Source of the DNA: Chrysophaeum taylorii
Lineage: Eukaryota; Sar; Pelagophyceae; Pelagomonadales; Pelagomonadaceae
Direction of reading: 5' to 3'
Assembly (NCBI GenBank): GCA_029834535.1
Contig: JAQMWT010000464.1
Location: 105,906 to 169,905, forward strand
DNA length: 64,000 nucleotides
Part shown: positions 1 through 64,000 of the stretch, in pieces
Layout: every line of letters begins with the position of its first letter
How positions within the stretch are numbered: the stretch's first letter is position 1
Notes under the pieces: generated by a model
Told to the model about the DNA's origin: nothing
Databases searched by the model: none
The model's input: the letters and a program-made list of their open reading frames with translations, nothing else
Made by a program: the position numbers and the translations under genes

Positions 1-2
1 CG

Positions 3-428
3 CTTCTTCATTCTTTCGCTCTCGCTCCCGAGGCGGCGGCGGATTTTTGCTTGTCTCGATGCTACTCAGAGTCCGACGACGTGAAAAGCTCAACCTTCGC
101 GGCGAAAACCTCGCGTGGTGGTGGATATACGAATTTTTACCAGTTTGCGACACGCCATCCCCCTCTACAAGGACTCCCACCGCAACCCCTGTCGCGGAGC
201 CCGCGTCTGCGCCGACAACGACGACGTCGCCGACAGCAGTGGTCGCCGCGACGACGTCGCCGACTGCGGGACGCGATTCTCGAGGAAAACAGCGACTACT
301 CGGTGATCATCCTCGTCGTTTGCTCGGTCTTACTAGCAGCAGCAGCCTCTGCTGCCGTTCTCTACGTTGCCTTCCTTCAAATGGAAACCGCCTCCGCTGA
401 ATCTCGCACCCCCCCGCAAAACGGATGA
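3..428 (+). CDS. possible 3' end of a small membrane protein (partial)
   Basis: The frame is open from the left edge of the window to a stop at 426-428 and no ATG begins it inside the window, so it would be the 3' part of a gene starting further left. The translation has an arginine-rich stretch in its middle followed by a hydrophobic run of about 25 residues (roughly positions 95-120 of the visible part) that could be one transmembrane helix, then a short polar tail. I do not recognise a family. The arginine-rich part comes from CGN-rich low-complexity DNA, which makes long chance frames likely. Low confidence. Confidence 0.2.
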   Translation, partial: LLHSFALAPEAAADFCLSRCYSESDDVKSSTFAAKTSRGGGYTNFYQFATRHPPLQGLPPQPLSRSPRLRRQRRRRRQQWSPRRRRRLRDAILEENSDYSVIILVVCSVLLAAAASAAVLYVAFLQMETASAESRTPPQNG

Positions 429-3364
429 AGAAAAAAAATATGGGCCTATTAAAACCGACAAGCACCCACAAAGCCTGGCGCCGAAGATGAGCCTGGTGCA
501 AATTGTCGTCGGAGTCGACTCTTTCTTCTTGTTTTATTGTTCGCAGTGGCAGCTCCGGCGATCGATCCGCCGCAATGGGAGCTTCGAGCTGTTATTATCT
601 AAGTGGTCGTATAGAGTGATTATTGTCGCAGCAACGTCGTGGTATGGGCGGGGTGGACAGAGGGAATGTGACGACCACGTTGATTGTGAATCCCAATAAA
701 TGTCAGCAGTCTCAAAAACGAGACGAAGATATGTCCAGAGGATTCCGAAGTGCAGTGGTATAAAAGAACTAAAGAAGACGGCGCAAGGGCAAGAGATAGT
801 AGATTTCTCTTCAGACGAAAACCAAAGAAGAAGAAATGGTACCACCACCCCTCGCGACAACTGGCTACAGACCATAAAAAACTTGCACTCTGGGTGGCTT
901 TGATCCGAGGCGCCACAGCGTTGCGATAAGCCTACGCCCCATGCATTGGGCTGGCTGGCCACTAGTGAGTTTTACGTCCGACCAGTCGTGCGTAGCTTGA
1001 AGTCGAAATCAGGGGCGGCGACGCCGTCGACGTTGACGAAGTCAAAACCGCCGCCGCCGCGCAGGGTGGGTTCCCAGTCGCGCTTTGCGACGAAAGAAGC
1101 GGGTGGCAGCAGAAAGGGTGTCCCTTTCGTAAGAGGCGTCCGCAAACTGTGGGTAGCGTCGAGCGCGGATGCGATACCAGTCGGGTCGAGTCCCGCTTGG
1201 TGGGCAGGAGACGGGGGAAGGCAGCGGCAGTAGCACATCACAAGCGCGGCATCTCCGAAGCACCTCGTTTACCCCGCTGTGACGAGGCGCCGGGCACATC
1301 AGAGGTGCATATCGTTATTGTGGGCGGCCTGTCATGGAACCATAGAGCGGGTGTCCTGGAAGAGCCGAATGGAACTGCTTGGCTGACGGAGTTGCACACT
1401 TCAACGCGCCGCTGCCGCCGGAACATCGCCGTGATGTGGGCAAGCGGCACCGTGGAAAGAAGCAAAGTCAGGGAACAGCGGGCGGAGATCCATGGGAGAG
1501 ATCGTGCCAAGGCCATCCCGCACATCGCCGGGAGAAGAAGGGGCGGAGAGTATGTTGCCATAGAAGAGTCATCTTTTGCAGGTAGCACAGGGCGAAGGGC
1601 ATCGAGTCATTGATGGTGCCTGCGCGAGAGGATCATCCGGCGGCCGCGCACGCGAAGCGTTAGGAGGAGCTTCAGCACCAAATGGGTGGGAGGGATGCTA
1701 GCCAGAAAAGCTGATCCGCCAGGACGAGTCCCGCGTTCCAAGAACAAACAAACCCCTCCCGCCCTAAATTGGAAATCATCCCACATGTTGTGGCAATTTT
1801 CACTAAGTTGTTTTGTGGAAGGTTCGCGTGTTCGCCGACTGGTGGTGATTGGTTACTTATTCTTTGAGCTATTATAATAATTCCGATGGTGGAGTTCTGT
1901 CGGCTAGAGTAGGTGACGTGGACAAAGAATTGGAGTCAGATGCAGTTGCGTTTGACGACGATTCGCTTCTACGAAAACACCCTCCAAGGCTTCAAAGTTC
2001 TGGTTCGAGTCCGTCGGCGCGTGTGCGCCAAGCTTCGTGGCGCACCAAGCGACAACGGGGAAACGGAGACGTCGATCTCGGCGTCCCTCGTCGACGACAG
2101 CTTCAAAATCAAACGCGTGCGACGACGGCTTCCTGTTTGGATAAATTAGGCTCGATGTGGACACAGGCGCGTGATGTGTCACGAAAGCAATGGGGGAATC
2201 TTCGCATCGCGCCTCGTTACGACGACATCCATCACGACGAGGCTCTCGTCGACTTGGACGGAGCGAGTCTCTCTGAAATGATTCCGCGTAATCTTTGTCC
2301 CAGTACTCGGAGCTGGACATCATAATTGCGTCAGACAGCGAGTGTCTCACGATTGTCGGTGGCTCGTTCCCATTCCATCACCACCGAGCAAAGCGCGACA
2401 GACTTCGGTATCGCAGAGCTCGACGGCGACCTTGTCGTGTTCTCAGCGCCGTACGCAATCACAGTAGTATTCTGGCACGCGTGCACATCTTTTGCGCAGA
2501 CACATGCTGCCAATACGACGGACACGACCACGGACATTCTCGCGAGCGGCCACCTTGATCGCGAAATCGACGTTTTAGTACTCAGTCGCAAATGGCAGTG
2601 TGACTGATGCTGACTTGGATGTTTGTCCTCAAATGATCTTAAACTGCGAATTGATTGTGATTGAGCAAAGGTAAAGAGCCTTGTGAAAAGCTCGACCTCA
2701 GGTGACTGACTCTCAGTGGACAAATCGTTTGGTGGAGATATGAATCTTCAGGAATAAGGCAACGTCGATGCATCTCACGGGCCTGCGCCACCGACGACGA
2801 CAACGCAGCGAGCGCAGGGCGCGACCCCCCTTAAAAATTAGGACGACAACGACGCGGCAGATTAATTTCAAAGGAGGCGACCTCATCGCCTCGATTAATT
2901 ATTTAACCGGGGTAGGACGTTTTTTCCGTCAGCGTTGTATTGAGGAAGAATTTCGAGTGAAGTCCGGGTCCATCCATCCAAATCGTAGAATAAGCGCAGC
3001 GTCGCGACCGCAGGTACCGACTTGAGCCCCCCGCCTCTATTCTCTGTCTTCGAGCACCCAGCTTGTGTCGACGCTCTCCTCTCTCTCTTCTTGAAGGAAC
3101 CAGGCTTTTCAAAAAATCTGTGGCATCTTCGCTCATTGCGGAAGGTTTAAGAACATCGCGCCCGTGCGATGATGATGATGATGATGTGGACGCGCTGCAC
3201 CGCCACCGGTGCGTACATACAATACCACACTAGCCAGATTCAAAGGAAGGAGCGGACCCGTCTAGGGTGATGTAGTGTGGATCGTGTCAACACGAAGCTC
3301 GAGAGTCTCGTGCGCAGAGGGAGAATTGAATTAAATCAAATTAAATTAAATTAAACGTGCGCTC
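429..3364. other. stretch without a recognisable gene
   Basis: Both strands hold only frames of about 60-160 codons that overlap each other and match no family I know. A minus-strand chain between about 1588 and 972 has mildly protein-like composition but is broken into three frames and could be a decayed gene. There is a short (GATGAT)n run near 3168-3185 and an AT-rich tract (AATTA repeats) near 3330-3355, just downstream of the glycosyltransferase stop codon, where its transcript could end. Nothing else is supported. Confidence 0.4.
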
Positions 3365-4552
3365 TTATAGCGAAGACGAAGCGTCGGCGCAGAGGCGCGG
3401 AGCGACGATAGATCGGTCGAGTCGCTTGTACTTGGACTCGTCGCGGCGCTTAAAGCATGAATAGGTGCATCCGGGACCGAAGCAGACGCCGGTGTCTTGG
3501 TACGGGGCATAGACGCAGTTGCGTCGCTTGGCGTACGAGTGGTAGGCGACGAAATCGTAGCCGGCTCGGGCGTCAACCTCGATGGCGTCCGCGTCGTGCT
3601 TGGCCGGCCTGATTTTTGCGTCGGGCCATCGGTCGATCGAAGAGCACTCGACGACGCTTCTGGGTCCGGGTCCGTTGGCCCAGTAGAGCTGGCGGACGAG
3701 GATCGAATCCGGAAACTTGTGTCCGGCGAAATGAAAATAGAGTTGGTACTCGGAGAAGGTGTTCGCTTGTGGCTTTTCGAGGATGCCACGGTCGGGATCG
3801 AGGAGCGCGGCCCAAATAGGGAGGCCGTGGCGCCGGGCGACGGCTCGTTCGATGCTCGCGACGACGTCCGCTCGAAAGACCATGTGGTGCGCGACGCCCG
3901 AGAGGGGTCGCGGCGAGGGGTGTTCGAAGCCGAGAAGCTTGGCGTTGGTTTGCGCGTAGGCGGCGTGATGTTCGCGCGAAAAGGCATACCTGTAGGTGGT
4001 TGCACATCGCTCTTCTCGTCGGCTGCGCTCGGCGAACGCGACGTCCCTGAAGAAAACGACGTCCGAGTCGATCACGAGCGTGTCGGCATCCGGCAGCGCG
4101 TCCCACCCGTTGATCGCACGGCCGCAATACAGCTTGATGAGCTGCTGCAGGTACCACCCGACGGCGTAAGCGTAAGTTTCGCTGCCCGTCCGCACGGACC
4201 TGACCTCGAGAGCGCGCCGAATCGACGTGTAGTTGAAGGGAAATGTTCCGGTTTCGTCGAGCCACCGCACGCGCCCGTCGTTCGTGCGATCGATCGCCGC
4301 CGACACCGCTGCGTTCGACCGCGATACGACCCATACCGCTTCGGCATCCACAACGTGCCGCACGATCGACGCCTAAGGACCGACCCACCTCACGCCAATA
4401 GGTAGGCTACCTACCAAGCTCTTCTCGAACACCCGCATGTCCTTCGACGGTGCCGTCGGAATGCACACCTGGAGCCGTGGCCGGCACTCGCATCCTCCCG
4501 AGCAGCTTGCGTTATTGGCGCTCGCGACGCTCAACAACAACAACACTAGCAT
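3365..4552 (-). CDS. DUF6492-like glycosyltransferase, secretory, two exons
   Basis: The long minus-strand frame (4372-3365) has no plausible ATG of its own, but an upstream exon (4552-4415) supplies one. It begins MLVLLLLSVASA, a clear signal peptide, followed by a Cys-rich stretch and the lead-in IPTAPSKD typical of nucleotide-sugar transferases. A 42-nt intron (4414-4373) starts GTAGGT, ends CTTAG and carries an in-frame stop if retained. The joined protein is 381 residues. It has a DxD motif, VIDSDVVFF, with the acidic pair near residues 148 and 150, the usual metal and sugar-nucleotide site, and a Cys-rich C-terminus. By family resemblance it should act in the ER or Golgi; donor and acceptor cannot be read from sequence. 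The family name is my best match, not a search result. It is tail-to-head with histone H3 on the same strand. Confidence 0.7.
4373..4414 (-). other. 42-nt GT-AG intron of the DUF6492-like gene
   Basis: The donor is GTAGGT and the acceptor CCTTAG. The insert length is a multiple of three but contains an in-frame TAG at its end, so retention would truncate the protein after the signal peptide region. Removing it joins a signal-peptide exon to the catalytic exon in phase 0. Confidence 0.65.
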
Positions 4553-4745
4553 GCGAAACCTTACAAATCAACAAACCCTAGCTCGACTTGAGCAAAGCAT
4601 CGTCCTCCAACCGCACTCGACTCCAGTCATTTTTCCCCTCTACTTGTAACTATCTATGGAGCGTACCAGCGAGAAAACACACATTTGGAAGGAAGGAAGG
4701 AAGGAAGGAAAGACAACCATCGGGAAAAGGCGAGTCGCTGTGGGT

Positions 4746-4761
4746 GGTGTTGAGAAACACC
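4746..4761 (-). terminator. histone 3' stem-loop of H3
   Basis: On the minus strand this reads GGTGTT-TCTC-AACACC: a perfect 6-bp stem with a 4-nt loop, 44 nt past the H3 stop codon. Size and geometry match the metazoan replication-dependent histone hairpin (6-bp stem, 4-nt loop) that is bound by SLBP, but the stem bases differ. The same hairpin follows H4, H2B and H2A, and a near-copy follows H1. Confidence 0.8.
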
Positions 4762-4804
4762 GGCGGGTGGGTGGTTGTTGGTTGCCATTCGGCGAAGAAC
4801 GGGC

Positions 4805-5778
<974 letters not shown>

Positions 5779-5835
5779 GCGGCAATGTCGTCGTCTCAAC
5801 ATCAAGAAGCCGCACGGCTTCGACCACCACCCACC

Positions 5836-5851
5836 GGTGTTTTCGAACACC
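5836..5851 (+). terminator. histone 3' stem-loop of H4
   Basis: GGTGTT-TTCG-AACACC: the same 6-bp stem as at H3 with a different tetraloop, 58 nt after the H4 stop. Variable loop with invariant stem is what selection on a structured RNA would leave. Confidence 0.8.
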
Positions 5852-6566
5852 ACCCCCGTTTCGGATTACGGTCATGCTTTGTGAATTTGTTTTGTTTCGT
5901 ATTTGAAATGTACGCCCGACGAGGGCAGAAATTCTGGCGATGCACATAAGGACCTTAAACGTTAGGGTTATAGACAGAACCATCGAAGGAAGATACCACT
6001 ATTTCTGGGTGTCCAGGTGGGTGTTCATCTTCCTGCAATTGTATTGTCACCTCGAGGGCGTAGAGCAGTGGAATCCTCTTATTCCCGCAGCACAAGTCCG
6101 CGATAACATGGTGCCGGCTGCTCGAAAAGGCCGCGAACGCAGGTAACTAGAGGCGTGTCATACAAAAGAGTATCCGAATTTTGACGTGGAGCGACGTACG
6201 CACTCTCGCTTCGGCTCGCACCGCGCTTCGATTACGTATCGATGCGCCGTTCTTGGCTCGAAGGCCTTCGTTTGGATGGCAAAATTTAGTCCGTTACTGC
6301 GAGTACATACACGAAAGTATTCAAATTACGTAGGCAGAGCTTTCCTCGGTATTGGCGCGCCACGCTCCGCAGCCCCACAAGAAACCGCGTTGCTAAAAAC
6401 AACCCTAACGAGCAAAACACAAAACCAAACTTCGACCAGGTGCGTTCCCTCACCAAGCCTACTTCCTTCGTCCATATTATCTTTGGGCGAGTGGTTGTTG
6501 CTGTTGTTGTGCTCCTTGATCCTCGCTCTTGATCGTTCTCGCACGCAGACAAACACTAGCGAGATC
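5852..6566. other. H4-H2B spacer with H2B promoter
   Basis: No supportable gene. The part next to H2B should hold its promoter. An ATTGGCGCG element near 6351 combines an inverted CCAAT-like core with an E2F-like GGCGCG sequence, a plausible S-phase element but unproven. Short frames here are not convincing. Confidence 0.35.
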
Positions 6567-6920
6567 ATGGCCAAAACTCCGTCCAAAAAATCCGCCAAGG
6601 CCCCGAAGAAGGCCGCCGAGGGGAAGAAGAAAAAGGCGCGCGTCGAGACGTACTCGACCTACATCTACCGTGTGCTCAAGCAAGTCCATCCCGACACGGG
6701 CATCTCGAAGAAGGGCATGTCGATCATGAATTCGTTCATCAACGACATCTTCGAGCGCATCGCCCTCGAGGCATCCAAGCTGTCGAGGTACTCCAAGAAG
6801 CAGACGCTTTCGTCTCGCGAGATCCAAACTGCCGTCCGCCTCATGCTTCCTGGCGAGCTCTCGAAGCACGCTGTCTCCGAGGGCACAAAGGCCGTCACCA
6901 AGTTCACCTCGTCGACGTGA
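6567..6920 (+). CDS. H2B: histone H2B
   Basis: A 117-residue H2B. The frame is open well upstream, but the family's start is the ATG giving [15 protein letters not shown], a short Lys/Ala/Pro-rich tail, followed by the histone fold ([20 protein letters not shown]) and the C-terminal helix ending AVTKFTSST. The ubiquitin-acceptor lysine in the AVTKF context is present. No intron. A histone hairpin lies 36 nt downstream. Its H2A partner is now 12.7 kb away in convergent orientation because a retrotransposon lies between them. Confidence 0.97.
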
Positions 6921-6955
6921 GCAGCGACACCCGCGTCCCCACACACCACATTAAC

Positions 6956-6971
6956 GGTGTTTCCCAACACC
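6956..6971 (+). terminator. histone 3' stem-loop of H2B
   Basis: GGTGTT-TCCC-AACACC, 36 nt past the H2B stop. Same stem as at the other core histone genes. Confidence 0.8.
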
Positions 6972-7300
6972 ACCCTCGTATGGCTAGACTATCGTTCGTT
7001 TATAGCAAGGAGTATCGGCGAGAGTTTGGACGTGCAAACCTTGCGTGTGAGCCGGGCTATTCGGCCACCAGTTTGCGGTCACAACTAACTTTGCAGGAGG
7101 GTGAATTGATGTGCGCCGGAAGGGGTGAAACGGCATGGCGTACTTTGTATTGGATTTAAGACTGGGCTACGCAACTTTGTCGTCGACCTCAGCGCGAGAC
7201 ATTGAGGAGTTGGTGGCTGTCTACATTCAGTTAAGACTCTGAACAAGAGGCAAGGCACACAAATGCGCCTCAAGGCAGAAAATCAAGAAGGACGTCTCGT
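6972..7300. other. spacer between H2B and the copia element
   Basis: I see no gene, repeat or RNA here. It is ordinary flanking DNA up to the 5-bp target duplication at 7301. Confidence 0.4.
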
Positions 7301-7305
7301 ACCGC
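7301..7305. repeat. target site duplication, left copy (ACCGC)
   Basis: ACCGC immediately precedes the left LTR and is repeated at 19401-19405 immediately after the right LTR. Five bases is the usual duplication size for Ty1/copia integrases. Confidence 0.9.
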
Positions 7306-7619
7306 TGCAGAGCATTAGCAAGCAGTGGTAAGTCACCTGGGAAACCATCCCGTCTCATCATGAACGTCTGGAAGTATTTAATTCGGGGAATGAAAATGTA
7401 TGTTCCCTATATCCTCAGAACACGACAGGCGGCATCTAGAACTACACGAGAAAGGTAAAGTGTATAGTGCTACATACCTCGGGACGCGCTAGACCATGAT
7501 GATGAGCGTAGGCACAAATCAGAGGACTATTTGATTGTGTAGAAAGGAAGAAGAAGGGTAAGGAAGAGATCACGTTCTCAACGGACGGATAAGGGTAAGA
7601 GGCAGCAGATTTCTCTGCA
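7306..7619 (-). repeat. 3' LTR of the copia element
   Basis: 314 bp bounded by the inverted repeat TGCAGAG...CTCTGCA, giving the standard TG...CA LTR ends. Matches 19085-19400 across its full length. Confidence 0.9.
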
Positions 7620-7626
7620 CCCCCTC
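7620..7626 (-). promoter_or_regulatory. polypurine tract (plus-strand primer)
   Basis: The minus strand reads GAGGGGG directly against the 3' LTR start, the position where retrotransposons keep the purine run that survives RNase H and primes second-strand synthesis. Short but correctly placed. Confidence 0.55.
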
Positions 7627-7781
7627 GAGATGTCTTAAGCGCAAGGTGCGACTGAAGAGTATCTCTTGAGAAAGATGATGATGAAGACAGAAAAAAAAAA
7701 GAAGGGAAAAGGAGCATACAGTCTTGATGGTCGCAGAGGTCACATAAGAAGCATCAAGAGCATAGCAGGGTGTCTTAGGGC

Positions 7782-9770
7782 TTAGGACTTGGACTTGGTG
7801 GAGTTGAGAGTCGACTTGACGCTTTTAAACAGAGCATTACGAAACACAGGTACAACAGACAGTGTGTTGAGGCTATCTGAGGTGGTGGACATCGTTACTG
7901 GTTCGAGAGTATCGGTATCTTCTTCGTCAGCTTCTGCTGTCAGGTGGTGAACACCAATAGCAGAATGGTGTGGTACCATACGAAACGTGAGTGCAAGTAA
8001 AGCATTCAGTATGGATGGCACTAGTGAGTCAAGTTTTAGGGTGTCCAGTTGGTTTTCCAAGAAGTTGGACTCAGCGAACGGATCCGAGAAGATAGAAGAG
8101 TCTTCCGATTCACATGCGAAGGGAATGCTTTGAATACACGAGAGCAAATTATCACGCAGATGATGGAGGTGATCGTCCGGGGAGGAATGGTTGGCGGCAT
8201 ATTGGTCATGAGCTGTAAGAGTTAAGCGAGACAGCAGCTCTGTGATCTTGAACAGTGTTACGAGCAACACGTGTGCATTGGCTGTAGGAGGAAAGAGCCG
8301 GTTCTCCAGGGAGGTAATTGAAGCAATGGCAGCCTGCAGATCTGTGCGCAGAGATAGATTCTCAGCACTGAGGGTGTTGACCTTGCGAATATGTAGGCGA
8401 AGAGTTTCCTGGAGTAGCTCGATTTTTTTATGTAAGACATCGATATCATCAGGCGAGGCAGAAGGAGCAGGGTGTGTCGATGGCAAAGACATTTCCAGAG
8501 TAGGTTCTGATGCGGAGAGTGGGTAGTTTAATGACGTTTCGGTCAACACATGCTGTGCAAGTAGGGGGTATTTCGCGTTTAGAAAGTGCAGAAAGTCTTG
8601 ATGTTCTGCCGGAGTATAGGTGGGGCCGAACATTACATCCAGGAGTGATGGCGGCTTTGTATCATCTGAGGATGATACGTAGTCGTCAAGATATTGTGCC
8701 CACGATTGGACAAAAGTATTAATCACGTGGTGGTATTTGGTGGGTTTGAACATAGCCTGAGTTTTACGAGCCTGTGTTCGCACGAGAGTTACAAGAAAGT
8801 AAAGATGCTCCAGGTGCATCTGAGTAATAAGCCGAAGATCCAGTGCGAATGGCAGTTGAGTGGTGGAGTCTGTGGCTGCATCGGTTACTGATAAGACTAA
8901 ATGAGCAAGTGACGGATGTTGCGTTAGACTTCTAGTCAAGAGAGTATGTAGCTCCTTTGGCAAATGATAGGTGCGTATGATGGTTGCACGTATATGACCA
9001 GCTGAGCACCCATCACAGGAGGGTTGGAAGGAAGTAGCATTACGTGCACGTACGATAGGTTGTATGGGCACCTGGTCGGTGTTGTGACAAGCGCAACAAA
9101 TGTTTATGGTGATAGTTGAGATGGGGATGTGACCATTCTTCTTATGGTCATCTGTGTTGAGGTGACTCAGCACTTCAGTGGGGAGTTCACGAGGTGCTCG
9201 TGACTTCGAATTATATGTGGTGGAGGCAAGAAATGTAGGTTGTCCCAAATCGCTGAGGCATTGCGTACAGTAGGATGACAGAATGAAACGTTCACGTTTG
9301 GGGCCTCTATAGCAGCCAATAGAAGCAATAGCAGGAGCAGCTTCCCAAAATGTAATACTGGGTAGGCGCATGGATATGAATGTTGTTAGTTCCACAAACA
9401 GCGAAAAGTCAGCAGACTGATAGATCGAGTTGAGTGCCGTAGAGATTTCCGCTCGCATAAAAGAAGAGAGAAAGGGAGTGGCAGGGGTACGGAAGTTCTC
9501 AGAGAGAGAGATTCCTCGTTCAAACAAGGGAAAATCCATGCTGAGGCCTTCCTGGAGTGTTAGGAATTGATGTAAGATATGTTCAACTGGTGTCGGTGAG
9601 ACAGCAGCAGCCTGGGAGGTAACAGGAGTGACAGTGGTTATGGGTTGTCGCTTTTGAGACAACTTGGGAGAAGGCTCGGCCGTGGAAAGCGAGCGTGGAA
9701 TTGTCCTTCGAACGACTGGAGAGATGCCACGGCCACGGCCACGGCCACGGGAGTGCCAAGAAAAAGACAT
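7782..9770 (-). CDS. C-terminal extra ORF of the copia element (662 aa, unknown)
   Basis: Lies downstream of RNase H, where copia elements normally end. It is in the same frame as the RT ORF and separated from it by about 66 nt with two stops, so it may originally have been the end of the polyprotein. It starts near an Arg-Gly repeat (from GGCCAC DNA repeats), carries several CxxC pairs between about residues 175 and 260 (SYCTQC, CCACH, CDGC) suggesting zinc binding, and a coiled coil near 460-510. A T-E-T-S-L-N-Y motif near residue 415 matches motifs at other polyprotein junctions. No transmembrane helix is evident, so it does not look like an envelope protein. Function unknown. Confidence 0.6.
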   Translation of the reverse strand: MSFSWHSRGRGRGRGISPVVRRTIPRSLSTAEPSPKLSQKRQPITTVTPVTSQAAAVSPTPVEHILHQFLTLQEGLSMDFPLFERGISLSENFRTPATPFLSSFMRAEISTALNSIYQSADFSLFVELTTFISMRLPSITFWEAAPAIASIGCYRGPKRERFILSSYCTQCLSDLGQPTFLASTTYNSKSRAPRELPTEVLSHLNTDDHKKNGHIPISTITINICCACHNTDQVPIQPIVRARNATSFQPSCDGCSAGHIRATIIRTYHLPKELHTLLTRSLTQHPSLAHLVLSVTDAATDSTTQLPFALDLRLITQMHLEHLYFLVTLVRTQARKTQAMFKPTKYHHVINTFVQSWAQYLDDYVSSSDDTKPPSLLDVMFGPTYTPAEHQDFLHFLNAKYPLLAQHVLTETSLNYPLSASEPTLEMSLPSTHPAPSASPDDIDVLHKKIELLQETLRLHIRKVNTLSAENLSLRTDLQAAIASITSLENRLFPPTANAHVLLVTLFKITELLSRLTLTAHDQYAANHSSPDDHLHHLRDNLLSCIQSIPFACESEDSSIFSDPFAESNFLENQLDTLKLDSLVPSILNALLALTFRMVPHHSAIGVHHLTAEADEEDTDTLEPVTMSTTSDSLNTLSVVPVFRNALFKSVKSTLNSTKSKS
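8523..8543 (-). other. junction motif 5: T-E-T-S-L-N-Y
   Basis: In-frame heptapeptide inside the extra C-terminal ORF, followed by P-L-S. It is 438 codons in frame from motif 4. It would split the ORF into a roughly 430-residue Cys-containing part and a roughly 250-residue coiled-coil part. Confidence 0.55.
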
Positions 9771-9836
9771 GAGCGACACTCACACGACACGTACAAAAAA
9801 ATTGTGGCAAAAGAAGGTAGGGCCAGGGCTAGTTTG

Positions 9837-9857
9837 CTAGTTTAACGAGGTTGCGGT
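9837..9857 (-). other. junction motif 4: T-A-T-S-L-N-stop
   Basis: Same motif at the end of RNase H, but the tyrosine codon is replaced by TAG, one base away from TAT or TAC. It marks the boundary between RT-RNase H and the extra ORF. Confidence 0.55.
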
Positions 9858-11545
9858 CACTAGGGTTAGGCATCTTCCATCCTGTAAAGGATTGTCGTCA
9901 GAGGCATGATGCATACCGAGTAGAGAGCGAAAGGTGGAGAACTCAGCAGCAAGTGGCTTTGTAAAACCATCCGCCACGTTGAGCTTGCCGGGAACATGAT
10001 GGACTCGTATTTTCTGTAGCGAGATGTACTCGCGAATCTTAAACCATCTGGTCGACAGTGCCTTGGATCGAGAGGACCCATCTGGGTTATTAGAGTTGTG
10101 AACAGCGGCAGCATTGTCAGACAAGAGAGGTAGGCTTCTGATGAAGCGCATATCTTCAGCAATTGGGTTGTCATTGTCATCGAAGTCGACAGGGTCAGCG
10201 GTGTTCTCACCATTAGCATTGTTGACGTAGAAGGTGGGGTTGACGACAAAGGAGAGTTCCAACAGCAGCTTGCGTAGCCAAACAGCTTCATCAGCACAAA
10301 TACTGAGGGCAATCAACTCAGCTTCGTGAGTTGAGCAGGAGACAATCTGTTGAAGTTTGCTTTTCCAACCAATAAGGCAGTTGAAAAGATAGAAGACAAA
10401 CCCTGTGGTAGATTTCCTATCTTCCTGTGCTAAGGAAGGGGTGTTGTCAGCGTCAACCATGGCAACTAAGGGGTCAAACTGTCCAGTAGATACATCCTGC
10501 GGTTGGTAGTCGACCACAGTGGATAGATCAATTCGATTAGCGGAGACAGTGCGAAGGTGAGCTTCAATGGCATTACCTTTAGGATGGAACCAGAGGCGAA
10601 GTGAGCGGTTTTCCGGCTTCTTGAGGTAGCGAAGCAAATGCTCTAGCATTTGGACGTGAACATACGTAGGTGCATGCATACCACGCGAACATCTGCCCAA
10701 GGCTTGCGAGAAGTCAGGTCTGCAGGCAACTTGCATGAACACCAGCTTGCCAAGGAGGGTGGCAAAGTGCGAATTGATGTACAACTCTGTTTCAGAGCTG
10801 GGAGTGCCATCTTTATACTTGAAGGACGATGACATAGGATATTTAAGCGGGGTCAGTTGCTGCAAGACTGGGTGATCAGCGAAGAGTTCATCCAGCTTGG
10901 CTTGCACATCCAGAGAAATGGAACCGTCAGATGTGCGACACACACGCATGCCTAGGAGGGTATGGACTGGTTCAAACTGCTCTACAGCATACCGTTTGTG
11001 GAGGGCATCCTGTAATTCAGTACGAAGAGGGTCGTCATTGGACACAATAACAATGTCGTCTACAGACAGACTGCATACGACGAACTTAGCATGTGCGGAT
11101 ACTCGGGCATATAGGCAAGAGTCCGAATGCAGGCGTTTGTAGCAAAGGCTACGGAAGAAGCCGTCTATCTCTTTGTTCCAAAGAGATGGTGATTGCCGAA
11201 GTCCATAAAGTGACTTCAGCAGTTTCGGTAGACGTCGGCCCTTGTACTTAGCGTCATCGGGGTCGATAAGCTTGATGCCGTCTGGTAATTGAACATAGAC
11301 GTTGGCATCAATGTCAGACTGAACGAAGGCGTTCGGGACGTCTGCACGGCAGACAGGCAATTGCTTGTACGCTGCAATAGCTAGTAGTACCCGGATTGCG
11401 GTCGTGGTGGCCATGGGGCTGAAGGTGCCAAAGAAATCGGCGCCAAGAGATGCTAGGAAGCCACGTAGTACGAGGCGAGCCTTGTGCTTAACGTATTTCC
11501 CTGCAGAGTCTGTTTTAATCTTCAGCACCATCTTGCTGTCAATAG

Positions 11546-11637
11546 GACGAGAGACACCGTCGGGTAAGGAAAGTTTGAAGCAGCCAAAGCGGATGAGAGA
11601 CACCGTCGGGTTAGGAAAGTTTGAAGCAGCCAAAGCG
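11546..11637. repeat. 46-bp tandem duplication inside RT
   Basis: 11546-11591 and 11592-11637 are near-identical 46-bp units (two mismatches). 46 is not a multiple of three, so the duplication shifts the RT reading frame. Confidence 0.85.
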
Positions 11638-11713
11638 GATAATGTCGTGGAGTTCCTTGGCGATGGCCTTGAGGTAGGCGTGCCTGTTTCAGGCGACAAA
11701 CCGTGGAGGCACT

Positions 11714-14386
11714 TTAGTTTAAATTCGTCAATGGAAACGTCCGCTTCTTGGACCATATATTCGTCAGGACCAACAATGGCTGGTGAAGTGAATTATAGTT
11801 TAGCGACGTTGCGGTCGAGGCAGTGTGCGCAACTTCGGGATAAGCGGAAACAGCGTCAGTAGGAGTAGTAGGGGCAGATTCCAGTTGAATATCGATAGTA
11901 GGGTCGGTGCGTAAGACCTGGGTGATAAACTCTGTAGAGACCAGAAGGTATTCCTCCAAGTCAGCCAGAGATGCAGAAGTAGCGCCAAACTCGGAGGAGT
12001 TGTGATCAATAAAGCTGGTCGGCGCCAGGTACGTAAGCGCATATTGTAAGGAAGAAGTGCCGAAGGCAGCAGCGTGTTCAGTGAACGCAGATAAAAGGGG
12101 CTGAGGAATGGGGCACGCAGGTGAACCATCAGCAGTTAAAAAGGTTGCAGCTGGGATGCTGGATGTGCACTTGGCGTGGGCGAAGTAACCATCGACGTGC
12201 GGGTAGCGGGCAAGTAAGTCAGTGCGCAACGGGAGAAGAAGACGAGCTAACAACGCATGTTCCCCCTCTGAGCAGATAGCAGACCAGAGGATACCACCAC
12301 TGAGATGAAGGGCGGAGAGGGCGGGAGACTTGAACGTAAGAAAGTGGTGGCGAAGATCCCAGCGGAAATCGGCGAGTTTGCCACCAGCGGCTTTGTAAGC
12401 ACCAATAGTAGACGCTTGTAACCGGGCTCGGATAGTTTTCATAGAAGTGGCCTTGCGGGTGTTGGGCTGTTTGGAACCTGGGACAAGAATGAGGTCATCT
12501 TGTGCAAAAAGGTCTTTGTAAGAAGGAAGCAAGGGCGGCGGTGACATAGAGCCAGAATCGTCGGCGAGCGTGTTAGAAGAGGGAGAAGAGGCAGGAGCAG
12601 GGGACGAAGAAGGAGCTGAAGGAGGTGGGGAGTGCCCCCTCTGAGGATGAGGAGTCCTTGTCCCCCTCTGAATGACATGGTCTTGGATAGCGGTGTGGGG
12701 TGTGAGCGAGAAAGGCGCGGGAGGAGCGTGAGGCGGAGGAGCAAGTTCAGGATCAGGAGTAGGATGCTGCAGCATGTAGAGGAATTGCAGCTTGGACGAA
12801 ACACGAATTTGTCCGTTTTCAGGGTTGAGGACGACGTCAGCGAGATGGTCGACGCGTGGGGAGACGAGCGGGTTTTGCGCGTTGGCGCAACAGAGATATG
12901 AATATTTGCGGCGGCTCGGTTCCCACTTGTGGTGTTCATGGGGCTCCAATAGAAGGTAACATTCAGCGCCAAAAATCTTGAGCATATCATGTTGGGGAGT
13001 GTTGAGTTGGTTGTAGAGTAGCTGTTGCGGACTCAGGATAGCATGATGAATGCGCTCGAGCGTGGCGTTCGGGAGAAGGTTGTAGCTTTGAACGGTGTGT
13101 ATCACCGCCCACTGGAACATGATGGCTGGTTCCACGATCTTGGCGCCACGATAGTGAGCATTAAGGAGAGAACGGAGGCAAGTTGAGGAGGCGGAGGCGA
13201 TGAAACCGATGACAGACTCAACTTCAAAGTTAAAGTGGTGCATGTACGGCGGGAAGGCGATGAGTTGAATGCCCTTATCGACGCGGTATGGAGAGGTAAT
13301 GTGCTGGCTAAAGTAGGGCTTGAGTGCATCAGAGTAGAGGGTGCGCATGTGCACGTTGAGTTGTGTACGACAGAAGTCATACACAAAATCCAGAGCTTGA
13401 GTGAACTCCGTGGCGTTGGTGGTGCGTGTAAAGTACACCAAGAGAAATTTCGAAATGAGTTCCTTGAAGACGATGATATGTGTGAAGCCTCCCCATTCGG
13501 ATGGGATGGTCACATAGCCGCCGTCGCACGCCCAGACTTCGCCGGCTTTGTGAGTTTGCTCAAAAGAAGGCTTGGTCGCATTGAAATGCTTGTGCGGGTG
13601 GCGCTTGTTGTGTGCGATGCAGTCGGTGCATAAGTCGCGATATGGTATGTCAGAAGCAGAGAATCCAGGGCGAGCAAGTACGTTGGGGGCCTTGGCAGCG
13701 ACGTTGTCGGGGCAGTGATGCACCCGGTGAAAGCGATTGGCACGTTCTTTGGCATTGAGATATTCGGTGGATCCGTGTGCGAGGGACTTACGAGGAATGG
13801 GATGAGCGGGAATATGCCGTTTGCGCCGAACATTGAACTTGAGTTCGGTGTCTAAGGCAGGGGGAGGAGGTGCGTCGTCATCCTGGTGCGCAGCAGGGTC
13901 ACTTGGAGGTGCATCCTCATCATCACGAGCAACGAGAGTATCTTCGTAGGACGAAGATATATAGTTTAACGACATTTCGGTCAAGCAGTTGCTGGAAATA
14001 GACATCATAAAAGATTGTGCTAAAGACAAGGTATCTGTGCTGCACGTGGTGGGAGCTTGATTAATCGTCATAAAATTGGATACATAGGATTTCTTAGTCA
14101 CGGCAGCAGTATGTTGGAAAGTAGGGTCCAACATAAGGGATTTAATATCGGCAACGAGGAGCGAAAGGTGCTTGTACAGAGTGCTGTACGTACCGGCAGG
14201 CAGAGCATTGCTGAGCATGTCACAGCAAAGGTCATGGCGTAGAGACAATAGGAAAGACTCCTGTTGTTTGGTGTGGTTGTTAGCACGAATCAACTCCGGT
14301 CGAGTGGGGTAGCGTAATTTCCCGTTGCGAGGGTCGAGTAAAATAATATTGGCATACCCTCGGACCTTTGGCAATGGAGCAAGCAT
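11714..14386 (-). CDS. copia integrase region
   Basis: An 890-codon frame. The first 140 residues are a linker ending at junction motif 2 (T-E-M-S-L-N-Y). An HHCC zinc module follows (FHRVHH ... LCTDC), then the integrase core: first Asp in WACDGGY, second in LYSDALKP, catalytic Glu in FNFEVESVIG, fitting the D,D-x-E catalytic triad. The C-terminal part is Pro/Ser-rich and ends after junction motif 3. Frame differs from both the upstream methyltransferase and downstream RT segments. It would insert the cDNA with 5-bp staggered cuts, matching the ACCGC duplication. Confidence 0.85.
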   Translation of the reverse strand: MLAPLPKVRGYANIILLDPRNGKLRYPTRPELIRANNHTKQQESFLLSLRHDLCCDMLSNALPAGTYSTLYKHLSLLVADIKSLMLDPTFQHTAAVTKKSYVSNFMTINQAPTTCSTDTLSLAQSFMMSISSNCLTEMSLNYISSSYEDTLVARDDEDAPPSDPAAHQDDDAPPPPALDTELKFNVRRKRHIPAHPIPRKSLAHGSTEYLNAKERANRFHRVHHCPDNVAAKAPNVLARPGFSASDIPYRDLCTDCIAHNKRHPHKHFNATKPSFEQTHKAGEVWACDGGYVTIPSEWGGFTHIIVFKELISKFLLVYFTRTTNATEFTQALDFVYDFCRTQLNVHMRTLYSDALKPYFSQHITSPYRVDKGIQLIAFPPYMHHFNFEVESVIGFIASASSTCLRSLLNAHYRGAKIVEPAIMFQWAVIHTVQSYNLLPNATLERIHHAILSPQQLLYNQLNTPQHDMLKIFGAECYLLLEPHEHHKWEPSRRKYSYLCCANAQNPLVSPRVDHLADVVLNPENGQIRVSSKLQFLYMLQHPTPDPELAPPPHAPPAPFSLTPHTAIQDHVIQRGTRTPHPQRGHSPPPSAPSSSPAPASSPSSNTLADDSGSMSPPPLLPSYKDLFAQDDLILVPGSKQPNTRKATSMKTIRARLQASTIGAYKAAGGKLADFRWDLRHHFLTFKSPALSALHLSGGILWSAICSEGEHALLARLLLPLRTDLLARYPHVDGYFAHAKCTSSIPAATFLTADGSPACPIPQPLLSAFTEHAAAFGTSSLQYALTYLAPTSFIDHNSSEFGATSASLADLEEYLLVSTEFITQVLRTDPTIDIQLESAPTTPTDAVSAYPEVAHTASTATSLNYNSLHQPLLVLTNIWSKKRTFPLTNLN
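11795..11815 (-). other. junction motif 3: T-A-T-S-L-N-Y
   Basis: Located at the integrase/RT boundary, followed by N-S-L. It is 722 codons in frame from motif 2. Confidence 0.55.
13961..13981 (-). other. junction motif 2: T-E-M-S-L-N-Y
   Basis: Located upstream of the integrase zinc module, followed by I-S-S and an acidic Pro-rich linker. Separates the methyltransferase segment from integrase. Confidence 0.55.
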
Positions 14387-14438
14387 GGAGTGGATTTTAG
14401 AGCCGGGTTTGCGGTCACTTCCACGAAGGTACCCTATA

Positions 14439-15837
14439 TTAATCGAAAGAGTTGTCGGTGGCCTTGTAGGTAAGGCAGCCAGGCATCACAAGAGAGCATC
14501 TGGACAAGAGTTTTTGTATGGCGGTGCCATAGGTGGCAGCGGAGCCAACTTGGGGAAGGGCTTGGACTATCCACAAGTAACCCATAAACGGCTCCAAATA
14601 TATGGACCTGTCCCGGTCGCGGGGGATGTCGGAAGCAGTGAACGTATACGTGCTTCCAAAGGCGTTGATGGAAGTCTGATATTTGGTGGTGGCGTTCTCT
14701 ATGGTGAGGTTGCCGTCGGAATGGTGGCCACCAGTTAAGAAGTAGGAGTTGTGTGATGTTGATGAGGTTGTAAGTAATAACCTGTGTGACGGTTGGTTAG
14801 TTTCGAAAACGGTTATGTAATAGGACACAGGAGTGGGTGAGTTAGTGTGTAAGCTGGCAAACAAGTTATAGAGGATTGTAAAAACCTTGACGTGTATAGG
14901 ATGCGTTGCATTGGGTAGCGGCTCCATAGAGGAGCGTTTAAAGCACAACTGATGATAAGTACACTCGGATTGAACAGAGTGAGTACGTTGCTCGTGAGCC
15001 TGTTGTGAGTGAAGGCGAAGCAGTAACATATTGAGGGATTCAAGGTCAGCCATAGTAAGCTGAGCAGAACCTGTGCGAGAGTAAGGTGCAAACGTTTTAG
15101 GAACGGGGATATATGGAGGATCGGGAACACCCGATCCAGTCTTTGGATACGTGTTTAGGTAGCCAAAGGCGCTTGGGCGCTTTGTAGATCATCCACGATC
15201 TTTAGGAGGGGTGTGGATGGGTGATGGGCCACGATAATAGTCCAGTAGAATATCTGCGTGCGATGCATATCCATCTTTCTCTAGATTGGTAGTCGCCACA
15301 GAGGTAGGTCGGGAACCTATCAACAACATCGACACAGTAATCAAGTGTAGTATGGATAAGGTTGGCCACTGTGATGTGGTCTTGATGACAGTACTTATGT
15401 GGAGGCGTCATCTCCGCCAGTAGTACCAAGGGCTGGAGTAGCTTGATGACAGACAACATGCTGTCGAAAAAAGAGTCGTCCAGCAGGCTGTGTAAGTCTT
15501 CTGTCTTATGCTGTTTAAGTAAATTCCTGTTTGTGCAGGGAGGTGTGATCTCAATTATATCACAATAGAATGTGCGCCTTTCCTCTGGTGAGATTAGGTG
15601 AAGATGGTTAATAAAGGCGGGGAGAGATTCAAATAATAATACAGTAGGAAAACGGTGGCGTAACATACGAACAAGCGTATCATCAGACTCAACAACAACT
15701 TTTACATTGATATTTAAGCCTAAGTCATTAGTGGCTTGAGACAGGAACGCCGGAGTTGACAAACCAGAACAAAGTAACATGACAGAGGGTTTGCGGAGAT
15801 TGGACTCTTGTGAGAGAAACACTGGGCGTGAAAGTAG
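14439..15837 (-). pseudogene. C5-cytosine DNA methyltransferase-like domain in the copia element
   Basis: Two frames (15837-15202, then about 15130-14439) together give the motif order of C5-MTases. First half: divergent motif I (VMLLCSGLSTPAF), an acidic residue after the second strand (VVVESD, motif II), motif IV DIIEITPPCTNR with the catalytic Cys codon at 15535-15537, a Glu in the motif VI position (LLAEMTP), and motif VIII YQSRERWICIARR. Second half: a TRD-like region, a motif IX-like stretch (RDRSIYLEPFMGYL) and motif X LPQVGSAATYGTAIQ. It follows the gag-protease frame after a single TGA in the same frame, so it was probably one polyprotein. Motif I lacks the usual G-x-G-G, so SAM binding may be lost or altered. 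Identified by eye only. Confidence 0.75.
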
Positions 15838-18078
15838 TCAAGTTAATGGCTGCATATTTTGCTGAACAAGCTTGTTCTGTTTCCGAAGATTGAGAACCAA
15901 AGGGCGAATCCACGGGCGATCTGGTAAAACTCTATGGAATAGGTAGTTGTAGTATGCCAGTAGATCCCTGTTTTCATGGTATCGCTTGAGGGGAAATGCG
16001 AGGGAACGAAGTTCGAGTTGCTTGTCGCGAGCGATGTTGTAAGTGAGACAAGGGAGAGCAGGTAAATTAGCTGCTACGTAGTGTATGGGTATACGTACAT
16101 CTTTGTCTATGCGGCTCGTGACAGCGCTGAGCTTTGGCTCAGCTCGATCATTGAACAGAGTAGTCAGGTTCGTCTGGTTCCACTCGAGCATGCTCAGGAT
16201 AGCGAGATGTCGGTCATGCACTGGCTGAAGACATAAAGCGAAGTCGATCTTAACATAGCCAACTTGTGGATGATCTGGTAGGGGAACAACAATGTTACGT
16301 GTTAACATCATGTGTGATGCACGTTGTTGTCCTGTAGCCGTCTGAATAACAATCGGCGCGTATTTGGAGTCCAGTGGAATTATATGATTGGGTATTGCAA
16401 AATCATAAGTGGACATCAATGAGATGGTAGCACAAGAGTCAAAATATAGAAAAGAGCAATGTGGGGGGACACTGTTTACCTTCATGTAGTTGGTGAGGAA
16501 GGCGTTTTCCGACTGTGGGCAAGTAGTGGAGAGGCTGGCTGTGAAAAAGTTCTCCAGCAATAACAGATTCGTTGGAATAATAATCGGTTGAACAGGTGGT
16601 GATGGTTCGTCAGCCTCATCAGCCATGCCGTGCTTTTCATCAAATGACGATAGCGAAGTATGATCGGCATCCCTTTTGGTTTCGGCTTGTGATGGTATGT
16701 TGAGGGCAGATTGGACCTGTGAAGATAGCGAGGACAATAATGCTGGTGGTAAAGCCGAGATGGCGGAAGCGGTAAAGAGGTTAGGCACGGTATTGGAAGG
16801 ATTACCCTGTGTGTTTGTAGTAGGAGGAGTTGCCTTTGGGGTGGGAGCAGTAACAACAGTATGGTGTTGTGGCTCCACGTAGTTTAACGACTTTTCGGTC
16901 GAGGATAGATGAACGTCTACATCATAAATGATGTCTTCTGCAAACATGAGCTGTTCGTTTAGACGAAGTAAACTACTGTTGTCCTCAGTAGATGTCGTTG
17001 ACAGAATGTCAGCTGATTGTAATAGAGTCTCAAATAACTTGTTGATATTCTGTTGTAGCTGAGCCGTGGTATCATTATCTGTCACATGCTTCGTAAGTTC
17101 ACTACACTGTTCTCGCAGGGTGTTTAAGGTGTGGTTTGTTCGATCTAATAATTTCATGTTAGACCGAGAGGACCTGTCAAAAGTGCGGGGGTAAATTGGA
17201 CGGTCATGGGACTGTCCAGCAGTTTTCTTGGTGACGTAAGAATCACCAGAACGATAATACGATAAATCGCTGCGAGAGAAAGGCTGGCGAGCATCATTAG
17301 AGTTACGCAAGCGTCTAGCATTAAACGTGGAAGATGTACCAGGTTCGGACGAAGTGATGAAGGCGAGTGTGTTAGCAGTTTGAGTCAGACTTTCGTCTGC
17401 TGAGTCCAGAGTGTTTGTAAGTAGTAACTTTGGCTTTGGTTGAGAAGATAAACCTTCGACATAAGTTTCCCAAGAAGCAGGGCGTTCTAAGCGTCTTTTG
17501 TTCGACCCATTTGATACTACATTGTATAGGTCTAATGCGTATTCTAAAATGTAGCTAGGGTTGGTAGGGTGACACAATCGTTCAGCTTCTGGCACAGGCC
17601 GAGATGAAGATCGGGTTTCATACATATAACACCAATCTACCCAACCACGATCGTAACGATTGTTGCTGGTATTATCGGCATAATGCCGATGTATCTCTTC
17701 ATAGATTTTTCTACAAAGAGTACCAAAGTCGAATTGAAGGTCAGTCTCTTCCTGGTTAAGTTGGTAAGAGATTTGCCTAAATGCTAGGACAGCTTCGATA
17801 AATACATGGACATACCAGTTAGGATTATAAACAACAGAGTTAAATTGCTGTTTCAAATAGGACACATCAGTAGTCGTAACAGACTCGTAGTGACTAAAGG
17901 CGATGAGCATAATGGCTCGAGCCTTGTTGGGTAAATAACTTTTGTTGTATACCTCATTGATGGCGGGCCAGGCCGCAAGTGCTGGTTTTCCAACACTTTC
18001 AAGATTGAAGTAAGTATGCAAGAATGTAGCATACGTCTTCTGATAAGTGTGCCAGTCAGCAGCAGTTAACGAAAACAT
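15838..18078 (-). CDS. copia gag C-terminal part and protease
   Basis: A 746-codon frame. The first 300 residues are gag: the helical region WHTYQKTYATFLHTYFNLES is also found in the eroded copy at 52.3-52.9 kb. Then come a variable Ser/Thr-rich stretch, junction motif 1, and a retropepsin-like segment with SFLYFDSCATISLMS, where the active-site triad would normally read D-[ST]-G-A but here reads D-S-C-A. No CCHC knuckle is seen. The ATG at 18078 need not be the true start, because the frame is continuous with the upstream gag ORF apart from one TAA. Confidence 0.75.
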   Translation of the reverse strand: MFSLTAADWHTYQKTYATFLHTYFNLESVGKPALAAWPAINEVYNKSYLPNKARAIMLIAFSHYESVTTTDVSYLKQQFNSVVYNPNWYVHVFIEAVLAFRQISYQLNQEETDLQFDFGTLCRKIYEEIHRHYADNTSNNRYDRGWVDWCYMYETRSSSRPVPEAERLCHPTNPSYILEYALDLYNVVSNGSNKRRLERPASWETYVEGLSSQPKPKLLLTNTLDSADESLTQTANTLAFITSSEPGTSSTFNARRLRNSNDARQPFSRSDLSYYRSGDSYVTKKTAGQSHDRPIYPRTFDRSSRSNMKLLDRTNHTLNTLREQCSELTKHVTDNDTTAQLQQNINKLFETLLQSADILSTTSTEDNSSLLRLNEQLMFAEDIIYDVDVHLSSTEKSLNYVEPQHHTVVTAPTPKATPPTTNTQGNPSNTVPNLFTASAISALPPALLSSLSSQVQSALNIPSQAETKRDADHTSLSSFDEKHGMADEADEPSPPVQPIIIPTNLLLLENFFTASLSTTCPQSENAFLTNYMKVNSVPPHCSFLYFDSCATISLMSTYDFAIPNHIIPLDSKYAPIVIQTATGQQRASHMMLTRNIVVPLPDHPQVGYVKIDFALCLQPVHDRHLAILSMLEWNQTNLTTLFNDRAEPKLSAVTSRIDKDVRIPIHYVAANLPALPCLTYNIARDKQLELRSLAFPLKRYHENRDLLAYYNYLFHRVLPDRPWIRPLVLNLRKQNKLVQQNMQPLT
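16879..16899 (-). other. junction motif 1: T-E-K-S-L-N-Y
   Basis: Located between gag and the protease active site, followed by V-E-P. First of five copies of this heptapeptide in the element. Confidence 0.55.
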
Positions 18079-18135
18079 GGTAACAGGGGCACGAACACGG
18101 GTGTCGAAAGCTAGTGCCTTCGGGTGCGCGCGATT

Positions 18136-18561
18136 TTAGATTCGTTCCTCTTCTAAGAAACGGGAATTGATTTCAGGACGTAGTGCCTTGACTTCATAGT
18201 CGTAACAGACACTAGCTAGCTGAGCTACTTCTGCATCAGGTAAGTGGGGGAAAGCTTCGTTGGTGAAATGCCATTCCTGATACTCAGGGGGCAATTCATC
18301 AACAGCTAAACGGAGATCAGCAGCCCTATCGGTCTTCCATTCCAGGAAAACGCGATCGAGAATTTGATTCCGGAGGATCTCGTAGTCCTTGCATGACCGA
18401 GTATATGCTTCGTACGAGTCGTACTCGAGGAAGGCATCGGCATGACTGGACCGTAACAATTGCTTAATGTGCTTGATTTGCAAGGATACCTTGCGAGTCT
18501 GAAGCTGAAACCGATTTCCTGTGATCGCCTTGGGTGCGGCTCGTGCTGCGTGTTCTGCCAT
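18136..18561 (-). CDS. copia gag N-terminal part
   Basis: From the ATG at 18561 (MAEHAARAAPKAITGNRFQL). The same start region is seen in the eroded family copy (MTEQAGRAPKAVTG), which supports this ATG. It ends in TAA at 18136-18138. In the eroded copy the matching position is a sense codon and the frame runs on, so the stop here is probably a point mutation (or a read-through signal). Gag would form the particle shell. Confidence 0.7.
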   Translation of the reverse strand: MAEHAARAAPKAITGNRFQLQTRKVSLQIKHIKQLLRSSHADAFLEYDSYEAYTRSCKDYEILRNQILDRVFLEWKTDRAADLRLAVDELPPEYQEWHFTNEAFPHLPDAEVAQLASVCYDYEVKALRPEINSRFLEEERI

Positions 18562-19070
18562 AGCAGTTGACGGGGAACCTGTGGGTTCAGTCACGCAGTT
18601 GACACTGTCTAGACATTCTAAGGGGGTCTGTCTATCGGTGTCTATGTACACTCGTCGTTTTCGATGGAAAGATGTGTCTATATGACGACTGTGCAAGCTG
18701 TGAGTCCAGAGTAGTGTCGCTAAGCGTAGTCACTCAGGCAGCTGGTTAGTTTTGGTGCTCTCAAGGAGCTTATTAAGTGCATTGCCATGGAATGCACGAG
18801 TGGGCGTACCCAAAATATTCCATAACATGTGTGCAAGAGTACAGGTTAGCCAATTACACACACATCAACATTGACATGACAATACGATGCTATGAACAGG
18901 TGCACACAAGGTTACACGATCCCGTGTGCAAAAAAGTATTATATACAGCCCAATGGTAATGGCGTTGTATTCACAAGTGTGTTTTCGTGGCGAGGCTGAA
19001 CAGGCGCGGTAACTGTTCAAAACCCATAGGTTACGTGCACGTTTTAACACATGGTTTCTCAGGGACCCGC
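18562..19070 (-). other. 5' leader of the copia element
   Basis: Untranslated leader between the primer site and gag, about 500 nt. The related copy at 53.4-54.0 kb keeps recognisable blocks of it, so the leader is part of the family rather than an insertion. Short upstream ATGs exist but no convincing ORF. Confidence 0.5.
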
Positions 19071-19084
19071 CTGGGCCCATAACC
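19071..19084 (-). promoter_or_regulatory. primer binding site, half-tRNA iMet type
   Basis: The plus strand reads CTGGGCCCATAACC directly against the LTR end; this is the anticodon-arm sequence of eukaryotic initiator tRNA-Met. The element RNA therefore carries its complement GGTTATGGGCCCAG. Priming from a cleaved initiator tRNA rather than its 3' end is known for Drosophila copia and other hemiviruses. The second family copy keeps the same 14 bases. Confidence 0.85.
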
Positions 19085-19400
19085 TGCAGAGCATTAGCAA
19101 GCAGTGGTAAGTCACCTGGGAAACCATCCCGTATCATCATGAACGTCCGGAAGTATTTAATTCGGGGAATGAAAAGGTATGTCCCCTATATCCTCAGAAC
19201 ACGACAGGCGGCATCTAGAACTACACGAGAAAGGTAATGTGTGTAGCGCCACATACCTCGAGACGCGCTAGACCATGATGATGAGCGTAGGCACAAATCA
19301 GAGGACTAATTGATTGTGTAGAAAGGACGAAGAAGGGTAAGGAAGGGATCACGTTCTCAACGGACGGATAAGGGTAAGAGGCAGCAGATTTCTCTGTGCA
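19085..19400 (-). repeat. 5' LTR of the copia element
   Basis: Matches 7306-7619 along its whole length; carries a 2-bp insertion near its outer end (CTCTGTGCA instead of CTCTGCA). Should contain the element's promoter. Confidence 0.9.
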
Positions 19401-19405
19401 ACCGC
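19401..19405. repeat. target site duplication, right copy (ACCGC)
   Basis: Same five bases as at 7301-7305. Confidence 0.9.
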
Positions 19406-19535
19406 ATTCCACGCTCCACTCGCAAGAAGCACCACGCTCTCTACTAGAGAGGATGCCTTTTTGCTAAAGGAAAACACGAGTAGCACGCTGTTCGCGCGTA
19501 CTCGGTTACACTTTTATATGATCTTTTTGAAGGGT

Positions 19536-19551
19536 GGTGTTAAGAAACACC
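19536..19551 (-). terminator. histone 3' stem-loop of H2A
   Basis: Minus strand GGTGTT-TCTT-AACACC, 25 nt past the H2A stop. It lies 135 bp from the retrotransposon end, so the insertion left the hairpin intact. Confidence 0.8.
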
Positions 19552-19576
19552 AGTGTGTGTTGTGGAATGAGCGCGC

Positions 19577-19981
19577 TCAAGAGGAGGTTGCCTTGGACTT
19601 GGATTTTTTTGGGAGAAGGACGGCGTGAATGTTGGGGAGGACGCCGCCCGAGGCGATCGTCACACCGCCGAGGAGCTTGTTGAGCTCCTCGTCATTGCGC
19701 ACGGCGAGCTGGAGGTGTCGCGGGATAATGCGAGACTTTTTGTTGTCGCGCGCCGCGTTGCCCGCGAGCTCGAGAATCTCGGCACAGAGGTACTCGAGAA
19801 CAGCAGCGAGGTAGACCGGCGCACCGGCGCCGATGCGCGTCGCGTACTTGCCTTGCTTGAGGTAGCGGCCGACGCGGCCCACGGGGAACTGAAGCCCCGC
19901 CTTGGTAGACTTGGTAGTCGTCTTGCCGGTGCCCGTGCCGGTCTTGCCCTTGCCGCGTCCGCCTTTGCCTTTGCCCGACAT
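19577..19981 (-). CDS. H2A: histone H2A
   Basis: 134 residues from [15 protein letters not shown], an ATG fixed by the family's N-terminus although the frame is open upstream. Histone fold with [20 protein letters not shown], acidic-patch residues in the [10 protein letters not shown] and [10 protein letters not shown] helices, and a short basic tail ending KSKATSS. There is no SQ[E/D] motif, so it is not an H2A.X type, and it lacks H2A.Z hallmarks; it is the canonical form. Intronless, with a histone hairpin. Convergent with H2B across the copia insertion. Confidence 0.97.
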
Positions 19982-20379
19982 GATGATGATTTGTTGCTGC
20001 GAGGGAGAAGAAATGATGGATATAGGGAAGATTCGCAGCGAGCGACACAGGACGGCACACACACCTGGTGAAGTGTTGCTTTGCGAACGATCTGCTGAGC
20101 AGGGAGAGCCTCGAGCGAGTTTTAAAACCCTAGTGTGCGCGGTCTGTCGCGCGCTTGCGGAGCGCAGCGCGCCGCTGAAAACGGCTTACTTCCCTGCGGA
20201 AAAAATCGGTGTGTATGTCGCGGCCGTTTTCTTTCAACCACCCCCCTCTCGGTTTTTGGCAGGTGGCCTGCTGCCGCGAGCCCAGTTTCGATCGAAAGTC
20301 AAAATTTCTTAATATCTTTGTACAAAGAAGAGCTCGTCGATTCATACTACGGCCGGCGCGCTCCATCCAAAGTGTGGGT
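19982..20379. other. H2A promoter and H1 downstream spacer
   Basis: About 400 bp between the H2A start codon and the H1 hairpin. It should hold the H2A promoter. I see no gene; frames here are extensions of the H2A shadow frames. Confidence 0.35.
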
Positions 20380-20395
20380 TGTGTTCGCAAACACC
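20380..20395 (-). terminator. histone 3' stem-loop of H1 (one imperfect pair)
   Basis: Minus strand GGTGTT-TGCG-AACACA: five of the six stem pairs are kept, the outermost is G/A. It starts 15 nt after the H1 stop codon. Its presence suggests H1 mRNA is processed like core histone mRNA even though the gene has an intron. Confidence 0.65.
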
Positions 20396-20410
20396 GTTGG
20401 AGTAAGATGT

Positions 20411-21055
20411 CTAGTCGGAAGAAGAGGTCTTGGCCTTTTTCGCCGTGGCGGGTTTCTTGGCAACGGGGGATTTTCGCTTTTTGGTGGTGGTGGTGGTGGT
20501 CTTGGCGGCGGTCTTGGCCGCAGCAGGCTTCTTGGGGGATGACTTGGCCGCCGCCGCAACGGCGGCAGTTTTTTTTGCCGCCGGCTTCTTCTGCTTCGCA
20601 GCTGCGGGCTTTTTTTCGGGAGTTTTCTTCGGGGAAGCGGGGCGCTTCTTTGTAGCCGCCGGTTTTTTCGTAGCTGGTTTCTTGGTCTCTGTCGCCTTCT
20701 TTGTCGTCGTCTTCTTCTCGGTCTTGGGCTCCGAGGCCTTCTTCTCCGTCTCCTTGGACGCCTTCTTCTTGTACTCTGGTGCCAAACGGTAGTGCGACTT
20801 AGTCTGCTTGAGAACTTCCTTTTCGACGCCCGACTTGAGGGCCTTGCGGAGGAGGTGCGGCTGGAAGTTGAGGTCCTTGTGCTCCTCCTGGAAATACCTG
20901 CGATGCGGATCACAGACGACGACGACAACTGGGGCGAGCGAGCGGGCTGGCGGGCGTCCTCACTTTTTGAGGGCCGGAAGCGACATTCCCTTGCGAGTGC
21001 CGTCGGTCGCGAGGGCCTCCTGGATGATGCTGATGTAGCTCGGGTTCCGCGACAT
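20411..21055 (-). CDS. H1: linker histone H1, two exons
   Basis: The exon at 20897-20411 alone would lack a start. An upstream exon (21055-20964) gives MSRNPSYISIIQEALATDG, the first helix of the H1 globular domain. Removing a 66-nt intron (20963-20898; GTGAGG...TCGCAG) joins it in phase 2 to KYFQEEHKDLNFQPHLLRK, completing the winged-helix domain (about residues 5-75). The remaining 115 residues are the expected Lys/Ala/Pro tail with SPKK and TPEKK motifs typical of CDK sites. 192 residues in total. It binds linker DNA and compacts chromatin. Divergent from the Hsp70-like gene with only 84 bp between start codons. Confidence 0.92.
20898..20963 (-). other. 66-nt GT-AG intron of H1
   Basis: The donor GTGAGG directly follows a reading frame that would otherwise hit TGA; the acceptor TCGCAG restores the globular domain. 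Confidence 0.85.
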
Positions 21056-21139
21056 ATGTGATGATATTTATCTGGCCGGGTTGTAAATTTTGTTACGAGA
21101 GTTCTTGTGAAGAAGAAGAAGAAAAGTGAAAAAAACGAA
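21056..21139. promoter_or_regulatory. divergent promoter, H1 / Hsp70-like
   Basis: 84 bp separate the two start codons. It is AT-rich compared with the flanking exons and ends in a GAAGAA-rich leader on the Hsp70 side. The promoter elements and both 5' UTRs must be squeezed here or overlap the neighbouring gene. Confidence 0.5.
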
Positions 21140-22522
21140 ATGTTGGTGTTGTGGTTCGCGGGCGTCCAAGCTCTGTCCGTTGGCATCGATCTTGGGACCT
21201 CGACGACCTGCGTCGCGTACTTGAGGGGAGACGACGCCAAGGACTGGGCGCTCGTACCCCACGAGTCGTCTTCTCAGAATAATAAGCGGCCTTCGCTGCT
21301 CGAGTCGATCGTCTCCGTAGCCGAGGACGGGTCGATCACCTACGGTCGGCAGGGCGTACCCATGACGGCGTGGAAGCGTGCCGTGGGCCTCGAGCCGCAG
21401 TACGTTTCGTGGCGTCTGTCGCCGCGCGAGCGGTCGGCGCTCCGGCTGGACTCGGCGGGTCGCATGATCGTATCGATTGGAGGCCGCGAACATCGCATCA
21501 GTCCGTCCGCGTGCTCGCGGGTCGTGCTGGAACGAGCGCTCCAAGGAGCGCGCGCGCATCTCGGGGAACCGGTGGATCGCGCGGTCTTGGGCGTCCCGGC
21601 ATCGTACCTGCCCGCGCAGCGCGAGGCGGTGGCGGCCGTCGGGCGCGCGTGCGGCCTCGACAAAGTCCAGGTAGCGAGCGAACCGGAACTCGCCGCGCAC
21701 GCGTACGGCCTGGGCGTCGCCGACTCGCAGGAGTCGCTCGCTTTGGTCGTAGATCTCGGAGGCGGCACCCTCGACGTGTCCTTCGTCGCCGTCGGCGGTC
21801 CGACCCGCACGATGGAAGTCGTCGCGACGGCCGGCGACCCTTGCTTGGGCGGCGTCGACTTCACCAAAACCCTCGCCGACTGCCTGCGGGCCAAGGGCGT
21901 CGCCGGCGACGACCTCTTCGATGTCGCCGAGGCCGCCAAGATTCGTCTCACGACGCGGCTCGAAACAGACGTCGGTAACGTGACGGTTTCGAGACGCGAC
22001 TTTGACGAGGCTGCCAAGCCTCTATTGGGCCGCGTCGCCAAATGCGTGCGCGAGGCCGCGATCTTCGCGGGCGCGAGCCTCCCCGGGGACGCCCTCTTTC
22101 CCTCCACAAAGGGCAAGCGCCGCAAAATTCCCGAGTTGGGCAGGGGGGTGCGTAGATTTCCGAGGGGCAGCGCGCCCGTCGATGCGGTCGTCCTCGTCGG
22201 CGCGGCGACCCGCATGCCCTCCATCCAGAAGACCCTATCTACCCTCGCCGGCTGTCCGGTCAAACAGGAGGTCGACCCCGAGCACGCCGTCGCGATTGGC
22301 GCCGCGATTCGCGCCGCGATCAACGACCATAAGATAACGGACTTCGTCGTCTTCGACGCCTACCAGGCCGAAGTCCTCAGGCACTTCGCCCGCCGCGAAC
22401 GACGCCAGGAAGAAGAAGAAGAAGAAGAAGAAGATGATGACGACGCGATGTTCGCGTCGCTCGCGGCGCAAATCGCGCCCGGGGCTCAGCTCGTCCACGA
22501 GGAAGAAGAAGAAGGAAGGTAG
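21140..22522 (+). CDS. ATPase-only Hsp70 family protein (HSPA13/Stch-like)
   Basis: 460 residues. The frame is open upstream but the first ATG is at 21140, giving MLVLWFAGVQALS, a short hydrophobic leader, and then phosphate-1 motif GIDLGTSTTC at residue 15, phosphate-2 LVVDLGGGTLDVS around D205, and the adenosine motif VVLVGAATRMPSIQ. The protein ends soon after the nucleotide-binding domain in a Glu/Asp-rich tail encoded by a GAA repeat. The substrate-binding and lid domains of Hsp70 (about 250 residues) are absent, and no KDEL-type signal is seen. A signal peptide followed by a lone ATPase domain is the architecture of animal HSPA13. Likely an ER or secretory-pathway chaperone factor; plastid targeting is possible too. 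Confidence 0.8.
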   Translation: MLVLWFAGVQALSVGIDLGTSTTCVAYLRGDDAKDWALVPHESSSQNNKRPSLLESIVSVAEDGSITYGRQGVPMTAWKRAVGLEPQYVSWRLSPRERSALRLDSAGRMIVSIGGREHRISPSACSRVVLERALQGARAHLGEPVDRAVLGVPASYLPAQREAVAAVGRACGLDKVQVASEPELAAHAYGLGVADSQESLALVVDLGGGTLDVSFVAVGGPTRTMEVVATAGDPCLGGVDFTKTLADCLRAKGVAGDDLFDVAEAAKIRLTTRLETDVGNVTVSRRDFDEAAKPLLGRVAKCVREAAIFAGASLPGDALFPSTKGKRRKIPELGRGVRRFPRGSAPVDAVVLVGAATRMPSIQKTLSTLAGCPVKQEVDPEHAVAIGAAIRAAINDHKITDFVVFDAYQAEVLRHFARRERRQEEEEEEEEDDDDAMFASLAAQIAPGAQLVHEEEEEGR

Positions 22523-22611
22523 GCAGGCACCACCACCTCCACCTCAAGTAATAATAATAAAAAAAAAAATTTTGGATGATTAATAATTTAGGATGATCAC
22601 ACGAAAAAAAT

Positions 22612-23004
22612 CTACTCGGCGTGAGTGGCGTCGGCCTCGTTCCGCGCGTCCTCGCGAGCCTTCTTGCACGCTTCGTATGCCAATTTGCACTTCTCCTCTA
22701 CCTCCTTGGCTTCGGTTGCGTACTTCTCGGCCTCCTTGCACTTCTCCTTGACCACCTCGCTATCCTTGCGGTCGATGGCGGCGAGGGCCTCCTGCGAGGC
22801 CTTCTGCGCGAGGCCGCTCAACTTCTCCGCCTCGAGCGCGAGCTGCTTGGCCTCGTTCGCCTTCTCCTCGATCAACTCGACGAGCTTCAACGACATGCCT
22901 TGTCCAAGCTCGGGCCGCGGGTCTTTCTGGAGGTACGGCGACACGGGCGTCCAGTTCCGCCACGACGACGGATCCGTCGCCGCCTCACTCCCAGCAGCCG
23001 CCAT
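22612..23004 (-). CDS. small coiled-coil protein, unknown
   Basis: 130 residues from the ATG at 23004. After a Pro/Trp-containing N-terminal 40 residues the rest is one continuous Ala/Glu/Lys helix with heptad character (ELIEEKANEAKQLALEAEKL onward), including regularly spaced Cys in KCKEAEKY and KCKLAYEACKK. No family recognised. Convergent with the Hsp70-like gene and downstream of the proteasome gene on the same strand. Confidence 0.65.
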   Translation of the reverse strand: MAAAGSEAATDPSSWRNWTPVSPYLQKDPRPELGQGMSLKLVELIEEKANEAKQLALEAEKLSGLAQKASQEALAAIDRKDSEVVKEKCKEAEKYATEAKEVEEKCKLAYEACKKAREDARNEADATHAE

Positions 23005-23167
23005 ATTCGAGCAACTGGTCGCTTTCCTTCCGCTGCGCCGAGGGTTTGTTTCTCTCTCTCTCTCTCTCTTCTTTTAAAAAATGAGCGTTATTGATTTGTT
23101 CCAAGAATTCGACAAAAACCCCTCTCTTCCTTCCTTCCTTCTTTCTTTCTTTCGAAGTGTAATGTAA

Positions 23168-23911
23168 TTACCAGCCGCCGTCCCCATCGAGGTCGCCGCC
23201 CGGTCCGGCGACGAAGGAGGCGGAGGCCCAGTCGGTCTCGAGCTTGTAGGGTTCGGAGATGCGCGTGCCCTCGGAAGTGGCTTTCGAGAGCTGGACCTTG
23301 TCGAGGGCGCGGCAGTCGCGGTAGTAGAGGACGCGAAGGCAGTCTTCGAGGAGCGCCCGGGCCTCGCCCTCCTCGAGGTCGGGGCGCCACTTGTTCCGCA
23401 TCACGGGAAGGGCGAGATGCGCCCCGAAACCAGTCGCGACCACGTCGTCCTCGAAAGCCGTCCCGCGGAGATCGACGCAGCCAAGAAATGGCTGGCCGTC
23501 CTTGAAGCCCCCCACCACGAGGGAGTTCCAGAGGGGGTCGAACTTGTTGCGGCGCTGGTACATGACGGCGCGCAGATAGTAAAATATTTCCTTCGGCGAG
23601 AACTCGAACCCGTCGTTCGCGTTTTTGTTCTCGCGGTCGAGATCCTCGAGCATGTGGGTGATGGCCGCGTAGTCCGACATCTCCCCCGAGCCCCCCACGA
23701 GCGTATAGGACCCCGTCTTTGAGATGCGACGCATGTCCTGGAACATCGCCAAACTTCCGTAGCTCGCGAGCGTGTCGGCGGCAAGCATCACCCCGTCCTT
23801 GTACTTGAGCCCCAGCACCGAGGTCCCGGTCACAATCGGCCGCGTCGTGTGCCGCATCGGCGACGACGACTCCATCTTCTCCGCCACGCCGCCGGCCATC
23901 ATCATCATCAT
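23168..23911 (-). CDS. PSMB4: 20S proteasome subunit beta type-4 (beta7)
   Basis: 247 residues. The key block TRPIVTGTSVLGLKYKDGV is the beta-7 signature, with ADTLASYGSLAMF, PLWNSLVVGGFKDGQPFLG, an ATGFGAHLALP block and CLRVLYYRDCRA all in family order. This subunit lacks the catalytic N-terminal Thr context and is structural in the beta ring. The start is the first of five consecutive ATG codons; the frame is open further upstream without another ATG in a good context. It shares an 89-bp divergent promoter with serine acetyltransferase. Confidence 0.93.
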   Translation of the reverse strand: MMMMMAGGVAEKMESSSPMRHTTRPIVTGTSVLGLKYKDGVMLAADTLASYGSLAMFQDMRRISKTGSYTLVGGSGEMSDYAAITHMLEDLDRENKNANDGFEFSPKEIFYYLRAVMYQRRNKFDPLWNSLVVGGFKDGQPFLGCVDLRGTAFEDDVVATGFGAHLALPVMRNKWRPDLEEGEARALLEDCLRVLYYRDCRALDKVQLSKATSEGTRISEPYKLETDWASASFVAGPGGDLDGDGGW

Positions 23912-24000
23912 CCCGAGAATAACAACAAGCACCCCCGTCGTCGTCGCTCTCTCCTGAAAAGAAAGAGGGGGTAAGGCGGCGAGAAGAGGGTCGGTCGAAA

Positions 24001-24903
24001 ATGCGTCTCGCACGCCGATTGCTGACGACGGACGTCAGCGCGAGCGCCCTGGGGGCGACGATGCTGTCCGAGTTGTCGTGGCGCGAGCGCGACGACATGC
24101 TGTGGAAGCGCCTCGTCTCCGAGGGCGAGGCGCTCGCCGACGACGAGCTCCTGGGGTCCTGGATGCGGCTGACCGTGCTAGGGTCAAAGTCGCAGTCCTT
24201 CAGCGAGTGCATCGCAAAGATCGTGTCGCGCAAGATGTCGCGGGACGTCGCCGACACGCGGATGCCCCTCGCGGCATTGGAACGGCTGATGGTCGAGGCG
24301 CTGGCTGATGATCCGAGGCCTGGCGCCGACGTCGTCGCGTCCATGTCCCGAGACCCGGCGGCCATATCCTACCTCCAGTGCTGCATGTTCTTCAAGGGGT
24401 TCCACGCCGTCCAGGCGCACCGGGCCGCGGCCAAGCTCTGGCGCAGCGGCGGCGGCCCCGCCGACACTCAAACTGCCTTGGCGCTCCAGGACCGCGTCCT
24501 CGAACTCTGGGACGTCGACGTACACCCTGGCGCTGAGATTGGCGGGGGTATCATGATGGACCACGCGACGGCCGTCGTCGTCGGCGAGACGGCGGTCGTA
24601 GGGGAAGATTGCACGATGCTGCACGGCGTCACGCTCGGCGGCAGGGGCGGCGAGCGCGCCGACCGACACCCGAAAGTCGGCGACCGCGTTACCTTGGGGG
24701 CCGGCTGCACCGTCATCGGGCCCGTCACGGTCGGCGACGACGCGAGCATCGGCTCCCAGGCTGTTGTCACGCGCGACGTCCCGGCAGGTTTGACCGTCGT
24801 CGGCCAGAACAAACTCCTCAATCCCTTCCTCTCGAGGGCGCGCAAGGAGGAAATCAAGCGCCGCCAGTTCACGTGGCAATACGAGGTCGCCAGCGAAGCC
24901 TAG
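24001..24903 (+). CDS. SAT: serine O-acetyltransferase
   Basis: 300 residues. An N-terminal helical domain (about 20-160) with MFFKGFHAVQAHRAAAKLW is followed by the left-handed beta-helix of hexapeptide repeats (about 170-270), including VDVHPGAEIGGGIMMDHATA and HGVTLGGRGG, whose Asp/His residues match the CysE catalytic set. It transfers acetyl from acetyl-CoA to serine, the first committed step of cysteine synthesis. The short N-terminus (MRLARRLLTTDV) could be a mitochondrial leader; no bipartite plastid signal is apparent. Divergent from the proteasome gene. Confidence 0.95.
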   Translation: MRLARRLLTTDVSASALGATMLSELSWRERDDMLWKRLVSEGEALADDELLGSWMRLTVLGSKSQSFSECIAKIVSRKMSRDVADTRMPLAALERLMVEALADDPRPGADVVASMSRDPAAISYLQCCMFFKGFHAVQAHRAAAKLWRSGGGPADTQTALALQDRVLELWDVDVHPGAEIGGGIMMDHATAVVVGETAVVGEDCTMLHGVTLGGRGGERADRHPKVGDRVTLGAGCTVIGPVTVGDDASIGSQAVVTRDVPAGLTVVGQNKLLNPFLSRARKEEIKRRQFTWQYEVASEA

Positions 24904-26410
24904 TTTTCTTTCTTTTCGGCGCCCGCCCGTCGACGACTACTACGTCCGACTTTTATAGATGAGGGCCGCCGCGTCGACGAACTCCAGCTGGCGTGGCCCC
25001 ACGCCTCGCCGGTCGTAGAGAAAATGAGAGGTCCGGAGCGCGAGGGCGGGGGGCGGAACGTCGGAGTGACCTCCCCAATGATAATCTATAGACGGCGGCA
25101 TCATGTGGTTGTGCCCCACGACGGCCATATGGACATCGTGGACCTCGGCAGAAACCTTTGCTCTCGGGCGCACTCGTCGTCTGCCGAAGAGTGTTGTTTT
25201 GCAGCGAAAACCAGCACTCTCGACGAATGGGCTCCAAGGGCGCGAGCTCCACCACGAAACCTCTAAAAATAGCGTGCGGCGCGCATCCGGAAAAAAAAAA
25301 AGGTCGCAGAAGTGGATGATGCGTTCATCCGCAACAACCAGTTTTTCTTGGGGATGTCGAGGACTCCCCCGTCGCAGGGAGGTCCAAGGTCGCGGCGTGC
25401 GCGAGGAGGAGGGCGTGGTGGTTACGCCGCGCGCAGAAGACCTATGCAGCAGCGAGCGAGCGAGCGAGCGAGCGCGCGCGCTCGGAGGTCATAACCCACG
25501 CGCCGACCTCGTGCAGCAACCGCAACGGGTCGCCAGGGGTTTGGTGATCTGGTGGTTTCACCTCGGAAAGATCGCGTTACCTTCCAAGGCCCGCACTACG
25601 AGCGCGCTCGACTCGTCCGGGACGCTCCTCGGCGGCAACCCTCGTCTCGGCGGTCTGGGGTGGAGCTCTCGCGGCATGGCCGCGCGACCAATTGGCGGCG
25701 GCCTTGACGGTGTGATTCCGCATGGCTGCGGCCGGATTTCTCCCATCCACCCACAAAGCCACACGGCATGATTCAAAAAGGGCCCGTCTTTTAGGCCTCG
25801 CAGCAGCACGAGGACCTCGAAGAGCGTCGCCAGCGTGTGTAGGGCTGAGCCGACATCCACCAGAAAACCTCGGCGTCCGCCGGCTTGCCATAAGCCCGCC
25901 GCCGCCAAAGAAACCGCCTCTGCGTCGCCCACCAACGACGAGGCCCCCGCAGACTGCATACCCAATTCAGCCCGAGAGCTGGCGCGCGTTCGCCTCCCTA
26001 CGTCCTCGCCAGCCTCCAGGAGGATCCGCCCGAGCGATTCGTAGACGTTGATTTTGAACATCTGCGCCACCGACGCCCAGCGTGCGGACAAGCTCATTTG
26101 TTCTCGATGTCTCACACGAATCGTTCCATCCAACGCTCGAGCAGCAACGGCACGCCGACCGGTGGAGTCAGGAAAACAACGTCCAGCATCCGAAGTATAA
26201 GGACCTGCTCGAACCACGCCCTCGCTCGAGTGCCACGGCCTGCGATGGATGATGTTCCACGATCCTTGAAGAGACTGAATCGCCGCGACGATCGATCGAT
26301 CGAGATCACGTCGAGGTCAAAGTTTACGGTTGCACCCGGACCAATAATAGAAAGATGGCGCCACGAGCTGGACGGCGTCCACAGTCGGGCAAGAACGTCC
26401 CCGACGACAA
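24904..26410. other. 1.5-kb stretch without a recognisable gene
   Basis: Overlapping frames of 60-220 codons occur on both strands (for example 25558-26217 minus) but none shows a family signature, and their composition follows the local GC-rich DNA. A GAGC/CGAG microsatellite lies near 25455-25475. Could contain a diverged or intron-split gene that I cannot resolve. Confidence 0.3.
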
Positions 26411-27010
26411 ATGGCGCCGCGAAAACGGAGAGCACAACCATCGACGAAACCGTTGCGCCGATTGAAATCGCCGAGGCAGCGAATATCGGGCTCGACCAAG
26501 AATTATTGGCGGTACGAAGCCGTAATTTCAGATGGTGTCGTGCGCCTTCGGGCCTGGTACCCGGACCTCGTCGAATACAGTCAGTCGCTCGAGAAGGATA
26601 AGTATGAGAACCCGAAACGCAGACGACGACGCGCGATTTCGAGAAAATACCACAGCGGTACATTCCGAGTTCGTCAAAGTGTCGACGGATATCCGCGAAC
26701 CATCGAATTCGGAGGGCAGAAATGTCAGTCGCTGCGGTGCGATGCCGCTCGCGGACGGACAAAACTGCCTTTGAGATTTCGATGCGCCAATATTAGGTGT
26801 CGAGGGAACTCATCTCAGGCCGGCGTCAAGGCTCTTCCACAAGTGGAAGTATATTATGGCGCGCGCCAAGGCATGTTGGTTTTTGCGAAAGACGTGGCAG
26901 CTCTCCGGCGCCTCATGAGCCAACAACAAGACGCGAGGAGGATAGGCGACCTCCGGAAATACGCCGGAGCGTTTGGACTCGAGAAACTTCCCTATTTTCG
27001 CAGACCGTGA
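26411..27010 (+). CDS. hypothetical protein, basic, 199 aa
   Basis: ATG-initiated frame, strongly basic in its first 95 residues. Four cysteines in the middle (GQKCQSLRC ... RCANIRC) could bind a metal. The C-terminal 65 residues are better balanced and look protein-like (LPQVEVYYGARQGMLVFAKD). I recognise no family. It may be one exon of a longer gene or a chance frame. Confidence 0.3.
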   Translation: MAPRKRRAQPSTKPLRRLKSPRQRISGSTKNYWRYEAVISDGVVRLRAWYPDLVEYSQSLEKDKYENPKRRRRRAISRKYHSGTFRVRQSVDGYPRTIEFGGQKCQSLRCDAARGRTKLPLRFRCANIRCRGNSSQAGVKALPQVEVYYGARQGMLVFAKDVAALRRLMSQQQDARRIGDLRKYAGAFGLEKLPYFRRP

Positions 27011-27317
27011 CGAACGCAAGGAAATCTTCCTTACAGATTTAACCTATGTTCAATATTGTAGTACTGTTGACTTCAATATATTGGGTAAGGATCATTGTTT
27101 TCAGCAACGACAGTGGGCAGCAAATCAGTGCTGCTGCTCCACCGCCACCATCACCAAAAACCAAATTATGGCGCGGGAGGTCGGTTAGATAGGTGCGGTC
27201 CTGAAGAATGCTCGAAGAAGAAGAAGAAGAAGAAGAAGCAAAAGAAGAAGAATGCGCCGCGGGACCGCGCCGCATATTATGGAAAGAGAGAGAGCATGTA
27301 CTCTACTCCAGGATGCT

Positions 27318-27749
27318 TCATCCAAGTGCGGGTTCGGTGGCGAGAACTCGCTGGAAGTCGGTCACATCCAAGTAGCCCTTTGAGTTTTTGTCGGCGCGGG
27401 CCATGACGTCGGCGCCGATGTCGTCGAGCGTCGCGCCCTCGGCCGCGCAAACGGTCTTCGCAAAGCCGGCGCCGGCGCCGCCAAAGGTAGCGACGAAGAG
27501 ATCGATATCTTTCTGGTTAATTTTGCCGTCGGCGTCGGTGTCTATCAAATCGAAGATATCTTGGGTAGTCGCCTTGGGTTTGGACGTCATGTGCTGAGAG
27601 AAGTCTTGAAATGGAATGCCGGCATCCGAGACGACGAGAGGCATCGTGTTGTCTGCGCCGAGCCTTTCGAGAAACGTTGATGCGTCTTTGGTGGTGAGGA
27701 CGCCGTCTCCATCCAAGTCGTAGAGGTCGAAGTGAGGCCTGGTGTGCAT
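27318..27749 (-). CDS. EF-hand calcium-binding protein
   Basis: 143 residues from the ATG at 27749; the frame continues upstream but through low-quality sequence without a better start. Three canonical 12-residue loops are visible: DLDGDGVLTTKD (residues 11-22), DTDADGKINQKD and DKNSKGYLDVTD, each with Asp at positions 1, 3 or 5 and Gly at 6. Spacing suggests four EF hands with one decayed, as in calmodulin-like or troponin-C-like proteins. Cytosolic calcium sensor or buffer; partner unknown. Confidence 0.85.
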   Translation of the reverse strand: MHTRPHFDLYDLDGDGVLTTKDASTFLERLGADNTMPLVVSDAGIPFQDFSQHMTSKPKATTQDIFDLIDTDADGKINQKDIDLFVATFGGAGAGFAKTVCAAEGATLDDIGADVMARADKNSKGYLDVTDFQRVLATEPALG

Positions 27750-28031
27750 AAGAGATCGATCTGTCGCGTTAAAAATGAAAAAAAAAAGAAATCCAATGCG
27801 GTCCGTCGAAGATTCCGTTAAATGCCTGTGCCCAAATTCCGAGAAAATGGACTTTTGAATCTGGAGTGATGTACTGTAGTGAAAAATCAGTATATTGAGA
27901 GGCAGAGAGGAAGGAAGCCAAAACGGGTTGTGTACGTGTTGCATTACTATTCTTTCTAGTACCCGAGTGGTGCTCCTAGCGCGCGCCATAGCGCCAGTAT
28001 CTAGAGGGAGACAGATCCCTGGAGACGAGGC

Positions 28032-29126
28032 ATGGGCTCGCGGCTGTTTTCGAGCGGGTGCGAGGGAAAGAGGCCCCCGGCGATCATCACCGACATGCCC
28101 CCCCCCAAGCGAACGCGGGTCGTGACGCCGAGCGCGGGTTTGGTGCCCTCCTCACCTCAGCATCGACATCGCCAGGCGGGGATGGTCGTGGACCCCTACT
28201 CGGCGGCGGCGGCGGCGATGGGCGGTGAGCTCGCGGGGGCGCTGACGCGGAGCTTGCCGCAGCTCGCGGGTCACGGGCGGGAGGCGCTGGCGACGACGAC
28301 GAGCTCTGCGATTTTGGGCCGGTCGTTCGATTCGCTGTCGTCGCGTCGCGCGCTCGCGGGCCCCCCGGCCCCGTCGTCGCTCGAGAGAAGCACGTCGCCG
28401 CCGCATGCTCCCGCGCGCGCGTGGCACCACGCGCCGCCCGAGGTCGCCGTCGCGGCCAAGACTGGTCGGTGGACGAAGAGGGAGGACGAGCAGCTGCGTC
28501 AGACGGTGTCGCGCTTCAACGAGAGCGACAAGGACTGGAAGGTGATCGCGAAGCTGGCCTTTAACGGGTCGCGATCGGACATCCAGTGCCTCGAGAGGTG
28601 GGAGAAAGTGCTCAAGCTCGGCCTCGTCAAAGGACCTTGGACTCCTGAAGAAGATGAAATCGTTCGACGAGCCGTCGAAGGTTCGACGGGAAAGAACGGG
28701 GGGAACTCGGACCTGGTCAACTGGGCGGACGTCGCCAAGCTCCTGCCGGGCCGCCTCACGAAGCAAGTCCGCGAGCGATGGCAGAACCACCTCAATCCCG
28801 CGCTCGTCAAGTCGCCCTGGACCGAAGAGGAAGATTACCTCCTCGTCTCTCTCCAGGCCGTCTTGGGCAACCGCTGGAACGAAATCGCGCGCGCCTTCCA
28901 GGGCCGTTCCGAGAACGCGATCAAGAATCGATGGAACTCCAAGCAGCGCCGCACGCTCCTGGACGGACCAAAACCCCACAAGCCGATCCTTCCCACCGCG
29001 AAAAACGTCTGTCGCAACGTCAACTTCCACAAGGCTCTCGTCAAGGCCTCGGGAAACGACCCGGAAATTAACGAGGCCGCCTCCATCCTGGTCAACAAGG
29101 TCTCTCGCTGCGTCGCCGTCCAATAA
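28032..29126 (+). CDS. three-repeat (R1R2R3) Myb transcription factor
   Basis: 364 residues. A low-complexity N-terminal 140 residues is followed by three Myb repeats: R1 from TGRWTKREDEQLRQTV, R2 from KGPWTPEEDEIVRRAV to VRERWQNHLNP, R3 from KSPWTEEEDYLLVSL to AIKNRWNSKQRR. The regularly spaced Trp residues are kept, and R2 carries an insertion of about 8 residues (STGKNGGN). In plants and protists 3R-Mybs commonly control G2/M cell-cycle genes; the target here is not shown by sequence. The tail after R3 is short (about 60 residues). Confidence 0.93.
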   Translation: MGSRLFSSGCEGKRPPAIITDMPPPKRTRVVTPSAGLVPSSPQHRHRQAGMVVDPYSAAAAAMGGELAGALTRSLPQLAGHGREALATTTSSAILGRSFDSLSSRRALAGPPAPSSLERSTSPPHAPARAWHHAPPEVAVAAKTGRWTKREDEQLRQTVSRFNESDKDWKVIAKLAFNGSRSDIQCLERWEKVLKLGLVKGPWTPEEDEIVRRAVEGSTGKNGGNSDLVNWADVAKLLPGRLTKQVRERWQNHLNPALVKSPWTEEEDYLLVSLQAVLGNRWNEIARAFQGRSENAIKNRWNSKQRRTLLDGPKPHKPILPTAKNVCRNVNFHKALVKASGNDPEINEAASILVNKVSRCVAVQ

Positions 29127-29897
29127 ACCGCGGTGGTCGCCAGGAAGAACACCGCTCTCCTTGCTTGCTTGCTTGGTTGGTTGGTTGGTTGGTTGGTTGG
29201 AAAAAAAAAACGGTTGGATCTCCGCCCGTCGTCCCATCTCTCGCCGCCGCCGCCACCTATCGTTGCAGTGGACGCGAGCGTCCACCGATTTTCCTTTTCG
29301 TTTTCACCCTGCTCTCTCTTATTCGAAGGCTCCTCCTCCTCCTCCTCCTCCTTTGCTGCTTCTGTTCCTGCCTCTCTACCGTCTTCTGTACGCCGCGCGC
29401 ACCCCCCTCTCGTTGCTGTCGCCCGCGGGGACCCCACGTCATCAAATGCTCTCCCTTGCTCGAGGGGCAAAAAGGGGGAGAGACCTCTCCTCTGGCTGAA
29501 TCAAACTCGCGACCGGACCCCTCGCTATTTTTGATCGAGGCACACATACACCACTGCAGAGTGGGTCGGTCGGTCCTCTCGGGACATCCTCGTCTCTCGT
29601 CCCTCTTCGCTTCCAAAAAAAACACCTCGGTCGGTGTTAACAAACAAACAAAACAAACAACGCCCCGGGCCGCCGCACTCCTCGTGACCACCCTTTCCGT
29701 GCGCGTTCCCACCCCGTGCCAACCCTTCCACCTTTTCCGCATTGGATAGGATTCGGCGAGCAATCCCTGAATTCTAAATAAGAAATTCTACTCCACCAAT
29801 CACTGTGATAAAAATTCCGAAATTCAGATACCCGGAATTAGAATAAATAAAGTGCGTTGAAGTTCGTTTTGGTCTTCGAATGCTGCTGCTGCTGCTG

Positions 29898-29932
<35 letters not shown>

Positions 29933-30017
29933 GGCGTTGTGTCCGTCCTCTCGACGACGTACGTCGGTCGGTCGTCGTGCGGCAACATTAATTATCACAT
30001 ATTTTTGAACAAAGACC
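29127..30017. other. intergenic, microsatellite-rich
   Basis: Contains (TTGG)n near 29170-29200, (CTC)n near 29330-29352 and a CTG/CAA triplet block near 29881-29932. A GGTGTTAAC sequence near 29630 is not a histone hairpin (no second arm). No gene supported. Confidence 0.5.
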
Positions 30018-32564
30018 TCAGCAATAGAAGGGGCCGTGGATGGAGTTGCCCGTCCTGCGGCCAAAGTCGGCGCACCAGGTTGAGTCGAGGGACTCGTAGG
30101 GGACGATACAGTCGCCGCCCTTGAGGGCGTTTGAGAGCGCGAGGGCCAACCTCGCGACGTTGGAGGTGAACTTGGCGACGAGACCGTCGCAATGGGCGAG
30201 GGCGAAGAGATCGTCGAGGAGCGCGTTGGCGTCGCGCTTCGCGGAATCGTCGTCCAAGTGCTTGAGGACGTGATTGTAGTAGCCAGCGCCGTACATGGCG
30301 TGCCTGTCGAGAGTGGGGTTGGCGAGAAAAACGCGGTCGGGCGGGAGGCCAAAGTACGAGAGGGAACGCGCGGTGGCTTGGGAAGCGACGTCGCGGTCGT
30401 CGGTGGCGATAAAAATGGCGTCGAAGCCGAAAGTTTTAATCATCCTTTTCGCCGCGCTCGCGTAGGTGCCGAGGGCATCGCAGGTCCGGCCCTTGTGTTT
30501 CCTGAGTTCGTCCTTGCCGCCGGATATGCACGTATCTCCGCGGCGGACGTGGAGGCCGAGGACCCGTCTCCGCGGGCCCTCGTAGTCGGCGCCAGCGAAG
30601 AACGACCTGCGGAAGCCGCCGCGCATGCGTTCGACGATGCGCACTACGCGGTCGGCCGTTGCGGGGTCTGGCCGGAGGAGGTAGGCGACGAGCATCGATG
30701 TCTGCCAGAAGAGAGAGTCTTTCGGGCTCGACTCGAGGAAGACCGGCGACTTCTCTCGAGAAAAGGTTCGCGCCGACGGGAGAAGAGAAGGAGGCACCAT
30801 CGCGTCGGGGTCGCGGCATCTGTCCAAAGGAAGCAACCCCAAACACACCGTAAGCGTCGTCGAATTGCACCCTTTTCTCGAAAAAGTCGGGTCTAAGAAC
30901 AGACTATTGGCGTCGAGCGCGGACGAGAACGGCTTGAGGAGCGAAGACAACTCCGACCCAATGCCGACGTTGCCCTGCGCGCGATACCGCGCGACTTTGC
31001 GACTTGGAAAACAGCACCCGGCGCGGTGGAGGTCGACCTGGAAGCTGACTGCCTCCGGATCCACGCGGCACGCCCGCGGTCGACCGCTCGTCGATCGGTT
31101 TCGCGCCGGATCGACTTCCGTAAGGTTGAAGCCCAACGAGGCGTTCCACTCGACAAGAGAATCGTAGAAGGAGAGCCCCATCCAGGTTCGCGAGATGTCG
31201 AGGACCGCGGCCGCGGGGGTATCCTTGCGGCGCGCGACCTCGAAGAATGGCGCGAGACGGACGCGGCTCGCGTCGAACGGGTGGCTCAGGAACCGATTGC
31301 TCATCGCGCGCCATCGCGAGGCTGCCTCGCCGCCGCGGTGTTGGTGTTGGTGGTGGTGGTGGTGGTGGTGGTGGTGAGGGGCGTCGAGCCTCCTCTCTTC
31401 TTCGATGATGCTGGTTTTATCGTCGCCGCCCTTGGCGTGGACAGCATACCGATACAAATGAAACGGCGAAGTCTTGTGAGACGAAGACGGGCACGGGTGG
31501 GCGCGCTTCACGTCGACGCGGTACCGCGCCATCAAGTCCGGCGCCGGCTTTCCGGCGGAAGATCCTGCGAGCCGCTTCGCCGCACGTTCGGCCGTGTGGA
31601 CGTCCTGATCTGGGTGCTGCTGCCAGGCCTCGGGGCACATTGCGTACCAGCCCTCGCGGAGCCGAGGATCGGCCGCTCGCGCGGCCACGAAGGCTTCGAG
31701 GTCCGCCGGCGCGAGGCCCGGGGGCGGCGAAAACGCGGCCGCGACGGTGGCGCGCAGCTCGGGAGATCCACAACCCGGGTCGTCGGGGGCGCCGAGCGCG
31801 TCGTCGGCCTGCGGGTCGTCGTGAGCCAGAAACAAGCGATCCCAGACGCAAATGTCGTTGAGGCACCGCGTCTTCGCGGCCGCGCGCGTCGCAAAGTACC
31901 CCGCCAAAGACACGACAAACTCGACGCTCTGGTTGCGACGGAGATTGAAGGAGGCGAACCCCGTCTCCGGGAGCGCGCGGGCCTCCTCGTCAAACATGTC
32001 ACATTTTTGCGTCGACCGGTGCGTCGCAACGCCCGGCAGCGAAAACCGGTGAAGGGTCGCCACGTCTACGCTGGTGGCGAACTCGACAAACGCGTCGTCG
32101 AGGGCCCGATGAAGCTGCACGTCGGCGTCGGCCCACACGACCACCACAAACCCCCGACTCTCAAGGATCGCGTGCCGAAGCGCGGCAACCTTACGAAAAA
32201 TAAAATGAGCTTTGGCAGTGAGTTGGCGCGCGTGTCGGGGGTACGACGACCGCTCAGAATTAGCGTAGGCGCACGCGAAGGGGGTCCCGGGCTCCCGAGT
32301 TGCGAAATTCTTCAACCAGGGGTACACGACGTGGAGATCATAAGTCCAAAAACATTCGGCCTTCGGAAACACGAGCGGCGCCCGCCCTTCGCCAATCTCC
32401 AACGAATTTTCGTGATACGCGCGGACCGCCATGCCAAACCGAAGGGCCGACGGCACGACGAGGTTCGCCGTCCGCGCGCCATTCACGGTCGTCACGATCA
32501 CCACCTCCCCGCATCCGCCGCCGGCGGCGGCGACGGCCGTCCAAAAAAAGATGAGGGTTAGCAT
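30018..32564 (-). CDS. glycosyltransferase / alpha-1,6-fucosyltransferase (GT23) fusion
   Basis: 848 residues from the ATG at 32564; the frame runs further upstream only into Helitron sequence. MLTLIFFWTAVAAAGG is a signal peptide or anchor. The N-terminal half looks like a nucleotide-sugar transferase, with WADADVQLHRAL (DxD at about 146-148) and a FASFNLRRNQ block. A His-rich linker (HHHHHHHHHQHQH) follows. The C-terminal half matches FUT8/NodZ-type fucosyltransferases: GLHVRRGDTC (HxRRGD at 672-677), FDAIFIATDDRDV and VAKFTSNVARLALALS. It would act in the Golgi, adding fucose and a second sugar; acceptors unknown. Two catalytic domains in one chain is unusual. Confidence 0.8.
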   Translation of the reverse strand: MLTLIFFWTAVAAAGGGCGEVVIVTTVNGARTANLVVPSALRFGMAVRAYHENSLEIGEGRAPLVFPKAECFWTYDLHVVYPWLKNFATREPGTPFACAYANSERSSYPRHARQLTAKAHFIFRKVAALRHAILESRGFVVVVWADADVQLHRALDDAFVEFATSVDVATLHRFSLPGVATHRSTQKCDMFDEEARALPETGFASFNLRRNQSVEFVVSLAGYFATRAAAKTRCLNDICVWDRLFLAHDDPQADDALGAPDDPGCGSPELRATVAAAFSPPPGLAPADLEAFVAARAADPRLREGWYAMCPEAWQQHPDQDVHTAERAAKRLAGSSAGKPAPDLMARYRVDVKRAHPCPSSSHKTSPFHLYRYAVHAKGGDDKTSIIEEERRLDAPHHHHHHHHHQHQHRGGEAASRWRAMSNRFLSHPFDASRVRLAPFFEVARRKDTPAAAVLDISRTWMGLSFYDSLVEWNASLGFNLTEVDPARNRSTSGRPRACRVDPEAVSFQVDLHRAGCCFPSRKVARYRAQGNVGIGSELSSLLKPFSSALDANSLFLDPTFSRKGCNSTTLTVCLGLLPLDRCRDPDAMVPPSLLPSARTFSREKSPVFLESSPKDSLFWQTSMLVAYLLRPDPATADRVVRIVERMRGGFRRSFFAGADYEGPRRRVLGLHVRRGDTCISGGKDELRKHKGRTCDALGTYASAAKRMIKTFGFDAIFIATDDRDVASQATARSLSYFGLPPDRVFLANPTLDRHAMYGAGYYNHVLKHLDDDSAKRDANALLDDLFALAHCDGLVAKFTSNVARLALALSNALKGGDCIVPYESLDSTWCADFGRRTGNSIHGPFYC

Positions 32565-32604
32565 ACAAGATAGGGTCGATATTGGGTTATTATTATTATT
32601 ATTA

Positions 32605-33637
32605 CAAGTGCAGGCCAGTAAGTTCACCTAGTCCCAATCTCTAACCCCAGTAAGTTCACCTGGTCCCAGTAAGTTTCATATAAGTTCACCTGGTCAGTAA
32701 GTTCACCTAGCTCACACCAACTCCTTTGAGCTCGTCGCTCTCGCCTCCGCCAATCTCAGTTGCTTTGATCCGCACGCGCCGCCAACCTTTGAGTTTACTC
32801 TAAAACCCTTTACTCTAAAGACCCCAGTATGTTCACCTGGTCCCAGTTTCACCTGGTCACTCAGTTCACCTAGTCCCAATCTCAAACCCCAGTAAGTTCA
32901 CGTGGTCCCAGTAAGTTCACTTATAGTGCGCGTGTAGACGCCGGGAGGGGGCTTATCGGTATCGCGCAGCACGTGTGGGGTAGGGTGGAGTCGTCGACTC
33001 AGAAGAGGATATCCTCGGGGTTGCCGATCGACAGAGAGCCACGTAGAGCTGGACGTGGCAGAAGACGGGCTTCGCCAAGAGGACGCCGACCTCGCGGGGC
33101 GTCTGGCCCTGGCTCTTGTCGATCGTTTGGCGTCGGCGGGCCTTACGGGATACAGGTTGGAGGAGCCTCGGTGACAACGACACGATCAATCATGTATCTG
33201 GTACCGTCGCAGTGGCCGTGCGACGGGTCGAGGTTGCGAAGACTTTAAGCTCGCGATCAAAGTCAGCATGCCGTTGGTCGTCAGGGAGTCGAACTCGACT
33301 GTAAAGAGCGAGGCGTCGGCTTCCGACCCAACCTAGTCGGCCGAAAAGAACTCCGACGCCTCGTCTCCGGGAAAAAAAGGCCGCGGTCATGCGCGCGTTG
33401 TCAGCATCGACAACATCGTTTCGACGGGGCGTGAGAATGGCGCGCTGAAAGAGCCGCCGCGGGTCGTGGAAATAGTCTGCGAGGTCGCCGTAGACGGCTT
33501 GGAGGATCACTGTCTGGCTCTCGCGCCTACCTGATCCTTACTCTCGCGCCTACCTGATCCTTACCCTAAATCGAGGGACAAACAGACAAACAGACAAACA
33601 GACAGACAGACAAACATCTGTCGATTAGTAGTTAGGA
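32605..33637 (-). mobile_element. Helitron-like element, copy A (PIF1 helicase remnant)
   Basis: 1,033 bp, sense strand minus, beginning TCCTAACTACTAATCGACAG and ending GCCTGCACTTG with A before and T after, the A|T target expected of Helitrons. The 5' part has GTTT/GTCT repeats; the middle encodes the C-terminal part of a Helitron PIF1 helicase in broken frames (FQRAILTPRRNDVVDADN, and RRQTIDKSQGQTPREVGVLL); the 3' third is made of GTGAACTTACTGG-type repeats. No Rep/HUH nuclease is present, so it is non-autonomous. It sits between the start codons of the GT/FUT8 and SOUL genes. Confidence 0.8.
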
Positions 33638-33770
33638 TTATTAGTACCACCAATGATGACGACGTGGCGATGTTGAGGCTTTTTTTTAGCACAACAGGTC
33701 CTTATAATAACCCCTTCGTAACAAGAACCAGCCACGTCACCTTGCGGAAAGGAAAGGAAAGGAAAGGAGG

Positions 33771-34412
33771 ATGATCTCGCCGCTGGTGTGGAAGGTGCTG
33801 AGCGCCATCCTCGCGTCGCTGGTTACGGTTCGCATAACTTCCGGTCTCGTCGCGTACAACGCTGCCAACAAGCTCGAACGGCCCAAGTACGAGGTGCTCG
33901 AGCGGCTCGGTGGGGGGGTCGAGGTCCGGCGCTACGAGTCGTACGTGGTTGCCGAGGCGACGATGAGTCCGGAGGGATCATCGATGCGCGCCGCATCGGG
34001 GAACGGGTTCCGAGCGTGCGCAGGATACATCTTCGGAAAGAAGAACCGGCAGCAGCGGACGTTTGCGATGACGGCGCCGGTTCGCATGACGTCGCGGGCG
34101 GAGGCTGTCAAGGTATCGTTTGTGATGGCGCGGAACGAGAGTCTCCGGACGCTACCCGTGCCAACGGACGCCAATGTCAAACTCAAGGCCATTCCCGCCC
34201 ACGTCGCTGCCTTCGCCCGGTTCTCTGGCAGGCCGCCGCGCGAGTCCGTCGTCGAACGCAAGCGTCGACTCGTCGAGACGAAGCTCGGCACGAGCCGATT
34301 TCGGCCACTTCGCGACGCCGATACCCTCGTCTACGGCTACCACGACCCCTTCCTGACTCCCAACCTCCTCCGGCGGAACGAGGTCGGCTTCTTCGTCGAT
34401 CCCAAACCCTAA
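33771..34412 (+). CDS. SOUL family heme-binding protein
   Basis: 213 residues. A hydrophobic N-terminus (about residues 5-28) suggests a membrane anchor or signal. The SOUL fold begins with PKYEVLERLGGGVEVRRYESY and includes RTFAMTAPVRMTS, the family's most conserved block, and ends DTLVYGYHDPF. SOUL/HBP proteins bind tetrapyrroles; in algae and plants some are plastid or eyespot proteins. The gene is 45 bp upstream of the MFS gene on the same strand. Confidence 0.9.
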   Translation: MISPLVWKVLSAILASLVTVRITSGLVAYNAANKLERPKYEVLERLGGGVEVRRYESYVVAEATMSPEGSSMRAASGNGFRACAGYIFGKKNRQQRTFAMTAPVRMTSRAEAVKVSFVMARNESLRTLPVPTDANVKLKAIPAHVAAFARFSGRPPRESVVERKRRLVETKLGTSRFRPLRDADTLVYGYHDPFLTPNLLRRNEVGFFVDPKP

Positions 34413-34456
34413 TAATTGGTTGGTTGGGAACCCCATCATTCGTTCCTAGGGTCCAA

Positions 34457-35680
34457 ATGATGTTATCGCGTCTCCGGCACCGGGTGGTCTTCGTGGCGAG
34501 TCGGTCCCAGAGCTACCTCGCGGGGCTTGGGGTGGTCACCTTGAGCCAGTCGGTGATGTTCAGCTGCTACTCTGGGATCGTGCCCTTGCTGGCGACGGTG
34601 TCGAGCAGCGCGACGGGGTCGGGCCTCGCGCTCGCCGCGCCCTCGGTCGCTCGACTGTGCTCGAACTCTGTGCTCGGGCGGTGCGCGGACCAATTCGGGC
34701 GCGTGCCCGTCATCGTCGGCGGAGAGGTGGTCGCAGCAGCGGCAACGGCGGCGGCGGGGTGCGCGAGCTCGGTCTACGCTCTAGTTCCGGCGAGATTCGC
34801 GTTCGGCGTCGGGGGCTCGGCGTTCGGCGTGGGCACCGTCGCTTGGCTCACGGACGTCACGGCGGCTCCGGGCATCCGGCGACACCGGGGCGTCATTATG
34901 GGCGTCATGGGCGCGTTCAGCGCGGGCGCGTGGTACGCGGGTCCGGCGGTGAGCGGAACGCTCGCCGCGCAAATCGGTCCGGCGGCAGCCTTCGGCGGGC
35001 TCGGCGCGGCGATCCTCGCCTGCGCGGGCGCGGGGCTCGCGCTTCCCGAGCCGCCGCGCGCCGCCGACCCCCCCGAGGACGCGCGGTTCAGAATCGGCGA
35101 GACCCAAACAGCCCTCGCCGTCGCTCACGCGACCCTCGCGCTTAACTACGCCGCGTTGATAGGGATCGTTCCGCTCAGGGTGGCGACCTTGGACGGTCCC
35201 GCGACGGGTCTCTTCGGCCTGATAGCGGCCGTCGCCGTCCTCGCTTCCCCGATCAGCGGTCTCGCCAGCGATCGACTCGGCAGAATTCCAATCGTTCTGC
35301 CGGGCTTGGCTGCCTGCGCTCTCGGGACCGCGGGCCTCGCGCTCGCCCCCGACCCCCTCTCCTTTACGGCGGCGGCTCTTCTCCGCACCGCCGGCCTCGA
35401 CCTCGCCGCGCCCGCGATCGTCGCCGCCACCTCGGACTTTGCGCCTTCCCACGCCCGGGGCCAGGCCCTCGCGTTTACGAGGAACGCCGCCGACGTCACC
35501 TACATTTCGGCCGCCCCGCTCCTCGGCTTCCTGTCCGACCTCTCGGGCCCCGAGCTCCCCCTCATTACGTGCGCGCTTTTTACTACCGCGGCCACGCTCC
35601 ACCTCGCCACCGCCCGATTGGACAACTACACCGCACCCTCTCTCTCCTCGAAATCGCCGTCCTCTACCAATCTCGACTAA
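34457..35680 (+). CDS. major facilitator superfamily transporter
   Basis: 407 residues from MMLSRLRHRVVF; the open frame extends upstream through the SOUL gene in another register, but this is the first ATG with a sensible context. About 12 hydrophobic segments are visible. The MFS motif A loop between helices 2 and 3 reads GRCADQFGRVPVIVG, and its internal repeat in the second half reads GLASDRLGRIPIV. Resembles drug/H+ antiporter-type carriers; substrate unknown. Very Ala/Gly-rich, reflecting high GC. Confidence 0.9.
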   Translation: MMLSRLRHRVVFVASRSQSYLAGLGVVTLSQSVMFSCYSGIVPLLATVSSSATGSGLALAAPSVARLCSNSVLGRCADQFGRVPVIVGGEVVAAAATAAAGCASSVYALVPARFAFGVGGSAFGVGTVAWLTDVTAAPGIRRHRGVIMGVMGAFSAGAWYAGPAVSGTLAAQIGPAAAFGGLGAAILACAGAGLALPEPPRAADPPEDARFRIGETQTALAVAHATLALNYAALIGIVPLRVATLDGPATGLFGLIAAVAVLASPISGLASDRLGRIPIVLPGLAACALGTAGLALAPDPLSFTAAALLRTAGLDLAAPAIVAATSDFAPSHARGQALAFTRNAADVTYISAAPLLGFLSDLSGPELPLITCALFTTAATLHLATARLDNYTAPSLSSKSPSSTNLD

Positions 35681-35904
35681 TAACCATGTGAATGAAGTCG
35701 TGTTTTAGCTGTGTTTTTTTTTTATTCCTACTATAATAATAATAATAATAATAATAATAACTAGCTCAGCACTTTTCTAGCGATTATTATTACAAGAGTG
35801 TTTGACAGACAAGCATTATGACGGCGGGGCAGCGCAAAGCAACGAATTGCTGTTGTCTGTTGTTCAGACTTAAAAGCGTTGCACGCGTACTGTAGATATT
35901 ACTA

Positions 35905-37896
35905 TTAGGTGACGTCCTTTTCGTCTTCATCAGCAGATACCCCCTCCCTAGACGAGGTAGTCGCGCCGATCTCGATGTCAACAACGTCGTCGTCGTCGTC
36001 GTCGGGTAGTAAGCCGCCGCCACCGGCGGCGCGCTGACTACTACTCGCGTCGGTGAGCTCGGACTGTTGGAGGAGGTGGGCGTTCATGCGGCGTTTCAGG
36101 ATGATGAAGGCAGCCACGCGGGACGTAATGAGAAAGGCGAGGATGGCGCCGACGCAAATGCCGGGACTTAGGCGGTCGAGGCCGTATTCCTTAAAGATCT
36201 CGACGGCAGCGATATTCCCGTCGCCGTCCTCGTCGCACGAGGTCGGGAAGTCGGTCCCCTCGTCTTCGATGTCATTGCCGCATCGAAACTTGCGTCCATT
36301 GATGCCAAAGACGGCAAAGACCGAAAGGCCGAGCACGTAGAACATGGGATTCAACGCGGCGGCCCAGGGTATGGGAGTATCGCGGAGGGGCACGAAGAGG
36401 CCGGTGAACAAGAAGCAGAAGGTGACGTAGAGCATCGCTGCCGTCGTGAGGCGGCTTGCCGGGAGCGCCGCCGAAAAGAAGAGGCCAATGCTTTGGTAAC
36501 AGAGAAGCGCGAGAGTCGTCGTCCCGTATATCGCGAGCCAGACCACAAAGTTGCCGAGGTTCGAGAGCGCAAAGACGAGCGAAACGTGGATCAAACTCTG
36601 GACGAACATGGGTGTGAGGAGCGTGGTGGTCGTGACGATAAACCAGGCCCCGAGCTTGTAGGAATTGGTCGAGAGTTCTTTCTTGAGAATGACCTCGTTC
36701 GACGGCACGACCATCAAGGACGATAGGAGCGGGTAGAAAACCCACGTGATCGGGATGGCGAAGGCGAGGGTGAGACGCGGCCAGATGTCGCGCTCGCGGT
36801 ACCCGAGCTGGAACCACATACCCCCCGCGAGGATGCCGTTGCCGAGATGAAGCATGATGGAGTTGAGCTCGAAAACGGACGGCCACACCTCCTTCCACGT
36901 TCGGGCGAAGAGGACGCGGACTTGCTCGGTCGCGGGCACCGAGTAGTTGTCCCTGCTTTTTGCGCGGTATTCGATCAGTTTCGTCGGCACGGGGGTGTCC
37001 TCGTAGTAAATCGACTCGCGGTGGTCCGTCCCGAGCTTGTCGTTGACGACGACCTCTAAGAGCCAATCGGGAGCCGAGAAAGCGGGCGGACAAGGCAACC
37101 CGAAAGCGGCGAAAGCGTCGGTCGCCGTCGCCGTCGGGCCGCGGTACACGACCCCCTCGCGATCAAGGAGGACAAGCCGATCGAACAGGAGAAATATCCT
37201 CGAAGACGGTTGGTGGATGCTCGCGACTATCGCCACGTTCTGCTTCGCGGCCAGGTCTCTGAGAGCTTCGACGACGACGGCGGCGATCGTCGAGTCTAGT
37301 CCCGAGGTCGGCTCGTCGCACGCGAGGAGTTTTGGCTTGGTCAGCATCTCCTGGCCCACCATCAATCGCTTGCGCTCGCCGCCGCTTATTCCGCGCGAAA
37401 GAGCAGAACCGACCTTCGTATCGGCCGCAGAAGAAAGTCGCAACAGATCGATCATCTCGTCGACGACCCGCATTTTCTCGGCCACGGACGCCTTGGGCAG
37501 CCGTAACCGCGCGGCGTAATACAACGTCTCCCGCACGGTCAGGTGCGCCGAGCAGTGGTCGTCTTGCTCTACGTAAGCGACGAGCTTCTTCAGGCTCTTC
37601 GACCAAGACAGGTTGCGATCGCCGTCAGAGTACCACACCATGCCCTTCGTGATCGGCCCACGCCGGGATAGAGCGTTCAGCAGTGTCGTTTTCCCGGATC
37701 CCGACGACCCCATCAACGCAACAACCTCGCCGTTTTCGACATCGCCCGAACACGCCGCCAGAGCCCGCGTCTCCCCGAACGACACGCTCAGCTTGCGCCA
37801 GTGCACCGACAGCGTCGCTGGCGCTTGTGCCAACTCGTCGTACTTGTCCGCATGCTTGCTCGTCATCGCGCCAACCTTTGGCCCGCTTCCGACCAT
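35905..37896 (-). CDS. ABCG-type half transporter
   Basis: 663 residues from the ATG at 37896. The frame is open to 38031 but has no earlier ATG, and a Helitron starts at 38048, so an original upstream exon or start may have been displaced. Nucleotide-binding domain first, then membrane domain (ABCG order): Walker A GSSGSGKT at 63-70, signature ISGGERKR, Walker B LLACDEPTSGLD, and SIHQPSSRIF. About six membrane helices follow. The loop between helices 5 and 6 contains DEDGDGNIAAVE (residues 555-566), a perfect EF-hand calcium loop. Half transporters work as dimers exporting lipids or other hydrophobic compounds. Confidence 0.92.
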   Translation of the reverse strand: MVGSGPKVGAMTSKHADKYDELAQAPATLSVHWRKLSVSFGETRALAACSGDVENGEVVALMGSSGSGKTTLLNALSRRGPITKGMVWYSDGDRNLSWSKSLKKLVAYVEQDDHCSAHLTVRETLYYAARLRLPKASVAEKMRVVDEMIDLLRLSSAADTKVGSALSRGISGGERKRLMVGQEMLTKPKLLACDEPTSGLDSTIAAVVVEALRDLAAKQNVAIVASIHQPSSRIFLLFDRLVLLDREGVVYRGPTATATDAFAAFGLPCPPAFSAPDWLLEVVVNDKLGTDHRESIYYEDTPVPTKLIEYRAKSRDNYSVPATEQVRVLFARTWKEVWPSVFELNSIMLHLGNGILAGGMWFQLGYRERDIWPRLTLAFAIPITWVFYPLLSSLMVVPSNEVILKKELSTNSYKLGAWFIVTTTTLLTPMFVQSLIHVSLVFALSNLGNFVVWLAIYGTTTLALLCYQSIGLFFSAALPASRLTTAAMLYVTFCFLFTGLFVPLRDTPIPWAAALNPMFYVLGLSVFAVFGINGRKFRCGNDIEDEGTDFPTSCDEDGDGNIAAVEIFKEYGLDRLSPGICVGAILAFLITSRVAAFIILKRRMNAHLLQQSELTDASSSQRAAGGGGLLPDDDDDDVVDIEIGATTSSREGVSADEDEKDVT

Positions 37897-38047
37897 CTCC
37901 AAGTTTTGATCTTCTGGCGTGGTCAGCTTTCCTGTTGGGGCCTCTGATTGGATGCTACCGCATACAGACTTATTTCCTGCTCGCGGAACCTTCGTCTCCA
38001 CGTCAGTCGTCAGGCACTTACCCACCCCGAAAAGGGCAGGGTTATTA

Positions 38048-38068
38048 TCCTAACTACTAATCGACAGA

Positions 38069-38104
<36 letters not shown>

Positions 38105-39076
38105 CCTCGATTTAGGGTAAGGATCAGGTAGGCGCGAGAGCCAGACAGTGATCCTCCAAGCCGTCTACGGCGACCTCGCAGACTATTTCCACGGCCCGCG
38201 GCGGCTCTTTCAGCGCGCCATTCTCACGCCCCGTCGAAACGATGCTGTCGATGCTGACAACGCGCGCATGACCGCGGCCTTTTTTTCCCGGAGACGAGGC
38301 GTCGGAGTTCTTTTAGGCAGACTAGGTTGGGTCGGAAGACGACGCCTCGCTCTTTACAGTCGAGTTTTCGACTCCCTGACAACCAACGGCATGCTGACTT
38401 TGAGCGCGAGCTTAAGGTCTTCGCAACCTCGACCCGTCGCACGGCCACTGCAACGGTACCAGATACATGATCGATCGTGTCGTGTCACCGAGGCTCCTCC
38501 AACCTGTATCCCTTAAGGCCCGCCGACGCCAAACGATCACCAAGAGCCCAGACGCCCCGCGAGGTCGGCGTCCTCTCGCCCAAGCCCGTCTTCTGTCACG
38601 TCCAGCTCTACGTGGCTCTCTGTCGATCGGCAACCCCGAGGATATCGTCTTCTGAGTCGACGACTCCACCCTACCCCACACGTGCTGCGCAATACCGATA
38701 AGCCCCCTCCCGGCGTCTACACGCGCACGGTAGGTGAACTTACTGGGACCAGGTGAACTTACTGGGGTTTGAGATTGGGACTAGGTGAACTTAGTGACCA
38801 GGTGAACTTACTGGGACCAAGTGAACTTACTGGGGTTTTTAGAGTGAACGCAACGGCTAGCGGCGTGTACGGATCAAAGCAGCTTAGATTGGCGGAGGTG
38901 AGAGCGACGAGCTCGAGGGAGAGTGGGGTGAGTAGATGTGAGCACGAGTGGGCTTACGCCGAACTTACTGGGGTTAGAGATTGGGACTAGGTGAACTTAC
39001 TGGGACCAGGTGAACTTACTGGGGTTAGAGATTGGGACCAGGTGAACTTACTGGCGAACTTACTGGCCTGCACTTG
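38048..39076 (+). mobile_element. Helitron-like element, copy B
   Basis: 1,029 bp, sense plus, TCCTAACTACTAATCG...GCCTGCACTTG, flanked by A and T. The PIF1 C-terminal remnant is best seen here: VILQAVYGDLADYFHG, ILTPRRNDAVDADNARM, DSLTTNGM and, in another frame, DPSHGHCNGTRYMIDRV, all in Helitron-helicase order. Several frameshifts. It abuts copy C tail to tail and lies directly upstream of the ABCG gene. Confidence 0.8.
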
Positions 39077-39089
39077 TTATTATTATTAA

Positions 39090-40412
39090 CAAGTGCAGGC
39101 GCAAGTAAGTTCACCTAGTCCCAATCTCTAACCCCAGTAAGTTCACCTGGTCTAACCCCAGTAAGTTTCATTTAAGTTCATCTGGTCAGTAAGTTCACCT
39201 AGCTCACACCCACCCACACCCACTCCTTTGAGCTCCTCGCTCTCACCCCCGCCAATCCAAGCTGCTTTGATCCGCACGCGTCGCCATCCTTTGAGTTTAC
39301 TCTAAAAACCCCAGTATGCTCACCTGGTCCGAGTAAGCTCACTTGGTCACTCAGTTCACCTAGTCCCAATCTCAAACCCCAGTAAGTTCACCTGGTCCCA
39401 GTAAGTTCACCTACAGTGCGCGTGTAGACGCCGGGAGGGGGCTTATCGGTATTGCGCAGCACGTGTGGGGTAGGGTGGAGTCGTCGACTCAGAAGAGCAT
39501 ATCCTCGGGGATGCCGATCGACAGAGAGCCACGTAGAGCTGGTCGTGACAGAAGACGGGCTTGGGCAAGAGGACGCCGACCTCGCGGGGCGTCTGGCCCT
39601 GGCTCTTGTTGATCGTTTGGCGTCGGCGGGCCTTAAGGGATGCAGGTTGGAGGAGCCTCGGTGACACGACACGATCGATCATGTATCTGGTACCGTTGCA
39701 GTGGCCGTGCGACGGGTCGAGGTTGCGAAGACATTAAGCTCGCGATCAAAGTCAGCATGCCGTTGGTTGTCAGGGAGTTGAAAAAAAACTCGACTGTAAA
39801 GAGCGAGGCGTCGTCTTCCGACCCAACCTAGTCGGCCGAAAAGAACTCCGACGCCTCGTCTCCGGAAAAAAAAGGCCGCGGTCATGCGCGCGTTGTCAGC
39901 ATCGACAACATCGTTTCGACGGGGCGTGAGAATGGCGAGCTGAAAGAGCCGCCGCGGGTCGTGGAAATGGTCTGCGAGGTTGCCGTAGACGGCTTGGAGG
40001 ATCACTGTCTGGCTCGCGCGCCTACCTGATCCTTACCCTGAATTCGGGGGACAACGATGAGCCCGACTAGGTCCCGCGTACTTATCTCCGCCCGTCAGGC
40101 ACATCCCTCATACCCCACAAACCCACCCACATCCTTCATGCTCCCCACACACACCCCCCTCTTAGCAGTCGACATTTAAAGACAAAAGACCCCGACTAGG
40201 TCCCGCGTACTTATCTCCGCCCGTCAGGCACATCCCTCCTACCCCACAAACCCACCCACATCCTTCATGCCCCCCAGACACACCCCCCTCTTAGCAGTCG
40301 ACATTAAAGACCAACAAACAAACCCTGCCCCACACACACACCCCCCTCTTAGCAGTCGACATTTTAAGACAAACAAACAAACAGACAAACATTTGTCGAT
40401 TAGTAGTAAGGA
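39090..40412 (-). mobile_element. Helitron-like element, copy C, with inserted tandem repeat
   Basis: 1,323 bp, sense minus, same ends as copies A, B and D (5' end TCCTTACTACTAATCG). It is about 300 bp longer because a 129-bp tandem repeat block (40062-40372) sits between the GTTT-repeat leader and the helicase part. Its 3' end faces that of copy B across a 13-bp (TTATTATTATTAA) spacer. Confidence 0.78.
40062..40372. repeat. tandem repeat, about 129-bp unit, 2.4 copies
   Basis: CCCGACTAGG recurs at 40062 and 40191; the block with CTTAGCAGTCGACATT appears three times (40161, 40290, 40349). An isolated copy of about 80 bp lies at 54951-55030, near the Ty3 element. Confidence 0.75.
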
Positions 40413-40805
40413 TATCCCCTTTTTTGGTACGAGCCGAAGCATCCATCTACCCGCCCGCACTCGCTCTCTGTGTCGGAAGCAAGTTCTGTCGTTTTAAACA
40501 AGTTCGTCGTCGTCGTTCTGTAGTAATAAGAGGTCCATCTCTCTACTCCTTGTGCTGCCCCACATATTCTTCCATTTCGATAAACCCCTTCGAAGCGAGG
40601 AGAAAATAAAATTCAGCTACATCACACGCGCACGGGGAGTAGGATTAAGAAGACAGGTGGGGGTGCTATGCGAGTCGCCACCAAGCTCACGCGTCGCAAG
40701 ATAAAAAAACATGATCGAGCTGTATTATTCGTTTTGTAAGGTCACGATGATGGGGCGGGCGCTCCACTCGACAGGAGCCAGCAAGCGCAAGCCTCTTCTT
40801 ACTTA
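40413..40805. other. intergenic, no gene seen
   Basis: Downstream of the hotdog gene. AATAAA-like sequence near 40605 on the plus strand; no ORF of interest. Confidence 0.4.
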
Positions 40806-41527
40806 CTAATAAGCCTGGACAAGTGCCCGGACACAGAGGCCCGGCAGAGGTGATCGTCGGACCAACTCGAGGCACGCGAGGTTTGCGGTAGCGTCGTAGG
40901 CCGCGCGGCAGTAGAGGTCGTCGCCTGGCAACGCCGGGCGAACATACTCGAGGGAAAGAGCCTTCGGAGGTCCCGGGAGATCCGGATACGCTGCTTCCAG
41001 CGCATCTGCGACGAGGAGGCCCCACTTGCTATTGTTGACGTGGCCGAGCGCGTCGGCGTCGGAGGCGCGCACGGTCGTTGTCCAAGGCCGATCCCTCGTC
41101 GCAGCGGTGGTCGCGGGAATGTCAAGGTCGGGCGAGGGGCGCGTCGCGCGCTCCCGCATTCGCGCCGCGACGCTCGCCGGGAGCGGGACGGGTTCGTCGT
41201 CCGAGCGCACGAAAACACCTCGCGTCGACGCGAGAAGATCATCAGAGCCGGCGATGTCGCATTCGTAAGTAAACGAGGTCCGCCCGACACCTACGAGCCG
41301 CGGCGAGACCGTCACGCGAGTGTCGGCGTGGCTCACCGGCCGGTGGAAGCGCGCGGTGTGCACTCGAAACACTAATTCCCCTTCTCCCACAACGGGTCGA
41401 ATCCGGGGATGCCCTCGGCCGCGAGCGCTGACGCGTCGTCGCTCAGCGTCAAGACGCGCCCGTACCAATCCCACCACGTCGAGGTGTCGCCCCACGCCAG
41501 CGACGTCGTCCGCAACCCGCGGCGCAT
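40806..41527 (-). CDS. tandem hotdog (4HBT) thioesterase-like protein, apparent frameshift
   Basis: The ATG at 41527 opens MRRGLRTTSLAWGDTSTWWD and runs to a TAG near 41392. The remainder, from about 41400, continues in another frame as ELVFRVHTARFHRPVSHADT. A single base missing in a GGGG run near 41396 would join them into about 240 residues. Two hotdog folds are visible; the second carries RASDADALGHVNNSKWG, the 4HBT D-x-D-x-x-G-H-V-N-N signature. Such proteins hydrolyse acyl-CoA or acyl-ACP thioesters. Frameshift, sequence error or a tiny intron are all possible. Confidence 0.65.
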
Positions 41528-41688
41528 ATTATAAAATCCTGAGAGAGGGCCGTTGGTTTGGTACAAGTTCGTTAGCGCGATGTACTTCTTGCCGGCGGGC
41601 TACGCATTCGTTACATACATCCATCAATGTTTGTATCGAGCCGCGCACACACGTCAATCGCGCTCTCTGGACACACTAAGAAAAATCC

Positions 41689-42600
41689 TCACGCTGTGCT
41701 CTTGTCTTCGGGCTGTGGCGGTGAGCACGTCCGTTGCCTGTCGGTGGCGCGGAGGCGCTTGAGCATGCGTCGCGCGGGTTTGTGGGCCGGGCACCACTCG
41801 AGCGCCAACACGCAGACGTCCATGGCCAGTCGGTGTCCTTGCTTGTTCTGATTGTTCGCAAGGGCCCGAGCGAAGAGAAAGCAGGCCTCGGCGGCGAGCT
41901 CGCGGTCTCGGTCTCGGTCTTGGTCTTGTTCTTCGAGGGTGGCGCTGGCGGCCCACGTCGCAACGCGCGGCCACAAGATCTCGGCGACGTCGGCCCAGCG
42001 CTGGCCGCAACTCGCAGCTTTTTGATAGAGTTCAGTAAGCGGGCATCCGTCGTCGATGGGAGGCAGCAGCATCGCGGCAGGAGCCTCGACGCGAGGCAGC
42101 AGCATCGCGGCAGGAGCTTCGACGCGAGGCAGCAGCATTGCGGAAGGAGCTTCGACGTGAGGCAGCAGCATCGCAGCAGGAGCTTCGACGACGGGACGCG
42201 GCGGCGGCGGCGCTTCAACGGGTGCTGGCGCTTCAATGAGCGGCGGCGCTTCAACGGGTGCCTCGGCAAATCGTGGTGCTCGGACGATGGTGAACGCCTC
42301 GAACGGGGTCGTCTTTGCGTGAATATCTCGAATTTTCTCGGCCTCGCAAAAGGCGAGGGCTTCGTGGATGGTTTCTTTGAGGTGGTGGCAAGCGCCGTAG
42401 GGCGACGGCAGCTGCTCGGCGTCGAGGTCTTCGGGGATGAGGTCGTCCTGAGCGCTCTCGATAGCGTCGTAGAGGGCTTCTTCGTCGGGGAAGAGCCGGG
42501 GCCGACGCTTCAACAATGCCAGTTCGTGCTCGAAATCGGCGATGCGGCCCCGGTGCGCGAAAGAGCGCAGGGCCAGCGCGCTCCGCTCGACGGGGTCCAT
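41689..42600 (-). CDS. unknown protein with four 11-residue repeats
   Basis: 303 residues from the ATG at 42600. The N-terminal 130 residues are helical and acidic. Then come Pro/Ala-rich sequence and four copies of an 11-residue unit, VEAPAAMLLPR with small changes. The C-terminal 100 residues (LYQKAASCGQRWADVAEILW ... LALEWCPAHKPARRML) look like one or two TPR-type helical hairpins. No family recognised. The repeats are a recent 33-bp DNA expansion. Confidence 0.6.
   Translation of the reverse strand: MDPVERSALALRSFAHRGRIADFEHELALLKRRPRLFPDEEALYDAIESAQDDLIPEDLDAEQLPSPYGACHHLKETIHEALAFCEAEKIRDIHAKTTPFEAFTIVRAPRFAEAPVEAPPLIEAPAPVEAPPPPRPVVEAPAAMLLPHVEAPSAMLLPRVEAPAAMLLPRVEAPAAMLLPPIDDGCPLTELYQKAASCGQRWADVAEILWPRVATWAASATLEEQDQDRDRDRELAAEACFLFARALANNQNKQGHRLAMDVCVLALEWCPAHKPARRMLKRLRATDRQRTCSPPQPEDKSTA
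42061..42192. repeat. 33-bp tandem repeat, four copies, in frame
   Basis: AGGCAGCAGCATCGCGG starts each unit at 42061, 42094, 42127 and 42160. Unit length is a multiple of three, so copy number changes do not break the gene. Confidence 0.85.
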
Positions 42601-43111
42601 GCATTTGTGGCCACGCACGCTCGAGTGGGCGCTGTGACTCGGTTAGGGTTTTGAATACTCGGGTTTTAGACGGGCGGGGGTTACTTTTCGGAAGTGAGAT
42701 TAAACGGCCACTCAACGATTACTTTGAGTGGAAGCCTCGACCTTACGCGCCTCCCATCGATCCCTCGGGCTTGCTGGCCTCTCCAAGTCATCGACAAGCG
42801 TGTTCGAGAGATCCTGCGGCTTTGTGGTACTGTCGGGACTAGGCTCGACGCGCTGCGGCACTTCTCGTCTGTCAGTCGTCAAACCAAACCCTCGTATTTA
42901 TTTTACGAGCTATTCGCGTCTTGAGCGGCGGCACGGTGTCCGCATCACACATGGAGTGTGCCACCCCTTCGATAGACCTTAGGGCCACTGGTTTCTGTGT
43001 GTACAAGGATTCGCTCGTGCCGACGAGCAGCGCAGCGCGATGCCGAAATTCAGGGCCGACGTCAAGGACCCGATTGTTTGTATTTCCCACCGTTATTAGT
43101 AACCGTTTTTG
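42601..43111. other. intergenic, no gene seen
   Basis: Upstream region of the repeat-protein gene, up to Helitron copy D. Short frames only. Confidence 0.4.
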
Positions 43112-44176
43112 TCCTAACTACTAATCGACAGATGTTTGTCTGTTTGTTTGTCTGTTTGTCTGTCCCTCGATTTAGGGTAAGGATCAGGTAGGCGCGAGAG
43201 TAAGGATCAGGTAGGCACGAGAGCCAGACAGTGATCCTCCAAGCCGTCTACAGCGACCTCGCAGACTATTTCCACGACCCGCGGCGGCTCTTTTAGCCAG
43301 CGCGCCATTCTCACGCCCCGTCGAAACGATGTTGTCGATGCTGACAACGCGCGCATGACCGCGGCCTTTTTTTCCCGAAGACGAGGCGTCGGAGTTCTTT
43401 TCGGCCGACTAGGTTGGGTCGGAAGCCGACGCCTCGCTCTTTACAGTAAGAGTTTTGAACTCCCTGACAACCAACGGCATGCTGACTTTGATCGCGAGCT
43501 TAAAGTCTTCGCAACCTCGACCCGTCGCACGGCCACTGCAACGGTACCAGATACGTGATTGATCGTGTCGTGTCACCGAGGCTCCTCCAACCTGTATCCC
43601 TCAAGGCCCGCCTACGCCAAACGATCAACAAGAGCCAGGACCAGACACCCCGCGAGGTCCGCGTCCTCTTGCCCACAAGCCCGTCTTCTGTCACGTCCAG
43701 CTCTACGTGGCTCTCTGTCGATCGGCAACCCCGAGAATATACTCTTCTGAGTCGACGACTCCGCCCTACCCCACACGTGCTGCGCAATGCCGATAAGCCC
43801 CCTCCCGGCGTCTACACGCGCACTGTAGGTGAACTTACTGGGACCACGTGGACTTACTGGGGTTGGAGATTGGGACTAGGTGAATATAGTGACCAGGTGA
43901 ACTTACTGAGACCAGGTGAGCTTACTGGGAGTTTTAGAGTAAAATGAAAGGTTAGCGGCGTGTGCGGATCGAAGCAGCTTAGATTGGCTGAGGCGGCAGC
44001 GACGAGCTCGAAGGAGTGGTGTGAGCACGAGTGGGTTTACGCCGAACTTACTGGGGTTGGAGATTTGGACTAGGTGAACTTACTGACCAGGTGAACTTAC
44101 TGGGACCAGGTGAACTTACTGGGGTTAGAGATTGGGACTAGGTGAACTTACTGGCGAACTTACTGGCCTGCACTTG
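43112..44176 (+). mobile_element. Helitron-like element, copy D
   Basis: 1,065 bp, sense plus, TCCTAACTACTAATCGACAG...GCCTGCACTTG. The 5' flank is G rather than A, the 3' flank is T. Same PIF1 remnant (TINKSQDQTPREVRVLL in one frame). Ends 60 bp downstream of the LHC stop codon. Confidence 0.78.
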
Positions 44177-44236
44177 TGTGTTTCTAACGGGATGTTTTGT
44201 TTATTTATTACCGGGGGTGAGCAACAAACAGCCTAG

Positions 44237-45064
44237 TTAGTAGATGGGGGGGGCGGAGAACATGAGGTCCTCGACGACCTTTGGGAAGGGCGTGAAGAAG
44301 AGGGGGGTGAGCTCGACGACGGATTTGCCCGTGAAGAATTCTTCGAGGACGAAGACGAGGACGGCGACCATGGCCAGGCGGCCGTTTTTAATTTCGGCGG
44401 TCTCGATGAGGTATTTCCCTCGGGCGGTTTCGCCGAGGGAGGTGTAGAGGCCGAGGGGGTCGAAGCCGAGGTCGCCTGGCGTCCAGGAGCCCGAGAACAT
44501 CCAGGTTTTGTCGGCTTGCTTTTTCTGTGCCTTGACGACCTCGCCTCTGAGCTCGACGGCAGAAGCGAACGCGAGGACGGCCACCCAGTATATCGTGGAG
44601 ATGAGTCCGAGGCCGCCGTTGAGGATCGATGGGTCGCGACCGGCGTTCTGGTCGATGATGGACGGGAGGCCGAGGAAGTCGGCGATTCTTGAATCCCAGA
44701 GTTCGGCGAGCGGCCAGCCGGCGGCGCCGAGCATCGCGAGGCGACAGTGCTTGATCTCTGCCTCGCGGTAGGTGAAGAGCTCGACCCTCGAGTTGACGAG
44801 GCCACAGGGATCGAAGCCGCTGTCGGCGGGGAGCGTGCCGTCGAGGTACAAGGGCCGCGCCTGGAATGGAAGGGCTAAATTGTACCACTCAGAGCCCGTT
44901 CGCGGTCGATAGGTCGTCGTTGCCACCGACGGCTGGAATTCCTCGTCCTTTTTTTCTTCGGTCGACGCGCGGAGAAGGTGGTGCGAAGGGACACGCTGCG
45001 CCGGCTGCCGGAAGGCGCTGCTGCAGATCACCAACGACGAGAAGAAGAAGAAGAAGAAGAACAT
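44237..45064 (-). CDS. light-harvesting chlorophyll-binding protein (LHC/FCP family)
   Basis: 275 residues. The N-terminus MFFFFFFFSSLVICSSAF is a signal peptide ending at an S-A-F site, like the ASAF motif that directs proteins into red-derived complex plastids; a transit-like stretch follows. Helix 1 carries EAEIKHCRLAMLGAAGWP and helix 3 carries ETAEIKNGRLAMVAVL, the paired chlorophyll-ligand helices; helix 2 is around STIYWVAVLAFASAVEL. GTLPADSGFDPCGL and GDLGFDPLGL are the family's lead-ins. It is a thylakoid antenna protein of photosystem I or II; the subgroup is not resolved. Shares a 50-bp gap with the divergent SDR fusion gene. Confidence 0.92.
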   Translation of the reverse strand: MFFFFFFFSSLVICSSAFRQPAQRVPSHHLLRASTEEKKDEEFQPSVATTTYRPRTGSEWYNLALPFQARPLYLDGTLPADSGFDPCGLVNSRVELFTYREAEIKHCRLAMLGAAGWPLAELWDSRIADFLGLPSIIDQNAGRDPSILNGGLGLISTIYWVAVLAFASAVELRGEVVKAQKKQADKTWMFSGSWTPGDLGFDPLGLYTSLGETARGKYLIETAEIKNGRLAMVAVLVFVLEEFFTGKSVVELTPLFFTPFPKVVEDLMFSAPPIY

Positions 45065-45114
45065 GGTGGTGGTGATGTGGCGGTCGAACTGACGTCACTT
45101 CCGAAAGAAAACAT

Positions 45115-47010
45115 ATGGCCCGACGGGTTGTTGTGACGGGAGCGGCGGGGCGGTTGGGTGGGGGGATCGCGAGGCGGCTCGAGGCCGAGGGCCGGCTGTT
45201 GGCCGGCGTCGACGTCGAGGCCGGGCCTTTGGTGTCCCAGGTGATGGACCTCGCGCGCGAGAGCCCGGATTTGACTGGAGCCGATTCCGTGATCCACGCT
45301 GCCGCCATCCCCGGTCCTTCTGCAATCCCTCCACCCGGCGTGCGTGCCCCTCCGGGTCTCGGGGAATTCATAAACCTCGAAAGCGCGTCTCCGATTTCCA
45401 TCATTCGCAAAAACGTCGAGAGCGCCGCGCGAGTTTTCGAGGCCGCGGGCCGAGGTCCCGGCGTCGAGCGCGTCGTATTCTCGAGCTCCGCGTTCGTCAT
45501 GGGCTGGAGCCACGACGCGCGGGTACCCTTTGCGAAAGTGCCTCTCCGAGAAGAAGACGGTCCCCGGCCCTTCGAGAGCTACGGCCTCTCTAAGGAGATG
45601 GGCGAGAGCTCGGCGCGAGCGTTCGCGAGGACGTCCGGCGTCGAGTTCGTCGCGTTGCGGTTCACGAACATCGTCAAACGGGAGGACGCGGCGCGGCTGC
45701 CGTGGGACTTCGACCCGCGCATCCCTTTTGCGATGTGGGCGTGGTGTCACGAAGACGACGTCGTCGACGCCCATATCCGCGCTCTCGATAGTCGGACGTT
45801 GGATTTGAGAGAAAATTTCCAAGCCCTGCTGATTGCGGCGCCCTCGACGCGCTTCAAGGAGCCCACGCGGGACCTCGTGCGACGCCAGTTCGGAATGGAC
45901 GTGGATATCCCGGGGAACGCGTCGATTTTTTCGTGCGAACGGGCGAAGACCTCCCTCGGGTGGACGCCGAGATGTTGGACGACGACGACGACGCCCCCGC
46001 CGCCGCCGCCGCCGCCCGTACTTTTGTTGCGACGAGGGTCAAAGGCCGCGCGCCAAGCCCGCCAGGATCCCGAACTCCGGGAGTTTCCGTTGAACGGATT
46101 CGATCTCGAGGACGGTACGGTGCTACGCTCCGGCGCCCTCGCCTACAAGGTCTACGGCGGCCGCGGCAGCGACCGCCCGGTCGTCCTGCATCCGTCGTCG
46201 TTCGGAGCGGTTCACACAGATCTGGAGTACAACATTGGCCCCGGTAAGACCCTCGACACCACAAAATACCGGGTCGTCGTGTGCCAATTGCTGGGGAACG
46301 GCGTCTCCCTTTCACCTTCGAACTCTTCTTACCCGAACCTCGCGACCGTCGGAGACAACGTTCGCCTGCAGCGTCGGATCCTCCAAGTCGAAGACCTCCT
46401 CCAGGACCTCGCCTGCGTCTACGGGTATTCGATGGGCGCGATGCAGGCCTGGGAGTGGGCGCGCTCGTTTCCCGGAAACTGTCCGGCGATCGCCGCGGTC
46501 TGCGGGGCGACCGGCTGTTACGACTACAACGCCGTCTTCCTAACCTCTCTGACGCGCGTCCTCGAGACTAATACCCTCGACGCGAAAACCAAGCTTCGCC
46601 TCTTCGGAACTATATATGCGGGCTGGGGCGTCGGAGTCCCCTTCTACCGCGACAAACTCTACGACGAAGGGGCCGTCGAGCAGTTTATCGACGAGGACTA
46701 CGTCCGCTCCTTCCAGGACGACGACCCCGACGACCTCCTCGCGATGCTCCGAACCTGGCGCGCCGCGCGGCCCTTCGACGATTCCGATCTCCGGAACATC
46801 CGGGCAGCCTGCCTCCTCATGCCCTGCGACAACGACGCCTACTTTCGCCTCGAAGACGTTACTAGAGAAGCACGCCTCGTCCCCGACGCCCGCCTCGCCC
46901 CCCTCCGCTCCCCCTACGGCCATCGCGCCGGCGACCCCTGGCGGCCAACTCTTGCCAAAGAGTACGACCACATCCGATCGCACCTCCACGCCTTCCTCGA
47001 CACGATATAG
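45115..47010 (+). CDS. SDR epimerase-like / MetX-like alpha-beta hydrolase fusion
   Basis: 631 residues, intronless. Residues 1-285 are an extended short-chain dehydrogenase: VVVTGAAGRLGGG (NAD site at 8-15), SSS at 123-125 and Y156-x3-K160, ending KTSLGWTPR as epimerases do. A T/P-rich linker (poly-Pro) follows. Residues about 320-631 resemble homoserine O-acetyltransferase-type hydrolases: GPGKTLDTTKYRVVV, nucleophile elbow GYSMGAMQAWEW with S439, an Asp in MPCDND (572) and a His in PYGHRAGD (603), a complete catalytic triad. I do not know this fusion. The two domains may act in sequence on one metabolite; substrate unknown. Confidence 0.82.
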   Translation: MARRVVVTGAAGRLGGGIARRLEAEGRLLAGVDVEAGPLVSQVMDLARESPDLTGADSVIHAAAIPGPSAIPPPGVRAPPGLGEFINLESASPISIIRKNVESAARVFEAAGRGPGVERVVFSSSAFVMGWSHDARVPFAKVPLREEDGPRPFESYGLSKEMGESSARAFARTSGVEFVALRFTNIVKREDAARLPWDFDPRIPFAMWAWCHEDDVVDAHIRALDSRTLDLRENFQALLIAAPSTRFKEPTRDLVRRQFGMDVDIPGNASIFSCERAKTSLGWTPRCWTTTTTPPPPPPPPVLLLRRGSKAARQARQDPELREFPLNGFDLEDGTVLRSGALAYKVYGGRGSDRPVVLHPSSFGAVHTDLEYNIGPGKTLDTTKYRVVVCQLLGNGVSLSPSNSSYPNLATVGDNVRLQRRILQVEDLLQDLACVYGYSMGAMQAWEWARSFPGNCPAIAAVCGATGCYDYNAVFLTSLTRVLETNTLDAKTKLRLFGTIYAGWGVGVPFYRDKLYDEGAVEQFIDEDYVRSFQDDDPDDLLAMLRTWRAARPFDDSDLRNIRAACLLMPCDNDAYFRLEDVTREARLVPDARLAPLRSPYGHRAGDPWRPTLAKEYDHIRSHLHAFLDTI

Positions 47011-47014
47011 TTAT

Positions 47015-47905
47015 TCAAAGATTTTTTTTTATTGTGCATGCATGCATGCATGCATGCTTGCCTGCTTGCTTGCTTTCGAGAGAAGTTGGAGTATGGTGGT
47101 AAGCTCCTCCTCCTCCTCCTCCTCCTCTCTCTAGTTTACGGAAGACGGTACTACTTCGGGCACGGTGGCAGGAGGGCGCCTGGGAACGATACGATTTTTT
47201 TTCTGAGCGTGGGAAGGGGGGGGGGACAACGCACTCTGGCTCCTCCTTGGAATCCGACTTTGAGGAGGAATCGACCGACACGGTCGGGCCAATGACGTCG
47301 ACGAGCTGCGTCTCGTTGTTCTCGACGTCCTCGAGGCCCGAGGGAAGCGCAATTATGACGATCTGATCGATGTCGGAACGGCAGAAGGGACAGTTGCCCG
47401 AGGTGAGGAGGATGTCGATCGCGCAAGAATAGCAGAGACCGCCGTGGTTGCAGCCACGAAGGAGGACCGCGTTCGGCGCCTTCTCGAAGCAAATCGAGCA
47501 CGACTCGGCGGCATCGATGGGCTGGTCGACGTCCTTGGGGAGCTTCTTTGGCTCCTCTTCCTTCTGCGACTCTTCCTCGTTTTCGCCGACGAGTATCCCG
47601 TACAATCCATGCATCGTATCCACCAAATAACTCTCGCTGCTCCCACCGTCGACCGAGATGAAGTCTCCGACGGGTTCGAACCGCGCCTGGGCCCCACCGT
47701 CCATCTTCCGCGCCAGCTTGGCGGGCTTGGCCATCCGCGCCATCTTCGCATGGACCATTCGCCGTTTCCGGGTCACGTCGAGACCATACCCGTCCCAACC
47801 CGCCTCGTTCGGCGAGGCGTAGTCGTCGCGGAGCTCGAGGGCCAGCATCGTCAGACGCGTGAACCCTATCCCAACGAGGGCCACCACGATCAGCGAGATG
47901 ATCAT
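47015..47905 (-). CDS. membrane-anchored RING-finger protein (putative E3 ligase)
   Basis: 296 residues from the ATG at 47905 (MIISLIVVALVGIGF), a single N-terminal transmembrane helix. A C3HC4 RING follows at residues 136-175 (CSIC, GCNHGGLC, YSC, CPFC), close in spacing to MUL1-type RINGs. The C-terminal 90 residues are Ser/Pro/Gly-rich and the last dozen are encoded by a CATG microsatellite, so the true end is uncertain. Likely a ubiquitin ligase on an organelle or endomembrane. Convergent with the SDR fusion gene, with only 4 bp between stop codons. Confidence 0.8.
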   Translation of the reverse strand: MIISLIVVALVGIGFTRLTMLALELRDDYASPNEAGWDGYGLDVTRKRRMVHAKMARMAKPAKLARKMDGGAQARFEPVGDFISVDGGSSESYLVDTMHGLYGILVGENEEESQKEEEPKKLPKDVDQPIDAAESCSICFEKAPNAVLLRGCNHGGLCYSCAIDILLTSGNCPFCRSDIDQIVIIALPSGLEDVENNETQLVDVIGPTVSVDSSSKSDSKEEPECVVPPPFPRSEKKSYRSQAPSCHRARSSTVFRKLERGGGGGGGAYHHTPTSLESKQAGKHACMHACTIKKNL

Positions 47906-48391
47906 GATGCTTCGAAACAAATAAATAAACGTTGGTGGCAAAATCGATTTTTCGGTGACACCCGCGCGTCACCCGATCTTTATTGACCTCCTGTTTTTTT
48001 GTTTGTTTGTTTGTTGGTTACCCTAGATTGATCTATATCTTTACGGTTCTGAACTCGCAACCAAGAGACATCATAATAAAGATCGTTCGAAGAGAGGTGT
48101 TTGTGAGAAGATGTGCAAATTGCACGAGAGAAATGTAGAGAGAGCGAGGTAGCAGGCGAAAAGAGGTGAGAAGGTAAAAGTGTGGTAGAAGAAGAGAGAG
48201 CAGAACAACGATCCAAGAAAGATGACAAACGGAAGAAGAGTGCAGAAGCATAAATTAGGAATAGCAATGAACGGAGAAATGGTGATTTAAGTGTGACGTT
48301 CTCAACATCGTGAAAATATTTGATGCAATGTCGTCAGCAGAGTCGCCTGAGTTCTTAAGAAATGCACTGAACATGAGTACGTTATACACTA
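47906..48391. other. promoter of the RING gene, then AT-rich spacer
   Basis: A (TTTG)n run lies near 47994-48014. From about 48050 the base composition falls to that of the eroded retroelement region. No gene supported. Confidence 0.35.
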
Positions 48392-48940
48392 TTATATTAA
48401 GTCACGAAAATTCCATGATACGGGATGACAATACTTGTGGGTGGTCATACCCCAAGTGAGTGGTGAATCCATGTCGTAGAGCTGGTAGTCTAACAGATAA
48501 GGGTGGTGACATTCAGTAGTTGACAAGTCGCCATGATGTGTTCGCTGATCAAATATGGTGCCGATAGGAGGAGAACTTCGAGTTTGGTCGTGATAATGAA
48601 ATTCTACTGGTAGCTGAAGACATTTGAGAATTGAGCGCGCCGATAAGAACGGGCTGTTCTGATGACTGGTCTGTAGCATGATCCCGAGAAGTGATAAGAC
48701 CAAATGACAAAGTCTGTGTCTGCTTAGTGACGTGACTTTGGTTCTTGCGATATAGACAGTACGAGACTGTCCCTTGAAGATGGGAAGTTCAAGATTGTCT
48801 TTCAGATATGCGTCGAGTCTGTCTCCGTGAGTAAAGTACGGTGCGACCGGAGTAAGACCAGAAGCGTCTAAGATTACATGGAAACGACCATCGTGTGAAT
48901 TCGATATTGGAACAACTTCGTCTGGAGTACAAAAGGCCAT
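48392..48940 (-). pseudogene. possible methyltransferase remnant of the second copia copy
   Basis: A 182-codon minus-strand frame. By eye it shows weak co-linear resemblance to the copia methyltransferase: SSPPIGTIFDQ where the full element has ITPPCTNRN, and GMTTHKYCH where it has EMTPPHKYCH. If right, the catalytic Cys has become Ile. Position and strand fit a decayed family member whose gag lies at 52.3-53.3 kb, although the spacing is 1.5-2 kb longer than expected. Speculative. Confidence 0.3.
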
Positions 48941-51900
48941 TAGAGAAAGAATAATCCAGAAGATGACTCCTTTACGATCTTTGAGTCTTGTTGGTAGTCC
49001 TTTATCTCAACGGTAGACCTGGGAATGCGGTCCGGTCGAAATTTTTACTGTCATCGAAAGATGATGATTCGACTGGGGCTCATGCTGTCGAGTGTACCAT
49101 GTGCGATGGTGGATACAAACGTGAGTCCTGTGCAGAAGAGTCAAGAGACAGAGCTGAGTCCTGAAGGTGATGGTCGGTGCTAAGACCTAGTCCTTTCTTG
49201 TTCCTGAGTGAGATCGCAACATATGGTACTTGCTGAATGAAAAAGCGTTAGAAAAGCTGTGTCCTGTGCGGCCGATTATAACGTCGCATTCCATGTTACA
49301 AAAAAAGTCGCGTTCCATGTTACAAAAAGTCGTGTCCAGAAACAATTTCTTTCACCAGAATCAAACTTCCCTTGATGGACAAGCGCGAGTGAGCACTGGT
49401 GAATTGTGCAGTGGGTGAGATATGCGACATGCAACGGGAGTAAGATCCGGATATGCTGAAGCCATCCAGTATGCAACATTGTGGAAGCATGTGCTTCAAG
49501 GGAGAAGCAAGACGGGGGATGTCCAAAGACGTAACCTGGTGTGCGACATTCGACAGAGGGTGAGACCCGTCCAAGAAACTTTGGTCATGACAAACGTCGG
49601 CTTGAAGCGAGCGTGCGAGAGTAAAGGTATGAAGAGTTGTATCGAGTGACTTCCCTTGATTCCAAACCCGGCAGAACGGGGATTGCGATGTGCGACAGTA
49701 ACAGTCGGCAGAATGCTGACAAAATGGCGCGTGTCCAACCTGAATAGACTGGGTGACACGACGGAGAATATCGACTGGATTTGAATCGCAATAACAGCTT
49801 GCGACCTGTGAATCCTGCTGTGCTTGCAAAGTGGAACCTGTATTATGGACGGCGAGGAACGAGCCGGATGGGTCGCAGGAGCATGAAATGTGAGTGCGAG
49901 TTTGACTGCGTCCTAAATCGACTGCGGGCAGTATTGACGAAAGATGCGAGTCGTTAAAAGGATTGAGCTGGGGCGGCGCGAGAGATGAATCCTTTACAGG
50001 TGCAGATCTTCAACGAACGCTTTTGGTGCCGGGAAGTACGTTAAAAGAATCAGTGAAATGACTCATCGTGCTTCTGTTGGTAATACATGCATACATTTCG
50101 CGTGGGGCTGGCGATAGGTGCGACGCATGGTGTTGACATAATAAAGCTTGATGCTCATGCAACAGCATACGAGATGGAACCGAGTGAGCTGGTATTTGAG
50201 AGGTGGAGCCTGGAGGAAGCTAACGGAAGAGCGTAGGGGGCTCTGAGTTGCATCGATGATGAAACTTGGCGTCATCACGAATCGTCGAGAAATCCATTGG
50301 ACAGAAGCTGTGAGAAGCAGCGATTTCTCGTCCGATCTACAAGCGGAACGGAGATCAGTATGGAGAGTAACATCAGTACTAATCTAGGAGTGGATTCCGA
50401 TATAACCAGCGCGGTCGTAGAAAGCTTGGCTGACATTGAACGTAACAGGTTCTGTCGGATCTGAGAAATTAATGCGCCCTCGTAACTCCAACGTGGTGAT
50501 GTCTGCGAGTTGCCTGTGAAGCGGCGAGACCGTGGTTGCGGGACGAGCGCAGAACCGAGTGCGGTCGGATCGGTCGCGTGTGCGAGGACCGAGAAGACGG
50601 TATTGTATAGAACCTGAAACGAAAGATGTTATGGTGTTCTACTGCGCGAGCAATCGTGCGTCTTAACTGACTGTGAGCGTGCCATGAAGGTGGCGCTATG
50701 TGGGTAGTCAAAGCCAAGAGAGGCGGCGAGCGTGCCGTCTCGGGCGTGCAAGAGCCTGTGCTGTGCCTGGGCATTGGTCGGCACATTACTGGTGGCATCT
50801 TTCGAAGCGGTTAGAGCTGAGTAAGACAAGAGAGGGCCGTGTAACTGTGCGGGGACCAGCATGTGGGCGGTAACACTCGGAGATGAGAGCGGAATGCAGT
50901 CCACGTCTATCTTGGTTGCCATATATGGCGGTCCCATGTGCGCGAACATCTGACGTGAACGTACAAATGCATGTGCCCCAACGGGAATGCGAGGATAGGC
51001 GCATAAGAGGGTCGCGTCTTGTCTCTGCAATAGCCAAGTGCTTTGGAAGAAACCGTGGGAGATACCATGAGCGCGTAAGTAGTATCTGGTGGCCAAAGTT
51101 CCTGTGGGCTTGGCTGGGTTGGATCCAAAATGGGTTCCTACTCGGAGATGGCTCGATCATTGCGGTGAATACAAGCTCGAGATCGAGGTCGTCCAAGAGA
51201 TGACACGAAGAGATCGCTAAAAGAGCAATGCACCGACGTAGCGTCAGGGGAGACCGAGGCGGTGCAGCTATCTGCATGGCTGAGGTGGCCAATATGATGA
51301 GAGTCCTTTGGGTGCGTACATCTCGGTCGTATGCTAGCGTTTGTTGATGCCGAGTCTACAGTCGCAAACGGGAAGCGAGATCATCCGCACTAACATGGTG
51401 TGCTGCAGTAGGGGCGGATCAGTCGCCTGGGACGTTGAGAGGTCGCTAAGGTCATTTAGAGGCGAAGGGAGCAGAAGTAGACGCAGCGTTCTTGCTTCGT
51501 TACCGTATAGGCGTGATACACCAATGCGTGTAATCGCGGTGGGCGTACCTACATCTCCATGATGTGCCCGTACGTCCTGCGATTTTGCTTTTGCGAGCGG
51601 GACATGCCTGGTGAACTGGTCAATCGGATGGGGTGCAACAGAGATAAGTGGGGCAGGCGCCTGGAGCTGTGCGAGGTGGAGTGACTGAGGGTTAGACCCG
51701 TGTGTCGTCTTCTTAGTCTGGCGCTGTGCGGTGCATCTGGTATTTATTGTCTTGTCTGCTACACCAATTGTACCTAGCATCTGTGTTCTGTTCTGTTCTG
51801 TCGTCGTTTTGTCCATGAGAGACTACAAAATAGTAGTCGCAACTGTGGATGAGGCGAGACACTGTAGCTTTTCAGCAATCGTGTTTGCTTTGGGTAACTG

Positions 51901-52263
51901 AATGCTTAGTTAATTAGCGCTTGCCTTGGCTGGGAACTTCCAGAGATGTAGTTGCGTTGCGACAGTCGTCTTGGCGTTGGAGATTGCCATGAAGAGAATC
52001 GTTAGTTCAAAGTGAGGCATCAGGAAATGTTGAGCGGTGGTTGAGATGCACCAGTGACAGCCGATGTCAGAGTAGCGAAGACCTGTGCTGTGTGGTCCAG
52101 TTCACCCTCGGCCTCATCCATCAATTTAGGGAGAAGCAGTTTAGGCTTCTGGTGCGTGGACAATCCTTCGACAGGGAATCCAGGAGACAGTAGGCTCCGA
52201 GCGTCTTTTATCCTCAGTGCTGTTAGAAACCGAGTTGTAAAGGTCCAGCGCGAATTCTAGGAT
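48941..52263. other. eroded retroelement DNA, no intact gene
   Basis: Frames up to about 170 codons occur on both strands but none is recognisable. Scattered homology to the copia gag region begins near 51950. The middle part (about 49.8-51.8 kb) may be a separate insertion. An ATTCCATGTTAC direct repeat occurs near 49288-49325. Confidence 0.3.
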
Positions 52264-53341
52264 AAAGCTTAGATTGGTTGGGTGACACAACGTTTTTAAG
52301 TCAGGCTGTGCGCGAACAGATGATCTGGTTTCATAACGGACTCACCTTTCAGCCCAATCGCGATCATAACGGGTGTTACTCAAAGCATTGCCGAAATGCT
52401 TATATATCTCTTCATAGATCTCTCGACAGAGAGTCGCTTCGTCAAATTGAAGGTCAGTCTCCTCTTGGTTAAGTTGATAAGAGAGATGCCTAAGAGATTG
52501 AGCATATTCAATGAAGACATGCACATACCAATTAGGGAATTGAACTTCACTTGCATCTGTGGTGGTGACAGTCTCATAAAAGTTAAACGAGATATATATG
52601 ATTGCGCGCGTTTTCTTGGGGTGGTAGTGTTTGTTATACTCATTAGTTATGGCTCGCCAAGCCGCAAGAGCCGGTTTATTAACCGATTCATGGTTAAAAT
52701 ATGTGTATAGGAAAGTAGCGTACGTGTTTTGATGCGTATGCCAGTCGGCATGAGTCAAAGTACAGGTGGACACTCGCGCGTTGATTCTGCCGTCAAAGGC
52801 AAGTTTGCAAGGATAGGCGGCATTTAAGTTGCGCACATTTCCCTGAAAGCGATCGTTAATCTCGGGGCGAACCGCACAAATGTCATCGTCATAGCACACA
52901 GTGGTGATACCTCATGATCAAGGAGATGTGGGAGCGCTTCAGCCGTGAAATGCCAGGTCTGATATTCAGGAGGCAATTCATCAACTGATGTTACGTTAAG
53001 TTCAGCCACTTTGGCGTTAATCCACTCGAGGAAGGGCTGTAGCTTGTTGCAACGGACTTCGTAGTCCACGTAAGATCTTGCGTGCACCTCGAACGAGTCG
53101 TACTCGAATATGGCATCTAACCAACTAACAAACTAACTAACTCGGCATGGTGAAACCGCAGCATCTGCCGAATTTGTCGGATTTGCAGAGAAACTTTACG
53201 GTTCTGCAATTGGAAGCGATTCCCATTATTGAGGAAATCAACGACGGGTGCTTCGAGCTTGATAATGTCCGCTCCGGTGACTGCCTTCGGAGCTCTGCCT
53301 GCTTGTTCTGTCATGAGAACTGTGACGTCGCGAACCTGCAA
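52264..53341 (-). pseudogene. copia gag, decayed second copy
   Basis: Three overlapping frames together parallel the gag of the full element: MTEQAGRAPKAVTG and NRFQLQNRKVSLQIRQIRQM, then SVDELPPEYQTWHFTAEALP, then THADWHTHQNTYATFLYTYF. Two frameshifts separate them. At the position of the TAA that interrupts gag in the 12-kb element this copy has a sense codon. Confidence 0.8.
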
Positions 53342-54024
53342 GGTTCTGGTCAGAGAAGGATCTTACTTACTACCTCTTGACATGCGGAGGGGCTCTGCCT
53401 AGAGGGTGTCTATGTACGTCCATCATTTTAATGATAGTACGATGCAGATCATGTTTCTGTGCAAACTGTGGTTCCAATCTGTGCGGTTACCACTGATTGA
53501 CAGTTGTAAAGTCGTGCTCTGTATTGCAAGAGCGGTTAGGTGCGTCATCATTGAGCGTCCAGATGGACGTACCCAAAATATCCCATAGCGCACGTACACT
53601 CTGTACAGTCAACAAAACAGAACACATACACACCAGCACACCAACACACCAACGACAACACAAGAAAACACAGACACACAAGGCTTTTGAAAGGTCTACT
53701 GCTTAGAGAGGGGATACGTGTGGGTGCTTGGAGGTCTTGGTGCGTTGTGTGGGGACATGAGGGATGTGGCTGAAGGGCGCAAGTGGGTATGCAGGCGAAG
53801 AGAGGACAGGCCCCGCCCGTAGGTCGTACGCATGCTGCCGACGGAAGACACACAAGGTTGTGCACTCTTGACGTGTGTGGCGTAGCTATGTACGGCCCAT
53901 AATTAGGCGTCAAATAGACAATCGTGTTGCATGGCGAGGTTAGACCGGCGAGGAAACTGTCCAATACCCATCGTTACGTGCATGCAACATATGATTGTGT
54001 GTCACACACCCCACACCCACCCCG

Positions 54025-54038
54025 CTGGGCCCATAACC
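54025..54038 (-). promoter_or_regulatory. half-tRNA iMet primer site of the second copia copy
   Basis: CTGGGCCCATAACC on the plus strand next to the LTR, identical to the site in the full-length element despite heavy decay around it. Confidence 0.8.
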
Positions 54039-54539
54039 TCCAGAGGATTCTGAAGTGCAGGTATGCAGCGGCAAAAGTCACTGAAGAACCATCCCGCCTC
54101 ACCGTGTGAGTCTGGCGGGTTAGAGTTCAGGGAAGAGGTTTGTTCCCCTAACCTCAGCACACGACAGACGACACGTTGGACTACACCTAGTTTTACATGT
54201 AAGACTACGTATCTACGGGGCGCGCTAAGCCATGATGATGAGCGTGAGCACAACTCAGAGGACTAAAGGTTGTGTGAAAGGGAAGAAGAAAGGCAAGGCA
54301 CAAGACCGCGCGCAGTGACGGTCCACCATCAACAAGTCCGTCCTCGTCCCTCGCCTCTGCCCCAACTGCGTGATTTTCCTCTGTGATTCCGTACCGGCTC
54401 CTCCCGGTCCGGCCTGGCTCCCATGCTCGGGAGAGGTCTGAAGTTAGTTAGTTTAGTTAGAAAGGGAAGAAGAAAGGCAAGGAAGAGATGTTGTTCTCAA
54501 CGGACGGAGCAACGCCTAGAGTCTGCAAATATATCTGCA
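54039..54539 (-). repeat. 5' LTR of the second copia copy, with an insertion
   Basis: Aligns to the 314-bp LTR (shared blocks around GCCATGATGATGAGCGT and TTCTCAACGGACGGA) but is about 500 bp because a roughly 180-bp segment interrupts it between two copies of a GGGAAGAAGAAAGGCAAGG stretch. Confidence 0.7.
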
Positions 54540-55702
54540 CATGGCAGGCACTCGCTTCGAGCAAGTCTCCCAAGTTCGACCTTCGAGGGCGTAGAGAATA
54601 TTCATTTTCTCCGACTACCCGACCTGTTACTTACCTTGGCCCCTCTTTCGTTTCCCCATTTCTTTTCCCACCACGTCTTTGCAAAAACACAAATAGGGCT
54701 CATCTACTGCCTACAGCTGCCTCGTTGTCGTAGAAACAGGGCGTGCACGTGAGGCAGCTTAATACCTGCCGTGCACGAGGCGTACCGGACTACCACGTGT
54801 CAGGCGGCGAATCTATTCGCTCCAACCTAGGTAGGATTGCGGCGAAACAAGTGTGGCGGCAACTCCTGACCGCTAAAGCTTACCCTCCCTCTCTAGAGGC
54901 TTGATACCCGTTCAACGGGACACCTTTCCCGATCTTTTTAGTGACATCTTCCCTCATACCTCACAAACCCACCCACATCCTTATGCTCCCCACACACACC
55001 CCCCTCTTAGCAGTCGACATTTAAAGACATCAGACCTCTCTTTTGTGAGAAGCATTCTTGCTGTATTCTTGTAGTTTCCTTGCTATCATATTCCATCTCT
55101 CCATCTTGTTGAGAGGCTTGGTGAGCGTGAGCAAGGTGTGTGGCGAGCTTATACGACCCCGCGTCCGTGTTTTCCTCGTTCAGTGAGGTCTAGGACGAGT
55201 CGGCGAGTACCCCCCTTGTCACCCGGGGGTCGGGGAGGTTTTTTTTTTTTTTTTCTGTGCCGCCATACGTGGTGGAGTACACGAGATCGTGCGACTACAT
55301 ACATCGGTCGCCGACGAGCGAGTGCTGCCGTACGTGTTGTATTACGTGGTCCGGATTTGTACGTGCGCCCTGATCAAGCACACGGAGTTCCATTGGACCG
55401 GTTTGCGTTGAGAATATACGCGAACGTTGTTTGTGTTCGTACGATCCGAGTGACGACGAACACGCGTGCGAGTTGGAAATCGCAGCGCATTCTCCCGGGA
55501 ATTGATTTTGGTATAGCTGAACGGTGGAAGCTGTTTAGCGAGTGGGATCGCTACCCACGGGCATTTTTGAATTGCCAGCGGATTGGAATTCCGTGAGTGC
55601 TGTTTTTACAGCGACAGATAGCGTTGTTGGAATCAACGTGAATTACTTCGAGTGATCGGATCCGGACGTGTTTCGAGATTCTTGATCAATATTTGATACG
55701 GT
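54540..55702. other. spacer and probable 5' end of the Ty3 element
   Basis: Contains an isolated copy of the 40-kb tandem repeat unit (54951-55030) and a poly-T run (55241-55254). The Ty3 element's 5' LTR should lie here, but its partner is outside the window so I cannot define it, and no clear tRNA primer site was found. Confidence 0.4.
54951..55030. repeat. dispersed copy of the 129-bp repeat unit
   Basis: CACAAACCCACCCACATCC and CTCTTAGCAGTCGACATTTA are shared almost exactly with 40094-40180. Confidence 0.75.
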
Positions 55703-56374
55703 ATGGAGATAAACGCAGACGTGCGTGAGGAAGAATCTCCTCCAGTTCTTCCCGCCGCCCCTGAGCTTGAGCTAGGCCGCGAGGAAGGTGAATTAAGAGA
55801 GGCCGAGGCAGTCGACGTTGCTGACGTGCCCCCTGATGTGCCTCGGGATGCTGCCATTTTCCCTCCGTTGAGTCCAACGACTCCGGATCGTGGCGAGCGT
55901 GTTACTATTGAGCGCGGATCTGCGGCTCGAAGTCGACTTCGTGCAGACCTCGAGCGGAGACGTCGCGAAAATGAACGATTAGCTGAGCTTTTTGCTCGTG
56001 AAAGAGCTGAAGCGAAAGAGAAAGCGGCTCGACGAGAAGTTGATATGCTCAATGATGCATTACAACAAGAGACTGAGACCTCGAAGACCCTACGCGAAGA
56101 GGTTGAACGATTTCGTCGTGAACGAGATGAATTGTTAGCCGAACGTACGCGTCGGGAGAGTAGCCGCGAACGACCCGTGAGTCGACCCGAACCGGAAACG
56201 CCCGTGAGACCGCCTGAACCGGAAAGGAACACTGAAACGGGGAATGAACCTCCGCCCCGAGTCGATACGGAGAATGAGGCTAGGGCGGACATTGAGAATG
56301 AAAGTACGAAAATTTTACGGGAATTATCGCGGGGAATATCGCTGTTGCCAACGCCTTCGAAAAGGGCAACTTGA
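55703..56374 (+). CDS. Ty3 element ORF1, coiled-coil gag N-terminal part
   Basis: 223 residues from MEINADVREEESPPV. The acidic Pro-rich start is followed by a long charged coiled coil (about residues 75-155; rich in Glu, Arg) and a Pro/Glu-rich segment. Ends four bases into the next gag frame. Oligomerisation in the particle is the likely role. Confidence 0.6.
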   Translation: MEINADVREEESPPVLPAAPELELGREEGELREAEAVDVADVPPDVPRDAAIFPPLSPTTPDRGERVTIERGSAARSRLRADLERRRRENERLAELFARERAEAKEKAARREVDMLNDALQQETETSKTLREEVERFRRERDELLAERTRRESSRERPVSRPEPETPVRPPEPERNTETGNEPPPRVDTENEARADIENESTKILRELSRGISLLPTPSKRAT

Positions 56375-57860
56375 GCCGATCCCATCGACCCACTTCCAGT
56401 TTGAAGCCTGATAACTTCAAACTCGTCATCGACGGGCGAGACCAACGGCAATTTAATTTGGATTCGGCGGCGATGATGCATACTTTAGCAGATGACCATT
56501 ACTCGGTCGCGAAATTACGCTACTTACTACATGTGCATCTACGGGACACCGTTGCACCAATTTTTGAGGAACACTTGCAGAAATACGAGGAGCTCTGCGA
56601 TGAGCTACCACACGGTCCGTCATTTTACTTGAAATTAGACACGGACGATGAAGAGCATGGAGTCTCGGTTCGTCGTATCCGTCGTCTTAACAAGACGTAT
56701 TGCGACAAGATTTGGATTATTTTAGATCGACTTGCCGACCTCCGCGCACGCGGCAGGAGCTGCTTGACAAGCTGCGGAAGGTCACCCAGGTTTCAGTTCC
56801 GAAGAAGTCTGGGGAGCGGCACGTCCAAACCTATTGTACCAGATTCCGATCTGGAGCCTTGGAGTTTTGTTCCGTGTCCAGCCGCACGATGGATGATGTC
56901 GATATCCTCGACCAGCTTATCAGTGGATTGACGTCCAAGGAGTTGAGGACCCGTGTGCGGACTATGAGGAGCGGACATCCCGATAGTTACGTGACTTTTA
57001 AGTCGATGGTAGCGCTTATTACACGGCTCGAGAACGACTTACGAAAGTTGATGGAGGAGGAGAAGAACCAAGGCCCACCTAATCCGAAATCGAATAAACC
57101 GCCGCGAGGGCGGGGAGGTCGAGCTATGGCCTCCGATCAACAAGCCAAGCAAGATGCGGATAAACCGTCTGGGAATGCGGATCCGCTGATTTTACGAGAT
57201 CCTTTTTTGTGGGGCAAGAGAACGTGCCCGCACTGTGGGTTCTTCTGGACCACCCATGATGAAGATGAACACGGAAATCGCGTAGTTTGCAACCGCGATC
57301 CGGATCGTTACTACTGTGCGATGTGGAAGCGAATTCGTAAGCAGAAGAAGCAGCCCATATCGCGGTCCGATTGGGCAAAGCGTGATGATGCATCTAATGC
57401 GAACGCCACGCACGGATCGGAGCCTTCTAATGAAATTCAAACGGCCCTCACCGATCTTGGAACCACAATGGCGACCATGGTGAGCGAGGTCAGAAGCATC
57501 AAGGATACTACGTCATTTTCTACACGACAGCGAGACGGACGATCACCTTCTAGACGATCGTCACGCCGACATCGTCGCGCCGACATCGAAGCCAGAGCCC
57601 TAATCGAAAAGCCCATACTGCTCAAGACAGCCCGAGTCCTTGCCGTCACCGGAGCTCTAGTCGCCATTCGCGCCGGCGCCGACGTCATCGACATCACGAT
57701 GACGAGTATGACGGAGGCAGATATCAGGATAGTTCGGGACATTCGAGCGCATCTTTCGCGTTCCAATCTTTATACGACGCGCCGCCAATGTCGGGGGTTG
57801 TCTTTTACCCGACGGCGCGCCCTGCCCGAGTCTCCGATGATGTTGCCGATGTCGCTGTGA
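56371..57860 (+). pseudogene. Ty3 element gag, frameshifted
   Basis: Two frames, 56371-56931 and 56700-57860, overlap with a shift near 56720. The first has a helical capsid-like segment (KLRYLLHVHLRDTVAPIFEE); the second has a retrotransposon-gag-like part (ILDQLISGLTSKELRTRVRT). Instead of a CCHC knuckle it carries CPHCGFFW ... VVCNRD ... RYYC, a four-Cys cluster. Confidence 0.7.
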
Positions 57861-58172
57861 CGAGCAGCCATCGTTTGCAACAGGAGCAACATACCACCAA
57901 CGCTCGGGTCGTTCGGTGGCCTTCTACATCGTATGTGGAAGCAATGTCAGATGCTACTTGGGATTCTCCGCACTATTGGGAAGACTCAGATTCGGAGACC
58001 GACGAACCCATGCCGCAGGTTCCAGTGTCCCCCATTTCTTCAATGTGCATGTCTTGCAGGGCAGTTTACGATGATGACGTTAGACCTTGTGAGTTGACGT
58101 CGAGGACGACGTCTTCTTTTCCTACGCCCCCCCCCCGAGACCGTTTTAGCCGAGGTTTTAGCCGATACAGTT
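57861..58172 (+). other. gag-protease linker of the Ty3 element
   Basis: Frame-2 sequence (57788-58297) with Ser/Pro-rich composition bridges gag and the protease frame. No domain recognised. Confidence 0.4.
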
Positions 58173-60623
58173 TTGGTCGCAGCAGAACAGACCACAGTGG
58201 CGCCGATGGAGGAGAAATTGACGGGAATGTCCGATTTGTTGGACGAGAAACGATCACCAGAAGAAATAAAGGAGGAGATATATGTACCTCCGATTGAGAA
58301 GTGTCATAATTTGTTGTCAGCGAAACTGGGGAATGAAGAAGCAGCCGAAGCGGCGAGCGCCAATATAGATTCAGCGGCGAGGTGTAGTACGCCAGATATA
58401 GCAGCGGTGACGATGCAGATTTCGGGCGATGCGAAACCGGAGATACGATGTCATCACACTGCACTGTCGCCGAGCGATGGGGAAAAGATCGAGCAAGACC
58501 ACATCACCATCGGTTGCCTGGACCCTGGTACCCTTACGTTTATAGTGGGTCATATTTATTGACGACGAGACGGGCCGAAGTTTGCAGCGACTTTAGGCGT
58601 GGATGGAATGGCTGATGTCTCTTATATTTGTCGTGGAATGGTTGAAAAACTGGAAAAGGATAGCATCTTCCTTGACCGGGGCGATCTTCCAGTCGAGCGC
58701 ACTTTGTATGGGTCAGGATTGAACAAAACGACTATCCACCAATGGGTTGCATTGCGGATTGCGCTTGCGGACGACGTTGCCGTTCCAGTTGTTGCTATTG
58801 TGGCCGATACTAATCATCTATTTTTGCTGGGAGCGCGCGATATTCGGGTGTTTGGAGCCATAGTGGATTACCCGCGGAATCGCATTGCGTTTCTACGCAC
58901 ACAGGTCGCTTACGGGCGCAAGAAGTTAAAGGTGCAGGATCGACGAGTAGATTCTCCGATTTTGACGTTCAGAACAACTTATGACGAGAGCAATCCCGTG
59001 GTAGTTCAGGTTTATGGACAACAGCACCATGCGATGCAACAAAGCCTGAGCACCGTTAAGAACCGAGTATACGCTCGCTTGTGCAAGATTGAAGACCTCC
59101 AGCGTCCACCGCCGAAACGAGCGGGAGCTTCGGCGACTTGGGGAGTTCCTCCAGTTACCCCTTCTCATAGTTCGAACAGCGATGCTTATGAAGTGAAAGC
59201 CTATGCTGCGCGCACGATGAAGGTCGAGCCTGGGCGCACCTACTGCGTGCCAGTCGCTCTTTCAGAGCCCGTGGAAACTGGGCAAGTTTTCGTTGCTACG
59301 TCTTCTGGGTACGAGCAACTCAGGGTAGTCGAAGGAATGTGTTCTTCTCCTGAGGATCATGATAAGTTCGCAGCTCGAGTGGCGATATCTTCTACCCAGG
59401 ATGTGCCGACCGTGATCACTCAAGGTGAAGTCCTTGCTTTGGGCGATATTGTTCGTTTTGATGACGAGCTGAATGCTGTGACGGTCGACGATTTAACGAA
59501 GGATGGTGAAGCCGAATCTAACAAGGCTAACCTATCATTCACTGTCTCGGTCGCAAGCCATCTTACTCAAGGCAATACGGCTCCTGAACTGATGCTTTCG
59601 AGCTCAGTGCAGAAGGCGTCTCCTTCTGCCGATAAGAAGAAGAGTTCTCGTCAAGAATCGCTCGGTAACGACGATTTCGACCGACGAACTGACGAGGAGG
59701 AAAAGAAATGCCGAGAAATTACAGAATACGAGATTCGCCGAAGGTTTGAAAAGGTCCACTGGGTGCCGGTCACGTATCGCAAGGTTGTGATGCTCTTCAG
59801 CGGCGCCGGAGGAAGTACTTTAGGACTGCAACGAGCGAACGAGTTTTGCGGGACATCGTTTCGAGTCGTCCTTGCTCTTGACTCGTCAACAGCTGCCAAC
59901 AAGGTTCATCAGAAGAATTTTCCGAAGATACCTGTGGTCCAGCACACGCTCTGTGGGCGATATGACTCAACCCTCCGGTTGATCAAGGCTTATTTGACTG
60001 AAGCGGAATGGTCATCGTCGATGTGTATAGCGTCTCCGCCCTGCGTTCATTCCGCACTCTGCAACTTGACATCCAGAGATGTTGGCAAGGGTGTTACGAC
60101 CACTAACTGGACGATGAAGTTGTGCAAGATGGCTGGCTTCATGATGTGGCTGATTGAACAGGAGGCGTCCATTATTTCGTATATAGCGCGCTTACACCCT
60201 TACGTGTACGTCGTCAATTTTCATGATATCACACCTACTCTGATGAGCTCTCGCGTGCGATTGTTGGTTTCCAGTCATCCACTGCACTTGCAAGAGGCTC
60301 CGAAGACATGTGTGAACATGCAACAAAAATTTGCTGCAGCTTTAGGTTAGGCTCATGAACGCCACCTTCTCCAGCTGAATAATCTTGGCTCGTCCCGAGA
60401 AGCAACAGATACGGCTTACACCGTTACGCGGGTTCCTCTTCGTTTGGGACCGCATCGCTCGGACACTCAGCCTTTGACTCTCAAGATGACGGTCGAGTTG
60501 CTCACGATGCCGGTGGATCATGATTGGGATCGCTTGTCTAAGACAGATTCGTTCAAACATTTAGCGCCTGCCGTCCCTCCAGCTACTCTCGCGATTTTAA
60601 AGTCGATCTGCACAACTCCGTGA
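58173..60623 (+). pseudogene. Ty3 protease fused to C5-cytosine methyltransferase
   Basis: One frame broken only by TGA (58560-58562) and TAG (60348-60350). Protease: LGVDGMADVSYI, where D-[ST]-G-A would be expected, and the C-terminal flap-distal block LFLLGARDIRVFGAIVDY. After about 250 linker residues comes the methyltransferase (59780-60620): motif I VVMLFSGAGGSTLGL, motif II LALDSSTAANKVHQKNFP, motif IV CIASPPCVHS (Cys codon 60041-60043), motif VIII SSRVRLLVSS, then beyond the TAG a motif IX-like LTLKMTVELLTMP and motif X HLAPAVPPATLAIL. Motif VI (normally E-N-V) is unclear and the VI-VIII spacing looks short, so a deletion is possible. It would methylate cytosine using SAM if intact. 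Confidence 0.8.
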
Positions 60624-61252
60624 CCAGAGGTTTCCGCCAAAGTGGTGAAGTCCTGCCGACCGCGCTGAGCCCGACAGATCGATCCTTTGAGCAGTATTTA
60701 CGAATCTCCGACACCACCTTTCGTCACGTAGAGATTCCGCTGTTAAATACGCGTACTCGTGTCGTTAAGTGGGTGTCAAAGGATGATCTCCAGGATCCCA
60801 CTAAATGGGAACCGCCAGAAGTTCCTATGCTTCTGCTTCCAACTGATGCGCCGAGGACGGCTCATGCTTTTTCTGCTGCCCCCCCCCCCGACAATCAAAA
60901 GTGGACGTTCCGCCGGATCCTGAACCTGAACAGGAGCCGAAAGTAAGGAGCGAGCCGAATGTGCGCGTCAAAGGTGAAAAGATCAATAAGAGCCACCCTG
61001 AGGTGAGGTTCAAATACGAAGAAAAGTTCGATGTGCCATGGAAGGATGCACCGCGCGATGCGGACGGTGTACCATTACCGCAGATTCCCGAGCACGTCAA
61101 GGACAATGATGCCATGAAAGTCGTAATTCCGACGAAGGAAGAAGTTGAGAAGGTTGTTCGAGATCTAGGAATTCCCGACAACCCGCATCTGGATGATGAT
61201 GCGAAGATGATGTTGAGCCATTGCGTGCAATACGCGTGGGCTTGATCCGATT

Positions 61253-62620
61253 ATGAGACCCGTGGACTCGCCACCGGTTTCTTTACGCTTTAAAGACGCA
61301 GACCCACGACCGATCAAGATGACGCCTTATAGGTTGACGCCAGCAAAGCTCGAGTGTCTCAGAAAGCAGATCACTGAGTGGTGTCGCGATGGAGTCATCC
61401 GACCGGCGAACTCTCCGTGGGGATTCCTGTACTGATGCTGCCTAAGAAGGGAGCCGAGGCCGGGACGTCGAATGCTTTTCGTGCTGCCGTTGACTTGCGT
61501 CAGCTCAATGATCAGCTGGTCAATGACAGTTGGCCGAATATTCGTCAAGATGATGCTTTGGCTTTTCTTGCCATGCGCCGTTGGCGGACGTGCATTGATA
61601 TTCGATGGGGTTATCATAACTTACGTTTGGACGCCGCTGCTCAGGACGCTGTTACGATGGTTAGTCCACTTGGAGCCCATAGTTTCTTGCGCTTGCCTCT
61701 AGGAGTAAAAACAGCAGGAGCTCTCTTTGTAAGCAGATGGCTAGCGATTTGTCCACATGGATGTATAAGGACTTGGTCGCGTTTGTCGACGATATTATGA
61801 TGGGATCGGATGAACTCCATCGACATTTACAAGTTTTGATTGAAGTGTTGTGCCATTTAGCACAGCGAGGATATAGTGGACGAACTTCGAAGTTCCACCT
61901 CCTCAAGGATGAAATCGAGTTTTTGGGACATATTTCGACTCCGGAAGGCTTGAAGCCGAATCCCAAGACGTTAGAAGCGTTGCAGCAGATGCCGATTCCC
62001 GGTACGTTGCCCAATACGTCCCCGAAGACCCAGATTCGATCTTTCATTGGTATGAGCAACTATTGCCGCCGATATGTGAAGAATTATTCGAAGATTGTGG
62101 AGCCGCTTAGGCGATTGTGTCTTGAAGGCGTTAAGTTTGAGTGGACGCCTGAGTGCCAAAAGGCATGGGACACGATCATCGAAGCTTTGGTGGATTCTCG
62201 TGGAGTTTATCATCCTGACTACGATCTTCCTTTCAGATCCGCTCGGATGCTTCCAAGGATGGTCTGGGCGCGTATCTTTTCAGCTCGTGGAAATCAAGGA
62301 CGAAACCGGCAAGGTGACACGAGAGGAACGAGTAATTGAGTATTGGAGCCGAGCTGTGCCGAAAGAGATGCGGAACTATGAGCCTCGCCGGCTAGAGCTC
62401 CTGGCAGTTATTCTTTCTCTTGAGCATTTCCGCTCTTATATTGAAGGTCACAAGACGATCCTTGAAACAGATCATCGCAACTTGACGTTTTTACGAAAGG
62501 CGAAGCACTCGTCTGGGCAGTTGGCTCGATGGGCGATGCGGCTCGCCAATTTTGATCCTGAATTGGGTTACAAGCCAGGGAAGTCGCCGGGAATGAGCAT
62601 CCCTGACTGTCTCTCTCGCA
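61253..62620 (+). pseudogene. Ty3-type reverse transcriptase and RNase H, frameshifted
   Basis: RT motifs run across three frames: MTPYRLTPAKLECLRKQI and GVIRPANSPWGF; AAVDLRQLND, CIDIRWGYHNLRLD and LRLPLGVKTAGALF; then the catalytic FVDDIMMGSDELH, and EFLGHISTPEGLKPNP with IRSFIGMSNYCRRYVKNYSK. RNase H follows with VIEYWSRAVPKEMRNYEPRR, ELLAVILSLEHFRSYIEG and TDHRNLTFL. Clear Ty3/gypsy order. Four frame changes in about 1.4 kb. Confidence 0.9.
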
Positions 62621-63931
62621 ATCCTATAGATCATGTCATCGAGACGGACGAGTTTGGTGAACCCTTGAACCACGCGTATCTAGTGTGCCAAGAACTCCCT
62701 CGTTCTGTTGATGATGAAGGAGTACCTTTACCTGGGTGCCATGTCATTCTGTCGTTTGTTACGACTGAGTTGCCTGTGGAGGAAGAGGAGGAAGACCTCG
62801 ATGATCCGATGCAATTGGTCACGTCTCATGCTACGAAACAACGTCAGAAGCAACGACTTCAGACCCAGCCTAGTATTTTCCGTGATGCCGATGATTACCA
62901 AGAGTACATCGACAAGATTCCGGATAATTTGACTTTGGAAGAGATAGCCAAAGAGCAGATCACTGATGCTACTTGCGAGGACATTCGTTATCGCATGGCT
63001 CAGGGCCATTCTCTTCGTCGGTACGGAGCCAATTATCGCTATCAAGTGGTGAAAGGAGTTCTCTACCGTGCCGCACCCGACTTGCACCCGATGATAGTCG
63101 CACCCCGAACTTTACGGACGCGCATCATCCGATTGTACCATGACACACCTCTCAATGGTGGTCATATGGGTCGTCAAAGTACAGTGCAGTCGATACTTGA
63201 GCGTTTTGGTGGCCTCATATGTCTAATGAGGTGGGTGCTTACATTGCTGGTTGCATAGTGTGCAAGAAAGCTCGTACGCCTGAACCAAAGAGAGCAGGTC
63301 TGCTTCAGCAACCGGTGTATGATGGTGATTGTGTCGTCCTTTGTATGGATTTGTTTGGACCTTGCCCAGTGCTGGTCCCGAGACATATCTCATTGTTTTT
63401 GATCCATTTTCTCATTTCTTGATTCTTGACGTACTACACCATAAGACTGCTGAGTCAATCCTCGAGTCTTTTGTCGCGAATATATTACTCAAAGGTTATC
63501 TACCTCAGAGGATTCGTACCGACAATGGGAAAGAGTTCGTCAACAAGTTGATGGAAGAGTTTTGTCATCTTTTCAATGTTCGGTATAGTACCACGATTCC
63601 GTATCATGCTCAGGCTAATCCTGCGGAAAGGGTCAACCGCTTTATCAAGGCTTTCCTCCGTGCGTGCCTTCAAAACCGCAAGATCACGGAATGGCCCGAA
63701 TTCGCGGAGTACATTGCTTTTTGTTATAATCGTAAATTTATTCCGGGGACTCAGATCTCACCTTTCATGCTTCGTCTTAACCGGCAGCCTTTATTGCCAA
63801 CCGATTACACGATCATGGATCTTGATGTCCGCCGCCTGCCGAAAACTCGCTCCGATGTTGTGGCAGAGACTCGCGAGAGGCTGAAGTTCTATACCGCTAC
63901 GGTGAACGAAGCTCGTGAGAAGGCTTCGTAA
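62621..63931 (+). pseudogene. Ty3-type integrase, frameshifted
   Basis: After an acidic linker, the HHCC zinc module is split over two frames (YHDTPLNGGHMG, then GCIVCKKART). The core has RTDNGKEFVNKLMEEF (second Asp) and YHAQANPAERVNRFIKAFL (catalytic Glu). The first Asp is in LCMDLFGPCP. The frame ends at 63931 near the window edge. Confidence 0.88.
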
Positions 63932-64000
63932 ACAACGTCTCGCCTATAATGCGGATCATGTTGATGTGGAGTATGAAGAAGGTTCACATGTTCTGCTCTA

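Follow-up and report, generated by a model that had tools for sequence, protein, structure and literature searches.

A divergent C5-methyltransferase-like domain in the polyprotein of a multicopy Ty3/gypsy retrotransposon of Chrysophaeum taylorii

Organization of the Locus

The window, meaning the whole stretch of 64,000 nucleotides that was analysed (C464:105906-169905, from an assembly of 70.8 Mb in 697 contigs), stops where its contig stops, and the Ty3/gypsy element that occupies this end therefore lacks its 3′ end. Table 1 lists the features of the element. In its 5′ LTR, 98 bases are 97% identical to copy C235; the 3′ boundary of this LTR was set by reading, and the 3′ LTR falls outside the window. 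Pfam gave nothing over cut-off in the two frames of the gag-like region that were scanned. A protease-like stretch, VDGMADVSYI ... LFLLGARDIRVFGAIVDY, which was recognized by reading and has no Pfam match, opens the frame 58563-60350 (595 codons), and motifs I-VIII of a C5-cytosine methyltransferase close it. The sequence-only reading placed the methyltransferase after the protease and fused to it in frame; this is confirmed as a shared open frame, the protease itself being identified by reading.

Beyond the methyltransferase-like domain, which is placed between protease and reverse transcriptase, the window copy carries reverse transcriptase, RNase H and integrase in Ty3/gypsy order, spread over several frames. 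In natural copies the same parts are easier to recognize: one segment matches RVT_1 at 4e-12, and a frame piece shows RVT_1 at 460-624, RNase H at 719-831, H2C2 at 1015-1073 and rve at 1091-1184. By this Pol order (RT, RNase H, integrase) the element is a Ty3/gypsy LTR retrotransposon. In five other copies the C run between methyltransferase and reverse transcriptase has a length of 5, 7, 7, 8, and 8 nucleotides, meaning that the reading frame differs between copies; a further C run starts at about 58127. C runs of changing length may reflect slippery replication or a frameshift site, or else an assembly error. With its TAG and several frame changes, the window copy looks dead or dying.

Elsewhere in the window lie a host gene for a three-repeat Myb protein (28005-29123, plus strand) and another with a weak FUT8-like fucosyltransferase match (30021-32627, minus strand; 1.6e-4, below cut-off). 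A light-harvesting (chlorophyll-binding) protein is encoded at 44240-45094 on the minus strand, and the genome holds 84 matches to PF00504, a number that suggests an algal host.

Table 1. Features of the Ty3/gypsy element and of the copia methyltransferases (window positions unless a contig is named).
Feature	Position	Strand	Basis or remark
5′ LTR, opening with TGTGGCGG	54852..55266	+	start as in the LTRs of copies C477 and C679; end approximate
gag-like region, several overlapping frames	55697..58562	+	open frames; gag by position
Cys/His cluster CPHCG...H...C...C	about 57225-57319	+	within the gag-like region
retropepsin-like protease	58563..58950	+	limits approximate; reading of VDGMADVSYI, LFLLG.RDIRVFGAIVDY
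C5-cytosine-methyltransferase-like domain, TAG-interrupted in the window copy	59780..60623	+	PF00145, profile comparison, constraint
motif I, KVVMLFSGAGGSTLGLQ	59781..59831	+	
motif II, RVVLALDSSTAAN, includes ALD	59862..59900	+	
motif IV, SPPC	60033..60044	+	proposed nucleophile Cys at 60042-60044
motif VI-like, WLIEQEA	60147..60167	+	by reading; E of ENV retained, N replaced by Q
motif VIII-like, SSRVRLL	60246..60266	+	by reading; R-V-R at 60252-60260
TAG of the window copy	60348..60350	+	
motif IX/X-like, PLTLKM.VELLTMP ... KHLA.AVPPATLAIL	60465..60599	+	by reading; profile support weak
C run, 11 nt, between methyltransferase and RT	60879..60889	+	
reverse transcriptase, two frames	61378..62336	+	FVDD by reading; RVT_1 0.01 and 1e-6, both below cut-off
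RNase H	62300..62560	+	PF17917 4.5e-21
integrase, zinc-binding part and core	63100..63928	+	PF17921 2.8e-5 (just below cut-off), PF00665 2.2e-9
copia methyltransferase-like frame: CSGLS, TPPC, AEM, QSRER; motif I VMLLCSGLSTPAF	15205-15837	minus	by reading
second copia methyltransferase type, L003-L008 and L136	contigs C4, C120, C64, C326, C683, C564, C96		

The Methyltransferase-Like Domain

The motif strings named from the sequence alone (FSGAGGSTLG, ALD, SPPC, R-V-R, the TAG and then a IX/X-like stretch) lie in one frame and at the positions assigned to them. Downstream of the TAG, 90 codons extend to 60623 and include PLTLKMTVELLTMP (IX-like) and APAVPPATLAIL (X-like). The conservation of these motifs was followed in 70 copies, from which L040 and L043 had been dropped as duplicates of L076 and L010 and in which motif I is present throughout by construction, the rows having been gathered by the motif I pattern. 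Motif IV proved to be as conserved as the sequence-only reading expected of related elements, with SPPC in 68 copies and its cysteine in 69. The motif VI-like stretch reads IEQE in 66/70, so that the glutamate of ENV is retained, asparagine is replaced by glutamine, and the ENV typical of C5-cytosine methyltransferases is not found. R-V-R is kept in 68/70, the QRR of motif VIII appearing as SRVR or CRVR. In the motif X-like stretch, where conservation was expected likewise, PP stands in 57 copies and PS or TP in 2; the remaining 11 are out of register. The window TAG is peculiar to few copies, because 62/70 read tyrosine at this position and only two a stop (L009, the window copy, and L091), the remaining six being out of register.

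Profile comparisons relate the domain to C5 methyltransferases. Against the PF00145 cut-off of 22 bits, three segments of natural copies without the stop (two from C477, one from C235) score 24.9, 28.1, and 26.9 bits, which together with the Pol order bears out the proposal of a methyltransferase-like domain inside a Ty3/gypsy element; the window frame itself, for which the profile search had been suggested, stays below the cut-off at 20.1 bits (E 4.9e-4). A segment of a third copy, truncated inside the domain at the end of the fetched stretch, reaches 17.4 bits. Two DNA-methyltransferase families of PHROG match at 2.3e-8 to 8.5e-7, and the NCBIfam dcm model at 7e-4 to 1.2e-3, far under its cut-off. 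The family matches span some 50-70 residues that enclose motifs I-III (in the PF00145 profile, positions 2-52 of 324).

In local mode, hhalign against 15 reference enzymes (E. coli Dcm and 14 phage enzymes) gives a score of 43.2 (E 2.2e-5, columns 28-74); with the host Dnmt2-like L001 as sixteenth reference the score rises to 50.5 (E 1.6e-6) and the match to columns 28-117, which take in motif IV. Column shuffles scored as high in 0 of 200 cases in either comparison, and these E-values apply to a single comparison. The reference set was formed without phage locus L132, whose gene is annotated in two parts, and without viral loci L094-L120. In global mode without L001 the score is only 16.6 (E 0.0032). 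Statistical support therefore covers motifs I-III and reaches motif IV only with L001 among the references.

Taken alone, the segment past motif III is not significant (55/200 column shuffles score equally high), and neither is motif IX-X (41/200). The best alignment of the former lands on the IX-X register, as do those of 15/150 shuffles, which is weak support. A single-sequence fold of the 216 residues preceding the TAG has a pLDDT of 35.7, too low to be of use. Motifs VIII-X are assigned tentatively, from reading and constraint; their profile comparison was not significant.

Copy Number and Recent Activity

A search of the genome with the domain returned 883 candidates, of which all 150 that were scored match at E < 1e-120. 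Apart from the window itself, these copies are 81-98% identical, and by manual count 131 of the 150 rows contain no internal stop. The longest frame around the domain, found in one copy, has 3067 codons, and in the second half of this frame Pfam recognizes reverse transcriptase, RNase H and integrase. The codon pattern for SPPCVHSA matches 302 times in the genome, its reversed control 0 times; some of these matches may come from allelic contigs. An identical peptide occurs at near-equal positions of a 209- and a 210-kb contig (C10:46924 and C297:46945); these two are probably allelic, and the copy counts therefore include some duplicates.

The copies form two subfamilies, A and B, whose proteins share about 82% identity. 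LTRs were examined in three copies that have both of them; in each they form a direct pair with TG...CA ends, 100, 99.7, and 99.4% identical. Target duplications of 5 bp flank two of them; none was seen around the copy with identical LTRs. Direct TG...CA repeats and a short target duplication are what Ty3/gypsy elements show, and the near-identity of the LTR pairs means that the family moved recently.

Selection on the Domain

Among the 84 loci examined, 72 contain the motif I pattern, the other 12 being five methyltransferase copies and seven stretches that do not include motif I. The domain is open for 320 codons in 56/72 loci (55/70 without the two duplicates). Between subfamilies its median dN/dS is 0.056 (769 pairs, one duplicate row, L043, included), with dS near saturation. 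Uncorrected pN/pS between subfamilies, calculated from 16-27 vs 4-5 copies with those stopped in a region excluded for that region, is 0.125 for motifs I-III, 0.10 for motifs IV-VIII and 0.11 for the TRD; it rises to 0.245 for IX-X and 0.35 after X. The corresponding values are 0.26 for the protease, 0.38 for the linker between protease and methyltransferase, 0.14 before the reverse transcriptase and 0.053 for the reverse transcriptase itself. Among these nine regions only the last is more constrained than motifs I-VIII and the TRD, so that the methyltransferase is conserved almost like reverse transcriptase. As the domain is kept nearly as intact as this enzyme, marking of the element's own nucleic acid during copying is probable.

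Methylation Footprint

In pairs of copies at least 97% identical, C/T differences per site are 0.033 (CpG), 0.031 (CC), 0.028 (CT), and 0.016 (CA) in subfamily A, and 0.018, 0.016, 0.057, and 0.029 in subfamily B; in 93-97% pairs they are of the same order, 0.069, 0.060, 0.062, and 0.032 (A) and 0.045, 0.033, 0.098, and 0.052 (B). These values come from a coding stretch and from copy pairs that are not mutually independent. CpG thus exceeds the other contexts by little at most in A and falls below CT and CA in B, and no clear CpG-deamination footprint was found in the Ty3 copies of either subfamily. The ratio of observed to expected CpG in the domain is 1.08 (A) and 1.27 (B), compared with 1.30 in the window at 20-48 kb and 0.88 in the copia element of the window. 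These results speak against long-standing CG methylation of integrated Ty3 copies. What is left is marking of cDNA, methylation of RNA, or another sequence context.

Copia Enzymes, Host Enzymes and Origin

The copia element of the window (RVT_2 2.3e-40) contains a methyltransferase-like frame of its own, even more divergent than the Ty3 one, which follows a frame (15841-18135) ending in a protease-like stretch. As a single sequence it gives an hhalign match to the C5 set that is out of register (E 0.0014-0.0023), and for this reason its identification rests on reading. A second copia type, with TLPC, ENV and the motif I IIAGGLHQEGF, is represented by the seven that were read of the 57 PF00145 matches listed for the genome. 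The alignment of L003-L008, in which L008 is a 7-residue scrap, matches the profile of C5 enzymes with E 7.2e-11 to 8.5e-11 in local mode and 3.6e-12 in global mode; L136 shows, by reading, the order protease-methyltransferase-integrase.

The Ty3 domain has no significant hhalign similarity to the second copia type (E 0.09) or to the window copia enzyme (E 0.023, with an alignment colinear over motifs I-IV). It is accordingly a second, different enzyme, as the sequence-only reading had it, and its motif I is indeed better kept than either VMLLCSGLSTPAF or IIAGGLHQEGF. The further step taken there, a separate acquisition, is not established by the tree: the stem that carries the Ty3 rows has a length of 5.8 changes per column, and a single clade of all six retroelement rows, Ty3 and copia, is not rejected (p-AU 0.343). 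Separate acquisition is possible. For a grouping of the Ty3 rows with the host Dnmt2-like protein the test gives neither support nor rejection (p-AU 0.214). The tree, made along the lines of the suggested phylogeny, has 23 rows and no Dnmt3 reference; no host, bacterial or viral donor could be named. Searches for a donor gave no relative among 5.8 billion proteins (scoring limited to candidates sharing 5-residue words), none confirmed among 21 pattern stretches in viral contigs or 70 in bacterial and archaeal genomes, and none in phage records.

At least two methyltransferase genes of the host lie outside the Ty3 and copia elements. One (L001:1498-2580) encodes in a single frame an enzyme of 360 aa, the best genome match listed for PF00145 (67.1 bits) and presumably Dnmt2-like; it adjoins a light-harvesting-type match (C634:8335-8637). 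The other, L002 (C621:16962-17498), lies in a frame of 2086 codons with a PF00145 score of 61.2 bits, TSCVDYSSLN and a Cys-rich finger, and is taken here to be Dnmt5-like.

Possible Roles of the Domain

A strongly conserved, multicopy domain in this position is best explained, with a probability of about 0.6, as a divergent C5-methyltransferase-like part of the polyprotein of a recently active Ty3/gypsy element that methylates the element's cDNA before integration. In this scheme the protease would free the domain from the polyprotein, and the freed domain would be packaged in the particle with reverse transcriptase and integrase. There the cysteine of SPPC would methylate cytosines of the newly made cDNA, which would then escape treatment as foreign DNA or arrive already marked.

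The strongest alternative, although an unlikely one, is that the enzyme methylates RNA, either the genomic RNA of the element or its primer tRNA. Dnmt2 is an enzyme that methylates RNA, and among PDB sequences the window piece finds, with weak scores (E 0.022-0.046), three enzymes of Dnmt2 type, two of which are also found by the domain profile (0.086-0.093), with two unrelated GGA1 entries ranking behind them in the profile search. An RNA substrate would agree with the lack of a clear CpG footprint and has likewise been proposed for SymbioLINE-Dnmt (PMC5890265). However, the Dnmt2 match falls mainly on motifs I-III and could be given by any compact C5 enzyme, and the undecided position relative to the host Dnmt2-like protein adds nothing in its favour.

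Less probable again is a loss of catalysis that has left the domain as a nucleic-acid- or AdoMet-binding structural part. The altered motifs VI and VIII and the weaker constraint on IX-X (pN/pS 0.245) would fit such a part; the motif IV cysteine, retained in all but one of the 70 copies, and the far stronger constraint on motifs I-VIII than on the linkers argue against it. Much the same low weight is given to a wider scenario, in which Ty3 and copia elements would each have taken up deeply different orphan C5 methyltransferases and fixed them right after the protease, from where the enzyme would be released and packaged together with the replication complex. The elements would thereby act as a main source of de novo cytosine methylation, the host's own DNA enzyme being presumably of maintenance type (Dnmt5-like).

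Self-silencing, by which the domain would curb the spread of its own element and spare the host, has been proposed for DNMT retrotransposons (PMC5890265), but it is improbable for a family with hundreds of matches, some young copies and no clear methylation footprint. Chance motif resemblance within a retroelement linker, for which the sub-threshold PF00145 score of the window copy and the statistically unsupported motifs after IV might be cited, was rejected in view of the natural copies over the cut-off, the profile score reached by 0/200 shuffles, the 302 pattern matches and a constraint that, among the nine regions compared, is exceeded only by that on reverse transcriptase.

Comparison with Known Systems

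Retrotransposons are the usual targets of cytosine methylation, and a few carry the enzyme themselves. A search of open-access literature found no title or abstract on this Ty3 element, and a description elsewhere is possible. DNMT-bearing retrotransposons as such have been described, of the DIRS and LINE orders in Symbiodinium and of Gypsy type in Klebsormidium; the SymbioDIRS-Dnmt3 enzymes methylate CG in yeast, whereas the Gypsy enzyme gave no methylation there, a result called inconclusive (PMC5890265). A survey of 2025 describes orphan DNMTs in elements and retrotransposon DNMT3s in Copia and DIRS (PMC12344493).

One of the closest counterparts is KnitGypsy-Dnmt3 of Klebsormidium nitens, which also has an intronless C5 methyltransferase within a Gypsy-type Pol ORF, several copies, and a domain under purifying selection (PMC5890265). 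Its enzyme is near Dnmt3 and its repeats are DIRS-like (PMC5890265), whereas the Ty3 enzyme described here could not be placed, in a tree without a Dnmt3 reference, and its element has a simple pair of TG...CA LTRs in each of the three copies examined; the present host also differs in its many light-harvesting genes. SymbioDIRS-Dnmt3 and SymbioLINE-Dnmt share the abundance of hundreds of retrotransposon-borne C5 methyltransferases per genome, and the SymbioLINE enzymes form an orphan lineage, as does the Ty3 enzyme, but their carriers belong to the DIRS and LINE orders (PMC5890265). DIRS elements with Dam-like adenine methyltransferases (PMC5890265) and Sola1 of Ectocarpus with an N4-C or N6-A methyltransferase (PMC12477816) also carry a DNA methyltransferase, but one of a different class. 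The copia elements of the same genome also carry, by reading, a methyltransferase directly after the protease; in contrast to the Ty3 element, they have the integrase after it, and the enzymes lack significant similarity.

The element therefore belongs to a known kind, the DNMT-bearing retrotransposons, and differs from its described members in its ordinary LTRs, its very divergent enzyme, its host with many light-harvesting genes, and the company of two more methyltransferase types, which copia elements of this genome carry. The kind is thereby extended by a Ty3 family that has young insertions and about three hundred pattern matches and whose methyltransferase is conserved almost like reverse transcriptase, side by side with the copia enzymes. 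The benefit that a retrotransposon may draw from methylating nucleic acid becomes testable within one host, where families that carry the enzyme can be compared with families that lack it.
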